NCBI GenBank assembly: GCA_034003325.1
Contig: JAVEYW010000018.1
Coordinates: 1-64,000, forward strand
Source of the DNA: Desulfobacterales bacterium
GTDB lineage: Bacteria; Desulfobacterota; Desulfobacteria; Desulfobacterales; JAFDDL01
Reading direction: 5' to 3'
Length of the DNA: 64,000 bases
Part shown: piece by piece, positions 1 through 64,000 of the stretch
How positions within the stretch are numbered: the first letter of the stretch is position 1
Layout: every line of letters begins with the position of its first letter
Position numbers and translations under genes: made by a program
The notes under the pieces: generated by a model
What the model saw: the letters and a program-made list of their open reading frames with translations, nothing else
The model's database searches: none
What the model was told of the DNA's origin: nothing

Positions 1-307
1 TCAAATCCGCCTCGGAAAGAAGATCAAACCGGTTCTGCACGATGCCTACATCAAAGTTCCGGTCCCCGTCATCGGAGTTGATGTCCCCGATCAGATTGCT
101 CTCCGCGCCGTGCAACCGTTGCTGCAGCGTGTACCGGATCGTGTTGTCCCAGCGGATGAAAAGATCGTCATTCCCCGTTGGAATGTTGAACGCAACGGCA
201 CTGCCAATTCCCCAGGTCAATACCAGCAGCAGTACCCAAAACCCCGTAAAAAAGCTTTGCCTTCCGGCTCCTCCCTCATCATGCTTGTTTCTGCTGTTCT
301 CTTTCAT
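1..307 (-). CDS. DUF1302 family outer-membrane protein, N-terminal part (runs off the window)
   Basis: Reading leftwards from an ATG at 307 gives about 102 codons without a stop to the window edge. A GGAG ribosome site lies about 7 nt upstream of the ATG. The product has a basic, hydrophilic start, one hydrophobic stretch (GFWVLLLVLTWGIGSAVA, around residues 23-40) that looks like a signal peptide, and then a segment with IRWDNTIRYTLQQR and NSDDGDRNFDVGIVQNRFD. This pattern (WD.T..Y, DDG.RNFD.G.V.NR.D) is what I know from the start of DUF1302 proteins, which are predicted outer-membrane beta-barrels often found beside hydrocarbon, steroid or lipid degradation genes. It lies downstream of the DUF7064/7065-like gene on the same strand. 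The C-terminal barrel is outside the window. Confidence 0.72.
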   Translation of the reverse strand, partial: MKENSRNKHDEGGAGRQSFFTGFWVLLLVLTWGIGSAVAFNIPTGNDDLFIRWDNTIRYTLQQRLHGAESNLIGDINSDDGDRNFDVGIVQNRFDLLSEADL

Positions 308-652
308 ACTGAGCTCCTTCTCCTTTGGTTGGTTGTTGCCTTCGCTGAAACACAGCGGACAAGGCTTCCAGGCACCTTTTCTATGACTTTTCAGCGCCTT
401 TCCGTTCCGCTAAAAAAGAGCGCCTCCAGATATGCCCCAAAAACCGAGCAAAATAAAAAATAGCTTCCGCCGCATGCCACCCGGATTATATTGGAAGAAA
501 CTGAAGCCCTCTGGTAAGCCTAATCCGGCAAAGCCGGATGCTGGGATGCATAAAAGCCATCTTTCACCTTCGGCGAATATACACGCAAAAACGTGCATGT
601 TTCTGGTAAAGGGACTAAACCTGCATCGTCGGAAACTAACTGTATGAAGCAA
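308..652. other. Intergenic region with dispersed repeat copy A
   Basis: No convincing gene lies between the DUF1302 and DUF7064/7065-like genes. Most of 520-607 is one copy of a dispersed repeat described separately. The remaining sequence holds the ribosome site of the DUF1302 gene. Short open frames here overlap the repeat and resemble no protein I know. Confidence 0.6.
520..607 (-). repeat. Dispersed hairpin repeat, copy A
   Basis: On the minus strand this reads CAGAAACATGCACG, a short loop, GCGTGTATATTCGCC, GAAGGTGAAAGATGGC, then CCCAGCATCCGGCTTTGCCGG. It matches 30758-30868 on the plus strand almost base for base over about 90 bp, except that copy B has additional CAGCATCC units. It ends in the small hairpin CCGGC-AAA-GCCGG. 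Partial copies lie near 19583-19635 and 56212-56300. Confidence 0.85.
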
Positions 653-1627
653 TCACCGGCCGGCCCTGAAATCCAGTCCCGCCAAACGATCAAACTGCCA
701 GTTTTCCTGAGAGTGCCCATAACCAAAGCCTTTTCGGCCAACAGCATGCCACTCTACCATGCTGAGCTTTGCTTCGATGTTGCTGTAGCAAGACCAAGGA
801 TGCTGAGCGATGGTTGTACCGATCAGGACATGTTCAAAATCGTTGATATCGACAAAGCGCATCTCGTAGCCGACCGGAAACTGGCCATGCCGGATGGCTC
901 GCGCCATGCCGGATTTGAACCCGCACACCCTCCCGTCGACGAGTGCATAACCATGGGCAAACTTAAATGCTTCCCAGCCCTTGGCCCACGGGTCTAAGCT
1001 AAAGATCGCCTGTACAGAGTAGTCCAGTCCAAAAACGGCATTAATCCAGCCCATGCCGCTCATAAGACGTTCGTTGCGCGGCCCCCAGCTGTGATCCATC
1101 AGTGTGACGCAATCGACCTCGAAACTGCGTCCACGGATTTTAGTCGTTCCGGTAACATGGGTGGTCATGTCGAAATGGTTCGAATAGGCAGCGCCAAAGC
1201 CGCTCTGATTGGGGTCTTTTGATGCAAGCGGGTCCATTGATGGGTCGCTGATATCAAAAGGTTCCATAATCCCCTTAACATGCCAATCGAACTCAGTATC
1301 GTCTATTCCCACATAGTGGATATGGTAGTCGCGTGGCTCATTGGATGTCTTGACACTCAGCCCGTTCGGCAAGCTATAGTCCTCAAGCTTCGCGGGCATC
1401 GGCAGATGTTGCTGACAATCCAAGTAGATGGCATCCATCGCATGATGGCTGATGCCATTGATTGCCCTGATATCGGAAACAAAGGCGCCCACGCCCGCAC
1501 GCGCAATCGTGTAAACCCAGGCCGTAATGTTGGGTTCAGGGATATATATAGAAAAGAAATTGGTTTCTCCCCAATCATAGCTGACATCACTGGGTGTGTG
1601 AAAGCGAACATCCTCTGGACGAATCAT
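653..1627 (-). CDS. DUF7064/DUF7065-like (AttH/CrtC-type fold) protein
   Basis: 324 aa, ATG at 1627 with the ribosome site AAAGGAG about 8 nt upstream. It has no signal peptide or membrane segment. The sequence is rich in Trp, Tyr and His, with FDMTTHVTGTTKIRGRSFEV followed by MDHSWGPRNE near residues 175-185. A DHSWG(P)R signature after a beta-rich region is what I recall from DUF7064/7065 proteins, related to the lipocalin-like AttH/carotenoid 1,2-hydratase fold. These are seen near terpene, steroid and hydroxylated-lipid degradation genes, but no reaction is established to my knowledge. It precedes the DUF1302 gene on the same strand, and a sigma-54 activator gene diverges on the other side, so the two minus-strand genes may be its target. 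The family assignment is from memory of motifs. Confidence 0.55.
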   Translation of the reverse strand: MIRPEDVRFHTPSDVSYDWGETNFFSIYIPEPNITAWVYTIARAGVGAFVSDIRAINGISHHAMDAIYLDCQQHLPMPAKLEDYSLPNGLSVKTSNEPRDYHIHYVGIDDTEFDWHVKGIMEPFDISDPSMDPLASKDPNQSGFGAAYSNHFDMTTHVTGTTKIRGRSFEVDCVTLMDHSWGPRNERLMSGMGWINAVFGLDYSVQAIFSLDPWAKGWEAFKFAHGYALVDGRVCGFKSGMARAIRHGQFPVGYEMRFVDINDFEHVLIGTTIAQHPWSCYSNIEAKLSMVEWHAVGRKGFGYGHSQENWQFDRLAGLDFRAGR

Positions 1628-2252
1628 GTTTTTTCTCCTTTATAAAATTAATTTTCTTCTTCGTTGTGGCATGAAGCTCAAGCCTTAAGACGTAAGCCAA
1701 AAAAGGTTTAAGCTAAAACAGCTTGCATCGCACGACAGTCTGTCTTCGAAAAATCAAAAATGTGTGACACAAGCTTTTTTATAGCAAATCGCATACCACA
1801 GTTGCATGTATTTGATATGATATGTTTTTGCTACATTATCAGGCAGCTGAAACATAAAGCACAATGCATTTTTAATCATTTCATCATCAAAACGACTTTG
1901 CATAATAAGGCCACAACCGTTGCTTTATCATATTGTTTTATATATAAATATGTTTCGGAAGGAAGCCGATTGCGGCTTGTTTCCGGGCGATTGTTTCATG
2001 GTTGTTATTTCAACATATAAAGTTGTTATTTAAACTTTTGCTTGATTTAAAATTGCATGGGAGTATGATTATAACATACGCATTCAACGCTTCATTACGG
2101 TCGCAGGCAAATGTATATTTGAGCAGGGGCGCAGGCAGTGCTTGAGCTATCCGTATTAGATGTCCGGCATCCCCGGAAAAAGCGATTTGAGGAACGTTGA
2201 TATATAAACACCCCTACCAGCCAATGACACGACACCCTTAACCAGGAATCAT
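1628..2252. other. AT-rich divergent control region
   Basis: 625 bp between the divergent DUF7064/7065-like gene and the sigma-54 activator gene. It is clearly more AT-rich than its neighbours. I see no coding potential and no clean -24/-12 (TGGCAC-N5-TTGCA) site on either strand. GATATATAAAC at about 2198-2208 recurs at about 6004-6014 upstream of the flavodoxin-family gene and could be a shared -10-type element. Upstream activator sites would be expected here but cannot be defined by eye. Confidence 0.4.
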
Positions 2253-5200
2253 ATGATCTCTGATCTTCCCGACTTCTCACCGGTTCAATGGGATTTTTTA
2301 TCGGTACTTGAAGCATTCGCATCGCCCCTACCGATCGATATTGTCGGAACCCTGGTTCCGCTTACAGCAGTATCTCTATTCGACCTGATGGAACGTGCCG
2401 CTCAGCTTAATATTCTTGAAACAACGAGCGGTCACGTCTTTGCATTATCATCGAAACTTCCTTCAATCATTACCGAAAAGCTTCAGGCCATCAATACACC
2501 GCTTCGGATTTCAGAAATGATCGACGCCTTGACCATATCCAACTTACTGGATCGGCTCGATCCCGAAATAATCGCCAAATTACTTTTGAAAGCGCAACGA
2601 GAAGAAGATGCGGTAACCATTCAGTCGTCATTAGCGGAAAAAGCCGTTCTCAGTCAGGACGTGAATACGGCCATTGTGTTCTTAAGACAGGCGCTTGAAG
2701 GAAGACATCTGCGTAACAGAAACTATTCGATCGATACGCAACTTGTTTCCCTCGTATTAAAAGTTTCCGATTTATGTTTTGCCAACGGGAAAGGCTTTCC
2801 TGAAGCCCTGTCACTCCTGCAGAAGACGTGCTTCATTTGCGAGGCAACAGGGGATAAACGTTCCCGAGCGATGATCGATATGCATATGGGAATGCATTTT
2901 TACCTCTTCAATATGTTCGATGAGTCCTTGAAAGCACTTTCAGCAGGCAAGCAGGCGGCTGAAGCGTTCGGCGACAACGATATTTTAAACTATGCCGCCG
3001 GGTACGTCGGGCTTTATTACCTGATACAAGGTGATTACAAAGAAGCACTGGCATATTTTGAAACGGCTGTGGAACAAAACAGGTTGCCGGGAAACGATGA
3101 CATCAATCCGTTTGCCCCCGTGTTCTTCAGCCTGTCCGCCATGGCCTTTTACCAGTTTGATCGTGCGTTTACCATTCTGGATGTTTTTCATCGCAAGGCA
3201 GAGCAAAATAACCGATCGGGAGCCGCCGCCCTATTAAGGGCCGTTCTAGGGTATATCCTGATGAACCATCAAAAAGAAAAAGAGGCCTTATACCATCTAT
3301 CCATCGCGCAGAACGCGGCCGGCGAGCAGTGTAACGCCTTTGCGCTGTGCTGGGTCAAGCTGTTTATGACGTATCATCAATTTATGATGGGTAATTTGCC
3401 GGAGGCCCGAAATGCGTTTATCAACGCCACGGATAACGCTGCAAAAGCCAATCTGGGCCTGCCGGTCGCCACATTTCCTTGGATTTTGGACATGCTTCTT
3501 GAATTTGAACGCCAAAATATTGCACCGGTTCCAAATTGCAGTCTTACCAACGCCATCGACATTATAATGAACGGGCCAAGCGCTTCCACCAAGGGATTGG
3601 CCATGCGAATTCTTGCCAAACGCGCCGTATTGAATAAACTCCCGGTCGGACAAATTTACTCTTACCTTCAAAACAGCCTAAAATACCTGGAACACACCGG
3701 GTTTATGGTCGAATTGTCAAAAACCCGAATAGAGATGGCCCGCCTTGAACTGTCAAAGGGAAACCGTGATCATGCGAGAGATTATGCGCAAGATGCATGG
3801 CGGGATTTGCCCGGGTATGCGGAACATGTTTTCCCGGATGATCTTCAGCACCTGATTGAGAATGTTTCTAAAGGATGGATACTTAAAAGCTTTATGTCAC
3901 CGGAGGTTGTCTTTAACCGGTTTTCTACGATATTGGAAAAGGTTGTCCCGGCCTCCGACCTGAAAGTGCTGCTTCGTCGCGTGGTAACCGCCACCAATTG
4001 GTTTTTCAGCGCGGAGCGTGGCGGGTTTTTTTTATTTGAGGGGGACGTCAAAAAGGCCAAGGCGATACTCCTGGGCGCGGTCAATCTGACCGAAATCGAA
4101 ACCGCCTCTCTAAATTTCAATACTTCGATGAATCTCATGATACAAGCGATTCAAAACGACCGCCCCTTGATCAAGAAAATTGCAATGGCCGGGCATTCAA
4201 AAATGATTCCGGTTCTTTGCATTCCCGTTAATCCGGGAGAAGGCCGCCACGGGGTTTTATACCACGACAACGCCGTTCTATCGGACTGCTTTGATTTTTT
4301 GGACGACCACGCGCTGAACCTTCTCAAAATCCACCTCAATGGTCTATGCCGCCAAATATGGGAATACTGCCGGTCGGCGCAAAGAAATAAAAATCTCTTA
4401 TCGGAAGAAATCATAGAACAGGGCGCTGTCTTGAACAAAAGCATCATCGGACAAAGCCCGGTTTTTCAGGAGGTATTGAAAAAAGCCCGGCGCATCGCCG
4501 GTTCGGATTCCCCGATTCTGATCCAGGGGGAAACCGGCGCAGGCAAAGAAGTCATGGCACGATGGGTTCATAAACACAGCCCTCGCCGCAATAGCCCCTA
4601 TGTTATTATCGATTCGACGACCATAGCGGAAAACCTGATCGAAAGTGAACTTTTCGGGCATGAAAAAGGTGCATTCACCGGTGCCGATCGTCAAAAACCC
4701 GGTCGCGTCGAACTGGCAAGCGGAGGGACGTTGTTTCTTGATGAAGTGGGAGAGCTGCCGCTTTCAATTCAAGCAAAGCTGCTACGAGTTTTGGAAGAAA
4801 AAACATTTACCCGGGTCGGCGGAAGTCGTGTTCATCAATGCGATTTTCGATTGATTGCCGCGACCAATCGTAATCTCGCCGCAGAGGTGAAGACCGGCCG
4901 GTTTCGGCAAGATCTGTTTTACCGTCTTAATGTGCTTCCGATAGAAATCCCCCCGCTGCGAGAAAGAAAGGAGGATATCGTTCTCCTGGCGCGGCACTTT
5001 TTGGAACTCGCGTGCAAACGTCTCAAGCGTTCTCAGCCTCCCATTACACCGGCCGATGTCTCGGCATTGCTCGCTTATCCCTGGCCTGGAAATATTCGAG
5101 AGCTGAAAAATATTATCGAAAGGGCGTCCCTTCTTTCAAGCGACCACCGTTTGGAATTGCAATTGACTGTGGCGCCGGAAAGCCGGCAAGCAAGCGCATT

Positions 5201-5402
5201 TGAGGATATGCCGACAATGTCCGAATTACAGCGCAGATATATCGCCCATGTATTGAAGGCAACCGGCCGGCAAATTGGCGGGCCGAATGGCGCAGCGAAC
5301 GTTCTCGGAATGAATCGATGCACCCTTTACTCTCGAATGAAAAAGTTGGGTATGTCCTTGGATGATGAAAGTGACATCAATCTTTCCGCCTTACCTCTGT
5401 AA
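2253..5402 (+). CDS. Sigma-54-dependent activator with TPR-like and GAF N-terminal region
   Basis: 1049 aa, ATG preceded by AGGA about 5 nt upstream. Residues about 1-520 form a long helical region with TPR-like repeats (for example around ALSLLQKTCFICEATGD and GYVGLYYLIQGDYKEALAYF). About 550-690 look like a GAF-type sensory domain. An AAA+ sigma-54 interaction module follows: Walker A GETGAGKE near 759, the sigma-54-contacting loop GAFTGA near 806, Walker B GTLFLDEVGELP near 826, and an arginine-finger region. The C-terminus (about 1003-1032) is a Fis-type helix-turn-helix. There is no receiver domain, so control is probably by ligand or protein binding rather than phosphorylation. It probably activates the flanking DUF7064/7065-DUF1302 genes or the downstream flavodoxin-family gene; that is inference from position. 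The gene is much longer than ordinary activators of this class (about 450-650 aa). Confidence 0.9.
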   Translation: MISDLPDFSPVQWDFLSVLEAFASPLPIDIVGTLVPLTAVSLFDLMERAAQLNILETTSGHVFALSSKLPSIITEKLQAINTPLRISEMIDALTISNLLDRLDPEIIAKLLLKAQREEDAVTIQSSLAEKAVLSQDVNTAIVFLRQALEGRHLRNRNYSIDTQLVSLVLKVSDLCFANGKGFPEALSLLQKTCFICEATGDKRSRAMIDMHMGMHFYLFNMFDESLKALSAGKQAAEAFGDNDILNYAAGYVGLYYLIQGDYKEALAYFETAVEQNRLPGNDDINPFAPVFFSLSAMAFYQFDRAFTILDVFHRKAEQNNRSGAAALLRAVLGYILMNHQKEKEALYHLSIAQNAAGEQCNAFALCWVKLFMTYHQFMMGNLPEARNAFINATDNAAKANLGLPVATFPWILDMLLEFERQNIAPVPNCSLTNAIDIIMNGPSASTKGLAMRILAKRAVLNKLPVGQIYSYLQNSLKYLEHTGFMVELSKTRIEMARLELSKGNRDHARDYAQDAWRDLPGYAEHVFPDDLQHLIENVSKGWILKSFMSPEVVFNRFSTILEKVVPASDLKVLLRRVVTATNWFFSAERGGFFLFEGDVKKAKAILLGAVNLTEIETASLNFNTSMNLMIQAIQNDRPLIKKIAMAGHSKMIPVLCIPVNPGEGRHGVLYHDNAVLSDCFDFLDDHALNLLKIHLNGLCRQIWEYCRSAQRNKNLLSEEIIEQGAVLNKSIIGQSPVFQEVLKKARRIAGSDSPILIQGETGAGKEVMARWVHKHSPRRNSPYVIIDSTTIAENLIESELFGHEKGAFTGADRQKPGRVELASGGTLFLDEVGELPLSIQAKLLRVLEEKTFTRVGGSRVHQCDFRLIAATNRNLAAEVKTGRFRQDLFYRLNVLPIEIPPLRERKEDIVLLARHFLELACKRLKRSQPPITPADVSALLAYPWPGNIRELKNIIERASLLSSDHRLELQLTVAPESRQASAFEDMPTMSELQRRYIAHVLKATGRQIGGPNGAANVLGMNRCTLYSRMKKLGMSLDDESDINLSALPL

Positions 5403-5424
5403 AACCTGCCATGCTGCCCGTGGT

Positions 5425-5847
5425 CTATGACTGAAAACTCGCCTTCCCCTCGATTACCGCCACAAGCCGAGAATCTTCCAACGCCGCGGTTCGATGAAAC
5501 ATGACCGCTCGATACGCTTCCGAAGACAGCATACCGAAAAAGGCCTTTCGAGACGGATATCGGACGATCAGCATATCATCCCATTGTTCGGTATCCGGGC
5601 CGATAATCGTCGCTAACGCGGTCCCCATAAAAATAACTTTCCCGCCGATTGATTTAACAAGGGGAAAAGAGTGTTTGGTGTAACGTAAATAAGCCTCCCT
5701 TCCGGAACAAGGCGTTTCGTTTTGATACCCTGAATGATCAGCAACTTGTCGATATTTTAACAAATTAAGCATCGTGATGGGGGAATCATCCATCGCCGGG
5801 CAATCCAGCACTTGAAGTTTTTCATCTTTAATCTCAACTGTTTTCAT
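5425..5847 (-). CDS. DUF1330 family protein
   Basis: 140 aa, ATG at 5847 preceded by an AAAGGAGAGG ribosome site. The protein is small and soluble, with MDDSPITMLNLLKYR near the start and, later, DDMLIVRYPSRKAFFGMLSSEAYR. The pattern (hydrophobic strand, LNLLKY, then a VRYPS...F..M..S..Y region) is that of DUF1330, dimeric alpha-beta-barrel (ferredoxin-like) proteins of unknown function. It is convergent with the sigma-54 activator gene (22-bp gap) and divergent from the flavodoxin-family gene. No catalytic role is claimed. Confidence 0.75.
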   Translation of the reverse strand: MKTVEIKDEKLQVLDCPAMDDSPITMLNLLKYRQVADHSGYQNETPCSGREAYLRYTKHSFPLVKSIGGKVIFMGTALATIIGPDTEQWDDMLIVRYPSRKAFFGMLSSEAYRAVMFHRTAALEDSRLVAVIEGKASFQS

Positions 5848-5978
5848 CCCCTCTCCTTTGCTCTGAAATCACATTATTTTTTTCCATATCATGCAGATAG
5901 TCTTCATTTCAACCGCCGCCGGCCAAATGGCTATTTGTTTAACATTGAATTGTTTTCTTTTTTCGTATAGTCATATAG

Positions 5979-6009
5979 GCGTTGTGCGTTACGCAACGCG
6001 CCTGATATA
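5979..6009 (+). promoter_or_regulatory. Inverted repeat overlapping a possible promoter of the flavodoxin-family gene
   Basis: GCGTTG at 5979-5984 and CAACGC at 5994-5999 flank TGCGTTACG. A weak -35 (TTGTGC, 5982-5987) and a -10-like GATATA (6004-6009) are spaced 16 bp, so the repeat would sit on the -35 region as a repressor operator would. The start codon is at 6042. The promoter elements are weak; only the inverted repeat is certain. Confidence 0.35.
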
Positions 6010-6041
6010 TAAACCAATTCAACTTTGAGGGGTAGCGACAA

Positions 6042-6710
6042 ATGCCGGAAACAGAAGTTTCGATATTGGGATTATCCGCCACCATTATAAAAGACGGAAA
6101 TTGTGATGTGGCCGTACAGGAAGCGCTCAAAGAAGCGGGTAAAATGGATGGCGTAAAAACAAAGTTCATCAGCATGGCGGATAAACGGGTCGATATGTGC
6201 AAGGATTGTCAGCATTGCATGAAGCACGCAAGCCCGTGCAATGTGGATGATGATGCCAACCGGATACTTGAGGAGATGACGCGGGCCGACGGCATCATCT
6301 TTGGAACCCCTACCTGGTGTCGAACCGTGGCGCCGCCGTTGCTTCATTTGTTCTCAAGACTCAGAACCACCGCCTTTTTTACGCAAGCCTTGAGGAACAA
6401 AATAACCGGCCTGATTACAGTGGGTTTTTTAGGTCACGGCTTGGATTACACCTTGCAGACAATGGACGAATTCACCTATGGTCACGGCATGATACGAGCT
6501 GCCAGGGCGACGGTCATTTCGAGTTCGATTATTTTTGGCGGAAGACCCGACTACCTGGAACACGGGGTTTTGGATGACAAGCGCGGCATGCGATATGTCA
6601 AAATAGTGGGGCAACGGGTGGTAGAGTTGTCCAAAATGATAAAATACGCCACGGAAGCAGGGATTGCCCCGCCCACGAAATTTAATATCGCTACGGGAGG
6701 GTCCATGTGA
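6042..6710 (+). CDS. Flavodoxin-family / NADPH-dependent FMN reductase-like protein with cysteine cluster
   Basis: 222 aa, ATG preceded by GAGGGG about 9 nt upstream. The N-terminal strand EVSILGLSATIIKDGNCD corresponds to the FMN-phosphate loop of the flavodoxin-like fold. Residues about 46-62 carry the cysteines of MCKDCQHCMKHASPC, the spacing seen in iron-sulfur flavoproteins and related FMN reductases of anaerobes. FGTPTWCRTVAPPLLHLFSR follows, equivalent to the isoalloxazine-binding loop (GTPTY....PP...F). It is likely a flavoprotein electron carrier or quinone/FMN reductase. The redox partner is unknown. The gene stop lies within a few bases of a truncated DUF4160 gene on the other strand, which suggests a rearrangement point at about 6711-6720. 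Confidence 0.75.
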   Translation: MPETEVSILGLSATIIKDGNCDVAVQEALKEAGKMDGVKTKFISMADKRVDMCKDCQHCMKHASPCNVDDDANRILEEMTRADGIIFGTPTWCRTVAPPLLHLFSRLRTTAFFTQALRNKITGLITVGFLGHGLDYTLQTMDEFTYGHGMIRAARATVISSSIIFGGRPDYLEHGVLDDKRGMRYVKIVGQRVVELSKMIKYATEAGIAPPTKFNIATGGSM

Positions 6711-6856
6711 GGCGGCAAGTGGCCCGAAAAAACTGAAAGGTGGCGGATATCGATTAAAGCCACGTTGCCGCTGTATTCCGCATGGAAATGCGGAGGGTTA
6801 TGATCTTCAAAGAACATCTTGATGACGATTCCGAAGAAGCGACTGATTTCAGGCAT
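6711..6856 (-). pseudogene. DUF4160 protein, truncated
   Basis: From ATG at 6856 the frame gives MPEISRFFGIVIKMFF, then EDHNPPHFHAEY and ALIDI...GHLP. That is the classic DUF4160 start (PPHFH motif), a small family usually encoded next to DUF2442. The similarity stops at about codon 46-47, near 6717. From there the open frame only continues as the antisense of the flavodoxin-family gene, down to 6551. The usual tail of about 35-40 residues is missing, so this is a 3'-truncated copy. The start overlaps the end of the upstream DUF2442 gene by 8 nt, so the original two-gene unit is still visible. Confidence 0.65.
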
Positions 6857-7133
6857 AAATAGACTCGCGACGTAAGGCGGGAAAAACGTCCTCCGGTTTT
6901 TTCCCCGTAACTTTTAGGTACAAGGCGTCCGGGCAGAGATCAACTCTATCGAGCCAGATGAGCTCGCCGGATAAACCGATTCGGACCTGTTCGAAAATAC
7001 GCGGGTCGAGCCATAAATCAAAAACACCTTTGCCGACCAGTTCGGAGAGGTCAACCACACCACATACACCGTCATCAAACGTCACTTCCAAACAATAATC
7101 TTCTAATACGGAAACCTTGGTGACTTTAACCAT
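6849..7133 (-). CDS. DUF2442 family protein
   Basis: 94 aa, ATG at 7133 preceded by AGGAGG about 7 nt upstream. The body reads VLEDYCLEVTFDDGVCGVVDLSEL followed by a FDLWLDPRIFEQVRIG strand and a DLCPDALYLKVTGKKPE end, the normal length and layout of DUF2442 (split here as shorter quotations: LEVTFDDG, VDLSEL, DPRIFEQV, CPDALYLK). DUF2442 and DUF4160 genes usually travel as a pair and have been suspected to form toxin-antitoxin-like modules. No activity is shown here, and the partner is truncated. Confidence 0.75.
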   Translation of the reverse strand: MVKVTKVSVLEDYCLEVTFDDGVCGVVDLSELVGKGVFDLWLDPRIFEQVRIGLSGELIWLDRVDLCPDALYLKVTGKKPEDVFPALRRESIYA

Positions 7134-7191
7134 TGTGCCGTACCTCCTTTTCGCAATAAGATACCACGAAATGGGGTGTTTTGAAAATGGC

Positions 7192-9036
7192 TCATTTATC
7201 CTCCTTTATTTTAGGGGCGCGAAGGGTGTAGCGCTTTTGGGCGGATAAAATGGTTTTCCTCAGCCGAATTGATTTGGGCGTCACCTCCACCATTTCATCG
7301 TCCTGAATAAAATTGATGGCTCTTTCCAGGGTCATGGGCTTTACGGGCGCGAGGACCACGTTTTCATCCTTTCCCGAGGCCCGCATATTGGTCAGCTTCT
7401 TTTCCTTGCAGGGGTTGACATTGATATCATTGTCCCGGTTATGCTCACCGACGATCATGCCCTCGTAAACCGGTGTTCCCGGTGGAATCAGAAGCTGTCC
7501 GCGCGGCTCCAGGTTAAATAACGCATAGGGAACCGAGACGCCGGTCCGGTCTGAAACAAGCGAGCCGGTAAATCGCTGGGGAAACTCCCCCCGATAGGGC
7601 TCGTAACCTGAAAAAATGGAATTGAGAATGCCGGTGCCCTTGGTGTCGGTTAAAAATTCATCCCGGTATCCGATGAGGGCTCGGGACGGCACAGAGAATT
7701 CAACGCGCACGCGTCCCCGGTTGTTATTGACCAGGTTCACCATCTTGCCCTTTCTGAGCGATATCTTTTCGGTGACAATGCCCATGAATCGCTCATCGCA
7801 ATCCACAAAAAGAAATTCGATCGGCTCCAGGGTTTGTCCGCCCTCTTTCTTCAAAATTACCTTGGGGCGACCGACACAAATCTCAAAGCCTTCCCGCCGC
7901 ATGGTTTCAATCAGAATCGCCATCTGAAATTCACCCCGCCCCTTCACGATAAAGGACTCGCGATCCTCGGTCTCTTCCATCTGAATCCCGACGTTTCGAA
8001 GCGTTTCGCGAACCAGTCGCTCCCGAATCTTGGCGGATTGAACAAAGCGGCCTTCTTTTCCGGAAAAAGGTGAGTTGTTGATGGAAAAGCGCATGGACAC
8101 CGTGGGCGCGTCCACGGAGATGCGGGGCAACGATCTCGGATTTTCCTTGGCGCAGATGGTATCACCGATCGCCACATTTTCAATACCCGCCAGCACCACG
8201 ATGTCTCCGGGTTCGGCCCCATCGACTTCCACCAGTTTCGGGCCTTCATAGCATTGAAGTTTCGATATCTTGAGGGGATTCAAGCGGCTCGACTCGTCGA
8301 TGCAGACCATGCTCTCATTAAAGCGCGCTTCCCCGTTGAACACCCGGCCGATTGCCAATCGGCCCAGGTAATCCGAATAGCTCAGATCCGACACGAGCAA
8401 CTGGAAGGGATGACCCGCTTCATGGGTAGGCGCCGGGATTTTTTCGATGATGGTGTCAAAAAGCACGGCCAGGGACTCGCCCGGCTCTGTCAGGCTTTTT
8501 TGCGCAATGCCGTCACGCCCGTTGGCATACAGAAGGGGAAACTCGAGTTGCTCATCGGTCGCGTCCAGATCGATAAACAGGTCGAAAATCTCCTCCAGCA
8601 CCTCAGCAGGCCGCGCATCGGCTCGATCTATCTTGTTGATCACCACGATCACCTTTAAACCGGCCTTGAGCGTCTTTTTCAACACAAAGCGCGTCTGGGG
8701 CAGCGGCCCTTCGGAAGCATCCACCAGCAGCAGGGCGCCATCGGCCATGGATAGCGCGCGCTCGACCTCTCCGCCAAAGTCGGCATGCCCCGGCGTATCG
8801 ATGATGTTGATCTTGACGTGTTTCCAGCTAACGGCGCAGTTCTTTGCAGCGATGGTAATTCCGCGCTCCCGCTCCAGGTCCATGCTGTCCATGACGCGCT
8901 CATCGACTTGCTGGCCGGCCCTGTAAAGCCCACTCTGGCGGAACATGGCGTCCACCAGCGTTGTTTTGCCATGATCAACATGAGCGATAATGGCAATATT
9001 ACGAATGTTCGGATTGGTGACTCGTTCGGTTTCCAA
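7192..9036 (-). CDS. typA: GTP-binding protein TypA/BipA
   Basis: 614 aa, ATG at 9036. It is a translational GTPase of the EF-G superfamily that binds the ribosome and is needed for ribosome assembly or stress growth. Motifs: G1 AHVDHGKTTL (about 18-27), switch I with RGITI, G3 DTPGHADFGGEVER, G4 NKIDRADARP. The BipA-specific C-terminal part contains RGELLIPPG-type sequence (here RGQLLIPPGTPVYEGMIVGE) and the EHNRDNDINVNPCKEKKLTN region. Length equals the usual 605-615 aa. It stands alone, 58 bp upstream of the DUF2442 gene, and diverges from the T6SS locus. Confidence 0.97.
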   Translation of the reverse strand: METERVTNPNIRNIAIIAHVDHGKTTLVDAMFRQSGLYRAGQQVDERVMDSMDLERERGITIAAKNCAVSWKHVKINIIDTPGHADFGGEVERALSMADGALLLVDASEGPLPQTRFVLKKTLKAGLKVIVVINKIDRADARPAEVLEEIFDLFIDLDATDEQLEFPLLYANGRDGIAQKSLTEPGESLAVLFDTIIEKIPAPTHEAGHPFQLLVSDLSYSDYLGRLAIGRVFNGEARFNESMVCIDESSRLNPLKISKLQCYEGPKLVEVDGAEPGDIVVLAGIENVAIGDTICAKENPRSLPRISVDAPTVSMRFSINNSPFSGKEGRFVQSAKIRERLVRETLRNVGIQMEETEDRESFIVKGRGEFQMAILIETMRREGFEICVGRPKVILKKEGGQTLEPIEFLFVDCDERFMGIVTEKISLRKGKMVNLVNNNRGRVRVEFSVPSRALIGYRDEFLTDTKGTGILNSIFSGYEPYRGEFPQRFTGSLVSDRTGVSVPYALFNLEPRGQLLIPPGTPVYEGMIVGEHNRDNDINVNPCKEKKLTNMRASGKDENVVLAPVKPMTLERAINFIQDDEMVEVTPKSIRLRKTILSAQKRYTLRAPKIKEDK

Positions 9037-9489
9037 CTATTTTTTATCCTTTAGCTTTTATCTATTTTCTATAGTGCATCTTTTTACCAAAGACGCTTCT
9101 ATCTCTCGGGTTAATTTGTGCCCCTTGATAGAGCTTCGCCATGATAAGGTCAACCTTCTTTTAGATGAATAGCGAAAAAACGGCCCGACTTTCCGCATCC
9201 CCATTCCCGGCAATCGCATTTTAATTTAAAAATTCAGCATGCTGAAGGCATTGTAATATAAAATACGCCTTATTTTCACCCGTATTTGTCCTTGACATTT
9301 TTTTTCTATCGCCTAATATATACCATATCTAACTGGTTTTTTTAAGTTTTTTAATAATTAAACCCTCTTATGACCGGCATTCGGACCCTGTCGAAATCGC
9401 AGATGAACCGAAATACGGCAAGCCCGGCTTAACCCTACGGAGCCATTTTTATTCATTGACTTTAGACAGTTCGGTAAAGGGAATTTCTT
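9037..9489. other. Intergenic region between typA and the T6SS locus
   Basis: No gene seen. It holds the upstream region of typA (minus strand) and the T6SS promoter at 9292-9319, followed by an untranslated leader of roughly 165 nt. The leader has no obvious riboswitch or terminator hairpin. Confidence 0.5.
9292..9319 (+). promoter_or_regulatory. Sigma-70-like promoter of the T6SS locus
   Basis: A perfect -35 TTGACA (9292-9297) is followed after 16 bp by TAATAT (9314-9319), or alternatively TATATA at 9317-9322 with 19 bp spacing. It is preceded by AT-rich sequence and points to the first T6SS gene, about 165 nt downstream. This is the best consensus promoter in the first 30 kb. Confidence 0.6.
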
Positions 9490-11628
9490 TTGAATCAGAA
9501 TCCATTTACGCCCTCTCTGCTCCCCTACATTGAACCAAAACGGGTCGGATTTTTTATTGATCTGACAGGCGAGGCACGGTTACCCCATACCGCGAAAACA
9601 AGAAAGCGTTTCCCCTTCAGCAGGTTAAACGACAGCTCCCCCTTGACCAGCCTGTTGCGGGCCGATATCGTTTCGGACGGCGGCAGTTGCGTTCAACCGG
9701 TATTTCTGCTGGTCCAGAAAGACAATTATCGCTTTCAACCAAGTGAACTTCGCCCGCTGACCAATTCGGACATCGAGGCGTCCTGGCAACAAGCGCACCT
9801 CTTTTTTTCCGCGCAGGAAGCAAAACAGACCGACCCTGACGCATTGAGTCAATCTCTCATCCAACTGGGAAACGCCGATGCGGCAGATGGCCGTCGATCG
9901 GCTTTCCAGTCTCTTTTTTTCTGCAGCCATCGGCATCTGTTTTTCCATCCCCCCTGTCCGAGATGCGGCCGGCCGCTTTCCCTGTGCAAAGATGAAACGC
10001 TGCTCGCCGGCCAGGGTCTTGAGGCCTATGCATCGTCCTTGCGCCGCTACCTTCATTGTTCGACCTGCCCTGCCACCATGGAAGGAAACGGTTTTTTCGG
10101 ATTGACATTGAACACGGCAGACCCGCCCGGCGTTCAGGACTGCAGTGGGTTAATTGCGGCCTGGCGGCGACTGCTGGCGAGCGGTGTTCCGCTGAATGAA
10201 TTTCCGTGTACCACCTGTCCGGAGAAAGAAACCTGCCATGGACCGGATAATTTATCGGCGGCTCGAATCACGCCCTTTGGGTTTTATCCGTTTCATATGC
10301 TGGTAGTTAAGGCCATGACGCTCAGCGCCGCTGATTTTCTGGCACTGGTTGCAGGGGCGAACAGTGAGGAACTGGAGACTCACCTTCGGAAAGCAAATGT
10401 ACCGGCAAGACTCGCGAATTTTCAGGAGCAGAAACACCGATTCGACCGCAACGATTTTTTCTTCTTTGCGGGAACGGACAACCATTTTCTTGAAGTGCTC
10501 TACCTGAAATTGTCCTTTTTATACGAGATAGCGGCCTGCATCAACACAAGGCAGACACCGCTTGACATGCATGCAGCCCTGGAATGTCTGTGGGTGAACA
10601 TACCCACTCAAAATCGACTGCTGCCCGCGCTGTGGAATTTTTCGGCCGCATATTTCGACATCGGGTTGACGGACCGGGTATCAGCCGCCCTTCCGGTGCT
10701 GCTTCCGGGTCAAGCCACTTATCTTTTGGGCGTTATCTGGTTTTATGTCCTGCTGGCCAATCGAATGCAATCCGCGGCCGATATTATCGCGGCCCTATCA
10801 AAAATCTCAGCCAGCCCTAACACCTTAAATCAACCATCACCCAACGACCCGCTCAACCAAAAATCCCCCGTATTTTCTCCGGAAAATATATTTTGGTCGC
10901 CGGATGCGCAGCGGTTGAAACACCTCCCTGCACAGTGGCGCGCCATGTGGGAAAATTCTTTATCGTTGGGCCGGGCATTATTGACCCTTGACCGACAGGA
11001 AGCCGCCGATTGGTCTTCTTCCCGCCTGCAACAGGATATCGACGCGCTTAGAAATGAAATTAAAAGAGCGCTTTTCACCGTGACTGCGGCGCCAAAACCA
11101 ACCGAGGCCGTTCCGGGCGAAAATCAAGCCATTCATGAAATCCTGATGCGGATCATTCAAAAAGAAGCTGCATTTAATAAACCTGCATCTTCTGCCACAC
11201 CGATAGAGGATGAACCGGAAGCTGAAACCATCATGATACGCGGCACGGCGGGTCAAGACACGCCACGGGAAACGATTGCGCCTTCATCAGATTCACGCGA
11301 AGAAGAACTTGCCGAAACCGTAATCCTTTCCAAGGGGACACCGGTTCATCCGCAACCGCGCGAAACAGTGATTCCGAACCATATTCACCGCGAAGAAGCG
11401 CTTGCCGAAACCATCGTCCTTTCTCCCACGGGCGGGAAAAATCAGCCCGAAAGGATAATCGATGCATCGCCGGATGAACTGCCCGAAACCATCATTATCT
11501 CCCGTTCCTCATCGGCAGATAAAAAAGCGTCAAACCCGGCACCACCACCCGAGATGAACAACACCGGGCCGGATGATGGAGATGATATATTATCCGAAAC
11601 CGTTATCCTGCGCCCACCCCAAAAATAA
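9490..11628 (+). CDS. T6SS-locus protein with zinc-ribbon-like cysteines and a C-terminal ETVIL repeat tail
   Basis: 712 aa. The start is TTG at 9490, chosen because AAAGGGA lies about 9 nt upstream and no better start is near. I do not recognise the family. Visible parts: two cysteine clusters that could bind zinc (CPRCGRPLSLC near 156 followed by HCSTCP, and CTTCPEKETC near 240), a long helical middle without membrane segments, and a low-complexity tail (about 570-712). The tail repeats a short ET(I/V)-type motif seven times: AETIMI, RETIAP, AETVIL, RETVIP, AETIVL, PETIII, SETVIL. In five of them Thr is followed by Ile or Leu at +3, the preference of many FHA phosphothreonine-binding domains. 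It is the first gene after the T6SS promoter and 20 bp from the TagH-like gene, so a regulatory role in post-translational T6SS control is plausible but unproven. Confidence 0.6.
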   Translation: MNQNPFTPSLLPYIEPKRVGFFIDLTGEARLPHTAKTRKRFPFSRLNDSSPLTSLLRADIVSDGGSCVQPVFLLVQKDNYRFQPSELRPLTNSDIEASWQQAHLFFSAQEAKQTDPDALSQSLIQLGNADAADGRRSAFQSLFFCSHRHLFFHPPCPRCGRPLSLCKDETLLAGQGLEAYASSLRRYLHCSTCPATMEGNGFFGLTLNTADPPGVQDCSGLIAAWRRLLASGVPLNEFPCTTCPEKETCHGPDNLSAARITPFGFYPFHMLVVKAMTLSAADFLALVAGANSEELETHLRKANVPARLANFQEQKHRFDRNDFFFFAGTDNHFLEVLYLKLSFLYEIAACINTRQTPLDMHAALECLWVNIPTQNRLLPALWNFSAAYFDIGLTDRVSAALPVLLPGQATYLLGVIWFYVLLANRMQSAADIIAALSKISASPNTLNQPSPNDPLNQKSPVFSPENIFWSPDAQRLKHLPAQWRAMWENSLSLGRALLTLDRQEAADWSSSRLQQDIDALRNEIKRALFTVTAAPKPTEAVPGENQAIHEILMRIIQKEAAFNKPASSATPIEDEPEAETIMIRGTAGQDTPRETIAPSSDSREEELAETVILSKGTPVHPQPRETVIPNHIHREEALAETIVLSPTGGKNQPERIIDASPDELPETIIISRSSSADKKASNPAPPPEMNNTGPDDGDDILSETVILRPPQK

Positions 11629-11648
11629 AGGAAAAATACGGACCCCCT

Positions 11649-12377
11649 ATGAATCAAACGCCCTCAATAGACCATCTCGCCGATGATATTCGCCAAATAT
11701 ACAGGGATGATCCCGAGCGGGCTGCGGCGGTCATTGAAACCTATCTGGCGCATCGGCTCACCGATTTGCCGGAAGATGCAAGAAAATCATTCTATTACGC
11801 TCTGACCGGCCGATTTGCCCCCTCCCCCCCGGATACACCGGCACCGGAAACCGACATGGAAGAAGAAGTCCTTACCCGGATTTTCTCTCTGTTGCTGGGA
11901 AGGGAAATTTCCGCGGACAACCTCTCCCCCCGGGAACTGATGGAACGGCTTTCCGAATCGCTGAGCACGATATTCGCCACTTTAAACCGGCTCATACAAA
12001 ACATCAACGCCACGCTGTTGGGCGGCGCCCCGGGCGACCAAACGATCCGCCATGTCATCGGCCAGCAAATGCAAGGCGGTGAAGCACACGAGACGCTTGA
12101 GGCATATCTGGGCCGAATCGACAAAGCCTTTTTCGTCGCGCATCAAGCGTTCCGGCAAGCCGCCCATACCACGGTATTAAAAATTCTTCGGGAGCTGGAC
12201 CCGGAAAAAATCGCTTCTGAAGCCGGCCAGGGACTGAAATTCGGCCCGTTGAAAAAAGCCGAGTATTTCGATATCTATGAAGCCAAATTTTCAACCTTAA
12301 AAAAGTGGTTCGAGTCGGGCCGTTTCATGGAGGATTTGTTGCGGGAATTTGAAAACAACTGCCGGATGAACCATTAG
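11649..12377 (+). CDS. TagH C-terminal domain protein without FHA domain
   Basis: 242 aa, ATG 11649. The region from about 75 to 240 (LTRIFSLLLGREISADNLSP, then GQQMQGGEAHETLEAYLG, then EKIASEAGQGLKFGPLKKAE and YFDIYEAKFSTLKKWFE) has the layout of the C-terminal domain of T6SS FHA proteins (TagH/Fha, ImpI). The N-terminal phosphothreonine-binding FHA domain usually fused to it is absent; residues 1-74 are a short helical segment instead. In other systems this family relays PpkA kinase signals to TssL-TssM assembly. Here the upstream neighbour carries threonine motifs of FHA-ligand type, but no FHA domain or kinase lies in the window. The family call rests on motif memory. Confidence 0.6.
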   Translation: MNQTPSIDHLADDIRQIYRDDPERAAAVIETYLAHRLTDLPEDARKSFYYALTGRFAPSPPDTPAPETDMEEEVLTRIFSLLLGREISADNLSPRELMERLSESLSTIFATLNRLIQNINATLLGGAPGDQTIRHVIGQQMQGGEAHETLEAYLGRIDKAFFVAHQAFRQAAHTTVLKILRELDPEKIASEAGQGLKFGPLKKAEYFDIYEAKFSTLKKWFESGRFMEDLLREFENNCRMNH

Positions 12378-12396
12378 CCGGCGTCCATCCACTATA

Positions 12397-12455
12397 AGCT
12401 GTGAGCTGTCAGCTATGAGCTATGAGCTATCAGCTATCAGCTATGAGCTATCAGC
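12397..12455 (+). repeat. Heptamer tandem array 1, (AGCTRTS)n
   Basis: Eight head-to-tail 7-bp units, each AGCT followed by GTG, GTC, ATG or ATC, plus a partial ninth unit. It lies 20 bp after the stop of the TagH-like gene. The units are near self-complementary because AGCT is a palindrome. A longer array of the same unit in inverted orientation lies at 30623-30720. Confidence 0.95.
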
Positions 12456-12614
12456 AACCCAAAAAGACATGGAACCAAACATTTAAGATGCATAATGAAA
12501 CGAAATACGGTATAAGTATAGCTTCACTATCGTCCTTTTTACCTTTGTATGAGACATTCAAGCCAGGTCCGGATTCAACAATAGTCGTCTAAGTCATTTG
12601 CGAAGGAGGTAAAA

Positions 12615-13157
12615 TTGAACAAGTCAGCAGCCACCCTCACCATTCTCATGAGTTTTTTCCTAATCGTTTCCTGCGCTTCCCGGCCGCCCCTCGCGCCGCC
12701 GGAGTGGCGGTTTGAAAAAGATGCGGTCAAGCTGACCTTCCAGGCGGACCCCAACCTCAATCTTTATAATAATATTTCGCACACGCTTCAGCTTTGCGTC
12801 TACCAGCTCAAGGACCCCAACGGTTTCAATCAACGCGTCCAAACCGAAGACGGGCTTTACAGTCTGTTGGCGTGTTCGCTCTTCGATGCCAGTGTTGCAA
12901 ATTTCAGGAGCGTGATCGTCCGGCCCGGCGAGAATATTTCCTTTGCGATGGATCGTGCGGAAGGCGCCAAATACATCGGCATCGCGGCCGGCTATGCGGA
13001 AATTGAAAAAGACCGCATCACCCGTCTTATCGAAATTCCAGCCGTTATTGTTGACGAAGGGGGCGGTTTCAGTAGTCGGCAGGTTGCAAAACCGGACACC
13101 ATTAATCTGAACCTGCGGCTTGGCCCGCTCCAGATCGAAACCGGCACGGGAGAGTAG
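12615..13157 (+). CDS. tssJ: T6SS outer-membrane lipoprotein TssJ
   Basis: 180 aa. TTG start at 12615 chosen because a strong AAGGAGGT lies 4 nt upstream and the start gives a proper lipoprotein signal: basic N-terminus, ILMSFFLIVSC hydrophobic core with lipobox IVSC, so lipidation at about Cys20. The mature protein has the beta-sandwich pattern of TssJ (VKLTFQADPNLNLYNN near the start, YQLKDPNGF, VRPGENISF, GIAAGYAEIE). TssJ anchors the TssL-TssM complex to the outer membrane. It is 3 bp upstream of tssK. An upstream stretch of about 150 bp between the repeat array and the start may carry its own promoter. Confidence 0.88.
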   Translation: MNKSAATLTILMSFFLIVSCASRPPLAPPEWRFEKDAVKLTFQADPNLNLYNNISHTLQLCVYQLKDPNGFNQRVQTEDGLYSLLACSLFDASVANFRSVIVRPGENISFAMDRAEGAKYIGIAAGYAEIEKDRITRLIEIPAVIVDEGGGFSSRQVAKPDTINLNLRLGPLQIETGTGE

Positions 13158-13160
13158 CGA

Positions 13161-14546
13161 ATGGAAAGACCCTTGTTTTGGCATCAGGGCCTGTTTTTAC
13201 AGCCTCAGCACTTTCAACTGGAAGGCCTTCATACGCGAGCGCTGCTGACCCCTTTTCACACGCTGTTAGCTCCCCATTTCTGGGGCGTTGGGGAAATGAA
13301 CATTCAAAAATCCGCGCTGGGTAATCGCACGTTCAGTCTGCTTAAAGGCGAGTTCATATTTCCGGATGCCACCCACCTCACCTTTCCCGGAAACGCCCTG
13401 ATAGAAGCCCGTTCTTTTGAAAAAGACTGGGAAGATGGCGGTAAACCCTTAAGCGTGCTGCTCGGAATTCGAAAGTGGAACACCACCGGTGAGAATGTCA
13501 CGGTGTTGCCCAATCTTGAGGACATCTCCGGCGTCACGACTCGTTTTGTGACAACCGCGGACGCCGAGGAAGTCATCGACCTGCACCAGAGCGGCCCTTC
13601 GGCCCAAGTCAAGCACTTATACTATGTCCTGCGGCTTTTTTGGGGAAATGAGATCGATCAACTCGGCGACTTTGTGCTGTTGCCGATCAGCCAGTTGGTC
13701 CGCACCGGGGAAGAAATCGGTTTCGCACCCGGTTTTGTACCGCCGAGCCTCACGCTCACGAGCGACGAAACATTGCTGAAATATATCAAGGAAATTCGGG
13801 ATGAAATCTTCGCCAGAACCCGTCAGCTTGAAGCCTATAAGAAATCACGCGGTATTCATACCGCAGAATTCGGCGCCAGGGATATGGTGTACCTGCTGGC
13901 GTTAAGATCGCTGAACCGGTATGTCCCGCTGCTGCACCATTTTACGGAAACCAGGCAAGTTCACCCCTGGCAGGCTTACGGCGTGTTAAGACAAATCGTT
14001 GGCGAGTTATCCTCCTTTTCCGAGGAGGTCTCCGTCATGGGGGAATTGTCGGACAGCACCCAATTGCTCATGGGCTACGACCACAGGCGCATTGGCGATT
14101 GCTTTTCCGGCGCCCACGACCTGATCATTCGATTATTGAATGAAATCACCGCCGGGCCCGACTATATGATTCCGCTGCTTTATGACGGCACCTATTTCGC
14201 GGCGGATCTCAATCCGGCCGTATTCAGCGGCGCCAATCGGTATTATCTGGTGTTTGAAACCCAATCGGACCCGCAGGGCCTGCTTCAGTCCCTTGAAACC
14301 GCTGGCAAGCTCGGCGCCAGGGAATCCCTGCCCCTTTTAATCGCCCGGGCACTTCCGGGCGTCCGGTTGGATCATCTCGTGCTGCCGCCCCAGGAGTTGC
14401 CCCGCCGTTCCTTTTCCATCTATTTTCAGATTGACCATCACAGCGACCTGTGGAGCCGTGTGGAAAAGTCCAACAACCTGGCGCTGTATTGGGATACAGC
14501 GCCGGAAGATCTAAAAGTCGAATTAATGGTGGTCGGGAGGTCCTAA
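13161..14546 (+). CDS. tssK: T6SS baseplate protein TssK
   Basis: 461 aa, ATG at 13161. It starts with MERPLFWHQGLFLQPQHFQ, the hallmark N-terminus of TssK (ImpJ/VasE): W..G.FL.PQHFQ. TssK forms trimers that connect the baseplate (TssFG, TssE) to the membrane complex (TssL, TssM). Length is normal (about 445-460 aa). It lies between tssJ and tssL with gaps of 3 bp on each side, consistent with one transcript. Confidence 0.95.
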   Translation: MERPLFWHQGLFLQPQHFQLEGLHTRALLTPFHTLLAPHFWGVGEMNIQKSALGNRTFSLLKGEFIFPDATHLTFPGNALIEARSFEKDWEDGGKPLSVLLGIRKWNTTGENVTVLPNLEDISGVTTRFVTTADAEEVIDLHQSGPSAQVKHLYYVLRLFWGNEIDQLGDFVLLPISQLVRTGEEIGFAPGFVPPSLTLTSDETLLKYIKEIRDEIFARTRQLEAYKKSRGIHTAEFGARDMVYLLALRSLNRYVPLLHHFTETRQVHPWQAYGVLRQIVGELSSFSEEVSVMGELSDSTQLLMGYDHRRIGDCFSGAHDLIIRLLNEITAGPDYMIPLLYDGTYFAADLNPAVFSGANRYYLVFETQSDPQGLLQSLETAGKLGARESLPLLIARALPGVRLDHLVLPPQELPRRSFSIYFQIDHHSDLWSRVEKSNNLALYWDTAPEDLKVELMVVGRS

Positions 14547-14549
14547 CCC

Positions 14550-15227
14550 ATGCGTCTGACGGATTGTTTCATGGAACTGATTGCCTATGTCGCCTATTTT
14601 CTGAAAACCGCGGCAAGCAAACAGCCCGCCTATCAGGCGGTAAAAGCTGAAATCGATCGGCTCATATCCAATAGCCAGTTGATTTGTGAAAAGGGCAAAT
14701 TCGCTCAGGAAGATTACAACCTAGCCAGATTTGCCGTTTTCGCATGGATCGATGAGGCCATTTTGAGTTCCGAATGGAAAGAAAAAAACCGATGGCAAGC
14801 CGAGCAATTGCAGCGGGTGTATTACCAGACCACGGATGCGGGCGAGCTTTTCTATGACCGGCTCAACACCGTAGGGCTTCAGCAGCGGGATGTGCGGGAG
14901 GTTTATTATTTATGTCTTGCCATGGGATTTACCGGCCGCCACTGTCATGCCGGGGATGAATTTCTTCTGGACCAGCTCAAAAGCTCAAATCTTAAAATTC
15001 TCACCGGTAACGCGGCCGGACTGCTCGCCTCTGAAAAAGGCGAGCTTTTTCCCGAAGGCTACGCCGCCGGCACCGGAACCCCCATCGAACGGACATCGGG
15101 ATTCCGTTTTTCCCTTTTTACGCTTTTCAGCCTGTGTTTTCCGGTAGGTCTTTATTTCCTTTTATTCCTCATATACCGGTTTGTGTTGAGCAACATTGGC
15201 GATAACCTGTTTGCGACGGTGCGGTAA
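14550..15227 (+). CDS. tssL: T6SS membrane protein TssL (DotU family)
   Basis: 225 aa, ATG 14550 with GGGAGG about 10 nt upstream. The cytoplasmic N-terminal domain contains the DotU pattern (FAVFAWIDEAILSSEW, RVYYQTTDAGELFYDRL, EVYYLCLAMGFTGR). A single C-terminal membrane segment lies at about 194-215 (FTLFSLCFPVGLYFLLFLIY), so it is a tail-anchored inner-membrane protein. There is no C-terminal OmpA/peptidoglycan-binding domain, as in the short TssL class. It partners TssM and TssJ. Confidence 0.94.
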   Translation: MRLTDCFMELIAYVAYFLKTAASKQPAYQAVKAEIDRLISNSQLICEKGKFAQEDYNLARFAVFAWIDEAILSSEWKEKNRWQAEQLQRVYYQTTDAGELFYDRLNTVGLQQRDVREVYYLCLAMGFTGRHCHAGDEFLLDQLKSSNLKILTGNAAGLLASEKGELFPEGYAAGTGTPIERTSGFRFSLFTLFSLCFPVGLYFLLFLIYRFVLSNIGDNLFATVR

Positions 15228-18200
15228 ATGAAAGCGCTTCTGATAAAAATTCTGAAAGTATGCCTCATTATCAGTGTGGCGATGCTGGGGCTGGCCCTGG
15301 TTTTCGGTGGCGTGCTGGTGCTCGGTTGGCCCTGGTGGGTAGGGTTTTTCGTTCTTATCGGATTGGCGGGGCTTGCGGCCGGCATCCTGTTTATTAAAAA
15401 ATTATTTCAACGCAAGCGGGAACAGCATTTTGTTCAGCAGGTGATTCACCAGGAGGCCGCCTATGTGGCCACCCTGGGAGACAAGGACAAGGAGCGCTCC
15501 CGGGAACTTCAGGACCGCTGGAAAGAGGCCATGGATGCGCTGCGAAACTCCCACTTGAAGAAAATGGGAAATCCGCTCTATGTCCTGCCCTGGTATATGA
15601 TCATCGGTGAAAGCGGCTCCGGCAAGACAACGTCCATTAAAAGCGCCCGGCTTTCCTCGCCCTTCGCGGAGGTCCGGAAAACCTCCGGCATTTCCGGTAC
15701 CCGCAACTGCGACTGGTGGTTTTTCGAACAGGCCATTATTATCGACACGGCGGGCCGGTATGCCATCCCGGTAGATGAGGGCCGCGACAAGGATGAATGG
15801 CAAAGATTCCTCTCCCAATTGGTCAAATTCCGTAAACGGGAACCCTTGAACGGTTTAATTATCACCGTTGCTGCGGATAAGCTACTGTCCGCGGATTCCG
15901 AAGCCCTGCTGGCCGACGGTCGCAGCCTTCGGCAACGGATGGATGAACTGATGCGTGTGCTGGGCGCTAAGTTTCCGGTTTACGTCCTGATCACCAAATG
16001 CGATTTAATTCAGGGCATGACCCAGTATTGCGACCGATTACCCGAAAAAGCACTCGATCGGGCCATGGGGTTTTTAAATCATGACCTTACATCGGACATC
16101 ACCACCTTTAACGAGCGAGCCATGCATACCATTGTGGAGCGGCTCAAGGATATTCGGCTTCAGCTCCTTCACCAGCCGGCCGCCGGCAAGGCGGACCCGG
16201 CGCTGTTGCTCTTCCCGGAAGAGTTTGAACGCTTAAAATCCAGTTTGTTCGCATTCACCCATGGCGCCTTTCAGGAAAACCCCTATCAGGAAACACCGAT
16301 TTTAAGGGGGATCTTTTTCAGCAGCGGCCGCCAGGAGGGAAGTCCCTATTCTCATTTTCTGAAAGCCCTCGGCCTGATCGAGGATCGAGACGTGCTGCCG
16401 GGTACAAGCAAGGGAATGTTTCTCTTTGATTTTTTCTCCAGAATTCTCCCCAGTGACCGCCGTATCTTCGCCCCCACCCTGCACGCCATTCAATGGAACC
16501 GGTTGACCCGAAACCTGGGGCTGACGGCCTGGGTGGCCATTGTCATCGCATTGTGCGGTCTGCTTAGCTTTTCCTTTGTTAAAAATATGCGAATTCTGAA
16601 GGAATTTTCTTATGAATTTGCTGAACCACCGGTTCTGCGAGGGGAATTGGTATCGGATGTCATCCTCATGGACCGCTTCAGGGAAACCCTTCTTAAAATG
16701 GAAGAAAGAAACCGCGATTGGTGGCTTCCCCGATTCTACCTAAATGAAAGCCAGGAGGTGGAAACCCGAATCAAGACGGCTTATTGCAAGCAATTCGAGG
16801 AAGGACTGATCGGCGCCTATGACAAGCGGATGGCCGAGCGAATCGCCGGTTTTTCCGTCACAACCCCGTGCCGGACCTTGGGCCAACACCTGGCGCACAT
16901 GATTCGCCGCATTAATCTGCTGCAGGCGCGGCTCGCCGGCGCGGACCTGGCAGCCCTTCAGGAAAGGCCGCAGCCGGGATTTGAAACCTTTGCGGCCGAA
17001 GAAAACCTTCCCCTGATGCCCGAATTGCAGGACCGCTTGGCGCATCTTTACCAATACGATCTCATCTGGCAGCCGGACCGCAACCGGATCAATCAGGAAA
17101 GTATCACCCTGCAAGCCTGGATGAAGCAAATTCTATCGACGAGGCAAAATGATCTGTCCTGCCTCGTCGATATGGTCAATGCGGATCCAAGCCTCAAGGG
17201 CCTTACGCTTGCGGACTTTTGGGGCGGCGATCCCGATCCGGCGGACAGCATTGCGATTGCGCCGGCCTATACCCTGAAGGGCAAAGAAGCCATCGATATA
17301 TTCCTTCAGGAGATCGAAGCGGCCTCACCCGATCCCCTGGTCATTGCCGGCGCAAAACAGGCTTTTCAGCGCGATTATAAAAAAGCCTATCTGGATGCAT
17401 GGGAAGCTTTCGGCACCCAACTGCCCGAGGGGGTTAACCGGCTTTCCGGAATACCGGATTGGCATCAGATTATTGATCGCATCGGCACGGGTCAGGGACC
17501 TTTTTTCTCCTTTCTGGCGCGGATGAAGGACGAAATAGCGCCTTTCTCACAGGACACGGACCGCGCGTGGGTGGGCCTGGTTAATGATTTCGATAGGGCA
17601 AAACAAACCGCTGCCGGGCAAGATATGTTGCCGAAAACGGGGCTGCTATCCAAAGCAGCGGAAAAAGGAAAAAGCCTTCTTTCAAAGGTCGAAAAGGCGG
17701 CGGACGACACGCAAGCCTCGGCTTTGATTGAATCCAGGCTCACGGCAGCTTCCGCGCTCAGGGACTACCAAAAAGCCCTGGTCGAAATCGTAAAGGCCAT
17801 CGCCACTCGAAAAGGGGCTTATGAGATAGCCGCGAAAACCTTTGATGAGGAAGCCGCTTCTCCGCCATCGCCCTTTATCCTGACGCAAACCTCGATTCGC
17901 ACCATGGAGGCAACCCTTCAAAACAGCGCCGGCCAATCGGCCATGTTTTGGGCGCTTGTATCCGGCCCTCACCGGTTTCTCTGGGACTTTGTCCTCCGGG
18001 AGACCGCCTGTTACATCGACAAGCTGTGGGAAGAAAAAGTACTGGTTGAAGTCCAGGGCATCAGCGACTCGGAAAGAATCACGGCTGTCGCATTGGGAGA
18101 AAAGGGGCCGGCCATGGACTTTGTGAAGGGCCCGATTGCCCCCTTTATTGACCGCAGCCTGAACAAGGGGTTTTATGCCAAAAATGTCCTGGGGCGGGAG

Positions 18201-18809
18201 ATTCAATTTAAAACTGATTTTTTAAGGTATCTTACGCAAGGTACCCGGAAGGTCAGAGCAGCCCAGGCGCGTGCCGCCCGATCGGGAGCAGACGAGGACG
18301 TCGTTGCGACACCGCTTGTGTTCAACGGCGGCGTCACGATAAAAGCGCTGCCCACGGATGTTAATCCGGACGCTCACACCCGGCCTCAGGCCACTACCCT
18401 GACAGTTAGGTGCGGCAATGAGACCGCCCAGCTCATTAACCTGAACTATCCGGTTCGCAAGGTGTTCGATTGGTCTTCCGAGACCTGTGACGAGGTGGTC
18501 TTCACCGTTGAAATCGGCTCGATCGTGCTGACGAAAAGATACAAAGGGAATATGGGGTTTCCATTGTTTCTGAAGGATTTCGGCAACGGCACCCGGCGAT
18601 TGTATCCCGGGGATTTTCCGCAGAACAAAAGCGCGTTACAACAGGCTAATATTAAGTATATACAGGTCAATTACCAATTTGAAAGGCATTCTCGCGTCCT
18701 TTCGTTTTATCAAAAATATCTGGCCGCGAAATCATCTGTGAAAAAAGTGTCCAGGGAACCGAGCACGCCGAAGGTGCCGAGAAATGCCGCTATATGCTGG
18801 GATTATTGA
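15228..18809 (+). CDS. tssM: T6SS membrane protein TssM (IcmF family)
   Basis: 1193 aa, ATG directly after the tssL stop. Two N-terminal membrane segments (about 5-58) are followed by a cytoplasmic NTPase-like domain with intact Walker A GESGSGKTTS (about 126-135) and a DTAGRY motif (about 170). A third membrane segment lies at about 431-450 (LTAWVAIVIALCGLLSFSFV), then a long periplasmic region with the IcmF-related and C-terminal VasK-like domains (RWPG-like end replaced by FPLFLKDF near 1105). Length is typical (1100-1300 aa). It forms the inner-membrane ring with TssL. The retained Walker A suggests nucleotide binding. It overlaps tagF by 16 bp. Confidence 0.96.
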   Translation: MKALLIKILKVCLIISVAMLGLALVFGGVLVLGWPWWVGFFVLIGLAGLAAGILFIKKLFQRKREQHFVQQVIHQEAAYVATLGDKDKERSRELQDRWKEAMDALRNSHLKKMGNPLYVLPWYMIIGESGSGKTTSIKSARLSSPFAEVRKTSGISGTRNCDWWFFEQAIIIDTAGRYAIPVDEGRDKDEWQRFLSQLVKFRKREPLNGLIITVAADKLLSADSEALLADGRSLRQRMDELMRVLGAKFPVYVLITKCDLIQGMTQYCDRLPEKALDRAMGFLNHDLTSDITTFNERAMHTIVERLKDIRLQLLHQPAAGKADPALLLFPEEFERLKSSLFAFTHGAFQENPYQETPILRGIFFSSGRQEGSPYSHFLKALGLIEDRDVLPGTSKGMFLFDFFSRILPSDRRIFAPTLHAIQWNRLTRNLGLTAWVAIVIALCGLLSFSFVKNMRILKEFSYEFAEPPVLRGELVSDVILMDRFRETLLKMEERNRDWWLPRFYLNESQEVETRIKTAYCKQFEEGLIGAYDKRMAERIAGFSVTTPCRTLGQHLAHMIRRINLLQARLAGADLAALQERPQPGFETFAAEENLPLMPELQDRLAHLYQYDLIWQPDRNRINQESITLQAWMKQILSTRQNDLSCLVDMVNADPSLKGLTLADFWGGDPDPADSIAIAPAYTLKGKEAIDIFLQEIEAASPDPLVIAGAKQAFQRDYKKAYLDAWEAFGTQLPEGVNRLSGIPDWHQIIDRIGTGQGPFFSFLARMKDEIAPFSQDTDRAWVGLVNDFDRAKQTAAGQDMLPKTGLLSKAAEKGKSLLSKVEKAADDTQASALIESRLTAASALRDYQKALVEIVKAIATRKGAYEIAAKTFDEEAASPPSPFILTQTSIRTMEATLQNSAGQSAMFWALVSGPHRFLWDFVLRETACYIDKLWEEKVLVEVQGISDSERITAVALGEKGPAMDFVKGPIAPFIDRSLNKGFYAKNVLGREIQFKTDFLRYLTQGTRKVRAAQARAARSGADEDVVATPLVFNGGVTIKALPTDVNPDAHTRPQATTLTVRCGNETAQLINLNYPVRKVFDWSSETCDEVVFTVEIGSIVLTKRYKGNMGFPLFLKDFGNGTRRLYPGDFPQNKSALQQANIKYIQVNYQFERHSRVLSFYQKYLAAKSSVKKVSREPSTPKVPRNAAICWDY

Positions 18810-19588
18810 AATCCGGGTCCACCTGGAAATGGGCTGCTTTCGGCAAACACCCCGTGGTCGGAGACTATTTTAACGCGGGAGCGAACGACCCGTTTTTTCA
18901 GGCCTTTTCCGGGTGGGTTGAAAACGGTTATCGCCAGATAAGCGCCGGGCGCAGGAATGCCAAGAATCTTTACTCCTGGCGCTTTTGGGCCAAGGGCATC
19001 CAGAAGGACTCACTGGTGTGCGGTGTGGGCCGGGACAGTTTCGATACGATTGGCCGCCCCTATCCTCTCTTTATCATCGGGACCGGGTTATTGGCGCAAT
19101 GGCAAAGAAACTGGGAATTATTGCCGTTTGCCTGCGAAACGATCTGGGGGCAGATGGAATATTTGATCACTAAGCGTTATCTGGACTTTTCTCAATTTGA
19201 GGATCAAGTTCGCCGGCTTCCGTCGTTGACCGCCGACTGGTCGGCGCTTTCTGCTGAAGAGCGGAATCGCCGTGAGAAAGGGTGTGGTGCGGAAACGCCC
19301 GCGCGGGAAGAGATGAACAAAAGCCTTCGTTCACAACTAGGCGCACCGGAATTTCTGATCCCTTTTGACGCTAACGCCTGCCGGGATGCCGTAACGGATG
19401 CCGGGATATGGAGTTCGCTGTTAAAGGATCAAGATAAAACCGCGCCAAATGCAACTTTTATCGGCGGGCTGATCGAGAAAAGTTACGTTGCGGTTTTCAA
19501 ACGGCCTTTGGCCGTACAGGATTTCATTCGGTTGTGGTCCGTGGAAAGCAACACTTCGGTGCCAAACGGAATTCAGCCGTCATTCTGA
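18794..19588 (+). CDS. tagF: T6SS-associated protein TagF
   Basis: 264 aa, ATG within the end of tssM (16-bp overlap). It opens with WKWAAFGKHPVVGDYFNAG, equivalent to the G..GK.P..GDF motif of TagF proteins, followed by SWRFWAKG and a GRPYPLFIIG segment (GR.FPL in the family). TagF is a cytoplasmic negative regulator of T6SS in Pseudomonas and Agrobacterium; in some systems it acts with the PppA phosphatase. No PppA-type gene is in the window. Its position between tssM and tagJ matches known clusters. Confidence 0.88.
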   Translation: MLGLLKSGSTWKWAAFGKHPVVGDYFNAGANDPFFQAFSGWVENGYRQISAGRRNAKNLYSWRFWAKGIQKDSLVCGVGRDSFDTIGRPYPLFIIGTGLLAQWQRNWELLPFACETIWGQMEYLITKRYLDFSQFEDQVRRLPSLTADWSALSAEERNRREKGCGAETPAREEMNKSLRSQLGAPEFLIPFDANACRDAVTDAGIWSSLLKDQDKTAPNATFIGGLIEKSYVAVFKRPLAVQDFIRLWSVESNTSVPNGIQPSF

Positions 19589-19635
19589 TCCGGCAAAAGC
19601 CGGATGCTTGGATGCTGGGAGGCTGGGCGGCTTGG
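19583..19635 (-). repeat. Dispersed hairpin repeat, partial copy D
   Basis: On the minus strand this reads (CCCAGC)-type units and then AGCATCCGGCTTTTGCCGG, matching the 3' half of copies A and B, including the terminal CCGGC hairpin. It covers the tagF stop region and part of the leader before tagJ. A longer open frame starting at 19604 runs through it and should not be used as the tagJ start. Confidence 0.7.
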
Positions 19636-19687
19636 CGGCCAACGACCTTCTCCAGTTCTGATAGAGAGTCTAAAAAGGGGGATTGTT

Positions 19688-20512
19688 ATGACTACCGCCG
19701 AACTCATTAAATCCGGCAATCTCGCTGAAGCTCGGAAAAACCTGGTGGAAGAGGTTAAAGCGGCGCCCGCGGATTTGGGGAAACGCACCACCTTCATTCA
19801 GGTCCTTTGCTTTTGTGGTGAGTGGGACAAGGCGGAACGTCAGCTGGATGCCATATCCGTGCAGGATCCACAACGGGAAATCAGCGTACAAACCTATAAG
19901 AATCTGATTCGGGCGGAAAAAGAGCGACAAAATGTCTTGGCTATGAAAAGCAAACCCGCTTTTCTTCCCAAGACGCCCGGGTATTTCGGTGCGCATTGGG
20001 ACGTCCTGGCATGCCTATTAAAAGGAGACGCGGAGAAAGCGGAAAACTTGTTTCAGGAAATCGAGTCGCAACGCCCCGGCCTTTCCGGAACCGTAAACGG
20101 AATCCCCTTCAAGGGAATTAGCGATACGGACAGTTTTCTTTCTTTTTTTCTCGAAACCATTGTACACGATCGATACATCTGGATACCGTTCGAATCGATA
20201 CGGGAGTTGACGGTAACCCCGCCCAAAACCCTTTTTGATCTTCTTTGGGTGCCGGGGCGCATCACCACCTGGGATGGATTGACCTTGAACTGTTTTTTAC
20301 CCGTCGTTTACGGAGAATCATGGGCTCATGCCGACGATACTATCCGAATGGGCCGCATCACCACCTGGACCCAAATGGGCGGCCCCTTTTTAAAAGCTGT
20401 GGGACAGCACCTATATGACATCGGCGGCAACGACATGGCGATTCTGGAGATTCAGGAAATGGTGTTTAATCCACCGACGGACCGCACTGAAGGGAGGATG
20501 AGCGACATATGA
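19688..20512 (+). CDS. tagJ: T6SS accessory protein TagJ (ImpE/SciE family)
   Basis: 274 aa. ATG 19688 is chosen because AAAAGGGGG precedes it by about 7 nt, whereas the longer frame to 19604 translates a dispersed repeat. The N-terminal half is TPR-like (ELIKSGNLAEARKNLVEEVK, then DLGKRTTFIQVLCFCGEWDKA), and the C-terminal half has RELTVTPPKTLFDLLW and NCFLPVVYGES, as in ImpE. In Pseudomonas TagJ binds the N-terminus of the sheath protein TssB and the ClpV recycling step. It overlaps tssA by 4 bp. Confidence 0.92.
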   Translation: MTTAELIKSGNLAEARKNLVEEVKAAPADLGKRTTFIQVLCFCGEWDKAERQLDAISVQDPQREISVQTYKNLIRAEKERQNVLAMKSKPAFLPKTPGYFGAHWDVLACLLKGDAEKAENLFQEIESQRPGLSGTVNGIPFKGISDTDSFLSFFLETIVHDRYIWIPFESIRELTVTPPKTLFDLLWVPGRITTWDGLTLNCFLPVVYGESWAHADDTIRMGRITTWTQMGGPFLKAVGQHLYDIGGNDMAILEIQEMVFNPPTDRTEGRMSDI

Positions 20513-21867
20513 GCATCGACATCAACGCCATACTCACTCCGATTCCCGGTGAGACCCCGGCTGGGGAAAATCTTCGGTATACGGATGTTTACAGCGACAT
20601 CAAGGAAGCCAGAAGATCCGATGACCTGCTGGACAAGGGTGAATGGCAGCATGAGGTAAAAACCTCGGACTGGGCGAAAGTCGAAAGGTTAGCCGCTTCC
20701 GCCCTTACCGAAAAGACAAAAGATCTGCAAATCGCCATCTGGTTGACCGAGGCGCTGATTAAAAATGACGGGTTTTCGGGTCTAACGGCCGGTCTGGAGG
20801 TCATTAACGCTCTTCTGACACATTTCTGGGAGCATCTTTACCCTGAAATGGATGAAGGAGACCTCGATTTTCGGGCCGCACCGATCGAATTTTTAAATGA
20901 AAAACTATGCATTGCACTGAAAGAAATTGCGGTCACGGACCCTCGCAACACCCCCGGTTATTCCTGGCTCAAATGGCAGGAATCCCGCCAGGTGGGATCC
21001 GAGGAAAGCCTGCGAAACCAGTGGGGCGATATCGATGAATCCCGCAAACAGGCTAGGGATCAGAAAATTGCCGAGGGAAAAATCACCATCGAAGATTTTG
21101 ACGGCGCTGTCGCACGATCTTCGGCGGCCTTTTACATCAGCCTTCTGACGTCCATTGATAAGAGCCGTAACGCATTTAAAACCTTTGACCGGTTGCTGGA
21201 TGAAACCTTCGGAAACGAAGCGCCCCGATTGGCTGAATTCAGATCCGCCCTGGACGATTGTTATGAGTTGGTCGCCAAACTCCATAAAGAAAAGGTACCC
21301 TATGAACCGGTGCCCGACCGGCCACCCGAGTCGGCCGAAACACTGTCAACAGTGGAAGAACCAACCCCGGAACCTCCTGCCGCCGCCGATATAGCAGTAA
21401 CGGAACGGAGAAATACCGATCCATTGCCGATCAGCACCGATAACATCGCTTCCATTTCTCATCTGAATCCGATATCCGACCTGCCGGCGGAAGTCTTGTG
21501 GAATGAGGCGCTTCAAATTCTGACAAACGCCGGCATCAAAACCGCCCTCACGCAATTGATGAGCGCGGCTTGCAGCGCCCCTTCGATTCGGGAAAAAAAC
21601 AGATACCGGCTCATCATCGCCAAACTCTGCCTTCGCGCAAACCGACTGGACCTGGCTCGCCCGATCGCAGAAGAACTTTACACCTTGATAGAAGCGCTGA
21701 ATCTGGAAAAATGGGAGTCGCCCGTCTGGATCGGCGAAGTGATCGACACCCTTTATCAATGTTTAACAAAGGCGGAGGATGCCTCGGATAATGTCCAGAG
21801 AGCCGGGGAACTTCTGGAAAGGCTTTGCCGAACCGATGTGACCAAGGCCATGAGTTATAACGTGTAA
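20509..21867 (+). CDS. tssA: T6SS protein TssA (ImpA family)
   Basis: 452 aa. ATG overlaps the tagJ stop (ATGA-type, 4 bp), which suggests coupled translation. The N-terminal ImpA domain is visible: PIPGETPAGENLRY at about 10-23, then WLTEALIKNDGFSGLTAGLE and HFWEHLYPEMDEGD. A proline-rich linker (about 260-330) leads to a C-terminal helical domain (VLWNEALQILTNAGIKTALT and onward). TssA starts sheath/tube polymerisation at the baseplate and stays at the distal end or the baseplate depending on class. The C-terminal class was not determined. Confidence 0.93.
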   Translation: MSIDINAILTPIPGETPAGENLRYTDVYSDIKEARRSDDLLDKGEWQHEVKTSDWAKVERLAASALTEKTKDLQIAIWLTEALIKNDGFSGLTAGLEVINALLTHFWEHLYPEMDEGDLDFRAAPIEFLNEKLCIALKEIAVTDPRNTPGYSWLKWQESRQVGSEESLRNQWGDIDESRKQARDQKIAEGKITIEDFDGAVARSSAAFYISLLTSIDKSRNAFKTFDRLLDETFGNEAPRLAEFRSALDDCYELVAKLHKEKVPYEPVPDRPPESAETLSTVEEPTPEPPAAADIAVTERRNTDPLPISTDNIASISHLNPISDLPAEVLWNEALQILTNAGIKTALTQLMSAACSAPSIREKNRYRLIIAKLCLRANRLDLARPIAEELYTLIEALNLEKWESPVWIGEVIDTLYQCLTKAEDASDNVQRAGELLERLCRTDVTKAMSYNV

Positions 21868-21954
21868 ATCGGCGAAAGCATAACGTCAGCGTTTATCCTT
21901 CGAAAGAATTCTTAATAGGATTTCAAACAAACCGGCTAAAAGGAGGAACATACC

Positions 21955-22482
21955 ATGGCTAGAGAAAGTACGCAGCACAAACTTGACAGGGTGCGATCTC
22001 CCAGGGTTCACATCACCTATGATGTGGAAATCGGGGACGCCATCGAGATGAAGGAAATTCCCTTTGTTGTCGGTGTTATCGGTGATTATTCCGGCAAACC
22101 GGAAGAACCGCTGCCCAAATTGATGGATCGAAAATTCGTTGAAATCGACCGGGATAATTTTGACAATGTTCTGTCGGGTATGAAACCGCGCCTTACCTTT
22201 CAGGTTGACAATAAAATCACCGACGACAACACACAGATGGGTGTTGAACTGAATTTCAGATCGTTGGAGGATTTTCATCCCGAGCGGGTGGCCGAACAAA
22301 TCGAGCCGTTGCGAAAACTGGTGGAAGCCCGAAGCCGGCTTTCGGATCTGGTCACCAAGCTTGACGGAAACGACAAGCTCGAAGCGCTTCTTCAGGAAGC
22401 TATCAGCAGCACCGACGGCATTGCGGCGCTCGGTAAAGCAGCCGGCGTGGATAAAACCAAAGACGGTAAAACCGACGAATAA
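21955..22482 (+). CDS. tssB: T6SS sheath small subunit TssB (VipA)
   Basis: 175 aa, ATG with AGGAGG about 9 nt upstream. Family core: VHITYDVEIGDAIEMKE, IPFVVGVIGDYSG, KFVEIDRDNFDNVL, then LNFRSLEDFHPERVAEQI. TssB pairs with TssC to build the contractile sheath. Length is normal (about 165-180 aa). A second TssB-like domain lies at the start of the fused protein at 30879. Confidence 0.97.
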   Translation: MARESTQHKLDRVRSPRVHITYDVEIGDAIEMKEIPFVVGVIGDYSGKPEEPLPKLMDRKFVEIDRDNFDNVLSGMKPRLTFQVDNKITDDNTQMGVELNFRSLEDFHPERVAEQIEPLRKLVEARSRLSDLVTKLDGNDKLEALLQEAISSTDGIAALGKAAGVDKTKDGKTDE

Positions 22483-22494
22483 AGGGGGGGACCC

Positions 22495-23991
22495 ATGACG
22501 GATAAAGAAACGCAAGCCCAATCGGGAGCCGCAGGGGCTACCGTGGTTGAAGAAGAAAAAAGCCTGCTGGATAAAATCATCGATGACGGCCGCATGGTCC
22601 GGGATGAAGGCAAACGGCAATGGGCAAAAAATCTTCTGGGAGAATTCGCGGCTCAGATTATGGAGGGCACCATGACGGTTTCAAAGGACACCGTCGCCAT
22701 GATCAATGCCAGAATCGCCCAGATCGATCACCTGCTTTCAAAGCAGCTCAATGAAGTCATGCATCATCCCGATTTCCAGAAACTCGAGGGGTCCTGGCGC
22801 GGACTGAACTATCTGGTCCAGCAAAGTGAAACCGGCGCGTCACTGAAAATTCGGGTGATGAACGTATCGAAAAAAGACCTGCTCAAGGACATGGAAAAAG
22901 CAAGCGAATTTGACCAGTCTGCGCTTTTCAAGAAAATCTACGAAGAGGAATTCGGCATGTTCGGCGGCGCCGCTTACGGCGCGCTGATCGGAGACTATGA
23001 ATTTCAAAATCATCCCCAGGACCTGACGCTGCTCGAGGAGATTTCCCATGTGGCGGCTGCAGCCCACGCACCCTTCATTTCCGCGGCCTCGCCCAAGATG
23101 TTCAATTTTGACAGCTTTACGGAGCTCGGCGGTCCCAGGGATTTAACCAAAATATTTCAAAGCACGGAATACGCCAAATGGAAATCCTTCCGGGATTCGG
23201 ATGACGCCAAATACGTGGGGCTTGCGATGCCGCATATTCTGATGCGGCTGCCCTACGGTCAGGCAAACGTACCCGTTGAAAAATTCAATTATGAGGAAGC
23301 CGTGGACGGCACCGACCATAGCAAGTACTTGTGGGGAAACGCCGCCTACGCGCTCGGTACGCGATTAACGAGCGCTTTTGCCAAATATCACTGGTGTGCG
23401 GCCATTCGCGGCGTTGAAGGCGGCGGGCTGGTCGAAGGGCTGCCGGTGCATACCTTCAGAACCGATGAGGGGGATGTCGCCCTTAAGTGTCCCACTGAAA
23501 TCGCGATTACGGACCGGCGTGAAAAAGAGCTTGCCGATAACGGGTTTATTCCCCTGGTTCATTGCAAGGGAACCGATTACGCGGCGTTTTTCAGCACGCA
23601 GACTGCCAATAAACCCCGAAAGTACGACACGGATTTTGCCAACGCCAATGCACGGCTTTCCTCGCAGCTTCAGTACATTCTGGCTGTTTCCAGATTTGCC
23701 CATTACCTGAAGGCCATGATGCGCGATAAAATCGGCAGCTTCATGAGCCGTCAAAACGCGGAGGATTTTCTGAACCGATGGATCGCCAATTATGTTCTCC
23801 TGGATGATAATGCGGGCCAGGATGCCAAGGCTAGCCACCCGCTGCGGGAAGCCAGAATCGATGTGTCGGAAATTCCCGGTAAGCCGGGCGCATACCGGGC
23901 CGTATCTTTTCTAAGACCGCATTATCAGTTGGATGAATTAACCGTATCCTTACGACTGGTGGCCGAATTGCCGCCGCCCGCAAAAGGGTAA
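22495..23991 (+). CDS. tssC: T6SS sheath large subunit TssC (VipB)
   Basis: 498 aa, ATG with GGGGGG about 6 nt upstream. Typical segments: HHPDFQKLEGSWRGLNYLV (about 83-101), IRVMNVSKKDLLKDMEKA, LIGDYEF, LMRLPYGQ near 250, YLWGNAAYALGTRL near 280, and the C-terminal part FLNRWIANYV with the final VSLRLVAELP strand needed for sheath interlocking. It is full length. It follows tssB by 12 bp. Confidence 0.97.
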   Translation: MTDKETQAQSGAAGATVVEEEKSLLDKIIDDGRMVRDEGKRQWAKNLLGEFAAQIMEGTMTVSKDTVAMINARIAQIDHLLSKQLNEVMHHPDFQKLEGSWRGLNYLVQQSETGASLKIRVMNVSKKDLLKDMEKASEFDQSALFKKIYEEEFGMFGGAAYGALIGDYEFQNHPQDLTLLEEISHVAAAAHAPFISAASPKMFNFDSFTELGGPRDLTKIFQSTEYAKWKSFRDSDDAKYVGLAMPHILMRLPYGQANVPVEKFNYEEAVDGTDHSKYLWGNAAYALGTRLTSAFAKYHWCAAIRGVEGGGLVEGLPVHTFRTDEGDVALKCPTEIAITDRREKELADNGFIPLVHCKGTDYAAFFSTQTANKPRKYDTDFANANARLSSQLQYILAVSRFAHYLKAMMRDKIGSFMSRQNAEDFLNRWIANYVLLDDNAGQDAKASHPLREARIDVSEIPGKPGAYRAVSFLRPHYQLDELTVSLRLVAELPPPAKG

Positions 23992-24039
23992 TCGCATGCA
24001 CCAATCATATAACCCGCAAATAAAAGGAGGATTTCACCC

Positions 24040-24534
24040 ATGGCATTTGACTGTTTTCTCAAAATAGATGGCATTCCCGGTGAGAGCACCGACGATAAGC
24101 ACAAAGACTGGATCGAGCTGCTCTCGTATAGCCACGGGGTCTCACAACCCGCGTCCGGCTCCATCAGCAGCGGCGGCGGCAGAAGCGCCGAGCGGTGCGA
24201 TCATGAGCCTTTTTCCGTCGTAAAAACCCTTGACAAGGCGTCGCCGAAACTGGCCCTGTTTTGCTCCGACGGTCGCCACATTAAAGATATCAAGGTGGAG
24301 TTGTGCCGGGCGGGCGGTGACAAGGTAAAGTACATGGAATATCTCATGTCGGATGTGATCGTCAGCAGCGTACGCCCAGGAGGCTCCTCTCAAGGCAGTG
24401 AACCGCTCCCGCTTGAAGAAGTTTCCTTTGCTTACAGCAAGATAGAATGGACCTATACGGGGACCGATAAGGCGGGAAAACCCATGGGCGACGTGAAAGC
24501 CTACTGGGATCTGAAAACCAACAAGGGAGGCTGA
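24040..24534 (+). CDS. hcp: T6SS tube protein Hcp
   Basis: 164 aa, ATG with AAAGGAGG upstream. It opens with MAFDCFLKIDGIPGESTDDK, the characteristic Hcp start, then WIELLSYSHGVSQP, a small-residue loop (SGSISSGGGRS), and the terminal KIEWTYTGTDKAGKPMG segment. Hcp forms hexameric rings stacked inside the TssBC sheath and is itself secreted. It is the only hcp in the window, placed between tssC and tssE. Confidence 0.97.
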   Translation: MAFDCFLKIDGIPGESTDDKHKDWIELLSYSHGVSQPASGSISSGGGRSAERCDHEPFSVVKTLDKASPKLALFCSDGRHIKDIKVELCRAGGDKVKYMEYLMSDVIVSSVRPGGSSQGSEPLPLEEVSFAYSKIEWTYTGTDKAGKPMGDVKAYWDLKTNKGG

Positions 24535-24540
24535 TCCTAA

Positions 24541-25026
24541 TTGGCCCGGTGGGAAAACGACCGTCATAACCTTCGCACCTCCATTCTGGACAGGCTCGTG
24601 GACGAGACGCCCGGCGTTTCGGGCGAGTCTGTTCAGGACCGGGTGCTAAGTGTGGCGCAAATCAGAGCGTCGGTTATGCAGGATCTTGAGCAGCTCCTCA
24701 ATTCCCGGCGTCGAATCCTGCAACCGGCAACAGGCTATCCGGAAGTGATTAATTCGCTGTATGCTTACGGCGTTGCCGACTTTACGGCCTCAAATCCGAA
24801 AAGCATCGCGGTTCAGCAGCAATTAAGGCGGGATATCGAAAAGACCATCGCCAGGTTTGAGCCGCGCCTGAAAAATGTTCGGGTCCATCTTGAAACCGCG
24901 GGTCAGAGCCATCGCCAGCTTCGGTTTCGAATCACCGCCATGCTGGTGGTCGAACCGATCAGTGAGCCGATATCCTTTGACACGTTTTTTGATATGAACC
25001 GGAGCGAGTGCATTATCTCAAAATAA
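24541..25026 (+). CDS. tssE: T6SS baseplate protein TssE (gp25-like)
   Basis: 161 aa, TTG start at 24541 with GGGAGG about 9 nt upstream. Conserved parts: the N-terminal LRTSILDRLVDE and the gp25/lysozyme-like core with INSLYAYGVADFT (a YG..D core) and IEKTIARFEPRLKNVRVHLE, where the E-P-R-L triad is visible. TssE is the wedge protein that starts the sheath at the baseplate; it has no lysozyme activity. Length is normal. Confidence 0.93.
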   Translation: MARWENDRHNLRTSILDRLVDETPGVSGESVQDRVLSVAQIRASVMQDLEQLLNSRRRILQPATGYPEVINSLYAYGVADFTASNPKSIAVQQQLRRDIEKTIARFEPRLKNVRVHLETAGQSHRQLRFRITAMLVVEPISEPISFDTFFDMNRSECIISK

Positions 25027-25094
25027 GTTGTTCGAAGCATACCGGCCCAATTCTTAAATCATAACGAGTGAAGCGCAGCGCAAAATGATATGAC

Positions 25095-26900
25095 ATGGAA
25101 GATAAATTGTTAACTTATTATGAGCGGGAATTGACGTTCATCCGTGAGATGGGGGCGGAGTTTGCCCAAAAGTATCCCAAAATCGCGGGACGATTGCTGC
25201 TGGAGCCGGATAAATGCGAAGATCCGCACACCGAGCGGCTAATCGAGGCCTTTGCCTTTTTAAGCGGCCGCATTCATAAAAAAATCGATGACGATTTTCC
25301 CGAGATCACCGAATCGTTGCTGAGCATCGTTTTTCCGCATTATATCAATCCCATACCTTCTATGTCGATTGTGAGGTTCGATCCGATTCTGCAAAACATT
25401 CCCCCATCGGGGTATTCAATCGAAAAAGGCACGAAGCTTTATTCCAAACCGGTGGGCGGCGTCCCTTGTCAGTTCCGAACCAGCCAGCCGGTTACGCTCT
25501 GGCCCATAGCCGTGTCCGATGCCGGCATGGAAGATCCCAAGCAACTCAAAAAAGGCGCCCAAAAGGCGATCGGTATTCGGCTTAACACGTATAACAAAGT
25601 CAGTTTTAACCAGCTGTCGTGGCAATCCCTTCGGTTTTATCTCAATGGGCCGTCCCAGCATATTTTTAACCTGTATGAGCTTATTTTTAATCATACGTGT
25701 CATGTGGAATGCGAAACCACCACGGCACAGGGTAAACCCCTCGAAATCGACCTTCCCGTGTCCGCCATTAAACCGGTGGGATTTAATCTGGATGAAGAAT
25801 CCCTGCCGCTGCCACGCCGCTCTTTTCCAGGCTATCTTCTGCTGTTGGAATACTTTTTCTTTCCGGAAAAATTTCTTTATTTTGATCTGACGGGCCTGGA
25901 AAAACTTCGCAACGAAAATATCTCCGACGAAATGACGATCAGAATTTATCTGAACCGGAACGTTAAATCCAATATCGTGATCAATAAAGACACGTTTCAC
26001 TTAAATACGGCACCCGTCGTCAACCTCTTTACCCGCATCGCCGAACCCATCCGCTATGAGCAGCAAAAGACCGAATACCGCGTGGTTCCGGACGTCCGGC
26101 GGCAGGAAGCCATGGAAATATTCTCCGTGGACCGGGTGACCGCCAGCGCTCCGGATCAACCGGGCAAACCAATAGAATACAAACCGTTTTATTCGATACG
26201 CCATCATTTGGGAGAAGGGACGTTGCAAGAACGCCGCGCCTTCTGGCATCTTCAGCGCCGCAGCTCGGGCCGAAAAGAAGACCAGGGAACGGAAGTTTTT
26301 CTATCCTTCGCGGATCTTGACTTCAAGCCGACCGACCCGGGCGTTGAAATTCTCAACGTTCACACCACCTGCCTGAATCGGGATTTGCCGGCTCGGCTGC
26401 CTTTCGGCGACCGCAATGGTGATTTTGATCTGGAAACCGCCGCGCCGGTCGCACGCATACATTGTCTTGTCAAACCGACCCCCGTTCACCGGCCGCCCAG
26501 GGGAGGCGCGCTGCAATGGCGCATGATCTCTCATCTGTCATTGAACTATCTTTCTCTCGTAAGCGAGGGGGAAGGGGCGTTGCGGGAAATTCTCAGGTTA
26601 TATGACTTCGACGACTCGCCGACCACCCGGCAGCAAATCAACGGCCTCGTATCGGTCGATTCACAACACATCACCCGGCGTATCGGCCATTCGTTTTGCC
26701 GTGGTATGGGTGTCACCATCACCTTTGACGAAGATAAATATGTGGGGACGGGTCTTTACCTGTTCGCCTGCGTACTGGAACGGTTTCTGGCTCAGTATGT
26801 GAGCGTTAACTCATTTTCACAATTGACGGCCAAGGCCATACAGAGAAGTGAGACGATAAAGCAGTGGGCGCCCCGAAGCGGTCATCGAATATTACTATAA
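25095..26900 (+). CDS. tssF: T6SS baseplate protein TssF (ImpG/VasA)
   Basis: 601 aa. ATG 25095 begins MEDKLLTYYERELTFIREMG, the standard TssF start (YY..EL..LRE.G.EFA..YP..A.RL). Then RLIEAFAFLSGRIHKKIDDD, and later FYSIRHHLG and LNRDLPARLPFG, all as in the family. It forms the baseplate wedge with TssG (TssF2-TssG). No good ribosome site is visible before the ATG. The end overlaps tssG by 37 bp in another frame. Confidence 0.95.
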   Translation: MEDKLLTYYERELTFIREMGAEFAQKYPKIAGRLLLEPDKCEDPHTERLIEAFAFLSGRIHKKIDDDFPEITESLLSIVFPHYINPIPSMSIVRFDPILQNIPPSGYSIEKGTKLYSKPVGGVPCQFRTSQPVTLWPIAVSDAGMEDPKQLKKGAQKAIGIRLNTYNKVSFNQLSWQSLRFYLNGPSQHIFNLYELIFNHTCHVECETTTAQGKPLEIDLPVSAIKPVGFNLDEESLPLPRRSFPGYLLLLEYFFFPEKFLYFDLTGLEKLRNENISDEMTIRIYLNRNVKSNIVINKDTFHLNTAPVVNLFTRIAEPIRYEQQKTEYRVVPDVRRQEAMEIFSVDRVTASAPDQPGKPIEYKPFYSIRHHLGEGTLQERRAFWHLQRRSSGRKEDQGTEVFLSFADLDFKPTDPGVEILNVHTTCLNRDLPARLPFGDRNGDFDLETAAPVARIHCLVKPTPVHRPPRGGALQWRMISHLSLNYLSLVSEGEGALREILRLYDFDDSPTTRQQINGLVSVDSQHITRRIGHSFCRGMGVTITFDEDKYVGTGLYLFACVLERFLAQYVSVNSFSQLTAKAIQRSETIKQWAPRSGHRILL

Positions 26901-27910
26901 AAGAACGCCTTTTTGAAGAATTCTTCAATTTCTCCTTTTACAAGGCGGTCCATCTTCTGGAAACCCTGGCGCCGGGAAAAAGGCCGCTGGGTCAAACGCC
27001 GGAACCGGACAGGGAGGCCGTACGCTTTTCAGTTAAGCCCGGCATTCTTTTTCCGGCCAGTGATATTGCGGGGTTGAAAGAAACTCCGGGGGAAAATGCA
27101 CCCACCAGCATGCAAATTGCTTTCATGGGCCTCATCGGGCCTTCGGGCGTGCTTCCCTATTGGTATAATGAGCTGGCTCAAAGGAGAAATCTGGAGAAAG
27201 ATTTTACACTGACGTCTTTTTTCGATCTCTTTCATCACCGGCTGATTTCCCTTTTCTACCTGGCATGGAAGAAACACCGCTTTCCTGAAAATTATGTCCC
27301 CGGCGCCAATGATCGGCTGTCGCGGTATTTACTGAGCCTTGCCGGGCTGGGAACCCCCGGACTGACCCGCATGATCGGTCTTCCGGAAGAATCGATCGTT
27401 TTTTACAGCGGGTTGCTGGCCAGACCGATGGCCGCCGCCGTTTCCATTGAAGCCACCGTGGCCTATCTGGCAGGAACCCGCGTATTTCTCGATCAATTCA
27501 TCGATCGGCTCTTGCCGCTTGAGCCCGAAGACCGGACCCGGCTCGGCGCCGCCAACGCCCGTCTCGGAGAAGATGCCGTCTGCGGCAGCCATGTATGGGA
27601 AAGCCAGACAAAATTCCGGGTCAATTTAGGGCCCATGACCTTGGTTGAATTTCTAAGATTTATTCCGTCCGGAGACATGATTCGACCTATTTTCGCGCTG
27701 GTTCGTTACATGGTAGGCGCGGAATTTGAATTTGAAATCAGAATCTATTTGAAACGGGAAGAAGTGCCGCCGTGCATTCTGGGGGATTCGTCCCCCGCCG
27801 GCCCCAAACTGGGATGGACGACCTGGCTTTCAGCGCCCGGAGCAACGTTCAGCCGGAATCCGAACCTGACGTTTCAGGAGAAAGACATTCGAAGCAGAAA
27901 GTCCGTTTAA
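26864..27910 (+). CDS. tssG: T6SS baseplate protein TssG (ImpH/VasB)
   Basis: 348 aa. GTG start at 26864 inside the end of tssF (37-bp overlap). Family features: FFNFSFYKAVHLLE near 18-31 (F.F...VRLLE in homologues), VRFSVKPGILFPASDI, MGLIGPSGVLPYWYNE near 88 (the F.GL.GP.G.LP..Y signature), and LARPMAAAVSIEA. It completes the TssE-F-G-K baseplate set. Confidence 0.94.
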   Translation: MGAPKRSSNITIKERLFEEFFNFSFYKAVHLLETLAPGKRPLGQTPEPDREAVRFSVKPGILFPASDIAGLKETPGENAPTSMQIAFMGLIGPSGVLPYWYNELAQRRNLEKDFTLTSFFDLFHHRLISLFYLAWKKHRFPENYVPGANDRLSRYLLSLAGLGTPGLTRMIGLPEESIVFYSGLLARPMAAAVSIEATVAYLAGTRVFLDQFIDRLLPLEPEDRTRLGAANARLGEDAVCGSHVWESQTKFRVNLGPMTLVEFLRFIPSGDMIRPIFALVRYMVGAEFEFEIRIYLKREEVPPCILGDSSPAGPKLGWTTWLSAPGATFSRNPNLTFQEKDIRSRKSV

Positions 27911-27977
27911 CCGGTGAGGCGGCAACGGGCCAACAGCTTTCAGGAATTAACCGCCAACGCACAAAAGGAGTGTTATC

Positions 27978-30620
27978 ATGCCGAGTTCAAACCTCAAGTC
28001 CCTTATCGGAAAACTCAATCGTACCTGCCGAAGCGCGCTTGAATCGGCAGCGGGCTTATGCCTCTCCCAAACGCACTATGAGGTGGACATCGAGCATTTC
28101 CTGATGAAGCTGATGGAACTTCCGGATACCGATCTTCAGAAAATTCTTCGGCATTTCGAGATCAATGACACCCGGCTCACCGCTGATCTCAGCCGCGCCA
28201 TGGAAAGCTTTAAAACCGGAAATGCCCGAACGCCTGCGCTTTCGCCGCAAATTCCCAAACTGGTTCAGGCGGCCTGGCTGGCCGCGTCGGTCGACTATCA
28301 GGCCGCAGCCGTGCGTTCCGGTCATATTCTGCTCGCCCTGTTGAGCGATGAAGAGATGCGGCGGGTAATCACCACCAGCTCGGACATCCTCAAAAAAGTG
28401 TCCGTTGAGGCCTTGAGTCAACAGTTCATGGACATCATATCCGGCTCGGTCGAGGATAAAGAGGCGGCCTCAACGGGTGCTCCGGCCGGCGCGCCAGCGC
28501 GTCCCGGCGGCCCCGCCGGCACCAAAGCCCTGGACCAGTACACGATCAACCTCACCGACCGGGCCAAAAAAGGCGAAATCGATCCGGTTCTGGGCCGGGA
28601 TTTTGAAATTCGGCAAATGGTGGACATTCTGATCCGGCGGCGCCAGAACAACCCGATTCTCACGGGCGAGGCAGGCGTGGGCAAAACCGCCGTGGTGGAA
28701 GGCTTTGCCTTACGGATTGTGGAAGGCGATGTGCCGCCGATTCTTCAGAATGTCACCCTTCACACCCTGGACCTGGGCCTGTTGCAAGCCGGCGCCGGCA
28801 TCAAGGGAGAATTTGAAAACAGGCTCAAATCGGTCATTGATGAAGTAAAGGCATCCCCTGTCCCCATCATTCTGTTCATTGATGAAGCCCATACCCTGAT
28901 CGGCGCGGGCGGCGCCGCGGGCGCGGGAGACGCAGCCAACTTGTTAAAACCCGCACTTGCCCGCGGCGAGCTGCGCACCATCGCGGCCACGACCTGGGCG
29001 GAATACAAGAAATATTTTGAAAAGGACGCAGCTCTCGCCCGAAGGTTTCAGGTCGTCAAAGTGGAAGAGCCGGACGAGGAAAAAGCCATGGTCATGATGC
29101 GCGCCATCGGCCCTTTTCTGGAGAAGCATCATAAGGTCATGATCACCGATGCGGCGCTGCTCGATGCGGTCCGATTGTCCCACCGGTATCTCGTGGGCCG
29201 CCAGTTGCCGGATAAGGCCGTGAGCGTTCTGGATACGGCCTGCGCGCGGGTAGCCATCGGCCTGACTACTCAGCCGCCCGCACTCGAAGCAGCCACCCGC
29301 CTGATCGGACAAATCGAACGGGAAGCCAAACTGCTTACACGCGAATCCCTCGTCGGCAAGGATCACGACGCACGCCTTGAAGAGCTGACAAAAGAAAAAA
29401 CGGAAACTCAGGCCAACATCGATGCCATGACCGAAAAATGGCAAAAAGAGATGAATGTGGCCACAAAGATTCGCAATCTGCGGCTTGATATTCAACAATG
29501 CCACGAGACGGACCCCGCCGATGAAAAGGGCCTCATCGAAAAACAAACCGCATTGAAATCACTCGAAACCGAGCTGAAGGAAGTACAGGGGGATTCGCCC
29601 CTGGTTCAGATCGCGGTCGATTCCGACATTATTTCAGAAGTTATTTCCGGGTGGACCGGCATTCCCACCGGCCGCATGCTGGCCGATGAAATCACCACCG
29701 TGCTGAATATGAACACCCTGCTCGGTGAGCGGATTATCGGGCAGGATCATGCACTATCGGCCGTGGGACAGATGATTCAAATCGCGCACGCGGGCATCGA
29801 AGATCCATCCAAGCCCACAGCGGTCTTTATGTTCGTCGGCCCGAGCGGGGTCGGAAAGACCGAAACCGCACTGGCCCTTTCGGAACTTCTCTACGGCGGA
29901 GAGCAAAATGTCATCACCATCAACATGAGTGAATATCAGGAATCCCACACGGTCTCGGGGTTAAAAGGCTCTCCTCCCGGCTACGTGGGATACGGCGAAG
30001 GGGGCGTTTTGACCGAAGCGGTCCGAAAGCGCCCCTACAGTGTCGTGCTTCTGGACGAGGTGGAAAAAGCCCATCCGGATGTCATGGAGCTTTTTTACCA
30101 GGTCTTTGACAAAGGCACCCTGGAAGATGGTGAGGGCCGTCTGATTGATTTTAAAAACACGGTCATTATCCTGACCTCCAATCTCGGTACGGACACCATC
30201 ATGAAGCTTTGCGCGGACGAGGAAACCGCACCCGGTCCGCAGGCATTGGCCGAAACCTTGCGTCCCGAGCTGCAGAAGCATTTTAAACCGGCATTTTTAG
30301 GCCGATTGAAAGTCGTGCCCTATTACCCCATTACGGACAAGATTATGCGCAGAATCGTTCAGCTCAAGCTCAACCGGATCGCCAAGCGAATGCGGAACAA
30401 TCGCAACATTGAATTCGTCTACGAGCCGGATCTGATCGAATCCATTGCGCGCCGGTGCACGGAGGTGGACAGCGGCGCCAGAAACGCCGATCATATTCTG
30501 ACCAACACCCTGCTGCCGGATCTGTCCAAAGAGATTCTTTCCAGAATGGCGGCCGGAGAGCAGCTCAGCAAGGTCTCGGTCAAGATAAAAGAAGACGGGT
30601 TTGTGTTTGAGATTGTATAG
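27978..30620 (+). CDS. clpV: T6SS AAA+ ATPase ClpV (TssH)
   Basis: 880 aa, ATG 27978 preceded by AAAAGGAG. The N-terminal Clp repeat domain (about 1-150) leads to a small Gly/Ala/Pro linker (about 158-175). AAA-1 has Walker [14 protein letters not shown] near 230 and the [13 protein letters not shown] Walker B. A middle coiled coil (about 430-540) follows. AAA-2 has Walker [10 protein letters not shown] near 620, pore motif [13 protein letters not shown] and Walker [11 protein letters not shown]. ClpV disassembles the contracted sheath by pulling on TssC. The residues for ATP hydrolysis look intact. Confidence 0.97.
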
Positions 30621-30622
30621 GT

Positions 30623-30720
30623 GATATCTCATAGCTCATAGCTGATAGCTCATAGCTGATAGCTCATAGCTGATAGCTGATAGCTCATAGCTGATAGCTG
30701 ATAGCTCATTGCTGATGGCT
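30623..30720 (-). repeat. Heptamer tandem array 2, inverted relative to array 1
   Basis: Fourteen contiguous 7-bp units, mostly CATAGCT and GATAGCT (the reverse complements of AGCTATG and AGCTATC), starting 3 bp after the clpV stop; the outer units are degenerate (GATATCT, CATTGCT, GATGGCT). It may fold into alternative hairpins because each unit contains the palindrome AGCT. Together with array 1 it brackets tssJ to clpV. Confidence 0.95.
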
Positions 30721-30757
30721 ATTTTCGCATTCATCAATACCAGATTGGACCTTTTAT

Positions 30758-30868
30758 CAGAAACATGCACGCTGTTGCGTGTATATTCGCCGAAGGTGAA
30801 AGATGGCTTTTATGCATCCCAGCATCCCAGCATCCCAGCATTCCAGCATCCGGCTTTGCCGGGTTAGG
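30758..30868 (+). repeat. Dispersed hairpin repeat, copy B
   Basis: It starts CAGAAACATGCACG, contains GCGTGTATATTCGCC and GAAGGTGAAAGATGGC, then several CAGCATCC-type units, and ends in CCGGCTTTGCCGG. It is about 90 bp nearly identical to copy A (520-607) in opposite orientation. It sits directly before the ribosome site of the TssB-TssC fusion gene, so an open frame from 30765 reads through it artificially. Confidence 0.88.
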
Positions 30869-30878
30869 AGGATTTCCC

Positions 30879-32420
30879 ATGACGGAGACCATATCGTTCG
30901 GAGAACTCGACTTCAGGCTCGTTTCCGGAATGAACGAGAACCGGGGACAACGAACGCCCGAAACACCGTTTCAAATTGCCGTGCTGGGGGATTTTTCCGG
31001 CCGAACGCAACGCGGCCTGATGGAAATCGGCGCGTCCCTGGCAGAGCGTAAGGTGCTGCCAGTCGACCGGGACAATATTGATGCGATGCTCGCCCGGCTG
31101 AAGGTTCAAATTTTTCTTCCGGCTGCCGATTCCGCCGATGCGCCGGAAATGCTCTCCTTTACGGAACTGGACGACTTTCACCCGGATCGAATTTATTCAA
31201 AGCTCGCGTTGTTCCAGGCCCTGCAGGCGGCCCGGAAAAAAGCGGATGATCCCAAGGCCTTCGCTGAATCGCTCGGCAAATTAGCTGCCAAAAACAAGTC
31301 CGTTCAACCCGAGCCGCCCCCCCCGCCCAAAGTGTCCTCCACGTCGGATTTTCTGGATCAGGTACTCGATGCCACCGGTCACGCCCCGGAGGAAAGAAAA
31401 ACCGCGCCACGGCTTGAAACCCAATGGGACCGGTTTCTTCAAAAACTGGTTGCGCCCCATACCCAGCCGGACACCACCGTGCTACGCACGGACTTAAAAG
31501 CCAAGCTGGATACGGCCGCCGGCGACATGATGCGCGCACTGCTTCACTATCCGGCGTTTCAGCAACTGGAGGCCATCTGGCGGACGCTGGCCTTTCTGGT
31601 TTCCCGGGTCGAAACGGACGAAACCCTTCGCATATGTCTCATCGACGTCAGCAAGGAAGAAATTGCAGCCGACGTGCGGTCGGCCGAAAATCTTCGCAAC
31701 ACCGGCATCTACAAGCTATTGGTTGAAAAATCGGTGTTGACGCCGGGTGCTTATCCTTGGTCCCTTCTCTTGGGAATGTACAGCTTCGGACCGAATGCTT
31801 CGGATCTGGAGACCTTGGGCCGTATGGCCAAAATCGCGCACCATTCCGGCGCCCCATTTCTCTCGGGCGCCGATGTGCGGCTGCTTGGGTGCCCTTCCCT
31901 GTTCCAGCTTCCGGACCCGTCGGCCTGGCCCGGATTGCCGCCGGAAGCCGATGCCGCCTGGAGCAGGCTCAGACGCTTACCGGAGGCCTGCTGGCTGGGG
32001 CTGGCGCTTCCCCGCTTTCTCCTGCGGCTTCCCTACGGCGCGAACACAGACCCGACGGAGCGGTTTGATTTTGAGGAAATGCCTGAAAAGCCTTGCCATG
32101 ATGAGTATTTATGGGGCAACCCGGCCGTTGTATGTGCTTTTTTGCTGGCAAATGCCTTCAGCCGCGATAAATGGCAATTGCGGCCCGGCACGTTCCAGGA
32201 TGTAGAGCGGCTTGCCCTTCACATCACCACAAAAGCAGGAGAAACCATCACGCAGCCGTGCGCTGAAGTCCTTTTGACGGAGCGGACGGCCCTGAAAATT
32301 CTCGACACGGGCCTGATGCCGCTCGTCTCGTTTAAAGATCAGGATATGGCCCGACTCGTCCGTTTTCAGTCCATCGCACAGCCCGCCACGCAACTGGCCG
32401 GCCCCTGGCAGGAGGCATGA
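30879..32420 (+). CDS. Fused TssB-TssC-like sheath paralogue, C-terminally truncated
   Basis: 513 aa. ATG 30879 is chosen because AGGAGG lies about 6 nt upstream; the frame upstream to 30765 is repeat DNA. Residues about 1-110 align with TssB (FQIAVLGDFSGRTQRGLME, then VLPVDRDNIDAML and SFTELDDFHPDRIYSKLALF). A proline-rich linker (about 130-150, PEPPPPPK) follows. Residues about 155-505 align with TssC (HYPAFQQLEAIWRTLAFLV, LLGMYSFG, FLLRLPYGANTD, EYLWGNPAVVCAFLL). The protein ends soon after LMPLVSFKDQD, so about 130 C-terminal residues of normal TssC, including the last helices and the final beta-strand used for sheath interlocking, are absent. It cannot be an ordinary sheath subunit. A cap, starter or regulator of the sheath is inferred. 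It overlaps the methyltransferase gene by 4 bp. Confidence 0.88.
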   Translation: MTETISFGELDFRLVSGMNENRGQRTPETPFQIAVLGDFSGRTQRGLMEIGASLAERKVLPVDRDNIDAMLARLKVQIFLPAADSADAPEMLSFTELDDFHPDRIYSKLALFQALQAARKKADDPKAFAESLGKLAAKNKSVQPEPPPPPKVSSTSDFLDQVLDATGHAPEERKTAPRLETQWDRFLQKLVAPHTQPDTTVLRTDLKAKLDTAAGDMMRALLHYPAFQQLEAIWRTLAFLVSRVETDETLRICLIDVSKEEIAADVRSAENLRNTGIYKLLVEKSVLTPGAYPWSLLLGMYSFGPNASDLETLGRMAKIAHHSGAPFLSGADVRLLGCPSLFQLPDPSAWPGLPPEADAAWSRLRRLPEACWLGLALPRFLLRLPYGANTDPTERFDFEEMPEKPCHDEYLWGNPAVVCAFLLANAFSRDKWQLRPGTFQDVERLALHITTKAGETITQPCAEVLLTERTALKILDTGLMPLVSFKDQDMARLVRFQSIAQPATQLAGPWQEA

Positions 32421-33940
32421 CGATGCCCCCTCTTCCCGATTATCTAAAAGCGCCCTTTCGGATGGATGGGTTCGAAAAAATTCAAGATCTTCACCGGATT
32501 TTGATCGATAAAGGCTTCTGCGAGGCGACCGTGGCGCAAGCCATCGGGAGCTCCGACTTCACCAGGCAGACGGATCTAACGGTCGCATTGTTTCGCACAG
32601 CGGAGAGCACCCCTTTTCACACGCTGGTCCGCTTATTTATTTTGGCCCAACCGCTGCCGGAAAGCGCCGTCCGCAATGCCTTGCATCCGCTCCCGCTTTC
32701 GGAACTTTTTAACGTCGGCCTGCTTAAGGCCGATGCCGGCGGCATTCGTTCCGAAGCAGCCCTGCTTGCATATAACGATCTCTATTTATTGCGTGATTTT
32801 TGGCCGGAATATACCGGAAAGCCCTGCCCTTCGGACTATGTGTTGGGCATAGGGCCCGCCTCCCTTGCCGTGGCGGAAATGACGGTTCGCACCCCCGTTG
32901 CATCCGCACTGGATATCGGAACGGGCGGCGGGTATCAGGCGCTGCTGGCAGCCAAACATTGCGAACGGGTCACGGCAACCGATACGAACCCGCGCGCGCT
33001 GAACTTTGCCGCCCTCAACGCAAGGCTCAACGGCATTTCCAACATAACCTTTCGTCTCGGCAGTCTGTACGAGCCCGTGGCAAATGAACAATTTGACCTT
33101 GTCGTCAGCAATCCGCCGTTCGTCATTTCACCCGAGCATGAGTTCGAATATCGCGACAACGCCATGGCCGGAGACGCTTTCTGCGAAGCGGCGCTTCGGG
33201 GGGCTGCACAGCAAATGAACGAGGGGGCCTTTGGCACGATCCTTTTCAACTGGCAGCACCACACCGATGAGGACTGGCCCGAAAGACCCCGCCAATGGCT
33301 TGCAGAGAGCAGATGCGATGCCTGGCTGATTCATTCCAGATCAGAGGATCCGCTGACCTACGCGGCGGGCTGGCTTCACCGGGATTATGCCAAAGACCCG
33401 GTCCGGTATCAAACCCAACTGGAAAAATGGCTCGCCTACTTCGACCGGGAGAAAATTGGAAAAATCAGCCTGGGCGCGGTCATCCTTCGGAAAAGATCTT
33501 CCGGCCCGAACTGGTTTCATGCGGATCAATCCCCTTCCGAATCCGCCAATGGCTCGTGCTCCGATCAGATTCTAAGGGTCTTTGCCGCGCAAGACGCGCT
33601 CACCGCCTTGTCCGACGATCGAGAGCTTTTGCAAAAAAGCTTTCTACTGACACCCGATCATCAACTGGAACACGTCCTGCATTCGGAAAACAGCCGGTGG
33701 TCCGTCAAGCAGGCGCTTTTGACACAAACCAAAGGCCTTCGAATCACCGGCAATGTGGACCGGCTCGTGGGCGACATTCTGGCCGGCTGCGACGGCAGCC
33801 GCCCCTTAATCGATCTTGTAACGGAGTTATCCGGCCACCTGCGAGTAGACGCCGAGAAAATTATTCCGTCTTGCCTCAATGTCATTAAAAAATTGCTGGA
33901 AAACGGGTTTTTATCCGCTAACACACGCAGTTCTGCGTAG
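32417..33940 (+). CDS. SAM-dependent methyltransferase coupled to the TssBC fusion gene
   Basis: 507 aa, ATG overlapping the previous stop (ATGA). An N-terminal helical domain (about 1-145) precedes a Rossmann methyltransferase domain with motif I ALDIGTGGGYQALLAA (about 165-180), an acidic VTATDTNPRAL end of strand 2, and FDLVVSNPPFVISP (about 226-239). The NPPF motif is typical of methyltransferases acting on amide or exocyclic nitrogens (HemK/PrmC, adenine-N6 type). The C-terminal 150 residues resemble a small helical winged domain of unknown role. The overall layout recalls HemK-related enzymes of unknown target. Its coupling to a T6SS sheath paralogue suggests modification of a T6SS component, which is inference. 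Housekeeping PrmC is shorter (about 280 aa). Confidence 0.78.
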   Translation: MTMPPLPDYLKAPFRMDGFEKIQDLHRILIDKGFCEATVAQAIGSSDFTRQTDLTVALFRTAESTPFHTLVRLFILAQPLPESAVRNALHPLPLSELFNVGLLKADAGGIRSEAALLAYNDLYLLRDFWPEYTGKPCPSDYVLGIGPASLAVAEMTVRTPVASALDIGTGGGYQALLAAKHCERVTATDTNPRALNFAALNARLNGISNITFRLGSLYEPVANEQFDLVVSNPPFVISPEHEFEYRDNAMAGDAFCEAALRGAAQQMNEGAFGTILFNWQHHTDEDWPERPRQWLAESRCDAWLIHSRSEDPLTYAAGWLHRDYAKDPVRYQTQLEKWLAYFDREKIGKISLGAVILRKRSSGPNWFHADQSPSESANGSCSDQILRVFAAQDALTALSDDRELLQKSFLLTPDHQLEHVLHSENSRWSVKQALLTQTKGLRITGNVDRLVGDILAGCDGSRPLIDLVTELSGHLRVDAEKIIPSCLNVIKKLLENGFLSANTRSSA

Positions 33941-34005
33941 AAGCAAAGGAAAGCGACATGTCACACAGAGGTGACTTTTACATACGAAGATGACTTTTCG
34001 TTTGA

Positions 34006-34125
34006 CGAATCGAGGGGGCAGTCAAAACCGGTTCAGGCCTCGCTACCGGCAAGGCCACTGCGGAACTGTTTGTAAAGGAAGGCGGCTGTGCCGTGGTGAT
34101 TCGTGATATCCGGCCTCAGGGGTAG
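34006..34125 (+). pseudogene. Short-chain dehydrogenase N-terminal remnant
   Basis: In frame from 34006 to the TAG at 34123-34125 the translation includes GSGLATGKATAELFVKEG followed by CAVVIRDI. This resembles the nucleotide-binding start of short-chain dehydrogenases (TGxxSGLGxATAxxFxxEGxxVxxxDI) with small deletions and substitutions. There is a stop (TGA) just upstream and another just after the second strand, so no functional enzyme is encoded. It lies between the methyltransferase and the isoaspartyl methyltransferase gene. Confidence 0.45.
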
Positions 34126-34171
34126 ACCCGGACAGCCCTGTCACACTGCTTGGGGATGGAGGAATCAGGTT

Positions 34172-34876
34172 ATGACGGTTAAAATAGCTTTGTTCTTCGC
34201 CGCCTTGTTTTTTTGCGCGGAAAGCCATTCCGCGGAAAACTTTGCCATTAAAAAAGAAGAGATGATCCAGCAGCAATTAATCGCCAGGGGCATCAAGGAC
34301 ACGCGGGTTATCATGGCAATGCGCAAGGTGGACAGGCACCTGTTTGTTCCGCTTGTTCACAGGCATCTTTCTTATGCGGACCATCCTTTGCCGATTGGCG
34401 AAGGGCAGACCATCTCCCAACCCTATATCGTTGCGCTTATGACCGAATTACTGGAATTGAAAGGCAACGAGAAGGTGCTGGAAATCGGAACAGGCTCAGG
34501 GTATCAGGCGGCAATTCTGTCGGAAACGGCGAGAAAGGTTTATACGATCGAGCTGTCGGAACCCCTGGCGAACCGCTCACGAAAATTGCTAACACAATTG
34601 GGCTATACAAACGTGCAAGTTAAACATGGGGACGGATTCATCGGATGGCCCGAATATGCGCCTTATGATGCCGTAATTGTCACTTGTGCGCCCGAGAAAG
34701 TTCCCCCTGCGTTGGTTGAACAACTGGCCGAAGGCGGAAAGCTGGTGATCCCCGTTGGGACGCATTGGCAGGAACTCAAGCTACTAAGCAAAACTAAGGG
34801 CAAGGTTGAGGCCCGAAACGTGGTTTCCGTCAGATTTGTGCCGATGCTAAGGGAGACAAACTCCAAACCACAGTAA
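34172..34876 (+). CDS. pcm: Protein-L-isoaspartate O-methyltransferase with signal peptide
   Basis: 234 aa. ATG 34172 is preferred over 34103 because GGAGGA lies about 10 nt upstream and the start gives a clear signal peptide (MTVKIALFFAALFFCAESHS, cleavage expected near residue 20). The mature part is a standard PIMT: MIQQQLIARGIKDTRV, HLFVPLVHRHLSYADHPLPI, GQTISQPYIVALMTELLEL, motif I VLEIGTGSGYQAAILS, and VIVTCAPEKVPPALVEQL. It repairs isoaspartyl residues in aged proteins using SAM. The export signal implies a periplasmic location, where the source of SAM is unclear. It is probably a single-gene unit. Confidence 0.9.
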   Translation: MTVKIALFFAALFFCAESHSAENFAIKKEEMIQQQLIARGIKDTRVIMAMRKVDRHLFVPLVHRHLSYADHPLPIGEGQTISQPYIVALMTELLELKGNEKVLEIGTGSGYQAAILSETARKVYTIELSEPLANRSRKLLTQLGYTNVQVKHGDGFIGWPEYAPYDAVIVTCAPEKVPPALVEQLAEGGKLVIPVGTHWQELKLLSKTKGKVEARNVVSVRFVPMLRETNSKPQ

Positions 34877-35101
34877 AATTGCTGCATCGATCTGAAAACA
34901 TTTAAATGATGTTGCCAGCCTGCAATTCCACTTTTTCTGAGACAAGCGAATCAAATGTCCATCGAAGGATAGATTGAATACGGACAAATCAAATGGGTGA
35001 AACAATTGGGACGGCATCGAATGAGGTTTGATTTCAGAACCGTTGGGGATGTGAAAATGCAAGTCACACCTGTCCCGCATCCATACCGTGGCGGAAAGTA
35101 G

Positions 35102-35746
35102 ATGGATCCCTATACCAGCTTTAAAAAGCTCAAACAAAGCGAGCGCCGGGACACCGACTACCACATTGAGCGGCGTATCGGAAGCTCCGGCATCGCCATT
35201 TTGAGCATTCACGGCGGCGAAATCGAGCCCGGAACGACCCGCATCGCAGACGCTATTGCAGGAGCAGGGCACTCTTTCTACTCTTTCGAGGGAATCAAGA
35301 GCGGGGGGAATCTCGCCCTGCATATCACCAGTACGTGTTTCGACGAACCCTCCGCCATGGAGATCGTCTGCCAATCGGATATCATCGTCTCCATTCACGG
35401 CAGCGCCCGAAAGGAACCGGTGGTCCATCTGGGGGGGCTGGATGTCGAACTAAAGAATCGGATTCGGGACAAACTCCGCGATGCAGGGTTTCAAATCACC
35501 GAGTGCTCGGGGCCGCCCTTTGGCGGAGCGGATCATGCCAACATCTGCAACTTGTGCGGTCGCGGCATGGGTGTTCAAATGGAAATCAGCCGCGGCCTGC
35601 GTTCCCTTATGTTCCGGGATCTAACACCTGAGGGAAGAAAACACCAGACCAAACTATTTGCCGAATTCACCCAAGCGGTGCGGGAAGCCCTTGAGCCGTT
35701 TGCGGCCATATATGCTGAAACCCATCCCCTGGACGGAACGGATTGA
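35102..35746 (+). CDS. Poly-gamma-glutamate hydrolase family protein
   Basis: 214 aa, ATG 35102 with only a weak GGAAAG before it. Motifs: AILSIHGGEIEPGTTRIADA (about 36-55), SDIIVSIHGSAR (about 96-107) and GVQMEISRGLRS (about 161-172). These His, Glu and Arg positions match the zinc-peptidase-like fold of phage and bacillar poly-gamma-glutamate hydrolases (DUF867). There is no signal peptide, so it would act in the cytoplasm unless exported otherwise. The natural substrate in this organism is unknown. Confidence 0.8.
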   Translation: MDPYTSFKKLKQSERRDTDYHIERRIGSSGIAILSIHGGEIEPGTTRIADAIAGAGHSFYSFEGIKSGGNLALHITSTCFDEPSAMEIVCQSDIIVSIHGSARKEPVVHLGGLDVELKNRIRDKLRDAGFQITECSGPPFGGADHANICNLCGRGMGVQMEISRGLRSLMFRDLTPEGRKHQTKLFAEFTQAVREALEPFAAIYAETHPLDGTD

Positions 35747-35920
35747 AATGGATTGTTATTGAACCAAAAGGGTCTTGAGTTACGCGAACTGTCCGATTAT
35801 TGTGGTTCATTAAGGGACAAAACAGCGCAATGCCCGTAATTTTAAGCTCAGAAAAGTTTCGGCATGACCGCTGGTGCACCGATGAATCATTAGGAAGCCG
35901 CGAGGAGAGGGTCATCGATA

Positions 35921-36391
35921 ATGGAAGGGTTCGTTCACGCACTGATTCAGTTCAAAGGTTTTTTGTCCGATGCTGTCGGTACGCTTTTGGAGGGCAGTCG
36001 TCTGTTTCTACCGGCGCTGAAAAAATGGGGACTGGTCATGCTGGGTGGCAGCTTTGGCGCGGCGAGCCGCTACGGCGTGAGCCTGTTGACGGTGAAATTA
36101 TGGGGAAGCGGCTTTCCATGGGGAACGCTGTTGGTTAATCTCGCGGGGTGTTTTTTAATCGGGCTGCTATTCGCTCTCTCGGATCGGGTCCGTTTTCTGT
36201 CACCGGATATGCGCCTGCTTCTAATTACCGGGTATCTGGGCGCGTTAACGACCTTCTCCTCGTTCTCCCTTGAAACCATCAACGCCGGCCGTGCCGGCAT
36301 GGCGCTTCTGCCCTTGGGCAATATTCTCATCAACAACATCGGCGGGCTGACACTCACCTTTTGCGGCATGTGGCTGGGCGGGCTTAAATAG
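35921..36391 (+). CDS. crcB: Fluoride channel CrcB/Fluc
   Basis: 156 aa, ATG 35921 after GAGGAGAGGG. The four-helix Fluc core begins near residue 40: MLGGSFGAASRYGVSLL, then GTLLVNLAGCFLIGLLFAL and TGYLGALTTFSSFSLE, which holds the (T/S)FS(T/S)(F/Y)S-type pore motif. It acts as a dimeric fluoride exporter in the inner membrane. The roughly 35-residue N-terminal extension is not typical; an internal ATG at 36038 would give the usual 117-residue length. It precedes the DUF190-CBS gene by 8 bp. I could not fit a fluoride riboswitch upstream. Confidence 0.92.
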   Translation: MEGFVHALIQFKGFLSDAVGTLLEGSRLFLPALKKWGLVMLGGSFGAASRYGVSLLTVKLWGSGFPWGTLLVNLAGCFLIGLLFALSDRVRFLSPDMRLLLITGYLGALTTFSSFSLETINAGRAGMALLPLGNILINNIGGLTLTFCGMWLGGLK

Positions 36392-36399
36392 GAGGCGCA

Positions 36400-37683
36400 A
36401 TGCTAACTTATCAGGCAATTGAAATTTTCACCAGCGAGGAAGCGCGCTACCGCAACAAGCCGGTGGCCGATGCGGTGGTTCAGTACATTAAAAATCTGAA
36501 GATCGCGGCACGCTGTATCGTCACCCGGGGAATCGCCGGCTGTTACGAAAGTGGAGAGGTGACGACCGGGCGATTGGAAATTCTCTCCTTTAACCTACCG
36601 ATTCGTATTTACATTGTTATTCCGGTTGCTGAAACCGAGCGCGTCATTGATGGCCTGAACGGCATGGTGGGTGACGGCATTATCGCGGTTCATGATTTAA
36701 TGGTTATCAGCCATCGGACGCGCAATTCATTTTTCCCGCGGCAGCTTCTGGTCCGTGATGTCATGACCACAACCCCCAGACGCATTTCGGCCAAAAGCCC
36801 TTTAAGTGATGCAGCGGGGTTGCTGCTCTCGTCGGTCTTTACGGGGCTTCCCGTGGTGAATGACCAGAGCCGGCCTATCGGGGTCATCACGCAAGGAGAC
36901 CTCATTTCAAAGGGCGGCCTGCCGCTTCGGCTGGGTCTTCTGGCGGCATCCGACCAACATCGGACCGATACGGTCATTCGCAAGCTGGCTTCTCAAAGCG
37001 CAGCCGAGGTGATGACGACGCCGGCAATCATCATCACGGAAGACCGGCCCCTGGTCGAGGCCGTGAATGTGATGCTGGCCAAGGGCATTAAGCGCCTTCC
37101 GGTGGTGGACGAAACCGGGCGGCTTACAGGCATGCTTTCCAGGCTGGATATTTTTCGGACGGTCATGCGGGAAGCACCCGACTGGAATTCCTTTCGGGCG
37201 CAAAAAATCGAGGTGGCGAAGCTTAAAAGCGTTGGGGATATCCTGAGACGGGATACGCACACCGTTTTTCCGGAAACCCCCATTGATGAGGTGATTCGGG
37301 TCATTGATTTGAACGACATTCAACGGGTGGCTGTGGTCGATGCCGACGGCAAGCTGCTGGGCCTGATCTCGGATCGGGATTTACTTCGCTACTTCAAGCA
37401 GGATGAAGCGGGCATCTGGAATCTTCTGACCAAGGCGAAACACGCCCTTAAACCAAATGCCTGTCACGGCAATCTGCAACAGTGTCTGACCGAAACCCGC
37501 GCCGACGCGGTCATGACAACCGGGCTGATCACCGTCCGCGAAGAAATGTTGATCGAAGAGGCCATCACCCTGATGACCGAAAAGTCGCTCAAACGCTTGC
37601 CGGTGGTGGACGAGGCCGGTCGCTTTAAAGGCATGATCAGCCGGGATTCGCTCTTGCGCACCGGGTTTGGCGAACCCGGTTGA
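36400..37683 (+). CDS. DUF190 domain fused to four CBS motifs
   Basis: 427 aa, ATG with AGGAGG about 5 nt upstream. The N-terminal DUF190 domain (about 1-105, FTSEEARYRNKPVADAVVQY and AARCIVTRGIAGCYESG) is PII-like and found with CrcB in fluoride-resistance operons. CBS motifs follow: VRDVMTTTPRRIS (about 118), VMTTPAIIITEDRPL (about 205), a third starting at VGDILRRDTHTVFP (about 275) and a fourth at VMTTGLITVREEM (about 371). CBS pairs bind adenine nucleotides. A nucleotide-sensing regulator of the adjacent fluoride channel is a reasonable inference. Confidence 0.88.
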   Translation: MLTYQAIEIFTSEEARYRNKPVADAVVQYIKNLKIAARCIVTRGIAGCYESGEVTTGRLEILSFNLPIRIYIVIPVAETERVIDGLNGMVGDGIIAVHDLMVISHRTRNSFFPRQLLVRDVMTTTPRRISAKSPLSDAAGLLLSSVFTGLPVVNDQSRPIGVITQGDLISKGGLPLRLGLLAASDQHRTDTVIRKLASQSAAEVMTTPAIIITEDRPLVEAVNVMLAKGIKRLPVVDETGRLTGMLSRLDIFRTVMREAPDWNSFRAQKIEVAKLKSVGDILRRDTHTVFPETPIDEVIRVIDLNDIQRVAVVDADGKLLGLISDRDLLRYFKQDEAGIWNLLTKAKHALKPNACHGNLQQCLTETRADAVMTTGLITVREEMLIEEAITLMTEKSLKRLPVVDEAGRFKGMISRDSLLRTGFGEPG

Positions 37684-37853
37684 AAGAAAAACCGTGCCTC
37701 TGGGTCAGGGCTTATGACCGCCTGAACCACGCGAAAAGGCTTTCGGATTTTTTACGGGACGAGATGCCGCTGCGCATGTGGGAACTGAATAAAACCTCGT
37801 CCTGGGTGAATTTTCACCTGGGCAGGGATCATCAACGCAACCCACGTTCTTGA
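37680..37853 (+). pseudogene. Methylenetetrahydrofolate reductase C-terminal domain remnant
   Basis: An open frame of 57 codons begins at the TTG overlapping the DUF190-CBS stop. It contains CLWVRAYDRLNHAKRLSD and MWELNKTSSWVNFHLGRDH. These match, as I recall them, the last part of MTHFR_C domains (C.W..AY.RLK..., W.LN.TSSW.NFYLGRDH). The catalytic reductase and the upstream cysteine-rich part are absent, and no start signal fits, so it is most likely a leftover of a deleted gene. A short functional peptide cannot be excluded. Confidence 0.5.
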
Positions 37854-37949
37854 CTTGGGTCAAGGATTTTTTCCAGATACGGTGATAAAAAAGACCCATC
37901 GACGAATGTCACAAGCCATTCATCGATGTGATGGAATGCAACAAAAGAG

Positions 37950-38120
37950 GTAACTACTCAGTATTCAGGAGTCAGAATTAAATAGTAGCGTGATTCCTCA
38001 AGAGATCCTTGCGCGATATTGAGGAACCGGAGCTTGTCTAGGTTTCCACGCTTTCTGAATCCTTCAGCTTTGCGGGTTCTTTCATTCTGACTTCTGACTC
38101 CTGAATACCTGAGCAGTTAC
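37950..38120. repeat. MITE-like element with imperfect terminal inverted repeats
   Basis: GTAACTACTCAGTATTCAGG and following GAGTCAGAAT (37950-37978) is mirrored by ATTCTGACTTCTGACTCCTG and AATACCTGAGCAGTTAC (38084-38120). The arms differ by one substitution, one indel and a small internal duplication. About 105 bp of non-coding sequence lie between. The whole unit is about 171 bp and sits between the MTHFR_C remnant and the CBS gene. Confidence 0.75.
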
Positions 38121-38187
38121 CATTATTTTTTTATCCGCTTTCTGAAAAAATGTTGCGCGGTCAGCGCGCATACGGGAGAGAACCCCC

Positions 38188-38796
38188 ATGAAGAAAGAAT
38201 CAACCCAAAGCGACTGCGGCCAAGTGGATATTTCCGAGCAGGATGTGCTCAACGCCATGAAAGCGATGCAGGGGTATATCGACATTACACCCGCCGATTT
38301 TAAGGAAGTGTATCGGGCGGCTTACAACCTTGCAAAAAATCGAATCCTGAATTCTTTAACCGCCGCCGATGTGATGACGACCTCGGTTCATTCCATCGGG
38401 TTGGAAATGGATCTCATCGAAACCGCCGCATTGCTGGCCGAAAAGGGAATTTCAGGCGCGCCGGTGGTGGATCACGAGGGAAAAGTCGTGGGCGTTGTAT
38501 CTGAAAAAGATTTTTTAGCCCAAATGGGGGCCGGACAAACAGGCTCTTTTATGCAAGTCATCGCGCATTGCTTGAAAAATAAGGGATGTGTTGCAACGCC
38601 GATGTTAAACCGGGTTGTCCGCGACATCATGACGGCGCCGGCCATCACGGCTAAAGCGGATACCTTGATTTCGAAAATATCGACCCTTTTTTCGGAAAAA
38701 AAGATCAATCGCCTTCCGATTATCGGCGGTGACGGAAAGCTCGCCGGCATTGTGACACGTTCGGATCTTGTTAATTCCTATTGCAGGCTCGGGTAA
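38188..38796 (+). CDS. CBS domain pair protein
   Basis: 202 aa, ATG with GGGAGAG upstream. A helical N-terminal part (about 1-58) is followed by two CBS motifs: AADVMTTSVHSIGLEMDLIE (about 58) and VRDIMTAPAITAKADTLISK (about 149), each with the GAPVVD or RLPIIG strand. It overlaps the HPP gene region by a few bases and is probably co-translated with it. It is likely a nucleotide-responsive regulator of the HPP membrane protein. Confidence 0.88.
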   Translation: MKKESTQSDCGQVDISEQDVLNAMKAMQGYIDITPADFKEVYRAAYNLAKNRILNSLTAADVMTTSVHSIGLEMDLIETAALLAEKGISGAPVVDHEGKVVGVVSEKDFLAQMGAGQTGSFMQVIAHCLKNKGCVATPMLNRVVRDIMTAPAITAKADTLISKISTLFSEKKINRLPIIGGDGKLAGIVTRSDLVNSYCRLG

Positions 38797-38807
38797 AGGA
38801 AAACCAA

Positions 38808-39344
38808 TTGCATTATTTGGAAAAATGGCGGGGGCACACCCAAAGTCCGCCACGGGTTGCCGCGATTGAGATTCTTTGGTCATGGCTCGGCAGTTTTTTG
38901 GGAATTGCCGCTGTCAGCCTGTTGCATTTTAAGCTGTTGGATAACACCGGGTTGATGATGGTTATCGGCTCATTCGGTGCCTCCGCGGTTCTCATATACG
39001 GCGCCGTTCGCAGCCCATTGGCGCAACCCAGGAACCTTATCGGCGGCCATATTCTCTCGGCGATCGTGGGGGTGACGGCATATCGGTATTTGGGATGGCA
39101 GCCCTGGTTGGCAGCGTCCGTGGCCGTATCCGTATCCATCGCCCTGATGCACCTGACGAAAACACTTCATCCGCCGGGAGGCGCCACTGCACTGATCGCC
39201 GTGATCGGAGGCGATGCCATGCACCAGCTCGGCTATCTGTATGTCCTGATACCGACCGCCGCAGGCGCTTGCATTATGCTGGCCATTGCGCTCGTCATCA
39301 ACAATATACCAAAAGGCCGCCGATACCCGGAATTTTGGCTTTGA
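38808..39344 (+). CDS. HPP family integral membrane protein
   Basis: 178 aa from TTG 38808, preferred because AAGGA lies 7 nt upstream; a frame start at 38781 lies inside the previous gene. Four to five hydrophobic segments (for example SWLGSFLGIAAVSLLHF, GLMMVIGSFGASAVLIYGA, WLAASVAVSVSIALM) and the signature TLHPPGGATALIAVIGG. HPP proteins are small inner-membrane proteins; some plant and cyanobacterial members transport nitrite. Substrate here is unknown. The CBS gene directly upstream supports a regulated transporter. Confidence 0.86.
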   Translation: MHYLEKWRGHTQSPPRVAAIEILWSWLGSFLGIAAVSLLHFKLLDNTGLMMVIGSFGASAVLIYGAVRSPLAQPRNLIGGHILSAIVGVTAYRYLGWQPWLAASVAVSVSIALMHLTKTLHPPGGATALIAVIGGDAMHQLGYLYVLIPTAAGACIMLAIALVINNIPKGRRYPEFWL

Positions 39345-39466
39345 TACACGGGTGAAGCACTATCTTTCTTTCCAAAGTGCATGGATACTGACCATCATGA
39401 TAATCTTAACCATTTCAGACATTATAACGGATAAAGGGACACTTTCTTAGAAGTCTTCCCACCGTC

Positions 39467-39486
39467 ATTCCCGCGACAGCGGGAAT
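39467..39486. repeat. Short hairpin repeat of REP type
   Basis: ATTCCCGC-GACA-GCGGGAAT, a perfect 8-bp stem with a 4-base loop preceded by CCGTC. This hairpin type (GTCATTCCCGC...GCGGGAATCC) is widely scattered in proteobacterial genomes. It lies between the HPP and DUF748 genes and could also act as an mRNA 3' end, although no T-run follows. Confidence 0.7.
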
Positions 39487-39632
39487 CCTGATTCCCCTGG
39501 AAATATTGGATTTCCGCCTTCTATAAAATGACGGGGTGCGAGTTCATCGGCCTTTTGCGCGCGCTCATCAAGATTGATGCTTGGAAAATTAGGGGGATTA
39601 TGCTTTGATAAAAAATATAGGAGCAAAACGCT

Positions 39633-42600
39633 ATGAACAAATTTAAAAAAATCGTTCAGAGCAAGACCTTTATTGTCTCTGCCTCGGTTATTCTGATTTA
39701 CACGCTGGCCGGGTTCTTTTTAACCCCCTATCTCATTCGGCATTACCTGCCCAAGATCATTCATGAAAATCTTCAAAAGAAGGCCGTTATCGGCAATGTG
39801 GCGCTAAATCCGTATATCTTCAAGCTGGAAATGGGTGCGTTCCGCATGGATGAACCGGATGGTCAGCCGATCCTTGCATTCGAGCGACTGCTCGTCGATT
39901 TCGAACTGAAAAGTCTGTTCAGATGGGCCTGGGTTTTCCGAGAGATTCAGTTGGATGGGCCTGCGGTGAATGCCGTGATTCAAAAAAAAGGCGGTTTGAA
40001 TCTGGCTCACTTGGGATCTTCTTCCGAGGTCGAACGGCCCAAAGATGAAACACGGTCGCCACCACCTCGCTTGGTTTTTGAAAGTATCCGTATTATAAAT
40101 GGTCAATTCACGTTCACGGATCAACGACCGGACACACCCGCCACGATCACGCTGAGCCCCTTGACTGCCGGAATCGCCAACCTGACCACTCTGCCAGAAA
40201 AGGGGGGGGAAACGACCCTCACCGCCACCGGCAACAATGGTGCAACGGCGAAGTGGCTTGGTCGGGTGGGCCTGAACCCGCTGATCGTCAAGGGCCACCT
40301 CAGCCTGCAGAACGTCAAAAGCGCTACACTGGCGAATTTTGCCGGCGACAAACTGCGACTTTCGCCGCCGGCAGGGACGCTGACGGTAGCAACAGACTGC
40401 ACCATTGATGGCGGCGGCGTGGCCGCGCAGATCGTGCTATCCAATCTGTCCGTGCTGCTGAACGGCATCGCCCTTGCGCTGCCGGATTCCCAAGCACCGT
40501 TTCTGGAGCTGCCCGACGCGCGGATCACAGGCGCGCGCCTTGACCTGACCGGTCGCAAGATCGATCTGGGCACCATAACCGTGCAGGGGGGAAGCGCGCA
40601 CCTGGCAATGGACGAACATGGCGTTTTAAATCTGCAACGCATTGCGCCGCCTTTCGAACAGGGATCTAAAAACAACACCACGCAACCGGTAGACACCCGG
40701 AATGCAGCGACCTGGCTGTTTAATCTGCCCGGATTCGAAATCAACGGCTTCTCGGCGCATTACGAGGACGCGCAACGCGCCCCAGGACTCCAGGCCGCGA
40801 TCGGTGAGCTCAAAGGCGGCTTTTCAGCAGAAGCACAAACCGGGGAGCACCCATCAGCGCTGGTGAAAGATTTGATGATACAGCTTTCGAACATTCGGGC
40901 GAACGTTGCGGCCGCGGAGCCGATCGTTCGAATCAATTCATTCACACTGGAAAAGGGAAATGCTGATTTGGTCCAAAAGCGCCTGACCGCTGCCTTGATC
41001 GCCATCGACGGCGGCTCGGCTCGAATCGAAAGGAGGATCGACGGCACCCTTAATCTGACAGACCTCTTTGCGCAAGCACAGCCACAAGAAAATACCCTTG
41101 CCAAAAAGCCCGAAAAGGCCGTTGAGCAGTCCGATACCGTCCCTGAGACACTGGCCGATGCCACGGCAGCAAACCAGGGCGATGGCGCGCCAAAAGAAGG
41201 CCCGGCTTCTGGTAAGGCTTCAGCCTTTCAATTTTTGGTGGATCGTCTCTTACTTTCCGGAATGCAGCTGACGTTTTGGGATCGCATGGTTGGTGCTGAT
41301 CATCCGATCCTCAATATAGACACCCTTTCAGCTTCCGCATCGCAAGTGGACGGCCGCTCCACGATGCCGATTGAACTGGCCGTCGGCATTCGGGAAGGCG
41401 GCAGGATCAAGGCGGCCGGCACGTTCGACCCCACCAAACAATCGCTGGCCGCAGAGGTCGAATTGGTTGGGATCGCATTGCCGACGGCCCAACCCTATAT
41501 CGCGCCGGTGGCGGCCATCGTGCTTAAATCAGGAACCTTTTCCACTACCGGCTCTTTACGCTACGCGGCCAAGGACACAAAAGCGCAAACTGTTTACCAG
41601 GGTGAATTCAAGGTCGAAAATCTGAAGATTACCGAACCAAATGCCGACGAAACCCTGCTCGGTTGGATATCGGTGAACAGCAAGCAACTCAAACTGCTTT
41701 TGCAGCCAAATGGGGTCGATATCGGAGACATTCGGGTGCAGGGGTTGATCGGAAAAGCTATCGTCGAAAAAAACGGGAGCTTCAACCTGGCCAATCTAAT
41801 CAAAGCCGAACAGCCCGGCAGGTCCGTTGTCAGTAAGGCGGTCAAACCGAAAAAAGACGGGCGTGGCAACGGGGCGTTCTTCTATCGCGTTCGTCGCGTG
41901 TTGGTCAAAGACGGCCGGATCACCTTTGCCGATTACAACCTGCCAATTCCGTTCGCCGCGAACATTCACGAACTCAAGGGCAGTCTGGCCGGCCTCACCT
42001 CGGTCAAAGACGCCCGTTCGCAAATAAAGATCAAAGGCCGTGTGAACCAATTCGGAACCGCTCAGATCGATGGTGAAGTGAACACCGTCAACCCCAAGCT
42101 TTTTACAAACATCGGCCTTGCTTTCCGTAACATCGAAATGACTAAGCTGACCCCTTATACAGGTAAGTTCGCCGGCCGCAAGATCGATTCCGGCAAGCTA
42201 TCGGTGAATTTGGCCTATGAAATTCATAATGGCCGACTTTCAGGCGACAACAAGATCGTTGTGGAACGTCTGAAGCTCGGGGAGAAGGTGGAGAGCCCGA
42301 CGGCCGTCAATGTCCCACTTGATTTAGCCGTGGCGCTGCTCAAGGATTCAAACGGCGTCATTGATCTGGGACTTCCGGTCAGTGGTGACCTTAATAACCC
42401 CCAATTCAGTTTCGGCGCACTGATCGGCAAGGCCCTTTTCAATCTTTTGAAGAAAATCGTGACCAGCCCATTTCGCGCCATCGCCGCATTAATCCCCGGC
42501 GGGGAGAATGACAGCATCGACAGTATCACTTTTGAGCCAGGCCGTGCGGATGTGCCGCCGCCGGAAAAAGAAAAGCTGCTTCAACTGGCCGAAGCACTTG

Positions 42601-43094
42601 GCAAACGGCCGCAATTGAAGCTGGTGGTGCAGGGACGGTTTCACCCGGAAAAAGATCGCAACGCAATAGCGCGGCGAAGCCTGCGCAATACCCTGGCGGT
42701 CCGACTCGAGCAAGCCCTGACGCCGCAAGAGGATGCGGGCCCGGTGGATTTCAGCAGCACCGATACCCGCAAGGCACTGGAAAAAATGTTCACGGAACGT
42801 TTTGGGGCTGATAAGCTCAAATCCTTTACGGCCGAGTTGCAAAAGGCTCCTGAGAATGGAGAAGGGGCGGATGCCGGCTTTTTGGCCAAGGCTCTTTTTG
42901 CCCAATTGCTGACGGTTGAACCGGTGACCGACGCTCAATTTTTGGCGCTGGCAAATGCCAGGGCCAAGGCAATAATCGCCGAAATGGGCACAGCACAGGG
43001 ACTCTCGGCCGAGCGCTTGGGCACTCAGCCGCCCGCGGCACTGACAGCGTCGGAGTCCATCACGGCAGCGCTCAGCTTGCAAGCCCTGCAATGA
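39633..43094 (+). CDS. DUF748 domain protein (AsmA-like, very long)
   Basis: 1153 aa, ATG with AGGAGC about 8 nt upstream. One N-terminal membrane segment (VSASVILIYTLAGFFLTPYL, about 15-35) anchors a huge periplasmic region. The segment after the anchor (IGNVALNPYIFKLEMGAF, then LVDFELKSLFRWAWVFREIQ, LDGPAVNA) and the later repeats of LSA..QVDG/ADYNLP..F type are those of DUF748 proteins, related to the AsmA/TamB group involved in envelope lipid traffic or assembly. The C-terminal 150 residues contain ITFEPGRADVPPPEKEKLLQ, an OmpA-like peptidoglycan-domain resemblance. A hydrophilic Ala/Pro/Gln insert lies near 485-530. It stands alone. Confidence 0.85.
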   Translation: MNKFKKIVQSKTFIVSASVILIYTLAGFFLTPYLIRHYLPKIIHENLQKKAVIGNVALNPYIFKLEMGAFRMDEPDGQPILAFERLLVDFELKSLFRWAWVFREIQLDGPAVNAVIQKKGGLNLAHLGSSSEVERPKDETRSPPPRLVFESIRIINGQFTFTDQRPDTPATITLSPLTAGIANLTTLPEKGGETTLTATGNNGATAKWLGRVGLNPLIVKGHLSLQNVKSATLANFAGDKLRLSPPAGTLTVATDCTIDGGGVAAQIVLSNLSVLLNGIALALPDSQAPFLELPDARITGARLDLTGRKIDLGTITVQGGSAHLAMDEHGVLNLQRIAPPFEQGSKNNTTQPVDTRNAATWLFNLPGFEINGFSAHYEDAQRAPGLQAAIGELKGGFSAEAQTGEHPSALVKDLMIQLSNIRANVAAAEPIVRINSFTLEKGNADLVQKRLTAALIAIDGGSARIERRIDGTLNLTDLFAQAQPQENTLAKKPEKAVEQSDTVPETLADATAANQGDGAPKEGPASGKASAFQFLVDRLLLSGMQLTFWDRMVGADHPILNIDTLSASASQVDGRSTMPIELAVGIREGGRIKAAGTFDPTKQSLAAEVELVGIALPTAQPYIAPVAAIVLKSGTFSTTGSLRYAAKDTKAQTVYQGEFKVENLKITEPNADETLLGWISVNSKQLKLLLQPNGVDIGDIRVQGLIGKAIVEKNGSFNLANLIKAEQPGRSVVSKAVKPKKDGRGNGAFFYRVRRVLVKDGRITFADYNLPIPFAANIHELKGSLAGLTSVKDARSQIKIKGRVNQFGTAQIDGEVNTVNPKLFTNIGLAFRNIEMTKLTPYTGKFAGRKIDSGKLSVNLAYEIHNGRLSGDNKIVVERLKLGEKVESPTAVNVPLDLAVALLKDSNGVIDLGLPVSGDLNNPQFSFGALIGKALFNLLKKIVTSPFRAIAALIPGGENDSIDSITFEPGRADVPPPEKEKLLQLAEALGKRPQLKLVVQGRFHPEKDRNAIARRSLRNTLAVRLEQALTPQEDAGPVDFSSTDTRKALEKMFTERFGADKLKSFTAELQKAPENGEGADAGFLAKALFAQLLTVEPVTDAQFLALANARAKAIIAEMGTAQGLSAERLGTQPPAALTASESITAALSLQALQ

Positions 43095-43216
43095 TTGTGC
43101 GCTTTGGCAAACAAACCAAACTCGACCAGCGTTACAATAGAATGGCCTTAACGAGAGCCACAATCGAGGTGTCTATGCGGCAATTGAGGCGCGCAATGAA
43201 GACAAAGGCGATATAA

Positions 43217-43480
43217 ATGGGGTCGACAATGCCTTACAGCAACGAAAAGATTCTTATCGTTGATGATGAGCGCCGCATGTGTGACAGCCTAAAAGCCCTG
43301 TTAAGCGTCAAAGGCTTTGATGTAAGAACACGCAGCAACGGCCATGATGCGTTGAAGTACCTGCGAGAGGAATCGGTTGATCTTATCCTCCTTGATATTT
43401 CCATGGAGGAAATGGACGGTTTCCGGGTAATGGAAAGGATAGGCCGGGAACATCTGGATATTCCGGTTATAATCATCGGA
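43217..43480 (+). pseudogene. Hybrid sensor kinase, 5' fragment (receiver domain) cut by an IS3 element
   Basis: From ATG 43217 (or 43229) the frame encodes a receiver domain up to DIPVIIIG: acidic pair DD at 17-18, phosphoacceptor Asp60 in LILLDISMEEMDG. At 43482 an insertion sequence begins and the frame closes within it at 43492. The missing half of the receiver resumes at 45226 with MTGNASTATAVEALRKGAYD, beyond the element. The original gene therefore started here and was about 785 codons long. Confidence 0.9.
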
Positions 43481-43508
43481 ATGTGTCAATGAAAATGAGA
43501 CACGGTTT

Positions 43509-44648
43509 TCAATAATTTAGTGAACAAAGGTCAAGCTCTTTGCTTGGGCAAAGAACGGTTGGGCTTTGACCGCACGGGTAGGGGGTGACCTCCACTCCAT
43601 GTTTTTGTGATTCCGTTACGGTCACCCCCCACCCATGCTCGGCACCGTCACCAGCAATGAGTTTGGGTTTATTGATCCATACGGCATCCGGTATTGCCGG
43701 TGGCCTTGGCATTTTGTTTTTAAACCGATTAGGATTTTTATCGAAGGCGGTATTGAGCACCTTTGCACGCTCTTGAACAATACGGTTAGCCAAGCCGTAG
43801 TGAAATTGCTCCGGCGTTATCAGGCCAATCCCCGAGTGATGATGTTCTTTGTTATACCAGGAGAAAAAGTGCTGACAGAAAGCCCTTGCATCCTGAATGC
43901 AGCCAAACTGCCCGGGGAACTGTGGACAGTACTTGAGGGTTTTGAACTGCGATTCAGAAAAGGGGTTGTCGTTGCTGACATGCGGCCGGCTATGGCTTTT
44001 GATAACGCCAAGGTCCGATAGCAAGAGGGCCACGGATTTTGATTTCATGCTTGAGCCCCGGTCGGCGTGAATTGTCAGTTGTCCTTTTTTTATCTGCTGG
44101 TTTTGGCAGGTTTGCTCTATCAGCCTTTTGGCCAGACTATCCTGCTCCCGATAAGCGACCATCCAGCCGACCACATATCGGCTAAAGATGTCGATAATCA
44201 CATACAGGTAAAAATAGGTCCATTTCACCGTACTCTTGAGTTTGGTGATATCCCATGACCACACCTGGTTGGGCGCATCGGCTAAAAGTTCGGGTTTGCT
44301 GTAATAAGGGCGCTGAACCTGGCGTCGACGTTCTTTGACAACCCCGTGTTCTGCTTCGAGTAATCTGTACATCGTTCGAATGGAGCAGTAATGTTGACCC
44401 TCATCAAGCAAGGTCGCATAGATCTGATGAGGCGCTGCATCCTGGAACCGCTCATCATGCAGAATATTGAGCACGGATTGCCTTTCATCGGGGCTGAGCG
44501 CCAGTGGTGGTGAGGGGCGCTGTTTTGAGCCATCAGCAGGCATATCCGGCTTCGCGTGAAAGCGGTAAAAAGAGGCCCTGGCTATCTGCAATGCCTCGCA
44601 AGCGGATTTTTTATCACTACCCATACTCAGGACGATAGCCGCATTCAT
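43509..44648 (-). CDS. IS3-family transposase OrfB (DDE integrase)
   Basis: 379 aa, ATG at 44648 overlapping the orfA stop. It has an HTH_21-like N-terminal region (about 35-110) and a retroviral-type integrase core: first Asp in WSWDITKLKS (about 134), second Asp in LTIHADRGSS (about 195), Glu in NPFSESQFKTLKY (about 232), the DDE triad of active IS3 transposases. The C-terminal tail extends into WINKPKL and a VEVTPYP region. It is probably functional. Confidence 0.93.
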   Translation of the reverse strand: MNAAIVLSMGSDKKSACEALQIARASFYRFHAKPDMPADGSKQRPSPPLALSPDERQSVLNILHDERFQDAAPHQIYATLLDEGQHYCSIRTMYRLLEAEHGVVKERRRQVQRPYYSKPELLADAPNQVWSWDITKLKSTVKWTYFYLYVIIDIFSRYVVGWMVAYREQDSLAKRLIEQTCQNQQIKKGQLTIHADRGSSMKSKSVALLLSDLGVIKSHSRPHVSNDNPFSESQFKTLKYCPQFPGQFGCIQDARAFCQHFFSWYNKEHHHSGIGLITPEQFHYGLANRIVQERAKVLNTAFDKNPNRFKNKMPRPPAIPDAVWINKPKLIAGDGAEHGWGVTVTESQKHGVEVTPYPCGQSPTVLCPSKELDLCSLNY

Positions 44649-45154
44649 GAGTCGCCCCCTTTGTTCTCGTCGAGACTCTGAGCTATCCCCAAGATCTCTG
44701 AAATTTTTTTTTGCGCATCAATGATGAGTTCGGCTCGTTTAAGTTTCTGCTCAAGACGCTGGTTTTCCTTTTCCAGCTGAGCAACACGCGGAGCCAACGG
44801 GTTATTTTCTTTATGTTTACGGCCCCGTTTTTTGGGCGACATGGCGTGCAGAAGCCCCTGATCTCGCTGCTTTCTCCAGGTGGTCAAATTGGAGGAATAA
44901 AGGCCTTCGCGCCTCAACAATTGGCCGATTTGACCAGGCACAACACATGCCTCGGCCTGTTGAAGAATGCGTAGCTTGTAACCGGCCGTAAAATTTCGTC
45001 TGGGCTTTTGTTCCGGCACTTCAGGGTCAGGATGAGCGCGGCCACTGTCAACCGGTGTATTATCACCGGTCGCTGTTGGGTTTTCTTCCGAGTCACCCTC
45101 GGTTGGCACTGTATGACGACTAATTTTGGGTTGTTTCATGGCTATTGTTTTCAT
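44645..45154 (-). CDS. IS3-family transposase OrfA
   Basis: 169 aa, ATG at 45154 with AAGGA upstream. A polar N-terminal extension is followed by a helix-turn-helix (YKLRILQQAEACVVPGQIGQ, then LLRREGLYSSNLTTWRKQRD) and a C-terminal leucine-zipper-like coiled coil (VAQLEKENQRLEQKLKRAE). It recognises the inverted repeats. Joined to orfB by ATGA overlap, implying translational coupling or frameshifting. Confidence 0.92.
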   Translation of the reverse strand: MKTIAMKQPKISRHTVPTEGDSEENPTATGDNTPVDSGRAHPDPEVPEQKPRRNFTAGYKLRILQQAEACVVPGQIGQLLRREGLYSSNLTTWRKQRDQGLLHAMSPKKRGRKHKENNPLAPRVAQLEKENQRLEQKLKRAELIIDAQKKISEILGIAQSLDENKGGDS

Positions 45155-45225
45155 AGGTGATTTCCTTACCCGCCCTACACTAATTATTCAAGGGTCGGTG
45201 TCTCACCTTTCATTGGCACAGAGGG

Positions 45226-47319
45226 ATGACCGGCAATGCATCCACAGCAACAGCTGTGGAAGCGCTCAGAAAGGGGGCTTACGATTATTTAAAAAAACCC
45301 TTTGAGCCCGAAGAGCTGTTTACGTCCGTAAAGAATGCGCTTCAACAGAGGAGGCTGAAGAAAGACAATGAGCGGGTCAAAAGAAAACTTCGCGACAGCG
45401 AGGCGCATTTTAGAACGCTCTTTAACCAGGCATCCGATTGCATATTCGTGGTTGACCACACCCATAAAGACGGGCCCCTAATCGTTGATGTGAACGAAGC
45501 CGCCTGCACGACCTATGGCTACCCGTTTGAGGAGTTTATCGGTAAACCTTTTTCAACCATTGATGCCGAAGATACCGGGGAATCATTTTTGGAAAAGACA
45601 CATCGATTGCTGTCGGGAGAACGGCTGGTCTTTGAGTCGAAGCATATGCGGAAAGATGGAACCCTCTTTCCTGTAGAGGTTTCAGCTCGAATGATCCGGA
45701 TTGGCGATACCCCCTTCTTCTATTTTATTGGGCGTAATACTACTGAACGAAAACGGGCCGAGGAGGCGCTTCGGGAGAGTGAGAAGCATCTGCAGAGCGT
45801 GTTCCGAGCCGCCCCGACCGGTATCGGGGTGGTCATCGGCCGCGTGCTTAAACAGGTCAATAAACGCATGTGTGAAATGACAGGTTACGCCGAAGCAGAG
45901 CTGATCGGCCGGAACGCCAGAATGCTCTATACCAGCGACGAAGACTATGAACATGTCGGGCGAGAAAAGTACGCGCAGATTCAGGATCATTCAACGGGAA
46001 CGGTGGAGACGCGGTGGAAACGCAAGGATGGCCACATAATCAACGTGCTGCTCAGTTCCACGCTGATAAACGCTGACGACCCCGGAAAAGGGGTCACCTT
46101 CACCGCGCTTGACATTACCGAGCGCAAAGAGGCTCAAGTCGAGCAGGAAAAACTGCAGACACTGCTTCTGCAAGCCCAGAAAATGGAAGCCATCGGCACA
46201 CTGGCAGGCGGTATCGCCCACAACTTCAACAACGTTCTCATGGCAATTCAGGGACGTATTTCGTTAATACTGATGGATAAGGACATCTCTTCCCCCGACT
46301 TTGAACACCTGAAGTGCATCGAGGATTACATCAAAAATGCGGCGGGGTTGACAAAAAACCTGTTGGGGTTTGCCAGGGGCGGGAAATACGAGGTCAGCCC
46401 CACCTACTTGAATGAATTCATAGCGCATGAGAGTCTGATGTTTGCGCAGGCCAAAAAGGAGATTCAGGTTCACGAAAAATACGGAAAGGATCTTTGGGCT
46501 GTGGAAATAGATCACGGCCAGATGAAGCAAGTGCTGATGAATCTCTTCGTGAATGCCTGGCAGGCAATGCCTGAAGGGGGTGATCTCTATATTCAGACCG
46601 AGAATGTCACCCTTGATGCGGCGTATGTGAAATCCGACAACATCGCACCGGGCCGATACGTTAAAATATCGGTAATCGACACGGGCGCGGGCATGGATGA
46701 AGCAACCCGGCAAAAAATATTCATCCCTTTTTTTACCACCCGGGAAATGGGGGCGGGCTATGGGTTGGGCCTTGCCTCCGTCTACGGGATCATCAGAAAC
46801 CATGGGGGCTTCATCAACGTTCGTAGTAAGCAGGGAGAAGGCACCACATTCAACATCTTCCTGCCCGCTTCGAATAAGGAAGTTCTTAAAAAGAAAACAC
46901 TACCCGTGGAACTTATAAAAGGAGAGGGAACAATCCTGCTCGTTGATGATGAGGAAATGATCATCGAGGTCGGCAAAAAGCTGCTGGAAATTTTAGGCTA
47001 CAGGGTGTTAGTCGCCAGAAGCGGGAAAGAAGCCATAGAAATTGTTAAGCATAAAAATTTTGATATTGACTTGGTCATTCTGGATATGATCATGCCCGGC
47101 ATGGGCGGCGCGGAGACCTATGACCGATTGAAAGAGATAAACCCCGGCAACAAGGTTCTTCTCTCCAGCGGCTACACATTCGACAGCCGAGCGCAAGAGA
47201 TGCTGGCACGAGGGTGCGATGGTTTTCTTCGAAAACCGTTTAGTGTCGAAGAGATCTCTCAGAAAATAAGAAAGATTTTAGATAAGAGCCAATTAGATAA
47301 GAGCCAAACGGATGAATAA
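45226..47319 (+). pseudogene. Hybrid sensor kinase, 3' fragment (rest of receiver-PAS-PAS-HK-REC)
   Basis: 697 codons of open frame after the IS3 element. It begins with the second half of a receiver (MTGNASTATAVEALRKGAYD, then YLKKPF, the conserved Lys). Two PAS domains follow (about 60-185 and 190-305). A dimerisation box has GTLAGGIAHNFNNVLMA (His about 331), a HATPase has NLFVNAWQA, DTGAGM and GYGLGLASVYGI, and a C-terminal receiver has VDDEE and the acceptor Asp in LVILDMIMPGMGG (about 619). The ATG at 45226 has no ribosome site, so expression of this half is doubtful. If it were made, kinase and terminal receiver would be intact but lack the first receiver. Confidence 0.88.
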
Positions 47320-47563
47320 TATTCCGATGGATACCATCAAAATACAAAAACGATAGCATCCCTCACCAACAGGGTTTAACACCCTACCAAGTCCTATAAT
47401 TTATCAATATTGCCTATCATAAAAAAAACAAACCTATTAATCAGGTGAGCGTTACGATCCCCCTATAGACAAATCTATTCAGAAAAATAGGTACATATGC
47501 CTATAGCAATACTGTAAATTATTGTGATAGAATAACAGATGTAGTTGTCAATAACAGTTTAAC
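47320..47563. other. AT-rich leader region interrupted by the IS1634 element
   Basis: No gene seen in this stretch. It is strongly AT-rich with several CCTATAG-type words. If the IS1634-family element is removed, this region joins the ribosome site of the small gene at 49553, so it probably is that gene's original control region. The last 7 bases (47557-47563) are the left copy of the target duplication. Confidence 0.45.
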
Positions 47564-47708
47564 AGGAGTTTCAGAGATAATCCATCCCGCTGTTTCGATC
47601 CGTTTGAATAACAGTAGCTTACGACACGTCGCTCCGTAAGACCCACCGCCTCCTCCCGCTCTCCAGGCCTACAGCCCTTGAATAATGAGCCTTCGCGTTA
47701 TTTTGTGC

Positions 47709-47737
47709 TTGACATGTAAGACCCTACCATGTATAGT
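47709..47737 (+). promoter_or_regulatory. Transposase promoter, probably giving a leaderless mRNA
   Basis: TTGACA (47709-47714), 17-bp spacer, TATAGT (47732-47737). The expected transcription start is near 47744, exactly the ATG of the transposase. An upstream in-frame ATG at 47729 lies inside the promoter and cannot be used by this transcript. Confidence 0.65.
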
Positions 47738-47743
47738 GTCTTC

Positions 47744-49468
47744 ATGGCTCACTTCCACGTAAAGACTAAAAAGGGAAGACCCTACCTCTATGTCCGGGAG
47801 ATCGCACGGGTCGACGGCAAGCCCAAGGTCATTTCCCAGACTTACATCGGGTCTCCGGAAAAGGTCGCCGGATTGGTGCGCGGACGCGATGAGGATGTCG
47901 TGATACTGAAGGTGGAAGAATTCGGTGCGCTGTGGCTTTCCTGTGAGATCGATAAGGACATCAGCCTTTGCGCTCTTATCGATGACATCGTTCCGCGGGC
48001 GGATCGGGAAACGGGTCCTTCCATCGGCGAGTATTTCCTGTACTGCGTGCTTAACCGGATGGTGCAGGCCGTCAGCAAGAACAAGCTCGCATCCTGGTAC
48101 CGGCACACCGCCATACAGTATATCCGGCCCGTTGACTTCGAAGAGCTCACCAGTCAACGCTACTGGGAAAAATGGGACCGGGTATCCGAGGACGATTTAA
48201 GCAGGATCGCCAAAGCGTTCTTCGAGCGCATCTGGCGCGTGGAAGCGCCGTCGGCGGACTGTCTTCTGTTCGACACCACCAACTATTACACCTACATGGC
48301 CAGCCATACCGAATCGGATCTTGCCATGCGGGGAAAAAACAAGGCGGGCCGGCACCACTTAAGGCAAATCGGTCTGGGGCTTCTGGTGGCGAGGGATTCG
48401 CGGCTGCCGTTATATTACAGCGTCTATCCGGGCAATATCCATGACAGCAAGCATTTTGAGGCCATCATGGATGAGATGTTCGGGGCCGTGTGCGGCTTGA
48501 ACCAAACAAAGGAGCGCCTTACGGTGGTGATCGATAAGGGGATGAACGCAGAGGATAATTATGCCTGGATCGACGAGCACTCGCGTATTCATTTCATCAC
48601 CACCTATTCCACCTATTTTGCTCAGGATCTTGCCGCGACCTCCGTTGATAAGTTCGAGCCGGTGGATACACCGGGAAACAGGCGGCTCATGGCGGAGGGA
48701 AAGGCAGAGGAATGCCTTTTGGCTTATCGGACCAGGGGAGAATATTGGGGAAAAGAGCGGGCGGTGATCGTCACCTATAATCCATCGAGCCGCCGCAAGC
48801 AGGAATATACCTTCAATGACAAGCTGGAGACAATCCGTCAGGAGCTGCTTTCCATGCGGGCAAAGGTAAGAGACAAGGCGCCGCATTGGAGAAACGAGGA
48901 GGCTGTTAAGGATCGCTACTTGCGCCTTTGCGCGAGAATGCATATGCCGCACGAACTCTACGAGCTCACCTTCGTGGATTCGGAGGCCGGTCTCTCCATG
49001 AATTTCCGCAAAAACGCGTATCTGGTCAGCCAAAAGCAGGCCATGTTCGGAAAGAGCATTATCATTACGGATAACACGGATTGGACAACGAGCGACATCG
49101 TTCAGGCAAATCTTGACCGTTGGCAGGTGGAGGATCGATTTCGTCTAAGCAAGGACGACGAATTGGTGGGAGTAAGCCCTGTACGCCACTGGACGGACAG
49201 CAAAATAAGGTGCCACCTGTTTACTTGCGTGGTGGCTATGACTTATCTGCGCCGGATCGAACTTAAACTGGCGGCCTCTGGCATAAACCGAACGGCCGCC
49301 GACATAATGGAGGATATGCGAAGGCTGCATCAGGTATTGAGCCTGAAGAAAGGGGAACGAAAGCCGGCCTGTCGTCTTGAAACGCCCAGTAAGACCCAGG
49401 CCGAAGTCCTATCGGCGTTCGGGTACCGTGTGGACGCCGGTGGGGTCTTACAACAAACCGGCCACTAA
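47744..49468 (+). CDS. IS1634-family transposase
   Basis: 574 aa from ATG 47744, chosen because it begins MAHFHVKTKKGRPYLYVREI as family members do and coincides with the predicted transcript start; the frame opens at 47729 within the -10 box. DDE-type core of the IS4 superfamily: LLFDTTNYYTY (Asp, about 179), TVVIDKGMNAEDNY (Asp, about 258) and the C-terminal YREK-like region with DRWQVEDRFRLSK (Glu, about 453). It is full length. The very end reads GGVLQQTGH. Confidence 0.93.
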   Translation: MAHFHVKTKKGRPYLYVREIARVDGKPKVISQTYIGSPEKVAGLVRGRDEDVVILKVEEFGALWLSCEIDKDISLCALIDDIVPRADRETGPSIGEYFLYCVLNRMVQAVSKNKLASWYRHTAIQYIRPVDFEELTSQRYWEKWDRVSEDDLSRIAKAFFERIWRVEAPSADCLLFDTTNYYTYMASHTESDLAMRGKNKAGRHHLRQIGLGLLVARDSRLPLYYSVYPGNIHDSKHFEAIMDEMFGAVCGLNQTKERLTVVIDKGMNAEDNYAWIDEHSRIHFITTYSTYFAQDLAATSVDKFEPVDTPGNRRLMAEGKAEECLLAYRTRGEYWGKERAVIVTYNPSSRRKQEYTFNDKLETIRQELLSMRAKVRDKAPHWRNEEAVKDRYLRLCARMHMPHELYELTFVDSEAGLSMNFRKNAYLVSQKQAMFGKSIIITDNTDWTTSDIVQANLDRWQVEDRFRLSKDDELVGVSPVRHWTDSKIRCHLFTCVVAMTYLRRIELKLAASGINRTAADIMEDMRRLHQVLSLKKGERKPACRLETPSKTQAEVLSAFGYRVDAGGVLQQTGH

Positions 49469-49552
49469 AACCGCGCCTGACGCGGGTTTACGACCTCCGT
49501 TGCCGTTTATCTCTGAAACTCCTGTTTAACCCTATGACAAAAGGGGAAAAAA

Positions 49553-49741
49553 ATGAATAACCACGTTAATTCGCTTGAACTAAAACACGAGACGCCGCTC
49601 GTTACCGAACGCACACATAGAACAAAATGTCCGCTATGCGCGAACTATATTACGATATCGGGGGTTACAGATTGGTATGATATAACTTGCGCCTGTGGGT
49701 ATAGTTGGACACTCGTTTTAAAAGCCGAAACCGAAAACTAA
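49553..49741 (+). CDS. Small zinc-ribbon-like protein
   Basis: 62 aa, ATG with AAAAGGGG about 8 nt upstream. Cysteine pairs CPLC (about 26-29) and CAC (about 47-49) flank a short strand-turn segment, which could hold one zinc ion. Nothing else is recognisable. The good ribosome site and compact cysteine pattern support a real gene. Its upstream region has been separated by the IS1634-family element, so it may now be silent or driven from the element. Confidence 0.5.
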   Translation: MNNHVNSLELKHETPLVTERTHRTKCPLCANYITISGVTDWYDITCACGYSWTLVLKAETEN

Positions 49742-49872
49742 TGCCGCCAACCGGAAGACAGGTTAGACCGCTCATGAAAGCTATGCCTATATGCTGTAAC
49801 AGGGGCACATCCAGGCGACGAACACATTTGAAAAAGACTTGATCGATCACTGCCTATAGGCAAGCTTAAACG

Positions 49873-50334
49873 TCAATCGATTTTCGGCATCAACGCCCAT
49901 TTGATAAGCCATTTGCCGCGGGCTTTCTCCTGATCAAGGCAAACAATACCCCCGTTTTGAAATTTGAAGATGGTGTGGCCCTCTCTGCCTGTGGTAAGAC
50001 GAGACACCAGTTTTTCCATGAAAGGCAGATGCCCGACTATCATAATCTGCGATTCGGCATCCAGTTTCATGGCAAAGGCATCGACACTGTCAAGGGGGTT
50101 AAGACCCTCTGCTGCCGAGATCCCCTGCCCGGGCTGCAAAGCATCCGCAAAAAGTTCGGCCGTCCGGGCCGCTCTTATTTTACCGCTATGCAAAATCTTT
50201 GACACAGTTATCCGGTAGTTTTTCGCCACCCCGGCAATGAGTTTCACCTCAGCGATGCCTTGTTCGCTGAGTCCCTGTTCCGGATCAACTTCCTTGGGCA
50301 AACTTTTTCCGTGTTGAACCAGATAAATTGCCAT
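49873..50334 (-). CDS. sixA: Phosphohistidine phosphatase SixA
   Basis: 153 aa, ATG at 50334 after GGCGGAG. The histidine-phosphatase superfamily pattern is short and complete: YLVQHGKSLPKEVDPEQGLSEQG with catalytic His9 in the (R/Q)HG motif (Gln replaces the usual Arg), then HSGKIRAARTAELFAD (about 49-64) and MIVGHLPFMEKLVSRL with the second His (about 99). SixA removes phosphate from histidine in HPt domains or EI-Ntr. It lies 35 bp downstream of selD on the same strand. Given the phosphorelay genes nearby, a signalling role is possible. Confidence 0.88.
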   Translation of the reverse strand: MAIYLVQHGKSLPKEVDPEQGLSEQGIAEVKLIAGVAKNYRITVSKILHSGKIRAARTAELFADALQPGQGISAAEGLNPLDSVDAFAMKLDAESQIMIVGHLPFMEKLVSRLTTGREGHTIFKFQNGGIVCLDQEKARGKWLIKWALMPKID

Positions 50335-50369
50335 CACTATCTCCGCCAGCGTTTATTTTCTTGTCGCCC

Positions 50370-51419
50370 CTACGCGATCCATAGATTCTCTTCCGGATCA
50401 TCGAACACCTCCCCTATTTCCGATGCTTCGCTGATGCCTGCTTCTTTCAGCGCCACCAAGAAATCAGCAGCCTGACCGGCGCTTACGCTGATCAGCAACC
50501 CCCCCGAGGTTTGAGGATCAACCATTACGTCCTGCAAGGGCCGCGGCACCGTCATTGCAAAACGGATCATCTGCTCCCGGAATGCCCTGTTCTTATGCGC
50601 GCCCGCGGGAATAAGCCCCATGGCAGCAAATTCCAGCGCTTCCGGAATCACCGGCACCCGGCTGGAAAACAAGCGCACGCTCATGCGTGAGCCGCTAACC
50701 ATCTCCGCAAGGTGCCCGAGCAAACCGAAGCCGGTCACGTCAGTGCAGGCGCTGATATTGTAATGGACCATGATGTCAGCGGCGGTCCGGTTAAGCGATG
50801 CCATCAAACGAGTGACCTTTTCCGTCAGATCCGCGGAAGCCATTCCCGCCTTAATGGCGGTATTGACAATACCGAAACCCAGCGGCTTTGTCAGAATCAG
50901 CCGGTCTTCTGGTTGCAGGTTTTTCTTGGTGAGCACCCGCGCCGGGTGCACAAATCCGGTAACAGCTAAGCCGTATTTTAATTCCTTATCTTCGATACTG
51001 TGACCGCCGACAAGCACCACACCAGCCTCGGTCAGTTTATCAATTCCGCCCTGAATGATTTGCCGCAACACCGATAAGGCCATCTGCTTGACCGGAAACG
51101 CCACCAAATTCAAGGCAGTCTTTGGTGTGCCGCCCATGGCATAGACATCGCTCAGCGCGTTGGCGGCGGCAATCTGCCCGAACCAATAGGGATCATCCAC
51201 GATGGGGGTGAAAAAATCAACGGTCTGAATCAGTGCCAGCTCGTCTGAAATTTTATACACGCCGGCATCGTCCGCCCTTTCCAACCCGACGAGAACATTC
51301 TCATTGGTCGGAAAAAGCATGCCGCATAATGCCTGCTCCAGGTCCCCCGGCGCGAGTTTGGACGCTCAGCCCGCACCTGCTACCGACTCGGTCAGGCGTA
51401 GGATATGGTCATCCGCCAT
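50370..51419 (-). CDS. selD: Selenide, water dikinase SelD, itself a selenoprotein (UGA at codon 18)
   Basis: 349 aa when the TGA at 51366-51368 is read as selenocysteine. ATG at 51419 has AGAAGGG about 11 nt upstream and gives MADDHILRLTESVAGAG-U-ASKLAPGDLEQALCGM. In SelD proteins the catalytic residue sits in a G(A/G)G(C/U).(C/S)K motif near residue 17, exactly here. A start at the internal ATG (51320) would remove the catalytic residue. Downstream are the known motifs: LERADDAGVY, QTVDFFTPIVDDPYWFG, GQIAAANALSDVYAMGG, GVVLVGGHSIED, and TDVTGFGLLGHLAEM near 230. It makes selenophosphate from selenide and ATP for selenocysteine synthesis. It is followed by sixA. Confidence 0.92.
51330..51368 (-). 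promoter_or_regulatory. Sec codon and putative bacterial SECIS region
   Basis: TGA at 51368-51366 (reading minus) is followed by GC-rich sequence. GTCC (51363-51360) can pair with GGAC (51345-51342), with other C/G-rich pairings possible, so a stem-loop of the size needed for SelB recognition right after the UGA is plausible. The exact fold was not computed. Confidence 0.5.
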
Positions 51420-51793
51420 TGACAAGTAGCCCTTCTTTTTTAATTGCTGCCCGGTAACAATAAGATAATATATGTAAACCTGATACCGATGAATTCCTTA
51501 CGACTACTCTATCACTTTGATGGTTGGATGTCATTGAATTTTTCCGCTATCAGCGCTGCACCAAATAGCACCAACACATCGGCGCAGAGTGGAATTCACC
51601 CTTTCCGGTTGCTATCTTGGCTGTTTCCGCTTGACCGGAATGGAAAATTAAGTTGTAAGTTTTACTGAATACAGTTATAAAAAACATTGGTGTTTCATGG
51701 TATTAGCAACTTAATTACCCTCCTTCGGGCGGATAGAATTCACCATACTGCTGAACGTAACTTTTCTAACTCATTTATATAGGGGAGGTATTT
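51420..51793. other. Intergenic region between selD and the cytidylate-kinase-like gene
   Basis: No gene or RNA recognised. It contains the divergent control region. A possible promoter for the downstream gene is TTGTAA (51653-51658), 17 bp, TATAAA (51676-51681). Two GAATTCACC words (near 51592 and 51737) lie on the same strand but do not form a clear element. Confidence 0.4.
51653..51681 (+). promoter_or_regulatory. Possible promoter of the cytidylate-kinase-like gene
   Basis: TTGTAA and TATAAA separated by 17 bp, in AT-rich DNA, about 110 bp before the ATG. It is the best sigma-70-like match in this interval. Confidence 0.4.
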
Positions 51794-52405
51794 ATGACGG
51801 TGTTGACGATATCACGGCAATTCGGCGCCGGCGGGTTGACCTTAGGCAAAATGGTATCACAAGAACTTGGCTTTGCGCTCTATGATAACGAGCTGATTCA
51901 ATTGGTTGCCGAAAAGGCACGCGTATCCACGGACTGGGTAAGATCCATGGAAAAAGAGGTCGGTAAAAAATTTCAAAAGTTTATTTCGAATTTAATCCCC
52001 AAATCTTTCATGGATCGAATCCTGGACGACCAGCGCGGGTACATTGACGAAGCTGTATATGTAGATGTGCTGCAGAAGATAATCACCAAAATTGCGGATG
52101 AGGGCAATGCGGTCATCATCGGCCGGGGCGGTCAATACATTCTCAAGGATCGGCCCGATGCCAAGCGAATACTGCTGGTTTCGGACCTGGAAACTCGCAT
52201 TCGGTTTGTTGAGGATAAATATCAGTTATCCCACAAGCAAGCCGCCGCCTTGGTCGCATCCGATGATAAGCGGCGAATTAATTTATATAAGAATTTTGGA
52301 CGGCAAGACTATGATCAGCCCATGCTCTACGATATGGTGCTAAACACAGGGAAACTCGGCTTTGATTTGGCATGCCGGCTGACATGTCAACTGGTAAAAG
52401 GCTGA
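51794..52405 (+). CDS. Cytidylate kinase-like family protein
   Basis: 203 aa, ATG with GGGGAGG upstream. It opens with MTVLTISRQFGAGGLTLGKM, a P-loop variant (S..FGAGG..LG) of the cytidylate-kinase-like family rather than a standard GxxGxGK loop. Then LYDNELIQLVAEKA, VIIGRGGQYILKDRPDAKRI and RRINLYKNFGRQDYDQP follow. Such proteins are common in Deltaproteobacteria and Firmicutes, often near CBS or two-component genes; they are probably nucleotide-binding but the substrate is not established. Convergent with the receiver gene at 52489. Confidence 0.82.
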   Translation: MTVLTISRQFGAGGLTLGKMVSQELGFALYDNELIQLVAEKARVSTDWVRSMEKEVGKKFQKFISNLIPKSFMDRILDDQRGYIDEAVYVDVLQKIITKIADEGNAVIIGRGGQYILKDRPDAKRILLVSDLETRIRFVEDKYQLSHKQAAALVASDDKRRINLYKNFGRQDYDQPMLYDMVLNTGKLGFDLACRLTCQLVKG

Positions 52406-52439
52406 TTTTTGCTTTTTCGGCTCCCTTTGCCGGAAATAG

Positions 52440-52472
52440 GCTCATCCGGAAAAAAGACACTTCCGGATGAGC
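52440..52472. terminator. Inverted repeat between convergent genes, possible bidirectional terminator
   Basis: GCTCATCCGG and CCGGATGAGC form a perfect 10-bp stem with a 13-base loop that contains an A-run. It lies between the stop at 52405 and the stop at 52489 of convergent genes. No clear T-run follows on either side, so efficient intrinsic termination is uncertain. Confidence 0.45.
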
Positions 52473-52488
52473 AAGCGGCATAATCATT

Positions 52489-52929
52489 CTAAAAATCGCC
52501 AATCTTTCTCAACATCAGTTTTGTTTCGGCTTTTCTGATGCGTTCTTCCTGTTCATCCTTTCGCTGCCGCGCAATTACCAGTTTAGATTTCAATTCCTTG
52601 AAATCAGCCGGCTTTAAAAGATAGTCAAATGCGCCCAATTGCATCCCTTTCACAGCGGTTTGTGTTGTGCCGTGCCCGGTCAAAAGGATGACTTCCACAA
52701 TAGGGAATTTCTTCTTGATTTCACGCAACGTTTCGATACCGTCCATGCCCGGCATTTTGATATCCAGGACAACCACGTCGATGGCTTCGGATTCAAGGAT
52801 CTTCAGACACTCGCTGCCATTGTAGGCTTTATGCGCGATTTCGCCCGAATCGGTGAGCCGCAGGGCCAGAATATCCGTAAAATCTTCTTCGTCGTCCACA
52901 ATCAAGACGCGGATGGGTATTTTTACCAT
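52489..52929 (-). CDS. Stand-alone response regulator receiver protein
   Basis: 146 aa. ATG at 52929 is chosen because GGAG lies about 9 nt upstream; an ATG at 52944 has none. It is a receiver with VLIVDDEED (acidic pair 12-13), phosphoacceptor Asp56 in VVVLDIKMPGMDG, LLTGHGT (Thr switch) and YLLKPAD (Lys). A short charged helical tail follows but no DNA-binding domain. It is the last gene of the minus-strand signalling locus, 33 bp after the REC-kinase gene, and is a likely phosphoryl-group relay or sink for it. Confidence 0.92.
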   Translation of the reverse strand: MVKIPIRVLIVDDEEDFTDILALRLTDSGEIAHKAYNGSECLKILESEAIDVVVLDIKMPGMDGIETLREIKKKFPIVEVILLTGHGTTQTAVKGMQLGAFDYLLKPADFKELKSKLVIARQRKDEQEERIRKAETKLMLRKIGDF

Positions 52930-52962
52930 GGTGCGTATCTCCATTTATGGTGGTGACGGCTC

Positions 52963-54099
52963 TTAAATCTCGTCTTTCAATTCGGGACGAATCGGCAGGC
53001 GAAGTTGAAACAGGGCGCCTTGACCGAGTTTGCTTTCAACCGTGATGTTCCCGCCGAGCTTTTCAATGATCTTTCGCGAGACATAAAGACCCAATCCCGT
53101 GCCTTCACCGGTCGGCTTAGTGGTAAAAAACGGATCAAATATTTTTTCCAGGTTTTCCACGGCAATACCGCCGCCCGTATCTTGAACCTGAAGCACCATA
53201 TCGTTTCCGTCGAGGGTAGCCCCTATCGTGATCACTCCGCCGTTCGGCGTAGCCTGAATCGCATTGTTCACTAGGTTTAGAAGGACTTGGCGAAGCCGAA
53301 AGGGGTCCGACCAGAAGGATGGATTTTCTTCCGACTTAAAGACAATCGAAATATTATGATTGCGCGCTTCGCGGTTCACCAGTTGCATGACATCCGAGAT
53401 AAGATCCGCGGCCTGAATTTCGATCACGGTGTCATCGGCTTTTTGGACCATGCCAAGCAGCTGATGGGTAATGCGTTTGGCCCGGCCGATCGCCAGTTCA
53501 ATCTTATTCAGCGCCGTGTTGAACTCTTTTGAATGGGGGAAGTCCGGTCCGGCATCTTCAAGAATGCTTTTCATCCATCCAGCCCACTCCTGAATAATAG
53601 CAAGGGGGTTGTTGATTTCGTGCGCCACGCCCGTGGCCAGGGTACCCAGGGACGCTAGGCGCTCCGTAACGATGAGCTGGCGGTTTATTTTTTCCCGAAA
53701 TTCTGCTTCCCTTGTTTTTTCAACGGTCCGCTGTTTTTTATCGTAAGCCTGCCTGATTTTTTCAACTAAATGTTCCAGTTCTACGGGTTTGCTCAGGTAA
53801 TCAAACGCCCCGGATTTAATGCCGGTGACGCCATCGGGCGTGGAGGCATGCCCCGTAAGCAGAATAACTTCCGTGTGCGGATATTTGCTTTTGATCTGTG
53901 ATAGACATTCCAGGCCGCTGATGCCCGGCATTTTAACATCCAGGACAACCACGTCAAAGTCTTGCTCAGCCATCATGGCCAGGCACGCTTCTCCGCTATC
54001 GGCGGTTTCTGGAATGATGTTGCGTTTTTTCAGGCGATTGGCGATGGTGCTTAAAAAAACGGCCTCGTCGTCCACCATGAGCAGTCGTAATGACTTCAT
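52963..54099 (-). CDS. Soluble REC-histidine kinase hybrid
   Basis: 378 aa, ATG at 54099. It has an N-terminal receiver (DD 10-11, Asp54 in [13 protein letters not shown], Lys104 in YLSKPVE), a coiled-coil linker (about 118-150), a dimerisation box with [18 protein letters not shown] (His160), and a HATPase with [15 protein letters not shown] and [14 protein letters not shown]. No membrane segment, so it is cytoplasmic and receives its signal through its receiver. It lies 21 bp downstream of the DASS transporter gene. Confidence 0.94.
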
Positions 54100-54120
54100 T
54101 TACGCTCCTCAGCGTTATCA

Positions 54121-55701
54121 TTAAAAGATTCCTAAAAATTTCCACCAAACCTGAGCGACAAGCACCAGAACACCCAACAGAATCGGGGTGGCCATTAGGC
54201 CAACCTTGGTTAAATCCGATGCCTTGAAATATTTATAGCTAAAGGCGATGGCATTGGGTGGACATCCGATAACCAGCAGCATGGCAAAGGATGTGGTCGT
54301 TCCGAAACACAGCGCAACGACACGCGGATCAATGCCTTCCATTTGAGCGATGCCAATCGCAACCGGAAGAATCAGCGCGGCCGCCGCCACATTGGCCATG
54401 ATATTGGTGGCTAACGCTCCGATTACCCCGACGCCGATAAACAGCAGAAGCCATCCGCCGCCCTGAACAATCGGAAAGAAAAGATTCGCAAAATAATCCG
54501 CGGCGCCCGTAGCCCCCATGGCAAGCCCCAGAGAGATACCGCCGCCGAAGATAAAGAGCGCGGTCCCCCATTCAAGGTTGGTGTGAATATCTTCCCATGT
54601 GAGGGCACCGAAGAGGATCAGCGCTGAAACGCCGAGCAGGCCGGTCACGGAGTAATCCATGCCATGAAGCCCTTTGGTCAACCAGAGCCCGAGCGTGAGC
54701 AAGGTGATCACCAGCGTTTTTTTCTCCAACCTTGACCAAGGTCCTGCCGATTCATCAAACTGCGGCAGCCGGATGCCTTTTTCCGGTCTGAAGAACAGGT
54801 AAACAATGAGCACGGCAAAGGGAACCGTGATGAGGGCCGCCGGGCCCGCAAACTTGATCCAGTCAAAAAAAGTAATTTCAACGCCGGTGAATTCTTTAAG
54901 AAAGGCGGCTGCTACCAGGCACCGACCGCCGCCGATCAAGGAACCCATGCCACCGCAGGACGTGGCAAACGGAATGGAGAGCATCATGAACTTGGCTGCC
55001 CGGGAATGGGGGGCAATGCCGGCGGCCCGCATCAGCGGTTGCATCGTGACAATACCGATCGCGCAGGCGGCCGCATCATGGATAAATGAGGAAGCGATGC
55101 CGAGCCCGATCGCCAGAACAAAGGTAAAGCGAATCATGGAGGTGCCCGCCAGCCGAATGATGAAAAACCCCAGACGCCGGGTAAGGCCGGACTTGTCGGC
55201 CGATATGGCAAAGATCAAGTAGCTCATGATGAAAACCACTACCGGATGCATATAAGGCGCCCATGCGCTTTTAATATCCATAATCCCCATACCGGCCAGC
55301 AGCACGCCGATGCAGATAGCGGTAATCTCAAGGGGGATCGGTTCAAAAATAAACAGAAAAATCAGTATGGCCAGCACGGCGAAAAATTTCTGCAGCGTGG
55401 GGGAAATGCCGTCCACGGTGCTGATGTGAATATTCGGCAGGTCTAATACGCTTGCCTTTTCCCGCAAGAGCGTAAGACTTGCTTCAGCGCCGGCCGAATG
55501 CTTGGCGCGTATGATATAGGGTGCCGATGACCGATGGGCTTTACCGACCGGGTCGAACTGGCCCTTCACCGCATTGAACAGGGAACGCGATGCATCCCCC
55601 GAGATTTTAAATGTGGTGCCCTCCGGGCGCGGCAGCATCAAAATGACCGCTGCGCCGAGCAGTGCGATACCAAGCTGAAAAAATTTTGATTTATAGAACA
55701 T
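54121..55701 (-). CDS. SLC13/DASS family sodium:anion symporter
   Basis: 526 aa from ATG 55701, preferred because AAGGGG lies 5 nt upstream; a GTG at 55707 overlapping the receiver stop is possible. About 11-13 membrane segments. A first helix (about 5-25) is followed by an unusually long hydrophilic loop of about 85 residues before the main transporter core. Typical elements: FEPIPLEITAICIGVLLAGM, HPVVVFIMSYLIFAISADKS, ATSCGGMGSLIGGGR and, near the C-terminus, FGTTTSFAMLLVIGCPPNAI. DASS carriers move sulfate, di- or tricarboxylates with sodium. The SNT motifs are modified, so the substrate cannot be read. Confidence 0.9.
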   Translation of the reverse strand: MFYKSKFFQLGIALLGAAVILMLPRPEGTTFKISGDASRSLFNAVKGQFDPVGKAHRSSAPYIIRAKHSAGAEASLTLLREKASVLDLPNIHISTVDGISPTLQKFFAVLAILIFLFIFEPIPLEITAICIGVLLAGMGIMDIKSAWAPYMHPVVVFIMSYLIFAISADKSGLTRRLGFFIIRLAGTSMIRFTFVLAIGLGIASSFIHDAAACAIGIVTMQPLMRAAGIAPHSRAAKFMMLSIPFATSCGGMGSLIGGGRCLVAAAFLKEFTGVEITFFDWIKFAGPAALITVPFAVLIVYLFFRPEKGIRLPQFDESAGPWSRLEKKTLVITLLTLGLWLTKGLHGMDYSVTGLLGVSALILFGALTWEDIHTNLEWGTALFIFGGGISLGLAMGATGAADYFANLFFPIVQGGGWLLLFIGVGVIGALATNIMANVAAAALILPVAIGIAQMEGIDPRVVALCFGTTTSFAMLLVIGCPPNAIAFSYKYFKASDLTKVGLMATPILLGVLVLVAQVWWKFLGIF

Positions 55702-55703
55702 AA

Positions 55704-56141
55704 TCACCCCTTAGGCAGGCACGCGGCTTGCCGTTTTCGATGGGCATTCATGATTTTTTCCAGCAATTCCTCAAATTCACAGGGTTTGGACAGATAGTCG
55801 AACGCGCCGAATTCAATTCCCTGACGCGCGGCGGTTTCAGACCCATGGCCGGTCAGCATGATCACCATAAGCCGAGGGGCCATTTTACGAAATATTTTAA
55901 GGACCTCAATGCCATCCATGTCTTCCATTTTCAAGTCCAGAACCGCCACATCATATTCATTTTTGCGCAGCAACTGGATGCCTTCTGAACCGCTGCTTGC
56001 CTTGGATACGGTAAAGCCTCTTTTCCGAAGCCGGTTTGCCAGTGTTTCGACATATACTTTTTCATCATCCACCAGCAGAAGACGGACGCCTTCGCCGGAG
56101 TTTCGAAGAAAATCCGGCAAAATCGTTTTGATTCGGGACAT
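55704..56141 (-). CDS. Stand-alone receiver protein upstream of the DASS gene
   Basis: 145 aa. ATG at 56141 chosen because AGGAGA lies about 8 nt upstream; the longer frame to 56264 reads into a dispersed repeat. A receiver with VRLLLVDDEKVY (acidic pair 25-26), Asp69 in VAVLDLKMEDMDG, LTGHGSE and YLSKPCE. No output domain. Its stop directly abuts or overlaps the start of the DASS transporter gene, so the two are translated together. This is the unlinked counterpart of the REC-DASS fusion at 59186. Confidence 0.92.
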   Translation of the reverse strand: MSRIKTILPDFLRNSGEGVRLLLVDDEKVYVETLANRLRKRGFTVSKASSGSEGIQLLRKNEYDVAVLDLKMEDMDGIEVLKIFRKMAPRLMVIMLTGHGSETAARQGIEFGAFDYLSKPCEFEELLEKIMNAHRKRQAACLPKG

Positions 56142-56211
56142 AATTTGTTTCTCCTGCGCCGGTCCGCAACGCCAAACCGGCGGCTTTCTTAACCGCTGCG
56201 TAGCTCCTTTA

Positions 56212-56300
56212 TGAGAAACATGCACGAAAAAGCGTGCATAACTGGAAAAGGCCATTGGCCGCACTGCTGCCCAGCAACCCAGCTGCCCAGCTTCCGGACA
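56212..56300 (+). repeat. Dispersed hairpin repeat, partial copy C
   Basis: It starts GAGAAACATGCACG, then GCGTGCATAA forming a hairpin, then a diverged middle, then CCCAGCAACCCAGCTGCCCA and a CTTCCGG end. The order of hairpin followed by CCCAGC units is as in copies A and B but similarity in the centre is low. It fills most of the gap between two receiver genes. Confidence 0.55.
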
Positions 56301-56319
56301 TCGGTGTCGTCTTTCCCGG

Positions 56320-56751
56320 CTAGGCGCGGCGAAGCGTGATTTCCCGCATCCGGGCTTCGATAATTTTTTCCTCTTGCGCCCGTTTTTGCTGTGCAGCGGT
56401 TTCCGCTTTTTCTATCAGTTCCTCCACCTCGCACGGTTTCATCAGATAGTCAAAAGCGCCCAGTTTCATTCCGTCGATAGCCGATTCAACGGTGGCGTGC
56501 GCCGTCAACATGATGACTTCCACGAGCGGGTGTTCTTTTTTAATTCTCGACAGCGTTTCAATCCCGTCCATCAGCGGCATTTTGACGTCCAGAATAACAA
56601 CCTCGATGGTACTGTTTTCAGCAAGTTTTTGAAGCGCTTCCGGGCCGCTGAAGGCGGTGACGACATGAACCTGACGTTTTTTAAGACGCTTTTCCATGAC
56701 ATTGACAAAGGTGGTCTCATCGTCCACTAATAATACGTTCACATTGGCCAT
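56320..56751 (-). CDS. Stand-alone response regulator receiver protein
   Basis: 143 aa, ATG at 56751 with GGAG upstream inside the end of the kinase gene. VNVLLVDDETTF (acidic pair 10-11), Asp55 in [23 protein letters not shown] and YLMKPCE with the conserved Lys. No output domain. The gene starts 2 bp after the Cache kinase stop, so it is the likely cognate receiver. A short coiled-coil-like tail (EKAETAAQQKRAQEEKI) may mediate pairing. Confidence 0.92.
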   Translation of the reverse strand: MANVNVLLVDDETTFVNVMEKRLKKRQVHVVTAFSGPEALQKLAENSTIEVVILDVKMPLMDGIETLSRIKKEHPLVEVIMLTAHATVESAIDGMKLGAFDYLMKPCEVEELIEKAETAAQQKRAQEEKIIEARMREITLRRA

Positions 56752-56753
56752 TT

Positions 56754-58487
56754 TTATTCTCCTTGAATTTGCTGAATGTTTTCAGGTTGGACGGTTTTTT
56801 CCACCGGGAAATGAAGATAAAAGGTTGTTCCTTTGCCTATCTCACTTTCGACCTCGATATGGCCGCCGATTTTTTTAATGATGCCATAGCAAATGGCAAG
56901 CCCCAGTCCGGTGCCTTTTCCGACCGGCTTGGTTGTGAAAAACGGTTGGAATATTTTTTCAAGGTTAGCGGCCGGCATGCCGGGACCGGTATCTGCCACC
57001 GCGACGGTGACATGGTCCTTATGCTGCCGGGTCGAAATTTCAATACTACCGCCTTTATTGTCCATCGCATCCAATGCATTGTTGATCAGGTTTAAAAACA
57101 CCTGTTGCATTTCCGTCGGTGATGCTTCGATGGTGGAAAGATTCGCAAAGAACTTCTTATGAAAGGAAACCCCCGCGTATTTTGCTCGCTGTTCGGACAG
57201 CCCGACAACCTCTTCCAACAGGTCATTGAGTTGGACCGGTTGCGGCCGGGAATCGGTTTTACGAGCAAAACTCAGCAATTTGTGGGTAATGACCTTGCAA
57301 CGCCTGGCCTGGTTACGGATTTCTTCCAGTGAATTTTGAAACTCCGTAAGATTCTGGCAATCTTTAAGATCCTCTTCTTCAAGCAAGTCCTGAATCCATC
57401 CGGCCTTTTCCATCATGATGGCCACGGGGTTGTTGATTTCATGGGCGATGCCGGCCGCAAGTTCACCGATGGCCGCCAATTTTCCGGTTTCAATGACCTG
57501 CTTGTTCATCATATTTTTCTCGCGATCCGCCGAGGCGATTCGGGCAACCATTCTGCGAGCGATCCAAATGGCGGTGGTAATGATGACGATACCGCCGATG
57601 AGAATGATCAGCAGCGCGACCTTTCGGGCATGGTTGAGATCCCGGTAGGCATCGGCCGTATTTTGCTGGTAGATGAGCAACCAGTCGCCGTTTTTTAAAA
57701 AGGCGCCAACACAGAGATTTTCTTTTCCCGCGGCATTCTTTTTTTCAAATATTTTGACGCGCTGTTTTTCCGTGGCAGTATCATTTAAAAAAAGGGCATA
57801 ATGATCTTTTTCAGTAAAAAACCCGAGCGGCGGCTTTGTTTGAAATTCTTCTGCCTTGTTCAGAATAAAGGCAAACCCGGTTTCGCCGATGCGAAGGTTT
57901 TCAACCAAGGTGTTAAATGCCCTGAAATCGACGGTGGCACGAAGAATCCAAACCCTTCCCTTATATTCCTGGCGGACGGCAATAATGAAATGGGGCAGAG
58001 CGCGAAGCCCCAGAAACACATCACTGATAAAATACGGGCTGATAATGGCCTTTTTAAACCAATCCGCATTCTTGTAGTTCGCTTGCATGAGTTTAAAGGG
58101 ACCCGCATAATCGATCTGAACCCCCTGATCGTCCACCACGCCCAGATCCTCGAACACCCCATGGAATTGCAGTTGCAACTGTGCCAGTTTTATTTCCAGA
58201 AACGTTTCGTCCCGGAATTGTTCAAAGGGATGAGAATTGACGAGAAATCTGAGCAAATTTAGATGTTCGGTTAAAAACCCGTCGATGTTCTGACAGTGTT
58301 TTTCCACCAGTTCGCCCAAGTGCGCATGAACCTTTTCCCGGTAGGAACGGTTGTACTGTTCCAGAATCAGGCCGCTGATCAGCAAGAGGGGCGTAAAGGA
58401 GACCAGTACCATGATGATCACCATTTTCCGGGTGAGCGCATGATAAAATGCGGAATCATGGGGTTGCGATTTGATGGTTGTCTTCAT
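56754..58487 (-). CDS. Membrane sensor histidine kinase with Cache domain
   Basis: 577 aa, ATG at 58487. Two membrane segments (about 21-43 and 293-313) flank a periplasmic double-Cache-type domain with [37 protein letters not shown] and a GDWLLIYQQ end. After TM2 there is a dimerisation box [20 protein letters not shown] (His about 343) and a HATPase with [17 protein letters not shown] and [14 protein letters not shown]. No HAMP domain is evident. It probably senses a small carboxylate or other extracellular ligand, as is known for Cache kinases of the DctB type. It shares the Cache pattern with the kinase at 61315. Confidence 0.94.
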
Positions 58488-58569
58488 TCCGGATCGAACC
58501 TTTATGTTGGACGCCCTTTACTATCAACCCCTGCGTTTCGGGGACTCTTTCGGGTTCATTTCGCTTTGC

Positions 58570-59061
58570 TTACTCTTCTCCCTGATCCAACTCCCTGAGT
58601 TTGCGAAGAATCGCCCGGGGACTGCTGGAAGAAGAAATATTAAGAAGTTCATTCATCTTTTTTTCTTCAATTTTTTTCTTGTTCATGACCTTTTTCTTAT
58701 AAGCCCCCTGCAGGGCTTCAAGAAGACTGTCGAGTTCACAGGGTTTTTGAAGATAGGAAGTAATCCCTATTTTCGCGCATTCAACCGCGGAATCGATCGC
58801 ACCGTGACCGGTCAAGATCACGGCTTCCAGCCACTGATGTTTCTGCTTGAGCTGTTTAAGTGTCTCCTGCCCGGATATGCCCGGCATTTTCAGATCAATC
58901 AAGGCGATATCCACCGGGTGGGTTTGCGCGGCTTCAATCGCCTTATCTCCCCGATTGGCGGTGATGACGTTAAAGTCTCTTATCTCCAGGCTCTTTCGAA
59001 TGGATTCCAGAAACTGTTCTTCATCATCCACAATGAGCAGGTTGATCTTATCTTTTGCCAT
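58570..59061 (-). CDS. Stand-alone response regulator receiver protein
   Basis: 163 aa, ATG at 59061 with GGAG about 8 nt upstream; the longer frame to 59130 has no ribosome site. INLLIVDDEEQF (acidic pair 12-13), Asp56 in [23 protein letters not shown] and YLQKPCE with Lys. The C-terminal tail is charged and Ser-rich (KKKIEEKKMNELLN, then SSSSS). It lies between the REC-DASS gene and the Cache kinase gene. Confidence 0.91.
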   Translation of the reverse strand: MAKDKINLLIVDDEEQFLESIRKSLEIRDFNVITANRGDKAIEAAQTHPVDIALIDLKMPGISGQETLKQLKQKHQWLEAVILTGHGAIDSAVECAKIGITSYLQKPCELDSLLEALQGAYKKKVMNKKKIEEKKMNELLNISSSSSPRAILRKLRELDQGEE

Positions 59062-59185
59062 GTCGGTAACTCCATGTTCCCATGTTTTCCGGTGCGGCCT
59101 ATCAGCAACCGGGCAGCAAATGATTGACATCGAGATCCATAAGCTGCCGGCGGCCGCCGATGGCCGATGAAGCCGGATCAGACAC

Positions 59186-61252
59186 TCAGCTCAGGCCGAA
59201 CCATTTCCAGTATCCGAGAATGACCCACAGATAGAGCACCGCCATGCTGATAAGCCATACGGCGCCGCCATAAACGAGAAAATCCTTTGTCGTTACAAGC
59301 TGCTCGCCGGTTTCCGGATCCCTTGCAACCGCGTACACGATGGCGTTATTCGGTGTGCCGATAATCAGCATGTGCGCAAAAGAAGAAGAAAAGGCCGTGG
59401 CCAATCCCACCGCGATGGGGGATGTTTGTGAAAGGGTCGCCATCGGAACGGTGATGGGCCCGACAGCCGCCACCGTAGCCCCGTCGCTCATGAAATTCGT
59501 GAGAATGCCGGTGATAAAGCTTGCCGACATGATAAGACCATCTCCGCTTTTCATAACGGCGGGAAGCATATCCACAAAGCTGCTGGCCAACCAGAGCGCC
59601 GCACCGGTGGAAGCAAGCCCAGAGCCCATGGCGCTGGCAGCCGCATACAGCGCAACGACATCCCAGTGAATTCCGTTAATGTCTTTCCAGCGAAGGACGC
59701 CTAAAATATTCAACAGGACAAGGCATAAAATCGCGGGCCCCCCCATTCCCACCTTGTCCGACAAGGTGATCCACAGCACGACCACCAGAATAATGATTGC
59801 AGCCGATTTATATTCATCCGGCGTCATCTTGCCGATTTTTTCCGCTTCACGCTTGACTTCTTCCGCGACATTGATGGCTTTGGTCTTTATTTTACCGCGA
59901 AAAACGAAAAGAAAAAAAACGGACACTAGCAGGGTGCAAACCGGCACGAAGGGAAGCCCCATTTTGACCCATTGTCCGAATGACACTTTAATGCCGTAAT
60001 CCGATAGAATACCCAGCATGACGGCGTTTCTGCCGCCGGCTGCCGGGGAACCAGGCCCGCCGAGGTTTCCACAGAAGGTCAGGGTCAGCAGCATAAACAC
60101 CACCAGATACCGGTCCTGTTTCAGACCTGCGGTCCGAATGGCCGCCATATAGACCAGCAACAAAACAGGGGCGATAAACGCCACCAATGCGTGCTCGGAA
60201 AGAAACCCGGCAGTGATCGCGAGCATCGGGGCGAAGAATAAGGCAAAGCGGGTAAGAGAAGAACTGGTACCCAGCAACAAAATGCCGATGCGTCGATCCA
60301 GACCGGTCTTGCTGATGGCGGCAGCGAGGGCCAACACGCCGAAGATGAAAATCACCGAATCCTTGGCATAGGCCTGGGCCACCATATCGGCCGGATAAAC
60401 ACCGAAAAAATACATCAGCACACCCACCAGAAGGGCCGTTATACCGATGGGAACGGCACCGGTCGCCCAGAAGAGGGCTGCTACCACCAGCACACCGATC
60501 ATGACCTTGGCCTTCATAACGACCGTGTCCACGCTCGGGGCCGACTTAACGACTTTGCCGTCAGCGGTTTTCGTTTTTTGGGTTAGTTTGGCCTTTTCCC
60601 CATAATACTCGGTAATGGTTTGTCCGATCTCCATTTTGCGGTAGTCGGAAAACCCGTTGATGCTCTCCATGGGATTGCCGGCCTTTTTTTCGGACAAAAG
60701 GGAGGTCAGTTTCGGGGCGGGCGTGATGAGAATGCAAAGAAAAAGAATAACCCCCAGAAGGATGAATCCGGGCCTGGCATTTTGAACCCCGATGAGCCAG
60801 TCTTTCAGTCCGGTTTTCGCCACATCCGGAATTTCATGCTTGGCCAGTGCGTAAACCCGCTCCTGAGCCGCATTTTTGATCGCCGTAATCAGTTCATCCA
60901 GAGGGCATGGTTTTTCCAAGTACGAAAACACATCATGCTTTCCGGTCACCCGCGCCGATTCGATCGAGCCGTGGCCGGTATGCATGATGATCTGCACTTC
61001 CGGCCTGATCTTTTTCAACTCCTTTAAGGTTTGAATCCCGTCCATGCCGGGCATTTTCTGGTCGAGAATAACCACATGGGGGTTTTCATGCCGAACGATT
61101 TTGATGGCATCCTCTCCGTTGTTGACATCGAGCACATCAAAGCCCCGCAACCCCAGCTGCTTGGAAAGGCTCTCCCTGAAACGGTCTTCATCATCAATTA
61201 AAAGGATCTTCAGCTTTTCATTTTTTCCATTAACACCGGTTTGCTTCTCCAT
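59186..61252 (-). CDS. Receiver domain fused to a SLC13/DASS transporter
   Basis: 688 aa, ATG at 61252. Residues about 13-135 are a complete receiver: acidic pair Asp20-Asp21, phosphoacceptor Asp64 in VVILDQKMPGMDG, Thr92 in MHTGHG, Lys114 in YLEKPCP. A linker (about 135-160) leads to the first membrane helix (about 162-178), then a hydrophilic loop of about 70 residues, then a full DASS core of about 12 segments: LFWATGAVPIGITALLVGVL, DSVIFIFGVLALAAAISKTG, GGPGSPAAGGRNAV, FMSDGATVAAVGPITVPMA and FAHMLIIGTPNNAIVYAV. The receiver is predicted cytoplasmic. All phosphorylation residues are retained, so the transporter may be gated or tuned by phosphorylation from the neighbouring kinases. The fusion is open from end to end with no frameshift. 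Substrate unknown. Confidence 0.94.
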   Translation of the reverse strand: MEKQTGVNGKNEKLKILLIDDEDRFRESLSKQLGLRGFDVLDVNNGEDAIKIVRHENPHVVILDQKMPGMDGIQTLKELKKIRPEVQIIMHTGHGSIESARVTGKHDVFSYLEKPCPLDELITAIKNAAQERVYALAKHEIPDVAKTGLKDWLIGVQNARPGFILLGVILFLCILITPAPKLTSLLSEKKAGNPMESINGFSDYRKMEIGQTITEYYGEKAKLTQKTKTADGKVVKSAPSVDTVVMKAKVMIGVLVVAALFWATGAVPIGITALLVGVLMYFFGVYPADMVAQAYAKDSVIFIFGVLALAAAISKTGLDRRIGILLLGTSSSLTRFALFFAPMLAITAGFLSEHALVAFIAPVLLLVYMAAIRTAGLKQDRYLVVFMLLTLTFCGNLGGPGSPAAGGRNAVMLGILSDYGIKVSFGQWVKMGLPFVPVCTLLVSVFFLFVFRGKIKTKAINVAEEVKREAEKIGKMTPDEYKSAAIIILVVVLWITLSDKVGMGGPAILCLVLLNILGVLRWKDINGIHWDVVALYAAASAMGSGLASTGAALWLASSFVDMLPAVMKSGDGLIMSASFITGILTNFMSDGATVAAVGPITVPMATLSQTSPIAVGLATAFSSSFAHMLIIGTPNNAIVYAVARDPETGEQLVTTKDFLVYGGAVWLISMAVLYLWVILGYWKWFGLS

Positions 61253-61314
61253 AATCCATCCTCTTTGCGAATGCGTTAATATCGGTTATTAATATGATGT
61301 TAAGGCCATATTCT

Positions 61315-63366
61315 TTAACTGGCTTTTGTTTTAATCGGTAACGAGACGGTAAATTGAGTGCCGATCCCCGGCGTGGACGCCACATCGATTTCACCTCCGA
61401 GGGATTTGATGATGTTCTGAGAAACACTGAGCCCGAGCCCCGTCCCTTTGCCCACCTCCTTGGTTGTAAAAAATGGATTGAAGATATCGGGTAGAAGTTC
61501 CGGAGGAATACCACCCCCCGTATCTTTTATGATGACCTCTATATGCTGATCTTTTCTGCGGGTGGTAATCGTGATCGTACCGGCACCCGTGATGGCATCA
61601 CCCGCATTGTTGATGAGATTTAAAAACACCTGACGAATCTTATCGCTGTCCAGCAGAATTTCCGGAATGCCCGGATCGTATTCACGAACGATCTCGATAC
61701 CGGCGGTCTTGAACTCGCGTTCTTTTAACCCGGACATAACCTCATTTAAAATTTTATTCACATGGCACGGGATGAGTTTTGGCTCGTTTTTTCTCCCGAA
61801 ATCGAGCAGTTGTCGTGTTATGGTTCTGGCCCTGAAGGCGGCCGATTCAATGGCTTCAACCTCTTTCATCACATTTTCCCGGCTCGGCGTAAGACCGAAT
61901 TCCGGGTCGAAAAGATCTTTGATTACCCCACTGGCGGCGACGATAACGGCCAGCGGATTGTTGATCTCGTGAGCGACTCCGGTGGCCAGTTCCCCCACGG
62001 AGGCCAGTTTCGAGGCGTGAAAGAGCTGAATGCGCAACTCTTCGCTTTTATCGGCCGCCGCCTTGGACCAGCCGATCAGCCGGCTGTTGGCAAACCAGAT
62101 GCCTGCCGCGATGGAAAAAAAGATAATGCCGAGGCTGATCGTCATAATGCGCCGGCTGCGATACATGGCAGCGTGAGCGATGTTGAGGGGTTGTCTCACC
62201 AGCAGCGCCCAGGGGGCTTCCTTGAGCCATGCAAAACCGATCAACACGGCATTGCCGTTTTCCCGAATCTCCTCGACGCCGGAAAAAATATCCGTTGGGG
62301 GTATAAAGTCACTTTTCTCCAGCAATTCCCCCCGGTTCGGATCGACGATCTGGTAGCGGCCTTCCTTGTTGATCAGGGCGGATTCGACGGCCTTGCCGCG
62401 GCTGATGGCGCGAAGGAGCATATAAAACTTATCCGGATCCAGTGTGGCGCGCATGACAAAGGGCGCACCTTCGATAACCTGCCTGACGGCAATGGTGAAA
62501 TGCGGCTTATTTCGAAGTCCTGAATAAATATCACTGATAAAATAATGCCGATCTTGACGCAGAAGCGTTTTAAACCAGGTTTCGTTGCTGTAATTTTTTC
62601 CCTGTAACTCGGGAAACGGACCCGCATATCCGATTTGAATGCCTTGGGCATTTAAAAAACCGACATCACAGAAGGCATCACTGGCTTGTCTCAGGTTCTG
62701 AAGGCACTGCGCCATGATGCCGACGGAAGGCGAAAGGGTAAATTCATTGCCGTGAAAGAGGCTGAAAAGATTAACGACACGTTCCTGCAAAAACAGATCG
62801 ACCGTGTTTTTTTGGCTGTTTGAAAGGGCCTCTAAGTTCAATCGGCCTGTGTTTTTCAGCGTGGTGCTGAACTGAAATTGAAAATAAGTGAAAAAGGCCG
62901 CGTAGGGCAACATGAAGGCCGCCAGCAGCCCGAGCGCCAGCTTCAGCTTGAGTTCCTTAAAATAGATATCTCGTTTTTCTTTTTGATTTTTAATGTGTTG
63001 TCTTTTTTCAAAGGCGGATTTGATTTTTTCGGAAATATCCTCGATGTCGACCGGTTTCATTAAATAATCGGCCGCGCCCAGTTTAACCCCCTCGACTGCG
63101 GATTCCACCGTGGCATGACCGGTGAGCATGATGACTTCAACGAGCGGAAAATCATGCTTGATCTTTTCCAAGGTCGCGATGCCGCCCATGCCAGGCATTT
63201 TGACATCCAGAATGACCACATGAATGTTCATTTTTTTCAATTTCGCCAATGCCTCCGCGCCGCTGGCGGCGGTCTCGACGGCATACCCTTTTTTCTCCAA
63301 CAGCTTTTGGGTCGTTGTCAGATATCTTTCTTCATCATCCACCAGCATGACGTTGATGTTCGGCAT
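61315..63366 (-). CDS. Membrane hybrid kinase: REC-TM-Cache-TM-histidine kinase
   Basis: 683 aa, ATG at 63366. An N-terminal receiver (acidic pair Asp10-Asp11, Asp54 in [13 protein letters not shown], Lys104 in YLMKPVD) precedes membrane helix 1 (about 136-158, [20 protein letters not shown]). A periplasmic Cache-type domain follows with [15 protein letters not shown] and [20 protein letters not shown], then helix 2 (about 410-430). The kinase has a dimerisation box [19 protein letters not shown] (His about 465) and a HATPase with [18 protein letters not shown] and [14 protein letters not shown]. It is the first gene of the minus-strand locus and lies 62 bp upstream of the REC-DASS fusion, its probable partner. 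Confidence 0.94.
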
Positions 63367-63714
63367 TGGATTTATTTCTCAACCAAGACGGTTTAAGGGT
63401 TCAGAAAAAAAACGGTGATACCTGTCGTCATGATTGAGCAAGCCCCATGCCAACTGACCACCATCCGCCGGGCAAAGGCGGGGAAATACAATGGTATCTA
63501 TCTGTAAAAATGAGGTTAAATATTTGTTCAAACCGGAGGGTTGAATCCCGCGGTAACAAAATAGTGTCCGCCCGCTTTACACCATGTAAAAAGAAGGCGA
63601 TGCGGGAGAGGGGAAAAAGGCCACGACTCATTTTTATTGACATATTCCGCATAAAAAGCGAGTTTTTGCCACATATCATTCATTATTTTTCTTAAAAAAA
63701 GGGCTTCTATCTTA
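63367..63714. other. Divergent intergenic region upstream of the signalling locus and the adenine deaminase-like gene
   Basis: No gene recognised. It must hold the promoters for the leftward signalling locus and the rightward amidohydrolase gene. A TTGACA (63637-63642) is present, but no good -10 box follows at 16-18 bp. I see no purine-riboswitch-like fold by eye. Confidence 0.4.
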
Positions 63715-64000
63715 ATGACCACGCTAAAATCCGATTCCCGACACTCGGCCGCCGATGCACAACAAAAACCTATTGATATGCTTCTTACCGGCGGAACGGT
63801 TTTGAATGTCTATTCAGGAGAGTTACTGAAAGCAGACGTTACCGTACATAATGGAAAAATATGGTCGGTAGGCCATTTCAACCCGGTGCAGCCCCATGCC
63901 GCGCGCATCATCGATGTCACGGATAAGGTGCTGGTTCCCGGTTATATTGAACCCCACGCTCATGCCGATAATATCTATAATCCGATATCGTTCGGTGAAG
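63715..64000 (+). CDS. Adenine deaminase-like amidohydrolase, N-terminal part (runs off the window)
   Basis: ATG 63715 with AAAGGG about 12 nt upstream; 95 codons are open to the window end. The product has IDMLLTGGTVLNVYSGELLK, then ADVTVHNGKIWSVG and a VLVPGYIEPHAHADNIYNP segment, where the HxH metal-binding motif of amidohydrolases is HAH. The layout (short strand-rich domain, then PG.IEPH.H) is that of adenine deaminase and related deaminases, which convert adenine to hypoxanthine. The rest of the active site is outside the window, so the exact substrate is not certain. Confidence 0.8.
   Translation, partial: MTTLKSDSRHSAADAQQKPIDMLLTGGTVLNVYSGELLKADVTVHNGKIWSVGHFNPVQPHAARIIDVTDKVLVPGYIEPHAHADNIYNPISFGE

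Follow-up and report, generated by a model that had tools for sequence, protein, structure and literature searches.

A receiver domain fused to a DASS/SLC13 transporter in a putative sulfate-uptake locus of a Desulfobacterales genome

We describe a set of nine genes in which three histidine kinases, four stand-alone receivers and a receiver fused to a transporter of the DASS/SLC13 family lie together with a second DASS transporter. Our reading, to which we assign a probability of roughly 0.6, is that this is an uptake locus for a sulfur oxyanion, most likely sulfate, in which phosphorylated receivers act on the transporters while a separate sigma54/NtrC layer governs transcription. Dissimilatory sulfate reduction begins with the uptake of sulfate, a step that costs energy, and the arrangement suggests that this step is switched through phosphorylation of the transporter and not only through gene expression. 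The elements that we regard as new are the REC-DASS fusion, the absence of a DNA-binding domain on the receivers and the spread of the fusion over many phyla.

Gene order and domains of the locus

The window (the whole stretch of 64,000 nucleotides analysed here) contains nine ORFs on the minus strand between positions 52489 and 63366, separated by -4 to 82 bases. Pfam confirmed the preliminary description of these genes as three kinases, four stand-alone receivers, a receiver-transporter fusion and a transporter, with Cache sensors in two kinases (HK2 and HK3) and N-terminal receivers in two (HK1 and HK3). All coordinates that follow refer to the minus strand. HK3 (61315..63366) has the order REC-TM-dCache-TM-HisKA-HATPase, with Asp54 as phospho-acceptor and His466 in the kinase part; its dCache match of 40.7 bits fell below the Pfam cut-off of 45 (E 2.6e-10), and its orthologs lie upstream of the fusion in relatives. 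The fusion itself, RT (59186..61252), is a protein of 688 aa that joins a receiver (60863..61213, aa 14-130 by Pfam and alignment, phospho-Asp64) to a Na_sulph_symp domain. Then come RR4 (58570..59130), a stand-alone receiver with a short conserved C-terminal tail, the dCache-HisKA-HATPase kinase HK2 (56754..58487, His349), and the stand-alone receivers RR3 (56320..56751) and RR2 (55704..56264), the stop of the latter overlapping by 4 nt the start of T1. T1 (54121..55707) is a DASS protein matching CitMHS/Na_sulph_symp, whose core is preceded by a soluble loop and, at the N-terminus, by an additional TM segment, and it is followed by HK1 (52963..54099), a soluble REC-HisKA-HATPase kinase, and by the stand-alone receiver RR1 (52489..52944). 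Judged from the sequence, the true starts of RR2 and RR4 are probably later than in the longest ORF, that of RR4 probably at residue 24.

A motif check showed that each of the seven receiver domains retains the phospho-acceptor Asp, the acid pair, the Thr and the Lys, and that the three kinases all have an intact H-box. As the preliminary description had proposed, Pfam detected no DNA-binding family in the nine proteins at E<=1e-3; specifically, a C-terminal DNA-binding domain of the PhoB/WalR type was absent from the nine genes and from four scanned RR4 orthologs. The same search revealed no HPt family in the nine proteins, so that the term phosphorelay, which had been applied to the locus, is not supported in its strict sense. 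A SixA gene (49873-50337, above the NCBIfam cut-off) had been proposed to act on the same network, a suggestion that found no support among the ORFs of 100 related loci (80 obtained by transporter homology and 20 others, a few of them on the same contig), where no SixA homolog was present. A defence role was considered and dismissed, as it rested on just a weak match of the HK3 receiver to an SduA model. The host genome (4.62 Mb, 124 receiver matches) carries dsrA and DsrD and is therefore, by gene content, that of a dissimilatory sulfate reducer.

We propose that the dCache membrane kinases would phosphorylate receivers devoid of a DNA-binding part. One of these receivers would form the cytoplasmic N-terminus of RT, connected to the transporter by a conserved juxtamembrane linker, and phosphorylation of Asp64 would directly alter transport by RT, an effect that, together with its direction and the pairing of kinases with receivers, we infer. 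RR4 and HK3 would work together with RT, while HK2 and HK1 would phosphorylate RR1-RR3, which would in turn dock on T1. The receivers would thus most likely set transporter activity on top of transcription driven by sigma54. Since the receiver is built into the carrier, fast and reversible control of uptake becomes directly testable and, if the proposal is true, secondary transport joins the list of response-regulator outputs.

The receiver-DASS fusion in other phyla

A homology search gave 80 loci with the transporter part, and in 71 of them receiver and DASS domain were in one ORF; nine were without a fusion by ORF picking, including one that starts at a contig edge (L132) and one without a receiver (L145). 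The titles of the fusion records name Desulfobacterota, Zixibacteriota, Acidobacteriota, Gemmatimonadota, Calditrichaeota, Fibrobacteria, Krumholzibacteriia, Poribacteria, Planctomycetes groups and others, although the records come almost entirely from metagenome bins, and the phylum in the title may in some cases be wrong. Of 70 fused receivers, 68 retained the phospho-acceptor Asp and all 70 the Lys, and the Asp was also present in 109 of 111 stand-alone receivers. In the receiver tree, all 71 fused receivers (that of the window included) grouped in one clade without intruders (support of only 0.48), which is consistent with a single fusion event, and the RR4 orthologs formed a clade of 49 (support 0.998).

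The neighbourhood of the fusion is also recurrent. A dCache kinase lay within three genes upstream in 46 of 57 loci and a receiver within two genes downstream in 42 of 61, and the 47 loci with both flanks contained a kinase (40), a stand-alone receiver (40) and a CBS protein (30). Outside Desulfobacterota, the typical operon consists of a dCache kinase, a CBS protein, REC-DASS and RR4 (Pfam verified the domains in three loci, of which one lacked the CBS gene), and in many of these loci it lacks a second transporter. In the open-licence literature that we searched, no receiver-transporter fusion had been described, the nearest cases being fusions of a transporter with a kinase and a single-domain regulator that acts on a membrane enzyme, and the main text of a review of transporter activity switches (PMC10710835) contains none of the terms 'response regulator', 'receiver' and 'histidine kinase'. 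We consider the odds about even that REC-SLC13 proteins are a new class of response regulators having as output a phosphorylation-gated sulfate carrier, a class of single origin that travels with a kinase and a second receiver and recurs within the sulfate-reduction machinery of many phyla.

The link with sulfate reduction was addressed by searches for dsrA, DsrD and DsrE in 51 genomes, corresponding to 50 of the 71 fusion loci (the longer contigs were chosen) plus the host genome. dsrA was above the cut-off in 42 of these genomes, and four of the other nine had partial or dsrB-like matches. Within the order of the host, dsrA is commonplace (124 of 146 genomes) and the test offered no contrast; the evidence for the link therefore comes from other phyla. 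In the phylum sample of the centre genome titled Acidobacteriota (n=396), the fusion was found in 7 genomes and dsrA in 30, and all seven fusion genomes had dsrA (hypergeometric 9e-8 with the centre genome excluded). In the corresponding Gemmatimonadota-titled sample (n=249), there were three genomes with the fusion and five with dsrA, and the three fusion genomes were among the latter (hypergeometric 2e-4, centre genome likewise excluded). Outside Desulfobacterota, the fusion thus follows dsrA and provides a genomic marker for it. DsrE did not reach the cut-off in any of the 51 fusion genomes, an argument against the classic oxidative pathway in them, but DsrD was present in only 13 of the 51, being missing in many outside Desulfobacterota, where the flux could therefore run in either direction.

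Transporter family and associated modules

Both transporters were above the Pfam cut-off of 27 for Na_sulph_symp (RT, 131.9 bits; T1, 172.6 bits), while only T1 (219.8) exceeded that of the NCBIfam dass model (198.6), RT scoring 178.7. An AF2 model of RT (pLDDT 85.3, pTM 0.80) matched CheY-like receivers over residues 13-133 (Z about 22) and SLC13 structures over residues 148-688 approximately (Z 35-41). Human NaS1 was among the best matches, and VcINDY and NaCT were as near in fold. RT thus has in common with these SLC13/DASS symporters the fold and a full-length core (59189..60514, aa 247-688), but it differs from them by the N-terminal receiver and linker and by altered signature motifs. 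The SNT motifs mark the cation and substrate binding sites of DASS proteins. In RT, the two SNT motifs of VcINDY are replaced by SEH and SDG, and GSPPN by GGRN, and these altered motifs are conserved across the fusions (alignment of 65 of the 71 plus that of the window); in T1, ANV aligned to the second SNT motif. Because of the SEH and SDG replacements, it is doubtful that RT is a plain sodium-sulfate symporter: from its sequence, it may move another anion, use another coupling or be a sensor. The loss of SNT limits what can be claimed for substrate and coupling rather than for the fold.

The last of these options would make RT a transceptor, with the altered DASS domain sensing the anion, the receiver feeding back on HK3, and T1 and other DASS proteins carrying out transport. 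Motifs that are replaced yet conserved and a receiver that is strictly retained would fit such a role, and the SLC5-histidine kinases CbrA/CrbS provide a reported precedent for sensing by a polypeptide that combines a secondary transporter with two-component domains. However, in CbrA/CrbS the transporter is joined to a kinase (input) and the partner regulator is transcriptional, whereas in RT an SLC13 transporter is joined to a receiver (output), and RT, with only SLC13 and receiver by Pfam, does not have the SLC5-type transceptor architecture (SLC5 plus STAC plus kinase). In addition, the kinase already bears a periplasmic dCache sensor, many operons outside Desulfobacterota contain no second transporter, and no part of the fusion is better conserved than the DASS core (the commonest residue has a mean share of 0.75 there, versus 0.67 in the receiver). 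We hence find a transceptor quite improbable, and favour RT as a carrier under the control of its own receiver.

The preliminary description had taken lack of co-conservation as a ground for refutation. Comparison of related loci showed that sub-modules recur in relatives, and the locus is therefore not a chance grouping; nevertheless, the nine genes do not stand as one unit, since they comprise at least two modules that are inherited separately, one being HK3-RT-RR4 and the other HK2-RR3-RR2-T1-HK1-RR1. Of the 146 genomes of the order, 45 have a T1 ortholog. When T1 loci were inspected with flanks of about 1.5 kb (28 of 30 loci scored), a receiver was upstream in 21 of 28 and a fragment of a kinase or receiver directly downstream in 24 of 28. 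A third module (kinase, receiver, DASS, small membrane protein and receiver/CBS/CBS) lies elsewhere in the host genome and is often on the contig of RT in relatives.

Part of the second module also occurs beside a different transporter. On another contig of the host genome (C11), a collinear copy of HK2-RR3-RR2 (identities of 52%, 60% and 52%, the last two with c11RRa and c11RRb) precedes a TauE/SafE transporter in the place of T1, and the three proteins and their C11 counterparts were mutual best matches within the set compared from this genome. Another set, with a dCache kinase and stand-alone receivers, adjoins a SulP permease, and a kinase-receiver set adjoins a further DASS in the same genome. 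In this genome, signalling sets of one kind thus stand beside transporters of three unrelated families, each a candidate carrier of sulfur oxyanions.

These data bear also on the nature of the substrate. DASS proteins include dicarboxylate carriers, and VcINDY and NaCT match the fold as closely as NaS1 does, so the transporters could carry C4-dicarboxylates or some other organic anion, and their neighbours would then belong to an ordinary set for carboxylate uptake. Against this stand the phyletic link with dsrA in two phyla, the like sets beside SulP and TauE, and the literature on the DASS cluster of Desulfobacteraceae (PMC11887813 and PMC5840216), and we hold an organic anion to be highly improbable. 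On the basis of the dsrA link and that literature, sulfate is the most likely substrate of RT and T1. The SulP set includes a cytidylate-kinase-like protein bearing a receiver.

Transcriptional control and published clusters

A predicted sigma54 (-24/-12) promoter, a perfect site at 63437..63452 on the minus strand, lies 70 nt upstream of HK3. It was the only match to the strict pattern in the 64-kb window (0.13 expected) and had the top graded score on both strands, the first weights of that score having been set after the site had been seen. In relatives (four duplicate loci excluded), the strict pattern gave 39 matches in 3.06 million bases with both strands counted, and 10 of them were at the starts of dCache kinases against 0.5 expected, mostly in Desulfobacterota; the locus labelled C5 had no strict site. 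The graded score over 65 relatives was only weakly raised (p 0.04; at least 11 in 8 of 65 versus 16 of 352 controls), and sigma54 was thus rejected as a universal feature. The best named models for the kinases were AtoS/ZraS, at scores far under the cut-offs. AtoS and ZraS are partner kinases of NtrC-type regulators. These resemblances and the promoter upstream of HK3 indicate that transcription is probably controlled as well, and the site and its clustering in relatives lead us to distinguish two layers, transcription from sigma54 promoters and control of the carriers by receivers, the former being separate and relying on an unlinked NtrC-type protein as the presumed activator. The preliminary description had seen transport rather than transcription as the output: the first half remains the best reading, but the exclusion of transcription probably does not stand, also in view of an NtrC-type gene within 7 kb in 5 of the 47 fusion loci with both flanks (in three, within the same run).

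Control could also be wholly transcriptional and PhoR-PhoB-like, the kinases acting on an unlinked DNA-binding regulator (for example, of the NtrC type), the receivers being intermediates or sinks, and sulfate uptake being tuned by expression. The sigma54 promoter heading the locus and relatives, the AtoS/ZraS-like kinases and those five loci are compatible with this, as is an HK and sigma54-NtrC pair beside a CBS-DASS pair on another contig of the host genome. Nonetheless, the NtrC gene of that pair has its own kinase adjoining, 42 of the 47 loci have no NtrC-type gene within 7 kb, the local receivers are all without a DNA-binding domain, and a transporter-fused receiver with an intact active site would have no obvious role.

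Such control is nevertheless the published model for a similar cluster. According to that work (PMC11887813), 26 sulfate reducers have a cluster in which DASS genes are accompanied by two-component genes and by CBS proteins, control of promoters by WalR-type regulators was proposed, and the cluster of Desulfosarcina variabilis was named the sulfate uptake cluster; this is the sole model that we found for such a cluster in the open-licence literature. By description, the D. variabilis cluster resembles the present locus in combining response regulators and CBS proteins with DASS transporters and cache-domain kinases. However, its regulators are described there as being of the WalR type, whereas the receivers of the present locus lack a DNA-binding domain and include one that is part of a transporter, in a fusion that extends to many phyla; the word 'receiver' is absent from the main text of that paper. 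Weighing both sides, we regard purely transcriptional control as rather unlikely and maintain the two-layer reading.

In keeping with a role in sulfate uptake, the DASS genes HRM2_38230 and HRM2_38300 are reported to be highly expressed at <100 uM sulfate (PMC5840216). Dole_1359 of Desulfosudis oleovorans Hxd3 falls into the same published DASS group. For the proposed action of the receivers, a precedent is EpsW, a single-domain response regulator that is reported to act post-translationally on EpsZ (PMC12802240); here, too, a receiver without an output domain acts on a membrane protein. EpsW differs from RT in being a separate protein that has an enzyme as target and belongs to a chemosensory system.

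Genes around the receiver-transporter fusion

The N-terminal receiver of HK3, the kinase encoded upstream of the receiver-DASS fusion RT, was absent in many relatives, some of which displayed instead a small divergent receiver-like gene ahead of HK3 (L051:12829-13227 and L057:6004-6372). Alignment of RR4, the stand-alone receiver downstream of RT (window 58570-59130), with its orthologs across phyla disclosed a common short C-terminal tail of the SxxILRxLRxLD type which is perhaps a docking peptide. A 171-aa membrane-like protein (L015:5912-6427), for which no Pfam family was found, is conserved close to the DASS and receiver-CBS genes.

Genomes carrying the fusion

The copies on contigs L073, L076, L077 and L101, titled Thermoanaerobaculales or Pirellulaceae/Pirellulales, showed 69% identity to RT and were close in sequence to the Desulfobacterota copies; mis-binning of these contigs is possible. 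In the majority of fusion genomes outside Desulfobacterota, dsrA was accompanied by neither DsrD nor DsrE over the cut-off.

Neighbouring genes and the SulP region

A cytidylate-kinase-like gene (PF13189, window 51794-52405) adjoins RR1, the last receiver gene of the locus, on the opposite strand. The SulP permease encoded elsewhere in the same genome has as its neighbour a PF13189-receiver fusion (L018:15073-16287), and nearby, flanked by two stand-alone receivers, is a 219-aa protein (L018:12190-12849). In the latter, Pfam detected HisKA and no HATPase at E<=1e-3; it could be a phosphotransfer protein.

Within the window, a receiver fragment at 43250-43501 contains two in-frame TGA codons and is probably a decayed gene. 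Close to the selD-like and SixA genes, a 579-aa ORF (window 47729-49468) reads, by its sequence, like an IS transposase.

Follow-up and report, generated by a model that had tools for sequence, protein, structure and literature searches.

The window, by which we mean the whole 64,000-nucleotide stretch of DNA analyzed here, encodes a 688-residue protein, REC-DASS, in which a two-component receiver is joined in one chain to an anion carrier of the SLC13/DASS type. The reading that we favor, at a probability of roughly 0.6, is that this protein would mediate sulfate uptake in dissimilatory sulfate reducers and would be switched by two-component phosphorylation on the carrier itself; the phosphotransfer, the gating, its direction, and the substrate are what we infer. 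On the wider proposition of a response-regulator class with an anion-carrier output, in which phosphorylation would directly set the rate of sulfate uptake in many sulfate-reducing phyla, in fused (cis) as well as split (trans) forms, our judgment is evenly balanced.

The frame at 59186–61252 begins with ATG and contains no internal stop, bearing out the uninterrupted 688-residue frame described in the initial annotation, to which we add the strand (minus). Translation places the receiver residues Asp20, Asp21, Asp64, Thr92, and Lys114 exactly where they had been reported, with the phospho-acceptor Asp64 encoded by the minus-strand codon 61061–61063. Pfam recovers Response_reg (PF00072) at residues 16–126 (90.5 bits against a gathering cut-off of 30.2; E 1e-25) and Na_sulph_symp (PF00939) at residues 237–686 (131.9 bits against 27; E 4.4e-38), the chain as a whole combining Na_sulph_symp/CitMHS with Response_reg and containing no Pfam kinase domain. 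An AlphaFold2 prediction, a step that the initial annotation had suggested, was built on an alignment of 79 natural fusions and gave a model with a mean pLDDT of 86.6 and a pTM of 0.80, in which a receiver fold at residues 13–135 (Z about 20–21 against solved receivers) precedes an SLC13 fold at residues 145–688; this match and the Pfam result together sustain the earlier claim of a full SLC13/DASS membrane core behind the receiver. The predicted membrane domain aligns with human NaCT over residues 154–688 (Z 40.8; 2.3 Å over 432 residues), with Z scores of 37.0 to NaS1, 35.8 to yeast Pho90, and 34.3 to VcINDY, and Foldseek returned the human sulfate carrier NaS1 as the top match. The first membrane helix after the receiver and linker superposes on TM1 of the SLC13 fold, and the receiver therefore occupies the place of the SLC13 N-terminus; a poorly conserved loop (residues 180–245) follows this helix. 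The N-terminal side of TM1 is cytoplasmic in SLC13 proteins, and this family sidedness, combined with the predicted fold, places the receiver of REC-DASS on the cytosolic side in all probability.

Table 1. Features of the REC-DASS locus in the window
Feature	Coordinates	Strand	Basis and remarks
REC-DASS fusion protein, 688 aa	59186..61252	minus	single open frame; Pfam; AlphaFold2 model; same fusion in best 80 of 193 candidates
Receiver domain, aa 16–126	60875..61207	minus	PF00072 E 1e-25; residue conservation; fold match
SLC13/DASS-type membrane domain, aa 145–688	59189..60820	minus	PF00939 E 4.4e-38; fold Z scores
REC-Cache-histidine kinase, 683 aa, likely cognate kinase	61315..63366	minus	Pfam; orthologues upstream of fusion in other phyla; dCache-type sensor fold
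Stand-alone receiver, downstream partner	58570..59061	minus	probable start 59061, 163 aa; longest frame to 59130
Second Cache histidine kinase, 577 aa	56754..58487	minus	Pfam dCache_1, HisKA, HATPase_c; same order beside U528 DASS genes in relatives
Stand-alone receiver, 143 aa	56320..56751	minus	PF00072 only
Stand-alone receiver, stop overlaps next DASS start by 4 bp	55704..56264	minus	PF00072; coordinates
Second, unfused DASS transporter, 528 aa	54121..55707	minus	PF00939, PF03600; passes TIGR00785 cut-off
REC-histidine kinase without Cache domain, 378 aa	52963..54099	minus	Pfam
Stand-alone receiver, 151 aa, last gene of probable operon	52489..52944	minus	PF00072 only

Full-length relatives (48–78% identity) with receiver and carrier in one frame were found in about 22 other genomes among 291 sampled from the same class. 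The genome-wide search for this architecture that had been proposed was then extended by an independent scan of one genome per species, and in all of the best 80 of 193 candidate loci the two domains again share a single frame. The titles of the fusion-bearing records name Desulfobacterota, Zixibacteria/GN15, Acidobacteria, Planctomycetes, Calditrichaeota, Gemmatimonadota, Kapabacteria, Fibrobacteria, Krumholzibacteria, Abyssobacteria, and others, about ten named phyla in all, a list that is approximate because titles of metagenome bins may be wrong. One genome (G050) encodes a fusion of 691 residues. An assembly or frameshift artifact joining two genes is conceivable, since unfused relatives have a REC gene adjoining the DASS gene, but it is ruled out for practical purposes by about 100 independent in-frame fusion records from separate collections, single-contig genomes among them, and by a linker that can be aligned; the fusion is accordingly not confined to this assembly, the outcome that the initial annotation had named as fatal to its proposal. 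A tree of 168 DASS domains gathers the 101 fused ones in a single group (support 98), whose neighbor consists of unfused carriers of about 555 aa (support 86).

The unfused relatives place the same two parts side by side. Several matches of 31% identity ran over receiver and carrier across stop codons and correspond to separate, adjacent REC and DASS genes; having been picked for REC-DASS adjacency, such split loci do not count as independent evidence. In a set of unfused carriers chosen without regard to this feature (L086–L096), 14 of 20 have a REC gene immediately upstream in the same orientation, and a Cache kinase is usually close by. The fusion thus unites two parts that are elsewhere encoded by closely paired genes, which is a classic indication that they work together. 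The pairing of REC and DASS genes also recurs elsewhere in the window's own genome, where a further DASS-type gene (641-aa frame; G000:C5:110495-114232) has receiver genes on both sides. Separately, at L057:14433-15925, a Yip1-like small membrane protein and a REC protein carrying a pair of CBS domains lie beside a member of a third DASS clade (about 617 aa), and REC proteins of this size recur in many relatives. Another genome (G169; loci L177 and L182) carries three DASS genes within one two-component cluster. Its equation with HRM2_38230/38270/38300 of D. autotrophicum, two of which are reported to be up at low sulfate, was considered and not adopted: the spacing fits, the remark on proline-260 in PMC5840216 misfits the DASS placed at 38300, and we keep the correspondence as a lead.

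Across 79 aligned fusion proteins, the phosphorylation site is preserved almost without exception: D20, D64, T92, and K114 are invariant (79/79) and D21 is present in 78, the sole fusion with an altered acidic pair (L155:8019-10052; Asp21 to Gln) having no kinase or REC gene among its neighbors. The linker is less conserved than the membrane core (top-residue frequency 0.62 against 0.75), with near-invariant positions at W152, G155, R160, and P161. The lower conservation of the linker, and the presence of seven receivers in nine genes at the window locus, as in sink-type networks, would suit a receiver that does no gating and acts as a tether, a stability tag, or a phosphate sink, either draining phosphoryl groups or holding the kinase near the carrier. 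A sink, however, would work without being covalently attached to a carrier, whereas this attachment has been kept across phyla as one clade, and the near-invariant linker residues suggest a defined mechanical coupling; we regard a receiver of this passive kind as decidedly unlikely, the least probable of the three functional alternatives that we weigh against phosphorylation-dependent gating.

The carrier moiety departs from characterized relatives at its presumptive binding sites. The SNT motifs of VcINDY bind Na+ and substrate (PMC13394699 for N151), and in our alignment the corresponding positions of REC-DASS, in the TM5 and TM10 loops, read S352-E353-H354 and S589-D590-G591. Residues S352, E353, S589, D590, and G591 are present in 79/79 fusions and H354 in 78/79; both SNT asparagines are therefore replaced, by an invariant Glu (residue 353) and an invariant Asp (residue 590), replacements that hint at a change in ion coupling or in substrate binding. 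Unfused DASS relatives of about 617 aa carry similar acids. REC-DASS also scores below the TIGR00785 cut-off (178.7 against 198.6 bits), for which reason we call it DASS-type and not a TIGR00785 member. Judged by sequence, the REC-DASS carriers are a divergent DASS-type clade whose coupling ion is not to be assumed; with the SNT motifs replaced, neither the substrate nor the coupling ion can be read across from VcINDY. Proton-coupled transport is possible, as a speculation.

In the window, nine consecutive minus-strand genes run from 63366 down to 52489, separated by gaps of 62, 55, 82, 2, 55, -4, 21, and 18 bp, and form a probable operon in the order REC-Cache-HK, REC-DASS, REC, Cache-HK, REC, REC, DASS (528 aa), REC-HK, REC. 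By Pfam, the cluster comprises seven receivers, three kinases, and two carriers, and none of the nine genes encodes a DNA-binding domain. The two adjacent Cache kinases from which the initial annotation had derived the phosphoryl group are both present (at 61315 and 56754), with the amendment that the 61315 kinase also has an N-terminal receiver of its own; a third, Cache-less REC-HK lies at 52963–54099. The REC gene at 55704–56264 and the DASS gene at 54121–55707 show this pairing in split form, the carrier belonging to a DASS clade of its own (about 528 aa).

Comparison of neighborhoods, likewise proposed at the outset, was based on fused loci with enough flanking sequence, drawn from the best 80 of 193 candidates. 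In 62 of 67 such loci, a histidine kinase is encoded upstream on the same strand, at most three genes away, and in 69 of 77 a short REC gene lies directly downstream. The upstream kinases are one family (34–64% identity to the 61315 product), other phyla included, and the downstream receivers are another (35–74% identity to the product of the window's gene at 58570); all 36 of the latter that were scanned are receivers, and none showed a match to an effector domain or an HTH. Directly upstream in about half of the fused loci is a gene of about 185 aa, the 12 scanned products of which are all CBS-domain proteins. From these gene orders, the minimal conserved unit comprises the kinase, optionally the CBS protein, REC-DASS, and REC, with the carrier as its sole effector-like member. 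Of the two partner kinases originally nominated, the 61315 type accompanies the fusion directly upstream, whereas the 56754 type stands, in relatives, beside other DASS genes and belongs to the second transporter module.

The sensor of the upstream kinase family has an invariant residue set (Y247, G249, P250, Y259, W264, Y281, G283, R285, H289, F290, T291, R306, and P311) and a dCache-type predicted fold that matches amino-acid-binding and taurine-binding domains, as well as a Desulfohalobium receptor, at Z about 20, in a model weaker than that of REC-DASS (pTM 0.50). In the window's REC-Cache-HK (61315–63366), the receiver precedes the first membrane helix, an arrangement common to several relatives; in others, a separate REC gene occupies that place. 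Distances between kinases correlate with those between fused receivers (r 0.76; partial correlation 0.44 given DASS; permutation test without relatedness control), which agrees with co-inheritance and is not counted as proof. Larger REC proteins of NtrC size and further kinases are encoded close to some fused loci (e.g., L062 and L068), and transcriptional control may therefore coexist.

Because a stand-alone receiver adjoins the fusion gene, the kinase might mainly serve that receiver. In a reversed reading, the conformation or flux of the carrier would alter the phosphorylation or dephosphorylation of its own receiver, making the carrier a co-sensor of the kinase and leaving the output to the downstream REC or other proteins. 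Transporter co-sensors of kinases exist, as in DctA/DcuB with DcuS and UhpC with UhpB, and the REC gene found after the fusion in most loci could be the real output. Against this, the downstream REC lacks an effector domain, which leaves a pathway ending there without an evident output; within the minimal set only the carrier is effector-like, and unfused relatives likewise pair a REC gene with a carrier. We consider a sensory role for the carrier unlikely, if less so than a passive receiver. The comparative data strengthen the proposal of a post-translational two-component output, which is favored by the invariant phosphorylation site, the conserved kinase, partners without a DNA-binding regulator, and unfused relatives that are mostly REC-paired.

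The phyletic distribution of the fusion points to sulfate. Among 46 carrier genomes outside Desulfobacterota, assigned by record title, full-length dsrA above the curated cut-off was detected in 36, at least a dsrA/dsrB-type match in 41, and aprA in 40; 43 have dsrA/dsrB or aprA, and three have neither marker. Within the phylum to which G352 belongs (record title Acidobacteria), dsrA is present in 26 of 297 genomes and the fusion in seven, all among those 26 (Fisher p 1.7e-8). For the phylum that includes G337 (record title Zixibacteria), the figures are 46 dsrA-positive genomes out of 132 and 34 with the fusion or a large piece of it, 29 of them shared (p=1.6e-12). Both p-values ignore relatedness, and genomes within one phylum are not independent. 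The five Zixibacteria-type carriers that lack dsrA have aprA and/or dsr fragments, and all 15 carriers among newly drawn genomes of that phylum are dsrA-positive. The window's own genome has dsrA, and its class offers no contrast for an association test, as 252 of 291 genomes there are dsrA-positive. DASS genes of sulfate reducers were listed by Marietou et al. 2018 as putative sulfate transporters, and some are up at low sulfate (PMC5840216). Sulfate is the best-supported substrate, by phyletic association only, given that co-occurrence reflects physiology and not the substrate itself.

The same gating could nevertheless act on a dicarboxylate or another dianion, such as sulfite, thiosulfate, or an organosulfonate. 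Organic acids and amino acids are common ligands of Cache kinases, and the sensor fold here matches amino-acid dCache domains; the SLC13 fold serves both substrate classes, with the citrate carrier NaCT giving the best Z score ahead of NaS1. The fusion is, however, nested closely within dsrA-positive and aprA-positive genomes in two phyla, and such nesting is unexpected for a dicarboxylate carrier, since dicarboxylate use is not limited to sulfate reducers. A different substrate is unlikely, and is the alternative to which we give the most weight.

Under the favored reading of phosphorylation-switched sulfate uptake, REC-DASS would be an SLC13-fold carrier, most likely for sulfate, with a cytosolic N-terminal receiver. 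The Cache kinase encoded just upstream would sense an extracellular ligand, autophosphorylate, and pass the phosphoryl group to Asp64, changing the surface of the receiver or its self-association beside TM1. As TM1 would be part of the fixed dimer scaffold, a receiver docked near it could alter the elevator motion or the dimer geometry, and transport by the elevator domain would be raised or lowered, the scheme accommodating activation and inhibition equally. The downstream REC and the CBS-pair protein would probably add phosphate competition and an energy-state input.

If this scheme is true, the consequences extend beyond a single locus. The known outputs of response regulators are directed at DNA, RNA, second-messenger enzymes, motors, and partner proteins, and a covalently linked membrane carrier would be a further output class, and bacteria would have phosphorylation control of nutrient flux on the scale of seconds, beyond gene expression alone. 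The fusion marks sulfate reducers in several phyla and thereby indicates a control point, so far undescribed, where sulfate enters the cell; this step supplies dissimilatory sulfate reduction and, through it, the formation of sulfide in sediments. The way in which these organisms match uptake to the sulfate concentration becomes a testable question with named residues, and the fusion itself is a candidate genomic marker for sulfate reducers of poorly known phyla. Its breadth of conservation and its tie to sulfate reducers lift it above an isolated case.

A survey of the open-access literature, with subscription papers and preprints outside its scope, found no account of a DASS/SLC13 or sulfate carrier joined to a receiver. 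In sulfate reducers, Clade C DASS proteins such as TOL2_19410, with group Cii members of up to 691 aa, resemble the fusion in length; the terms receiver, two-component, response regulator, and histidine kinase do not occur in the main text of the paper describing them (PMC5840216). Both halves of REC-DASS belong to known families and regulatory domains on DASS carriers are known; the receiver-DASS combination is apparently new.

Among known carriers, the human sodium-sulfate cotransporter NaS1 (SLC13A1), the top Foldseek match (Z 37.0), transports sulfate, but it has no receiver, and at 22–24% identity the similarity is too unspecific to prove the substrate of REC-DASS. VcINDY and the TIGR00785 family ("DASS family sodium-coupled anion symporter") share the fold (VcINDY Z 34.3) and PF00939, from which REC-DASS differs by the extra receiver, the long loop after TM1, and the replacement of both SNT motifs. 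Closest in design are yeast Pho87 and Pho90, which likewise carry a soluble cytosolic regulatory domain N-terminal to an SLC13-fold anion carrier (Z 35.8 for the Pho90 membrane part). Their N-terminal SPX domain restricts a DASS-type carrier, and its removal deregulates transport (PMC7381174). The view in the initial annotation that DASS carriers are normally regulated by substrate or expression thus needs qualification: direct regulation by an N-terminal cytosolic domain has this precedent, with SPX in place of a receiver (PMC7381174). SPX answers to inositol pyrophosphates, whereas Pfam finds no SPX at the REC-DASS N-terminus and Response_reg in its place, for which control by Asp phosphorylation is expected; substrate, kingdom, and signaling chemistry all differ. 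CbrA-type kinases, in which SLC5 and a histidine kinase are linked via STAC, similarly join a transporter to a two-component protein. The SLC5 transporter of CbrA sits on the kinase and is viewed as input; by Pfam, REC-DASS does not combine an SLC5 domain with a kinase in one chain, and its carrier, from another transporter family, is placed on a receiver, at the output side of the pathway.
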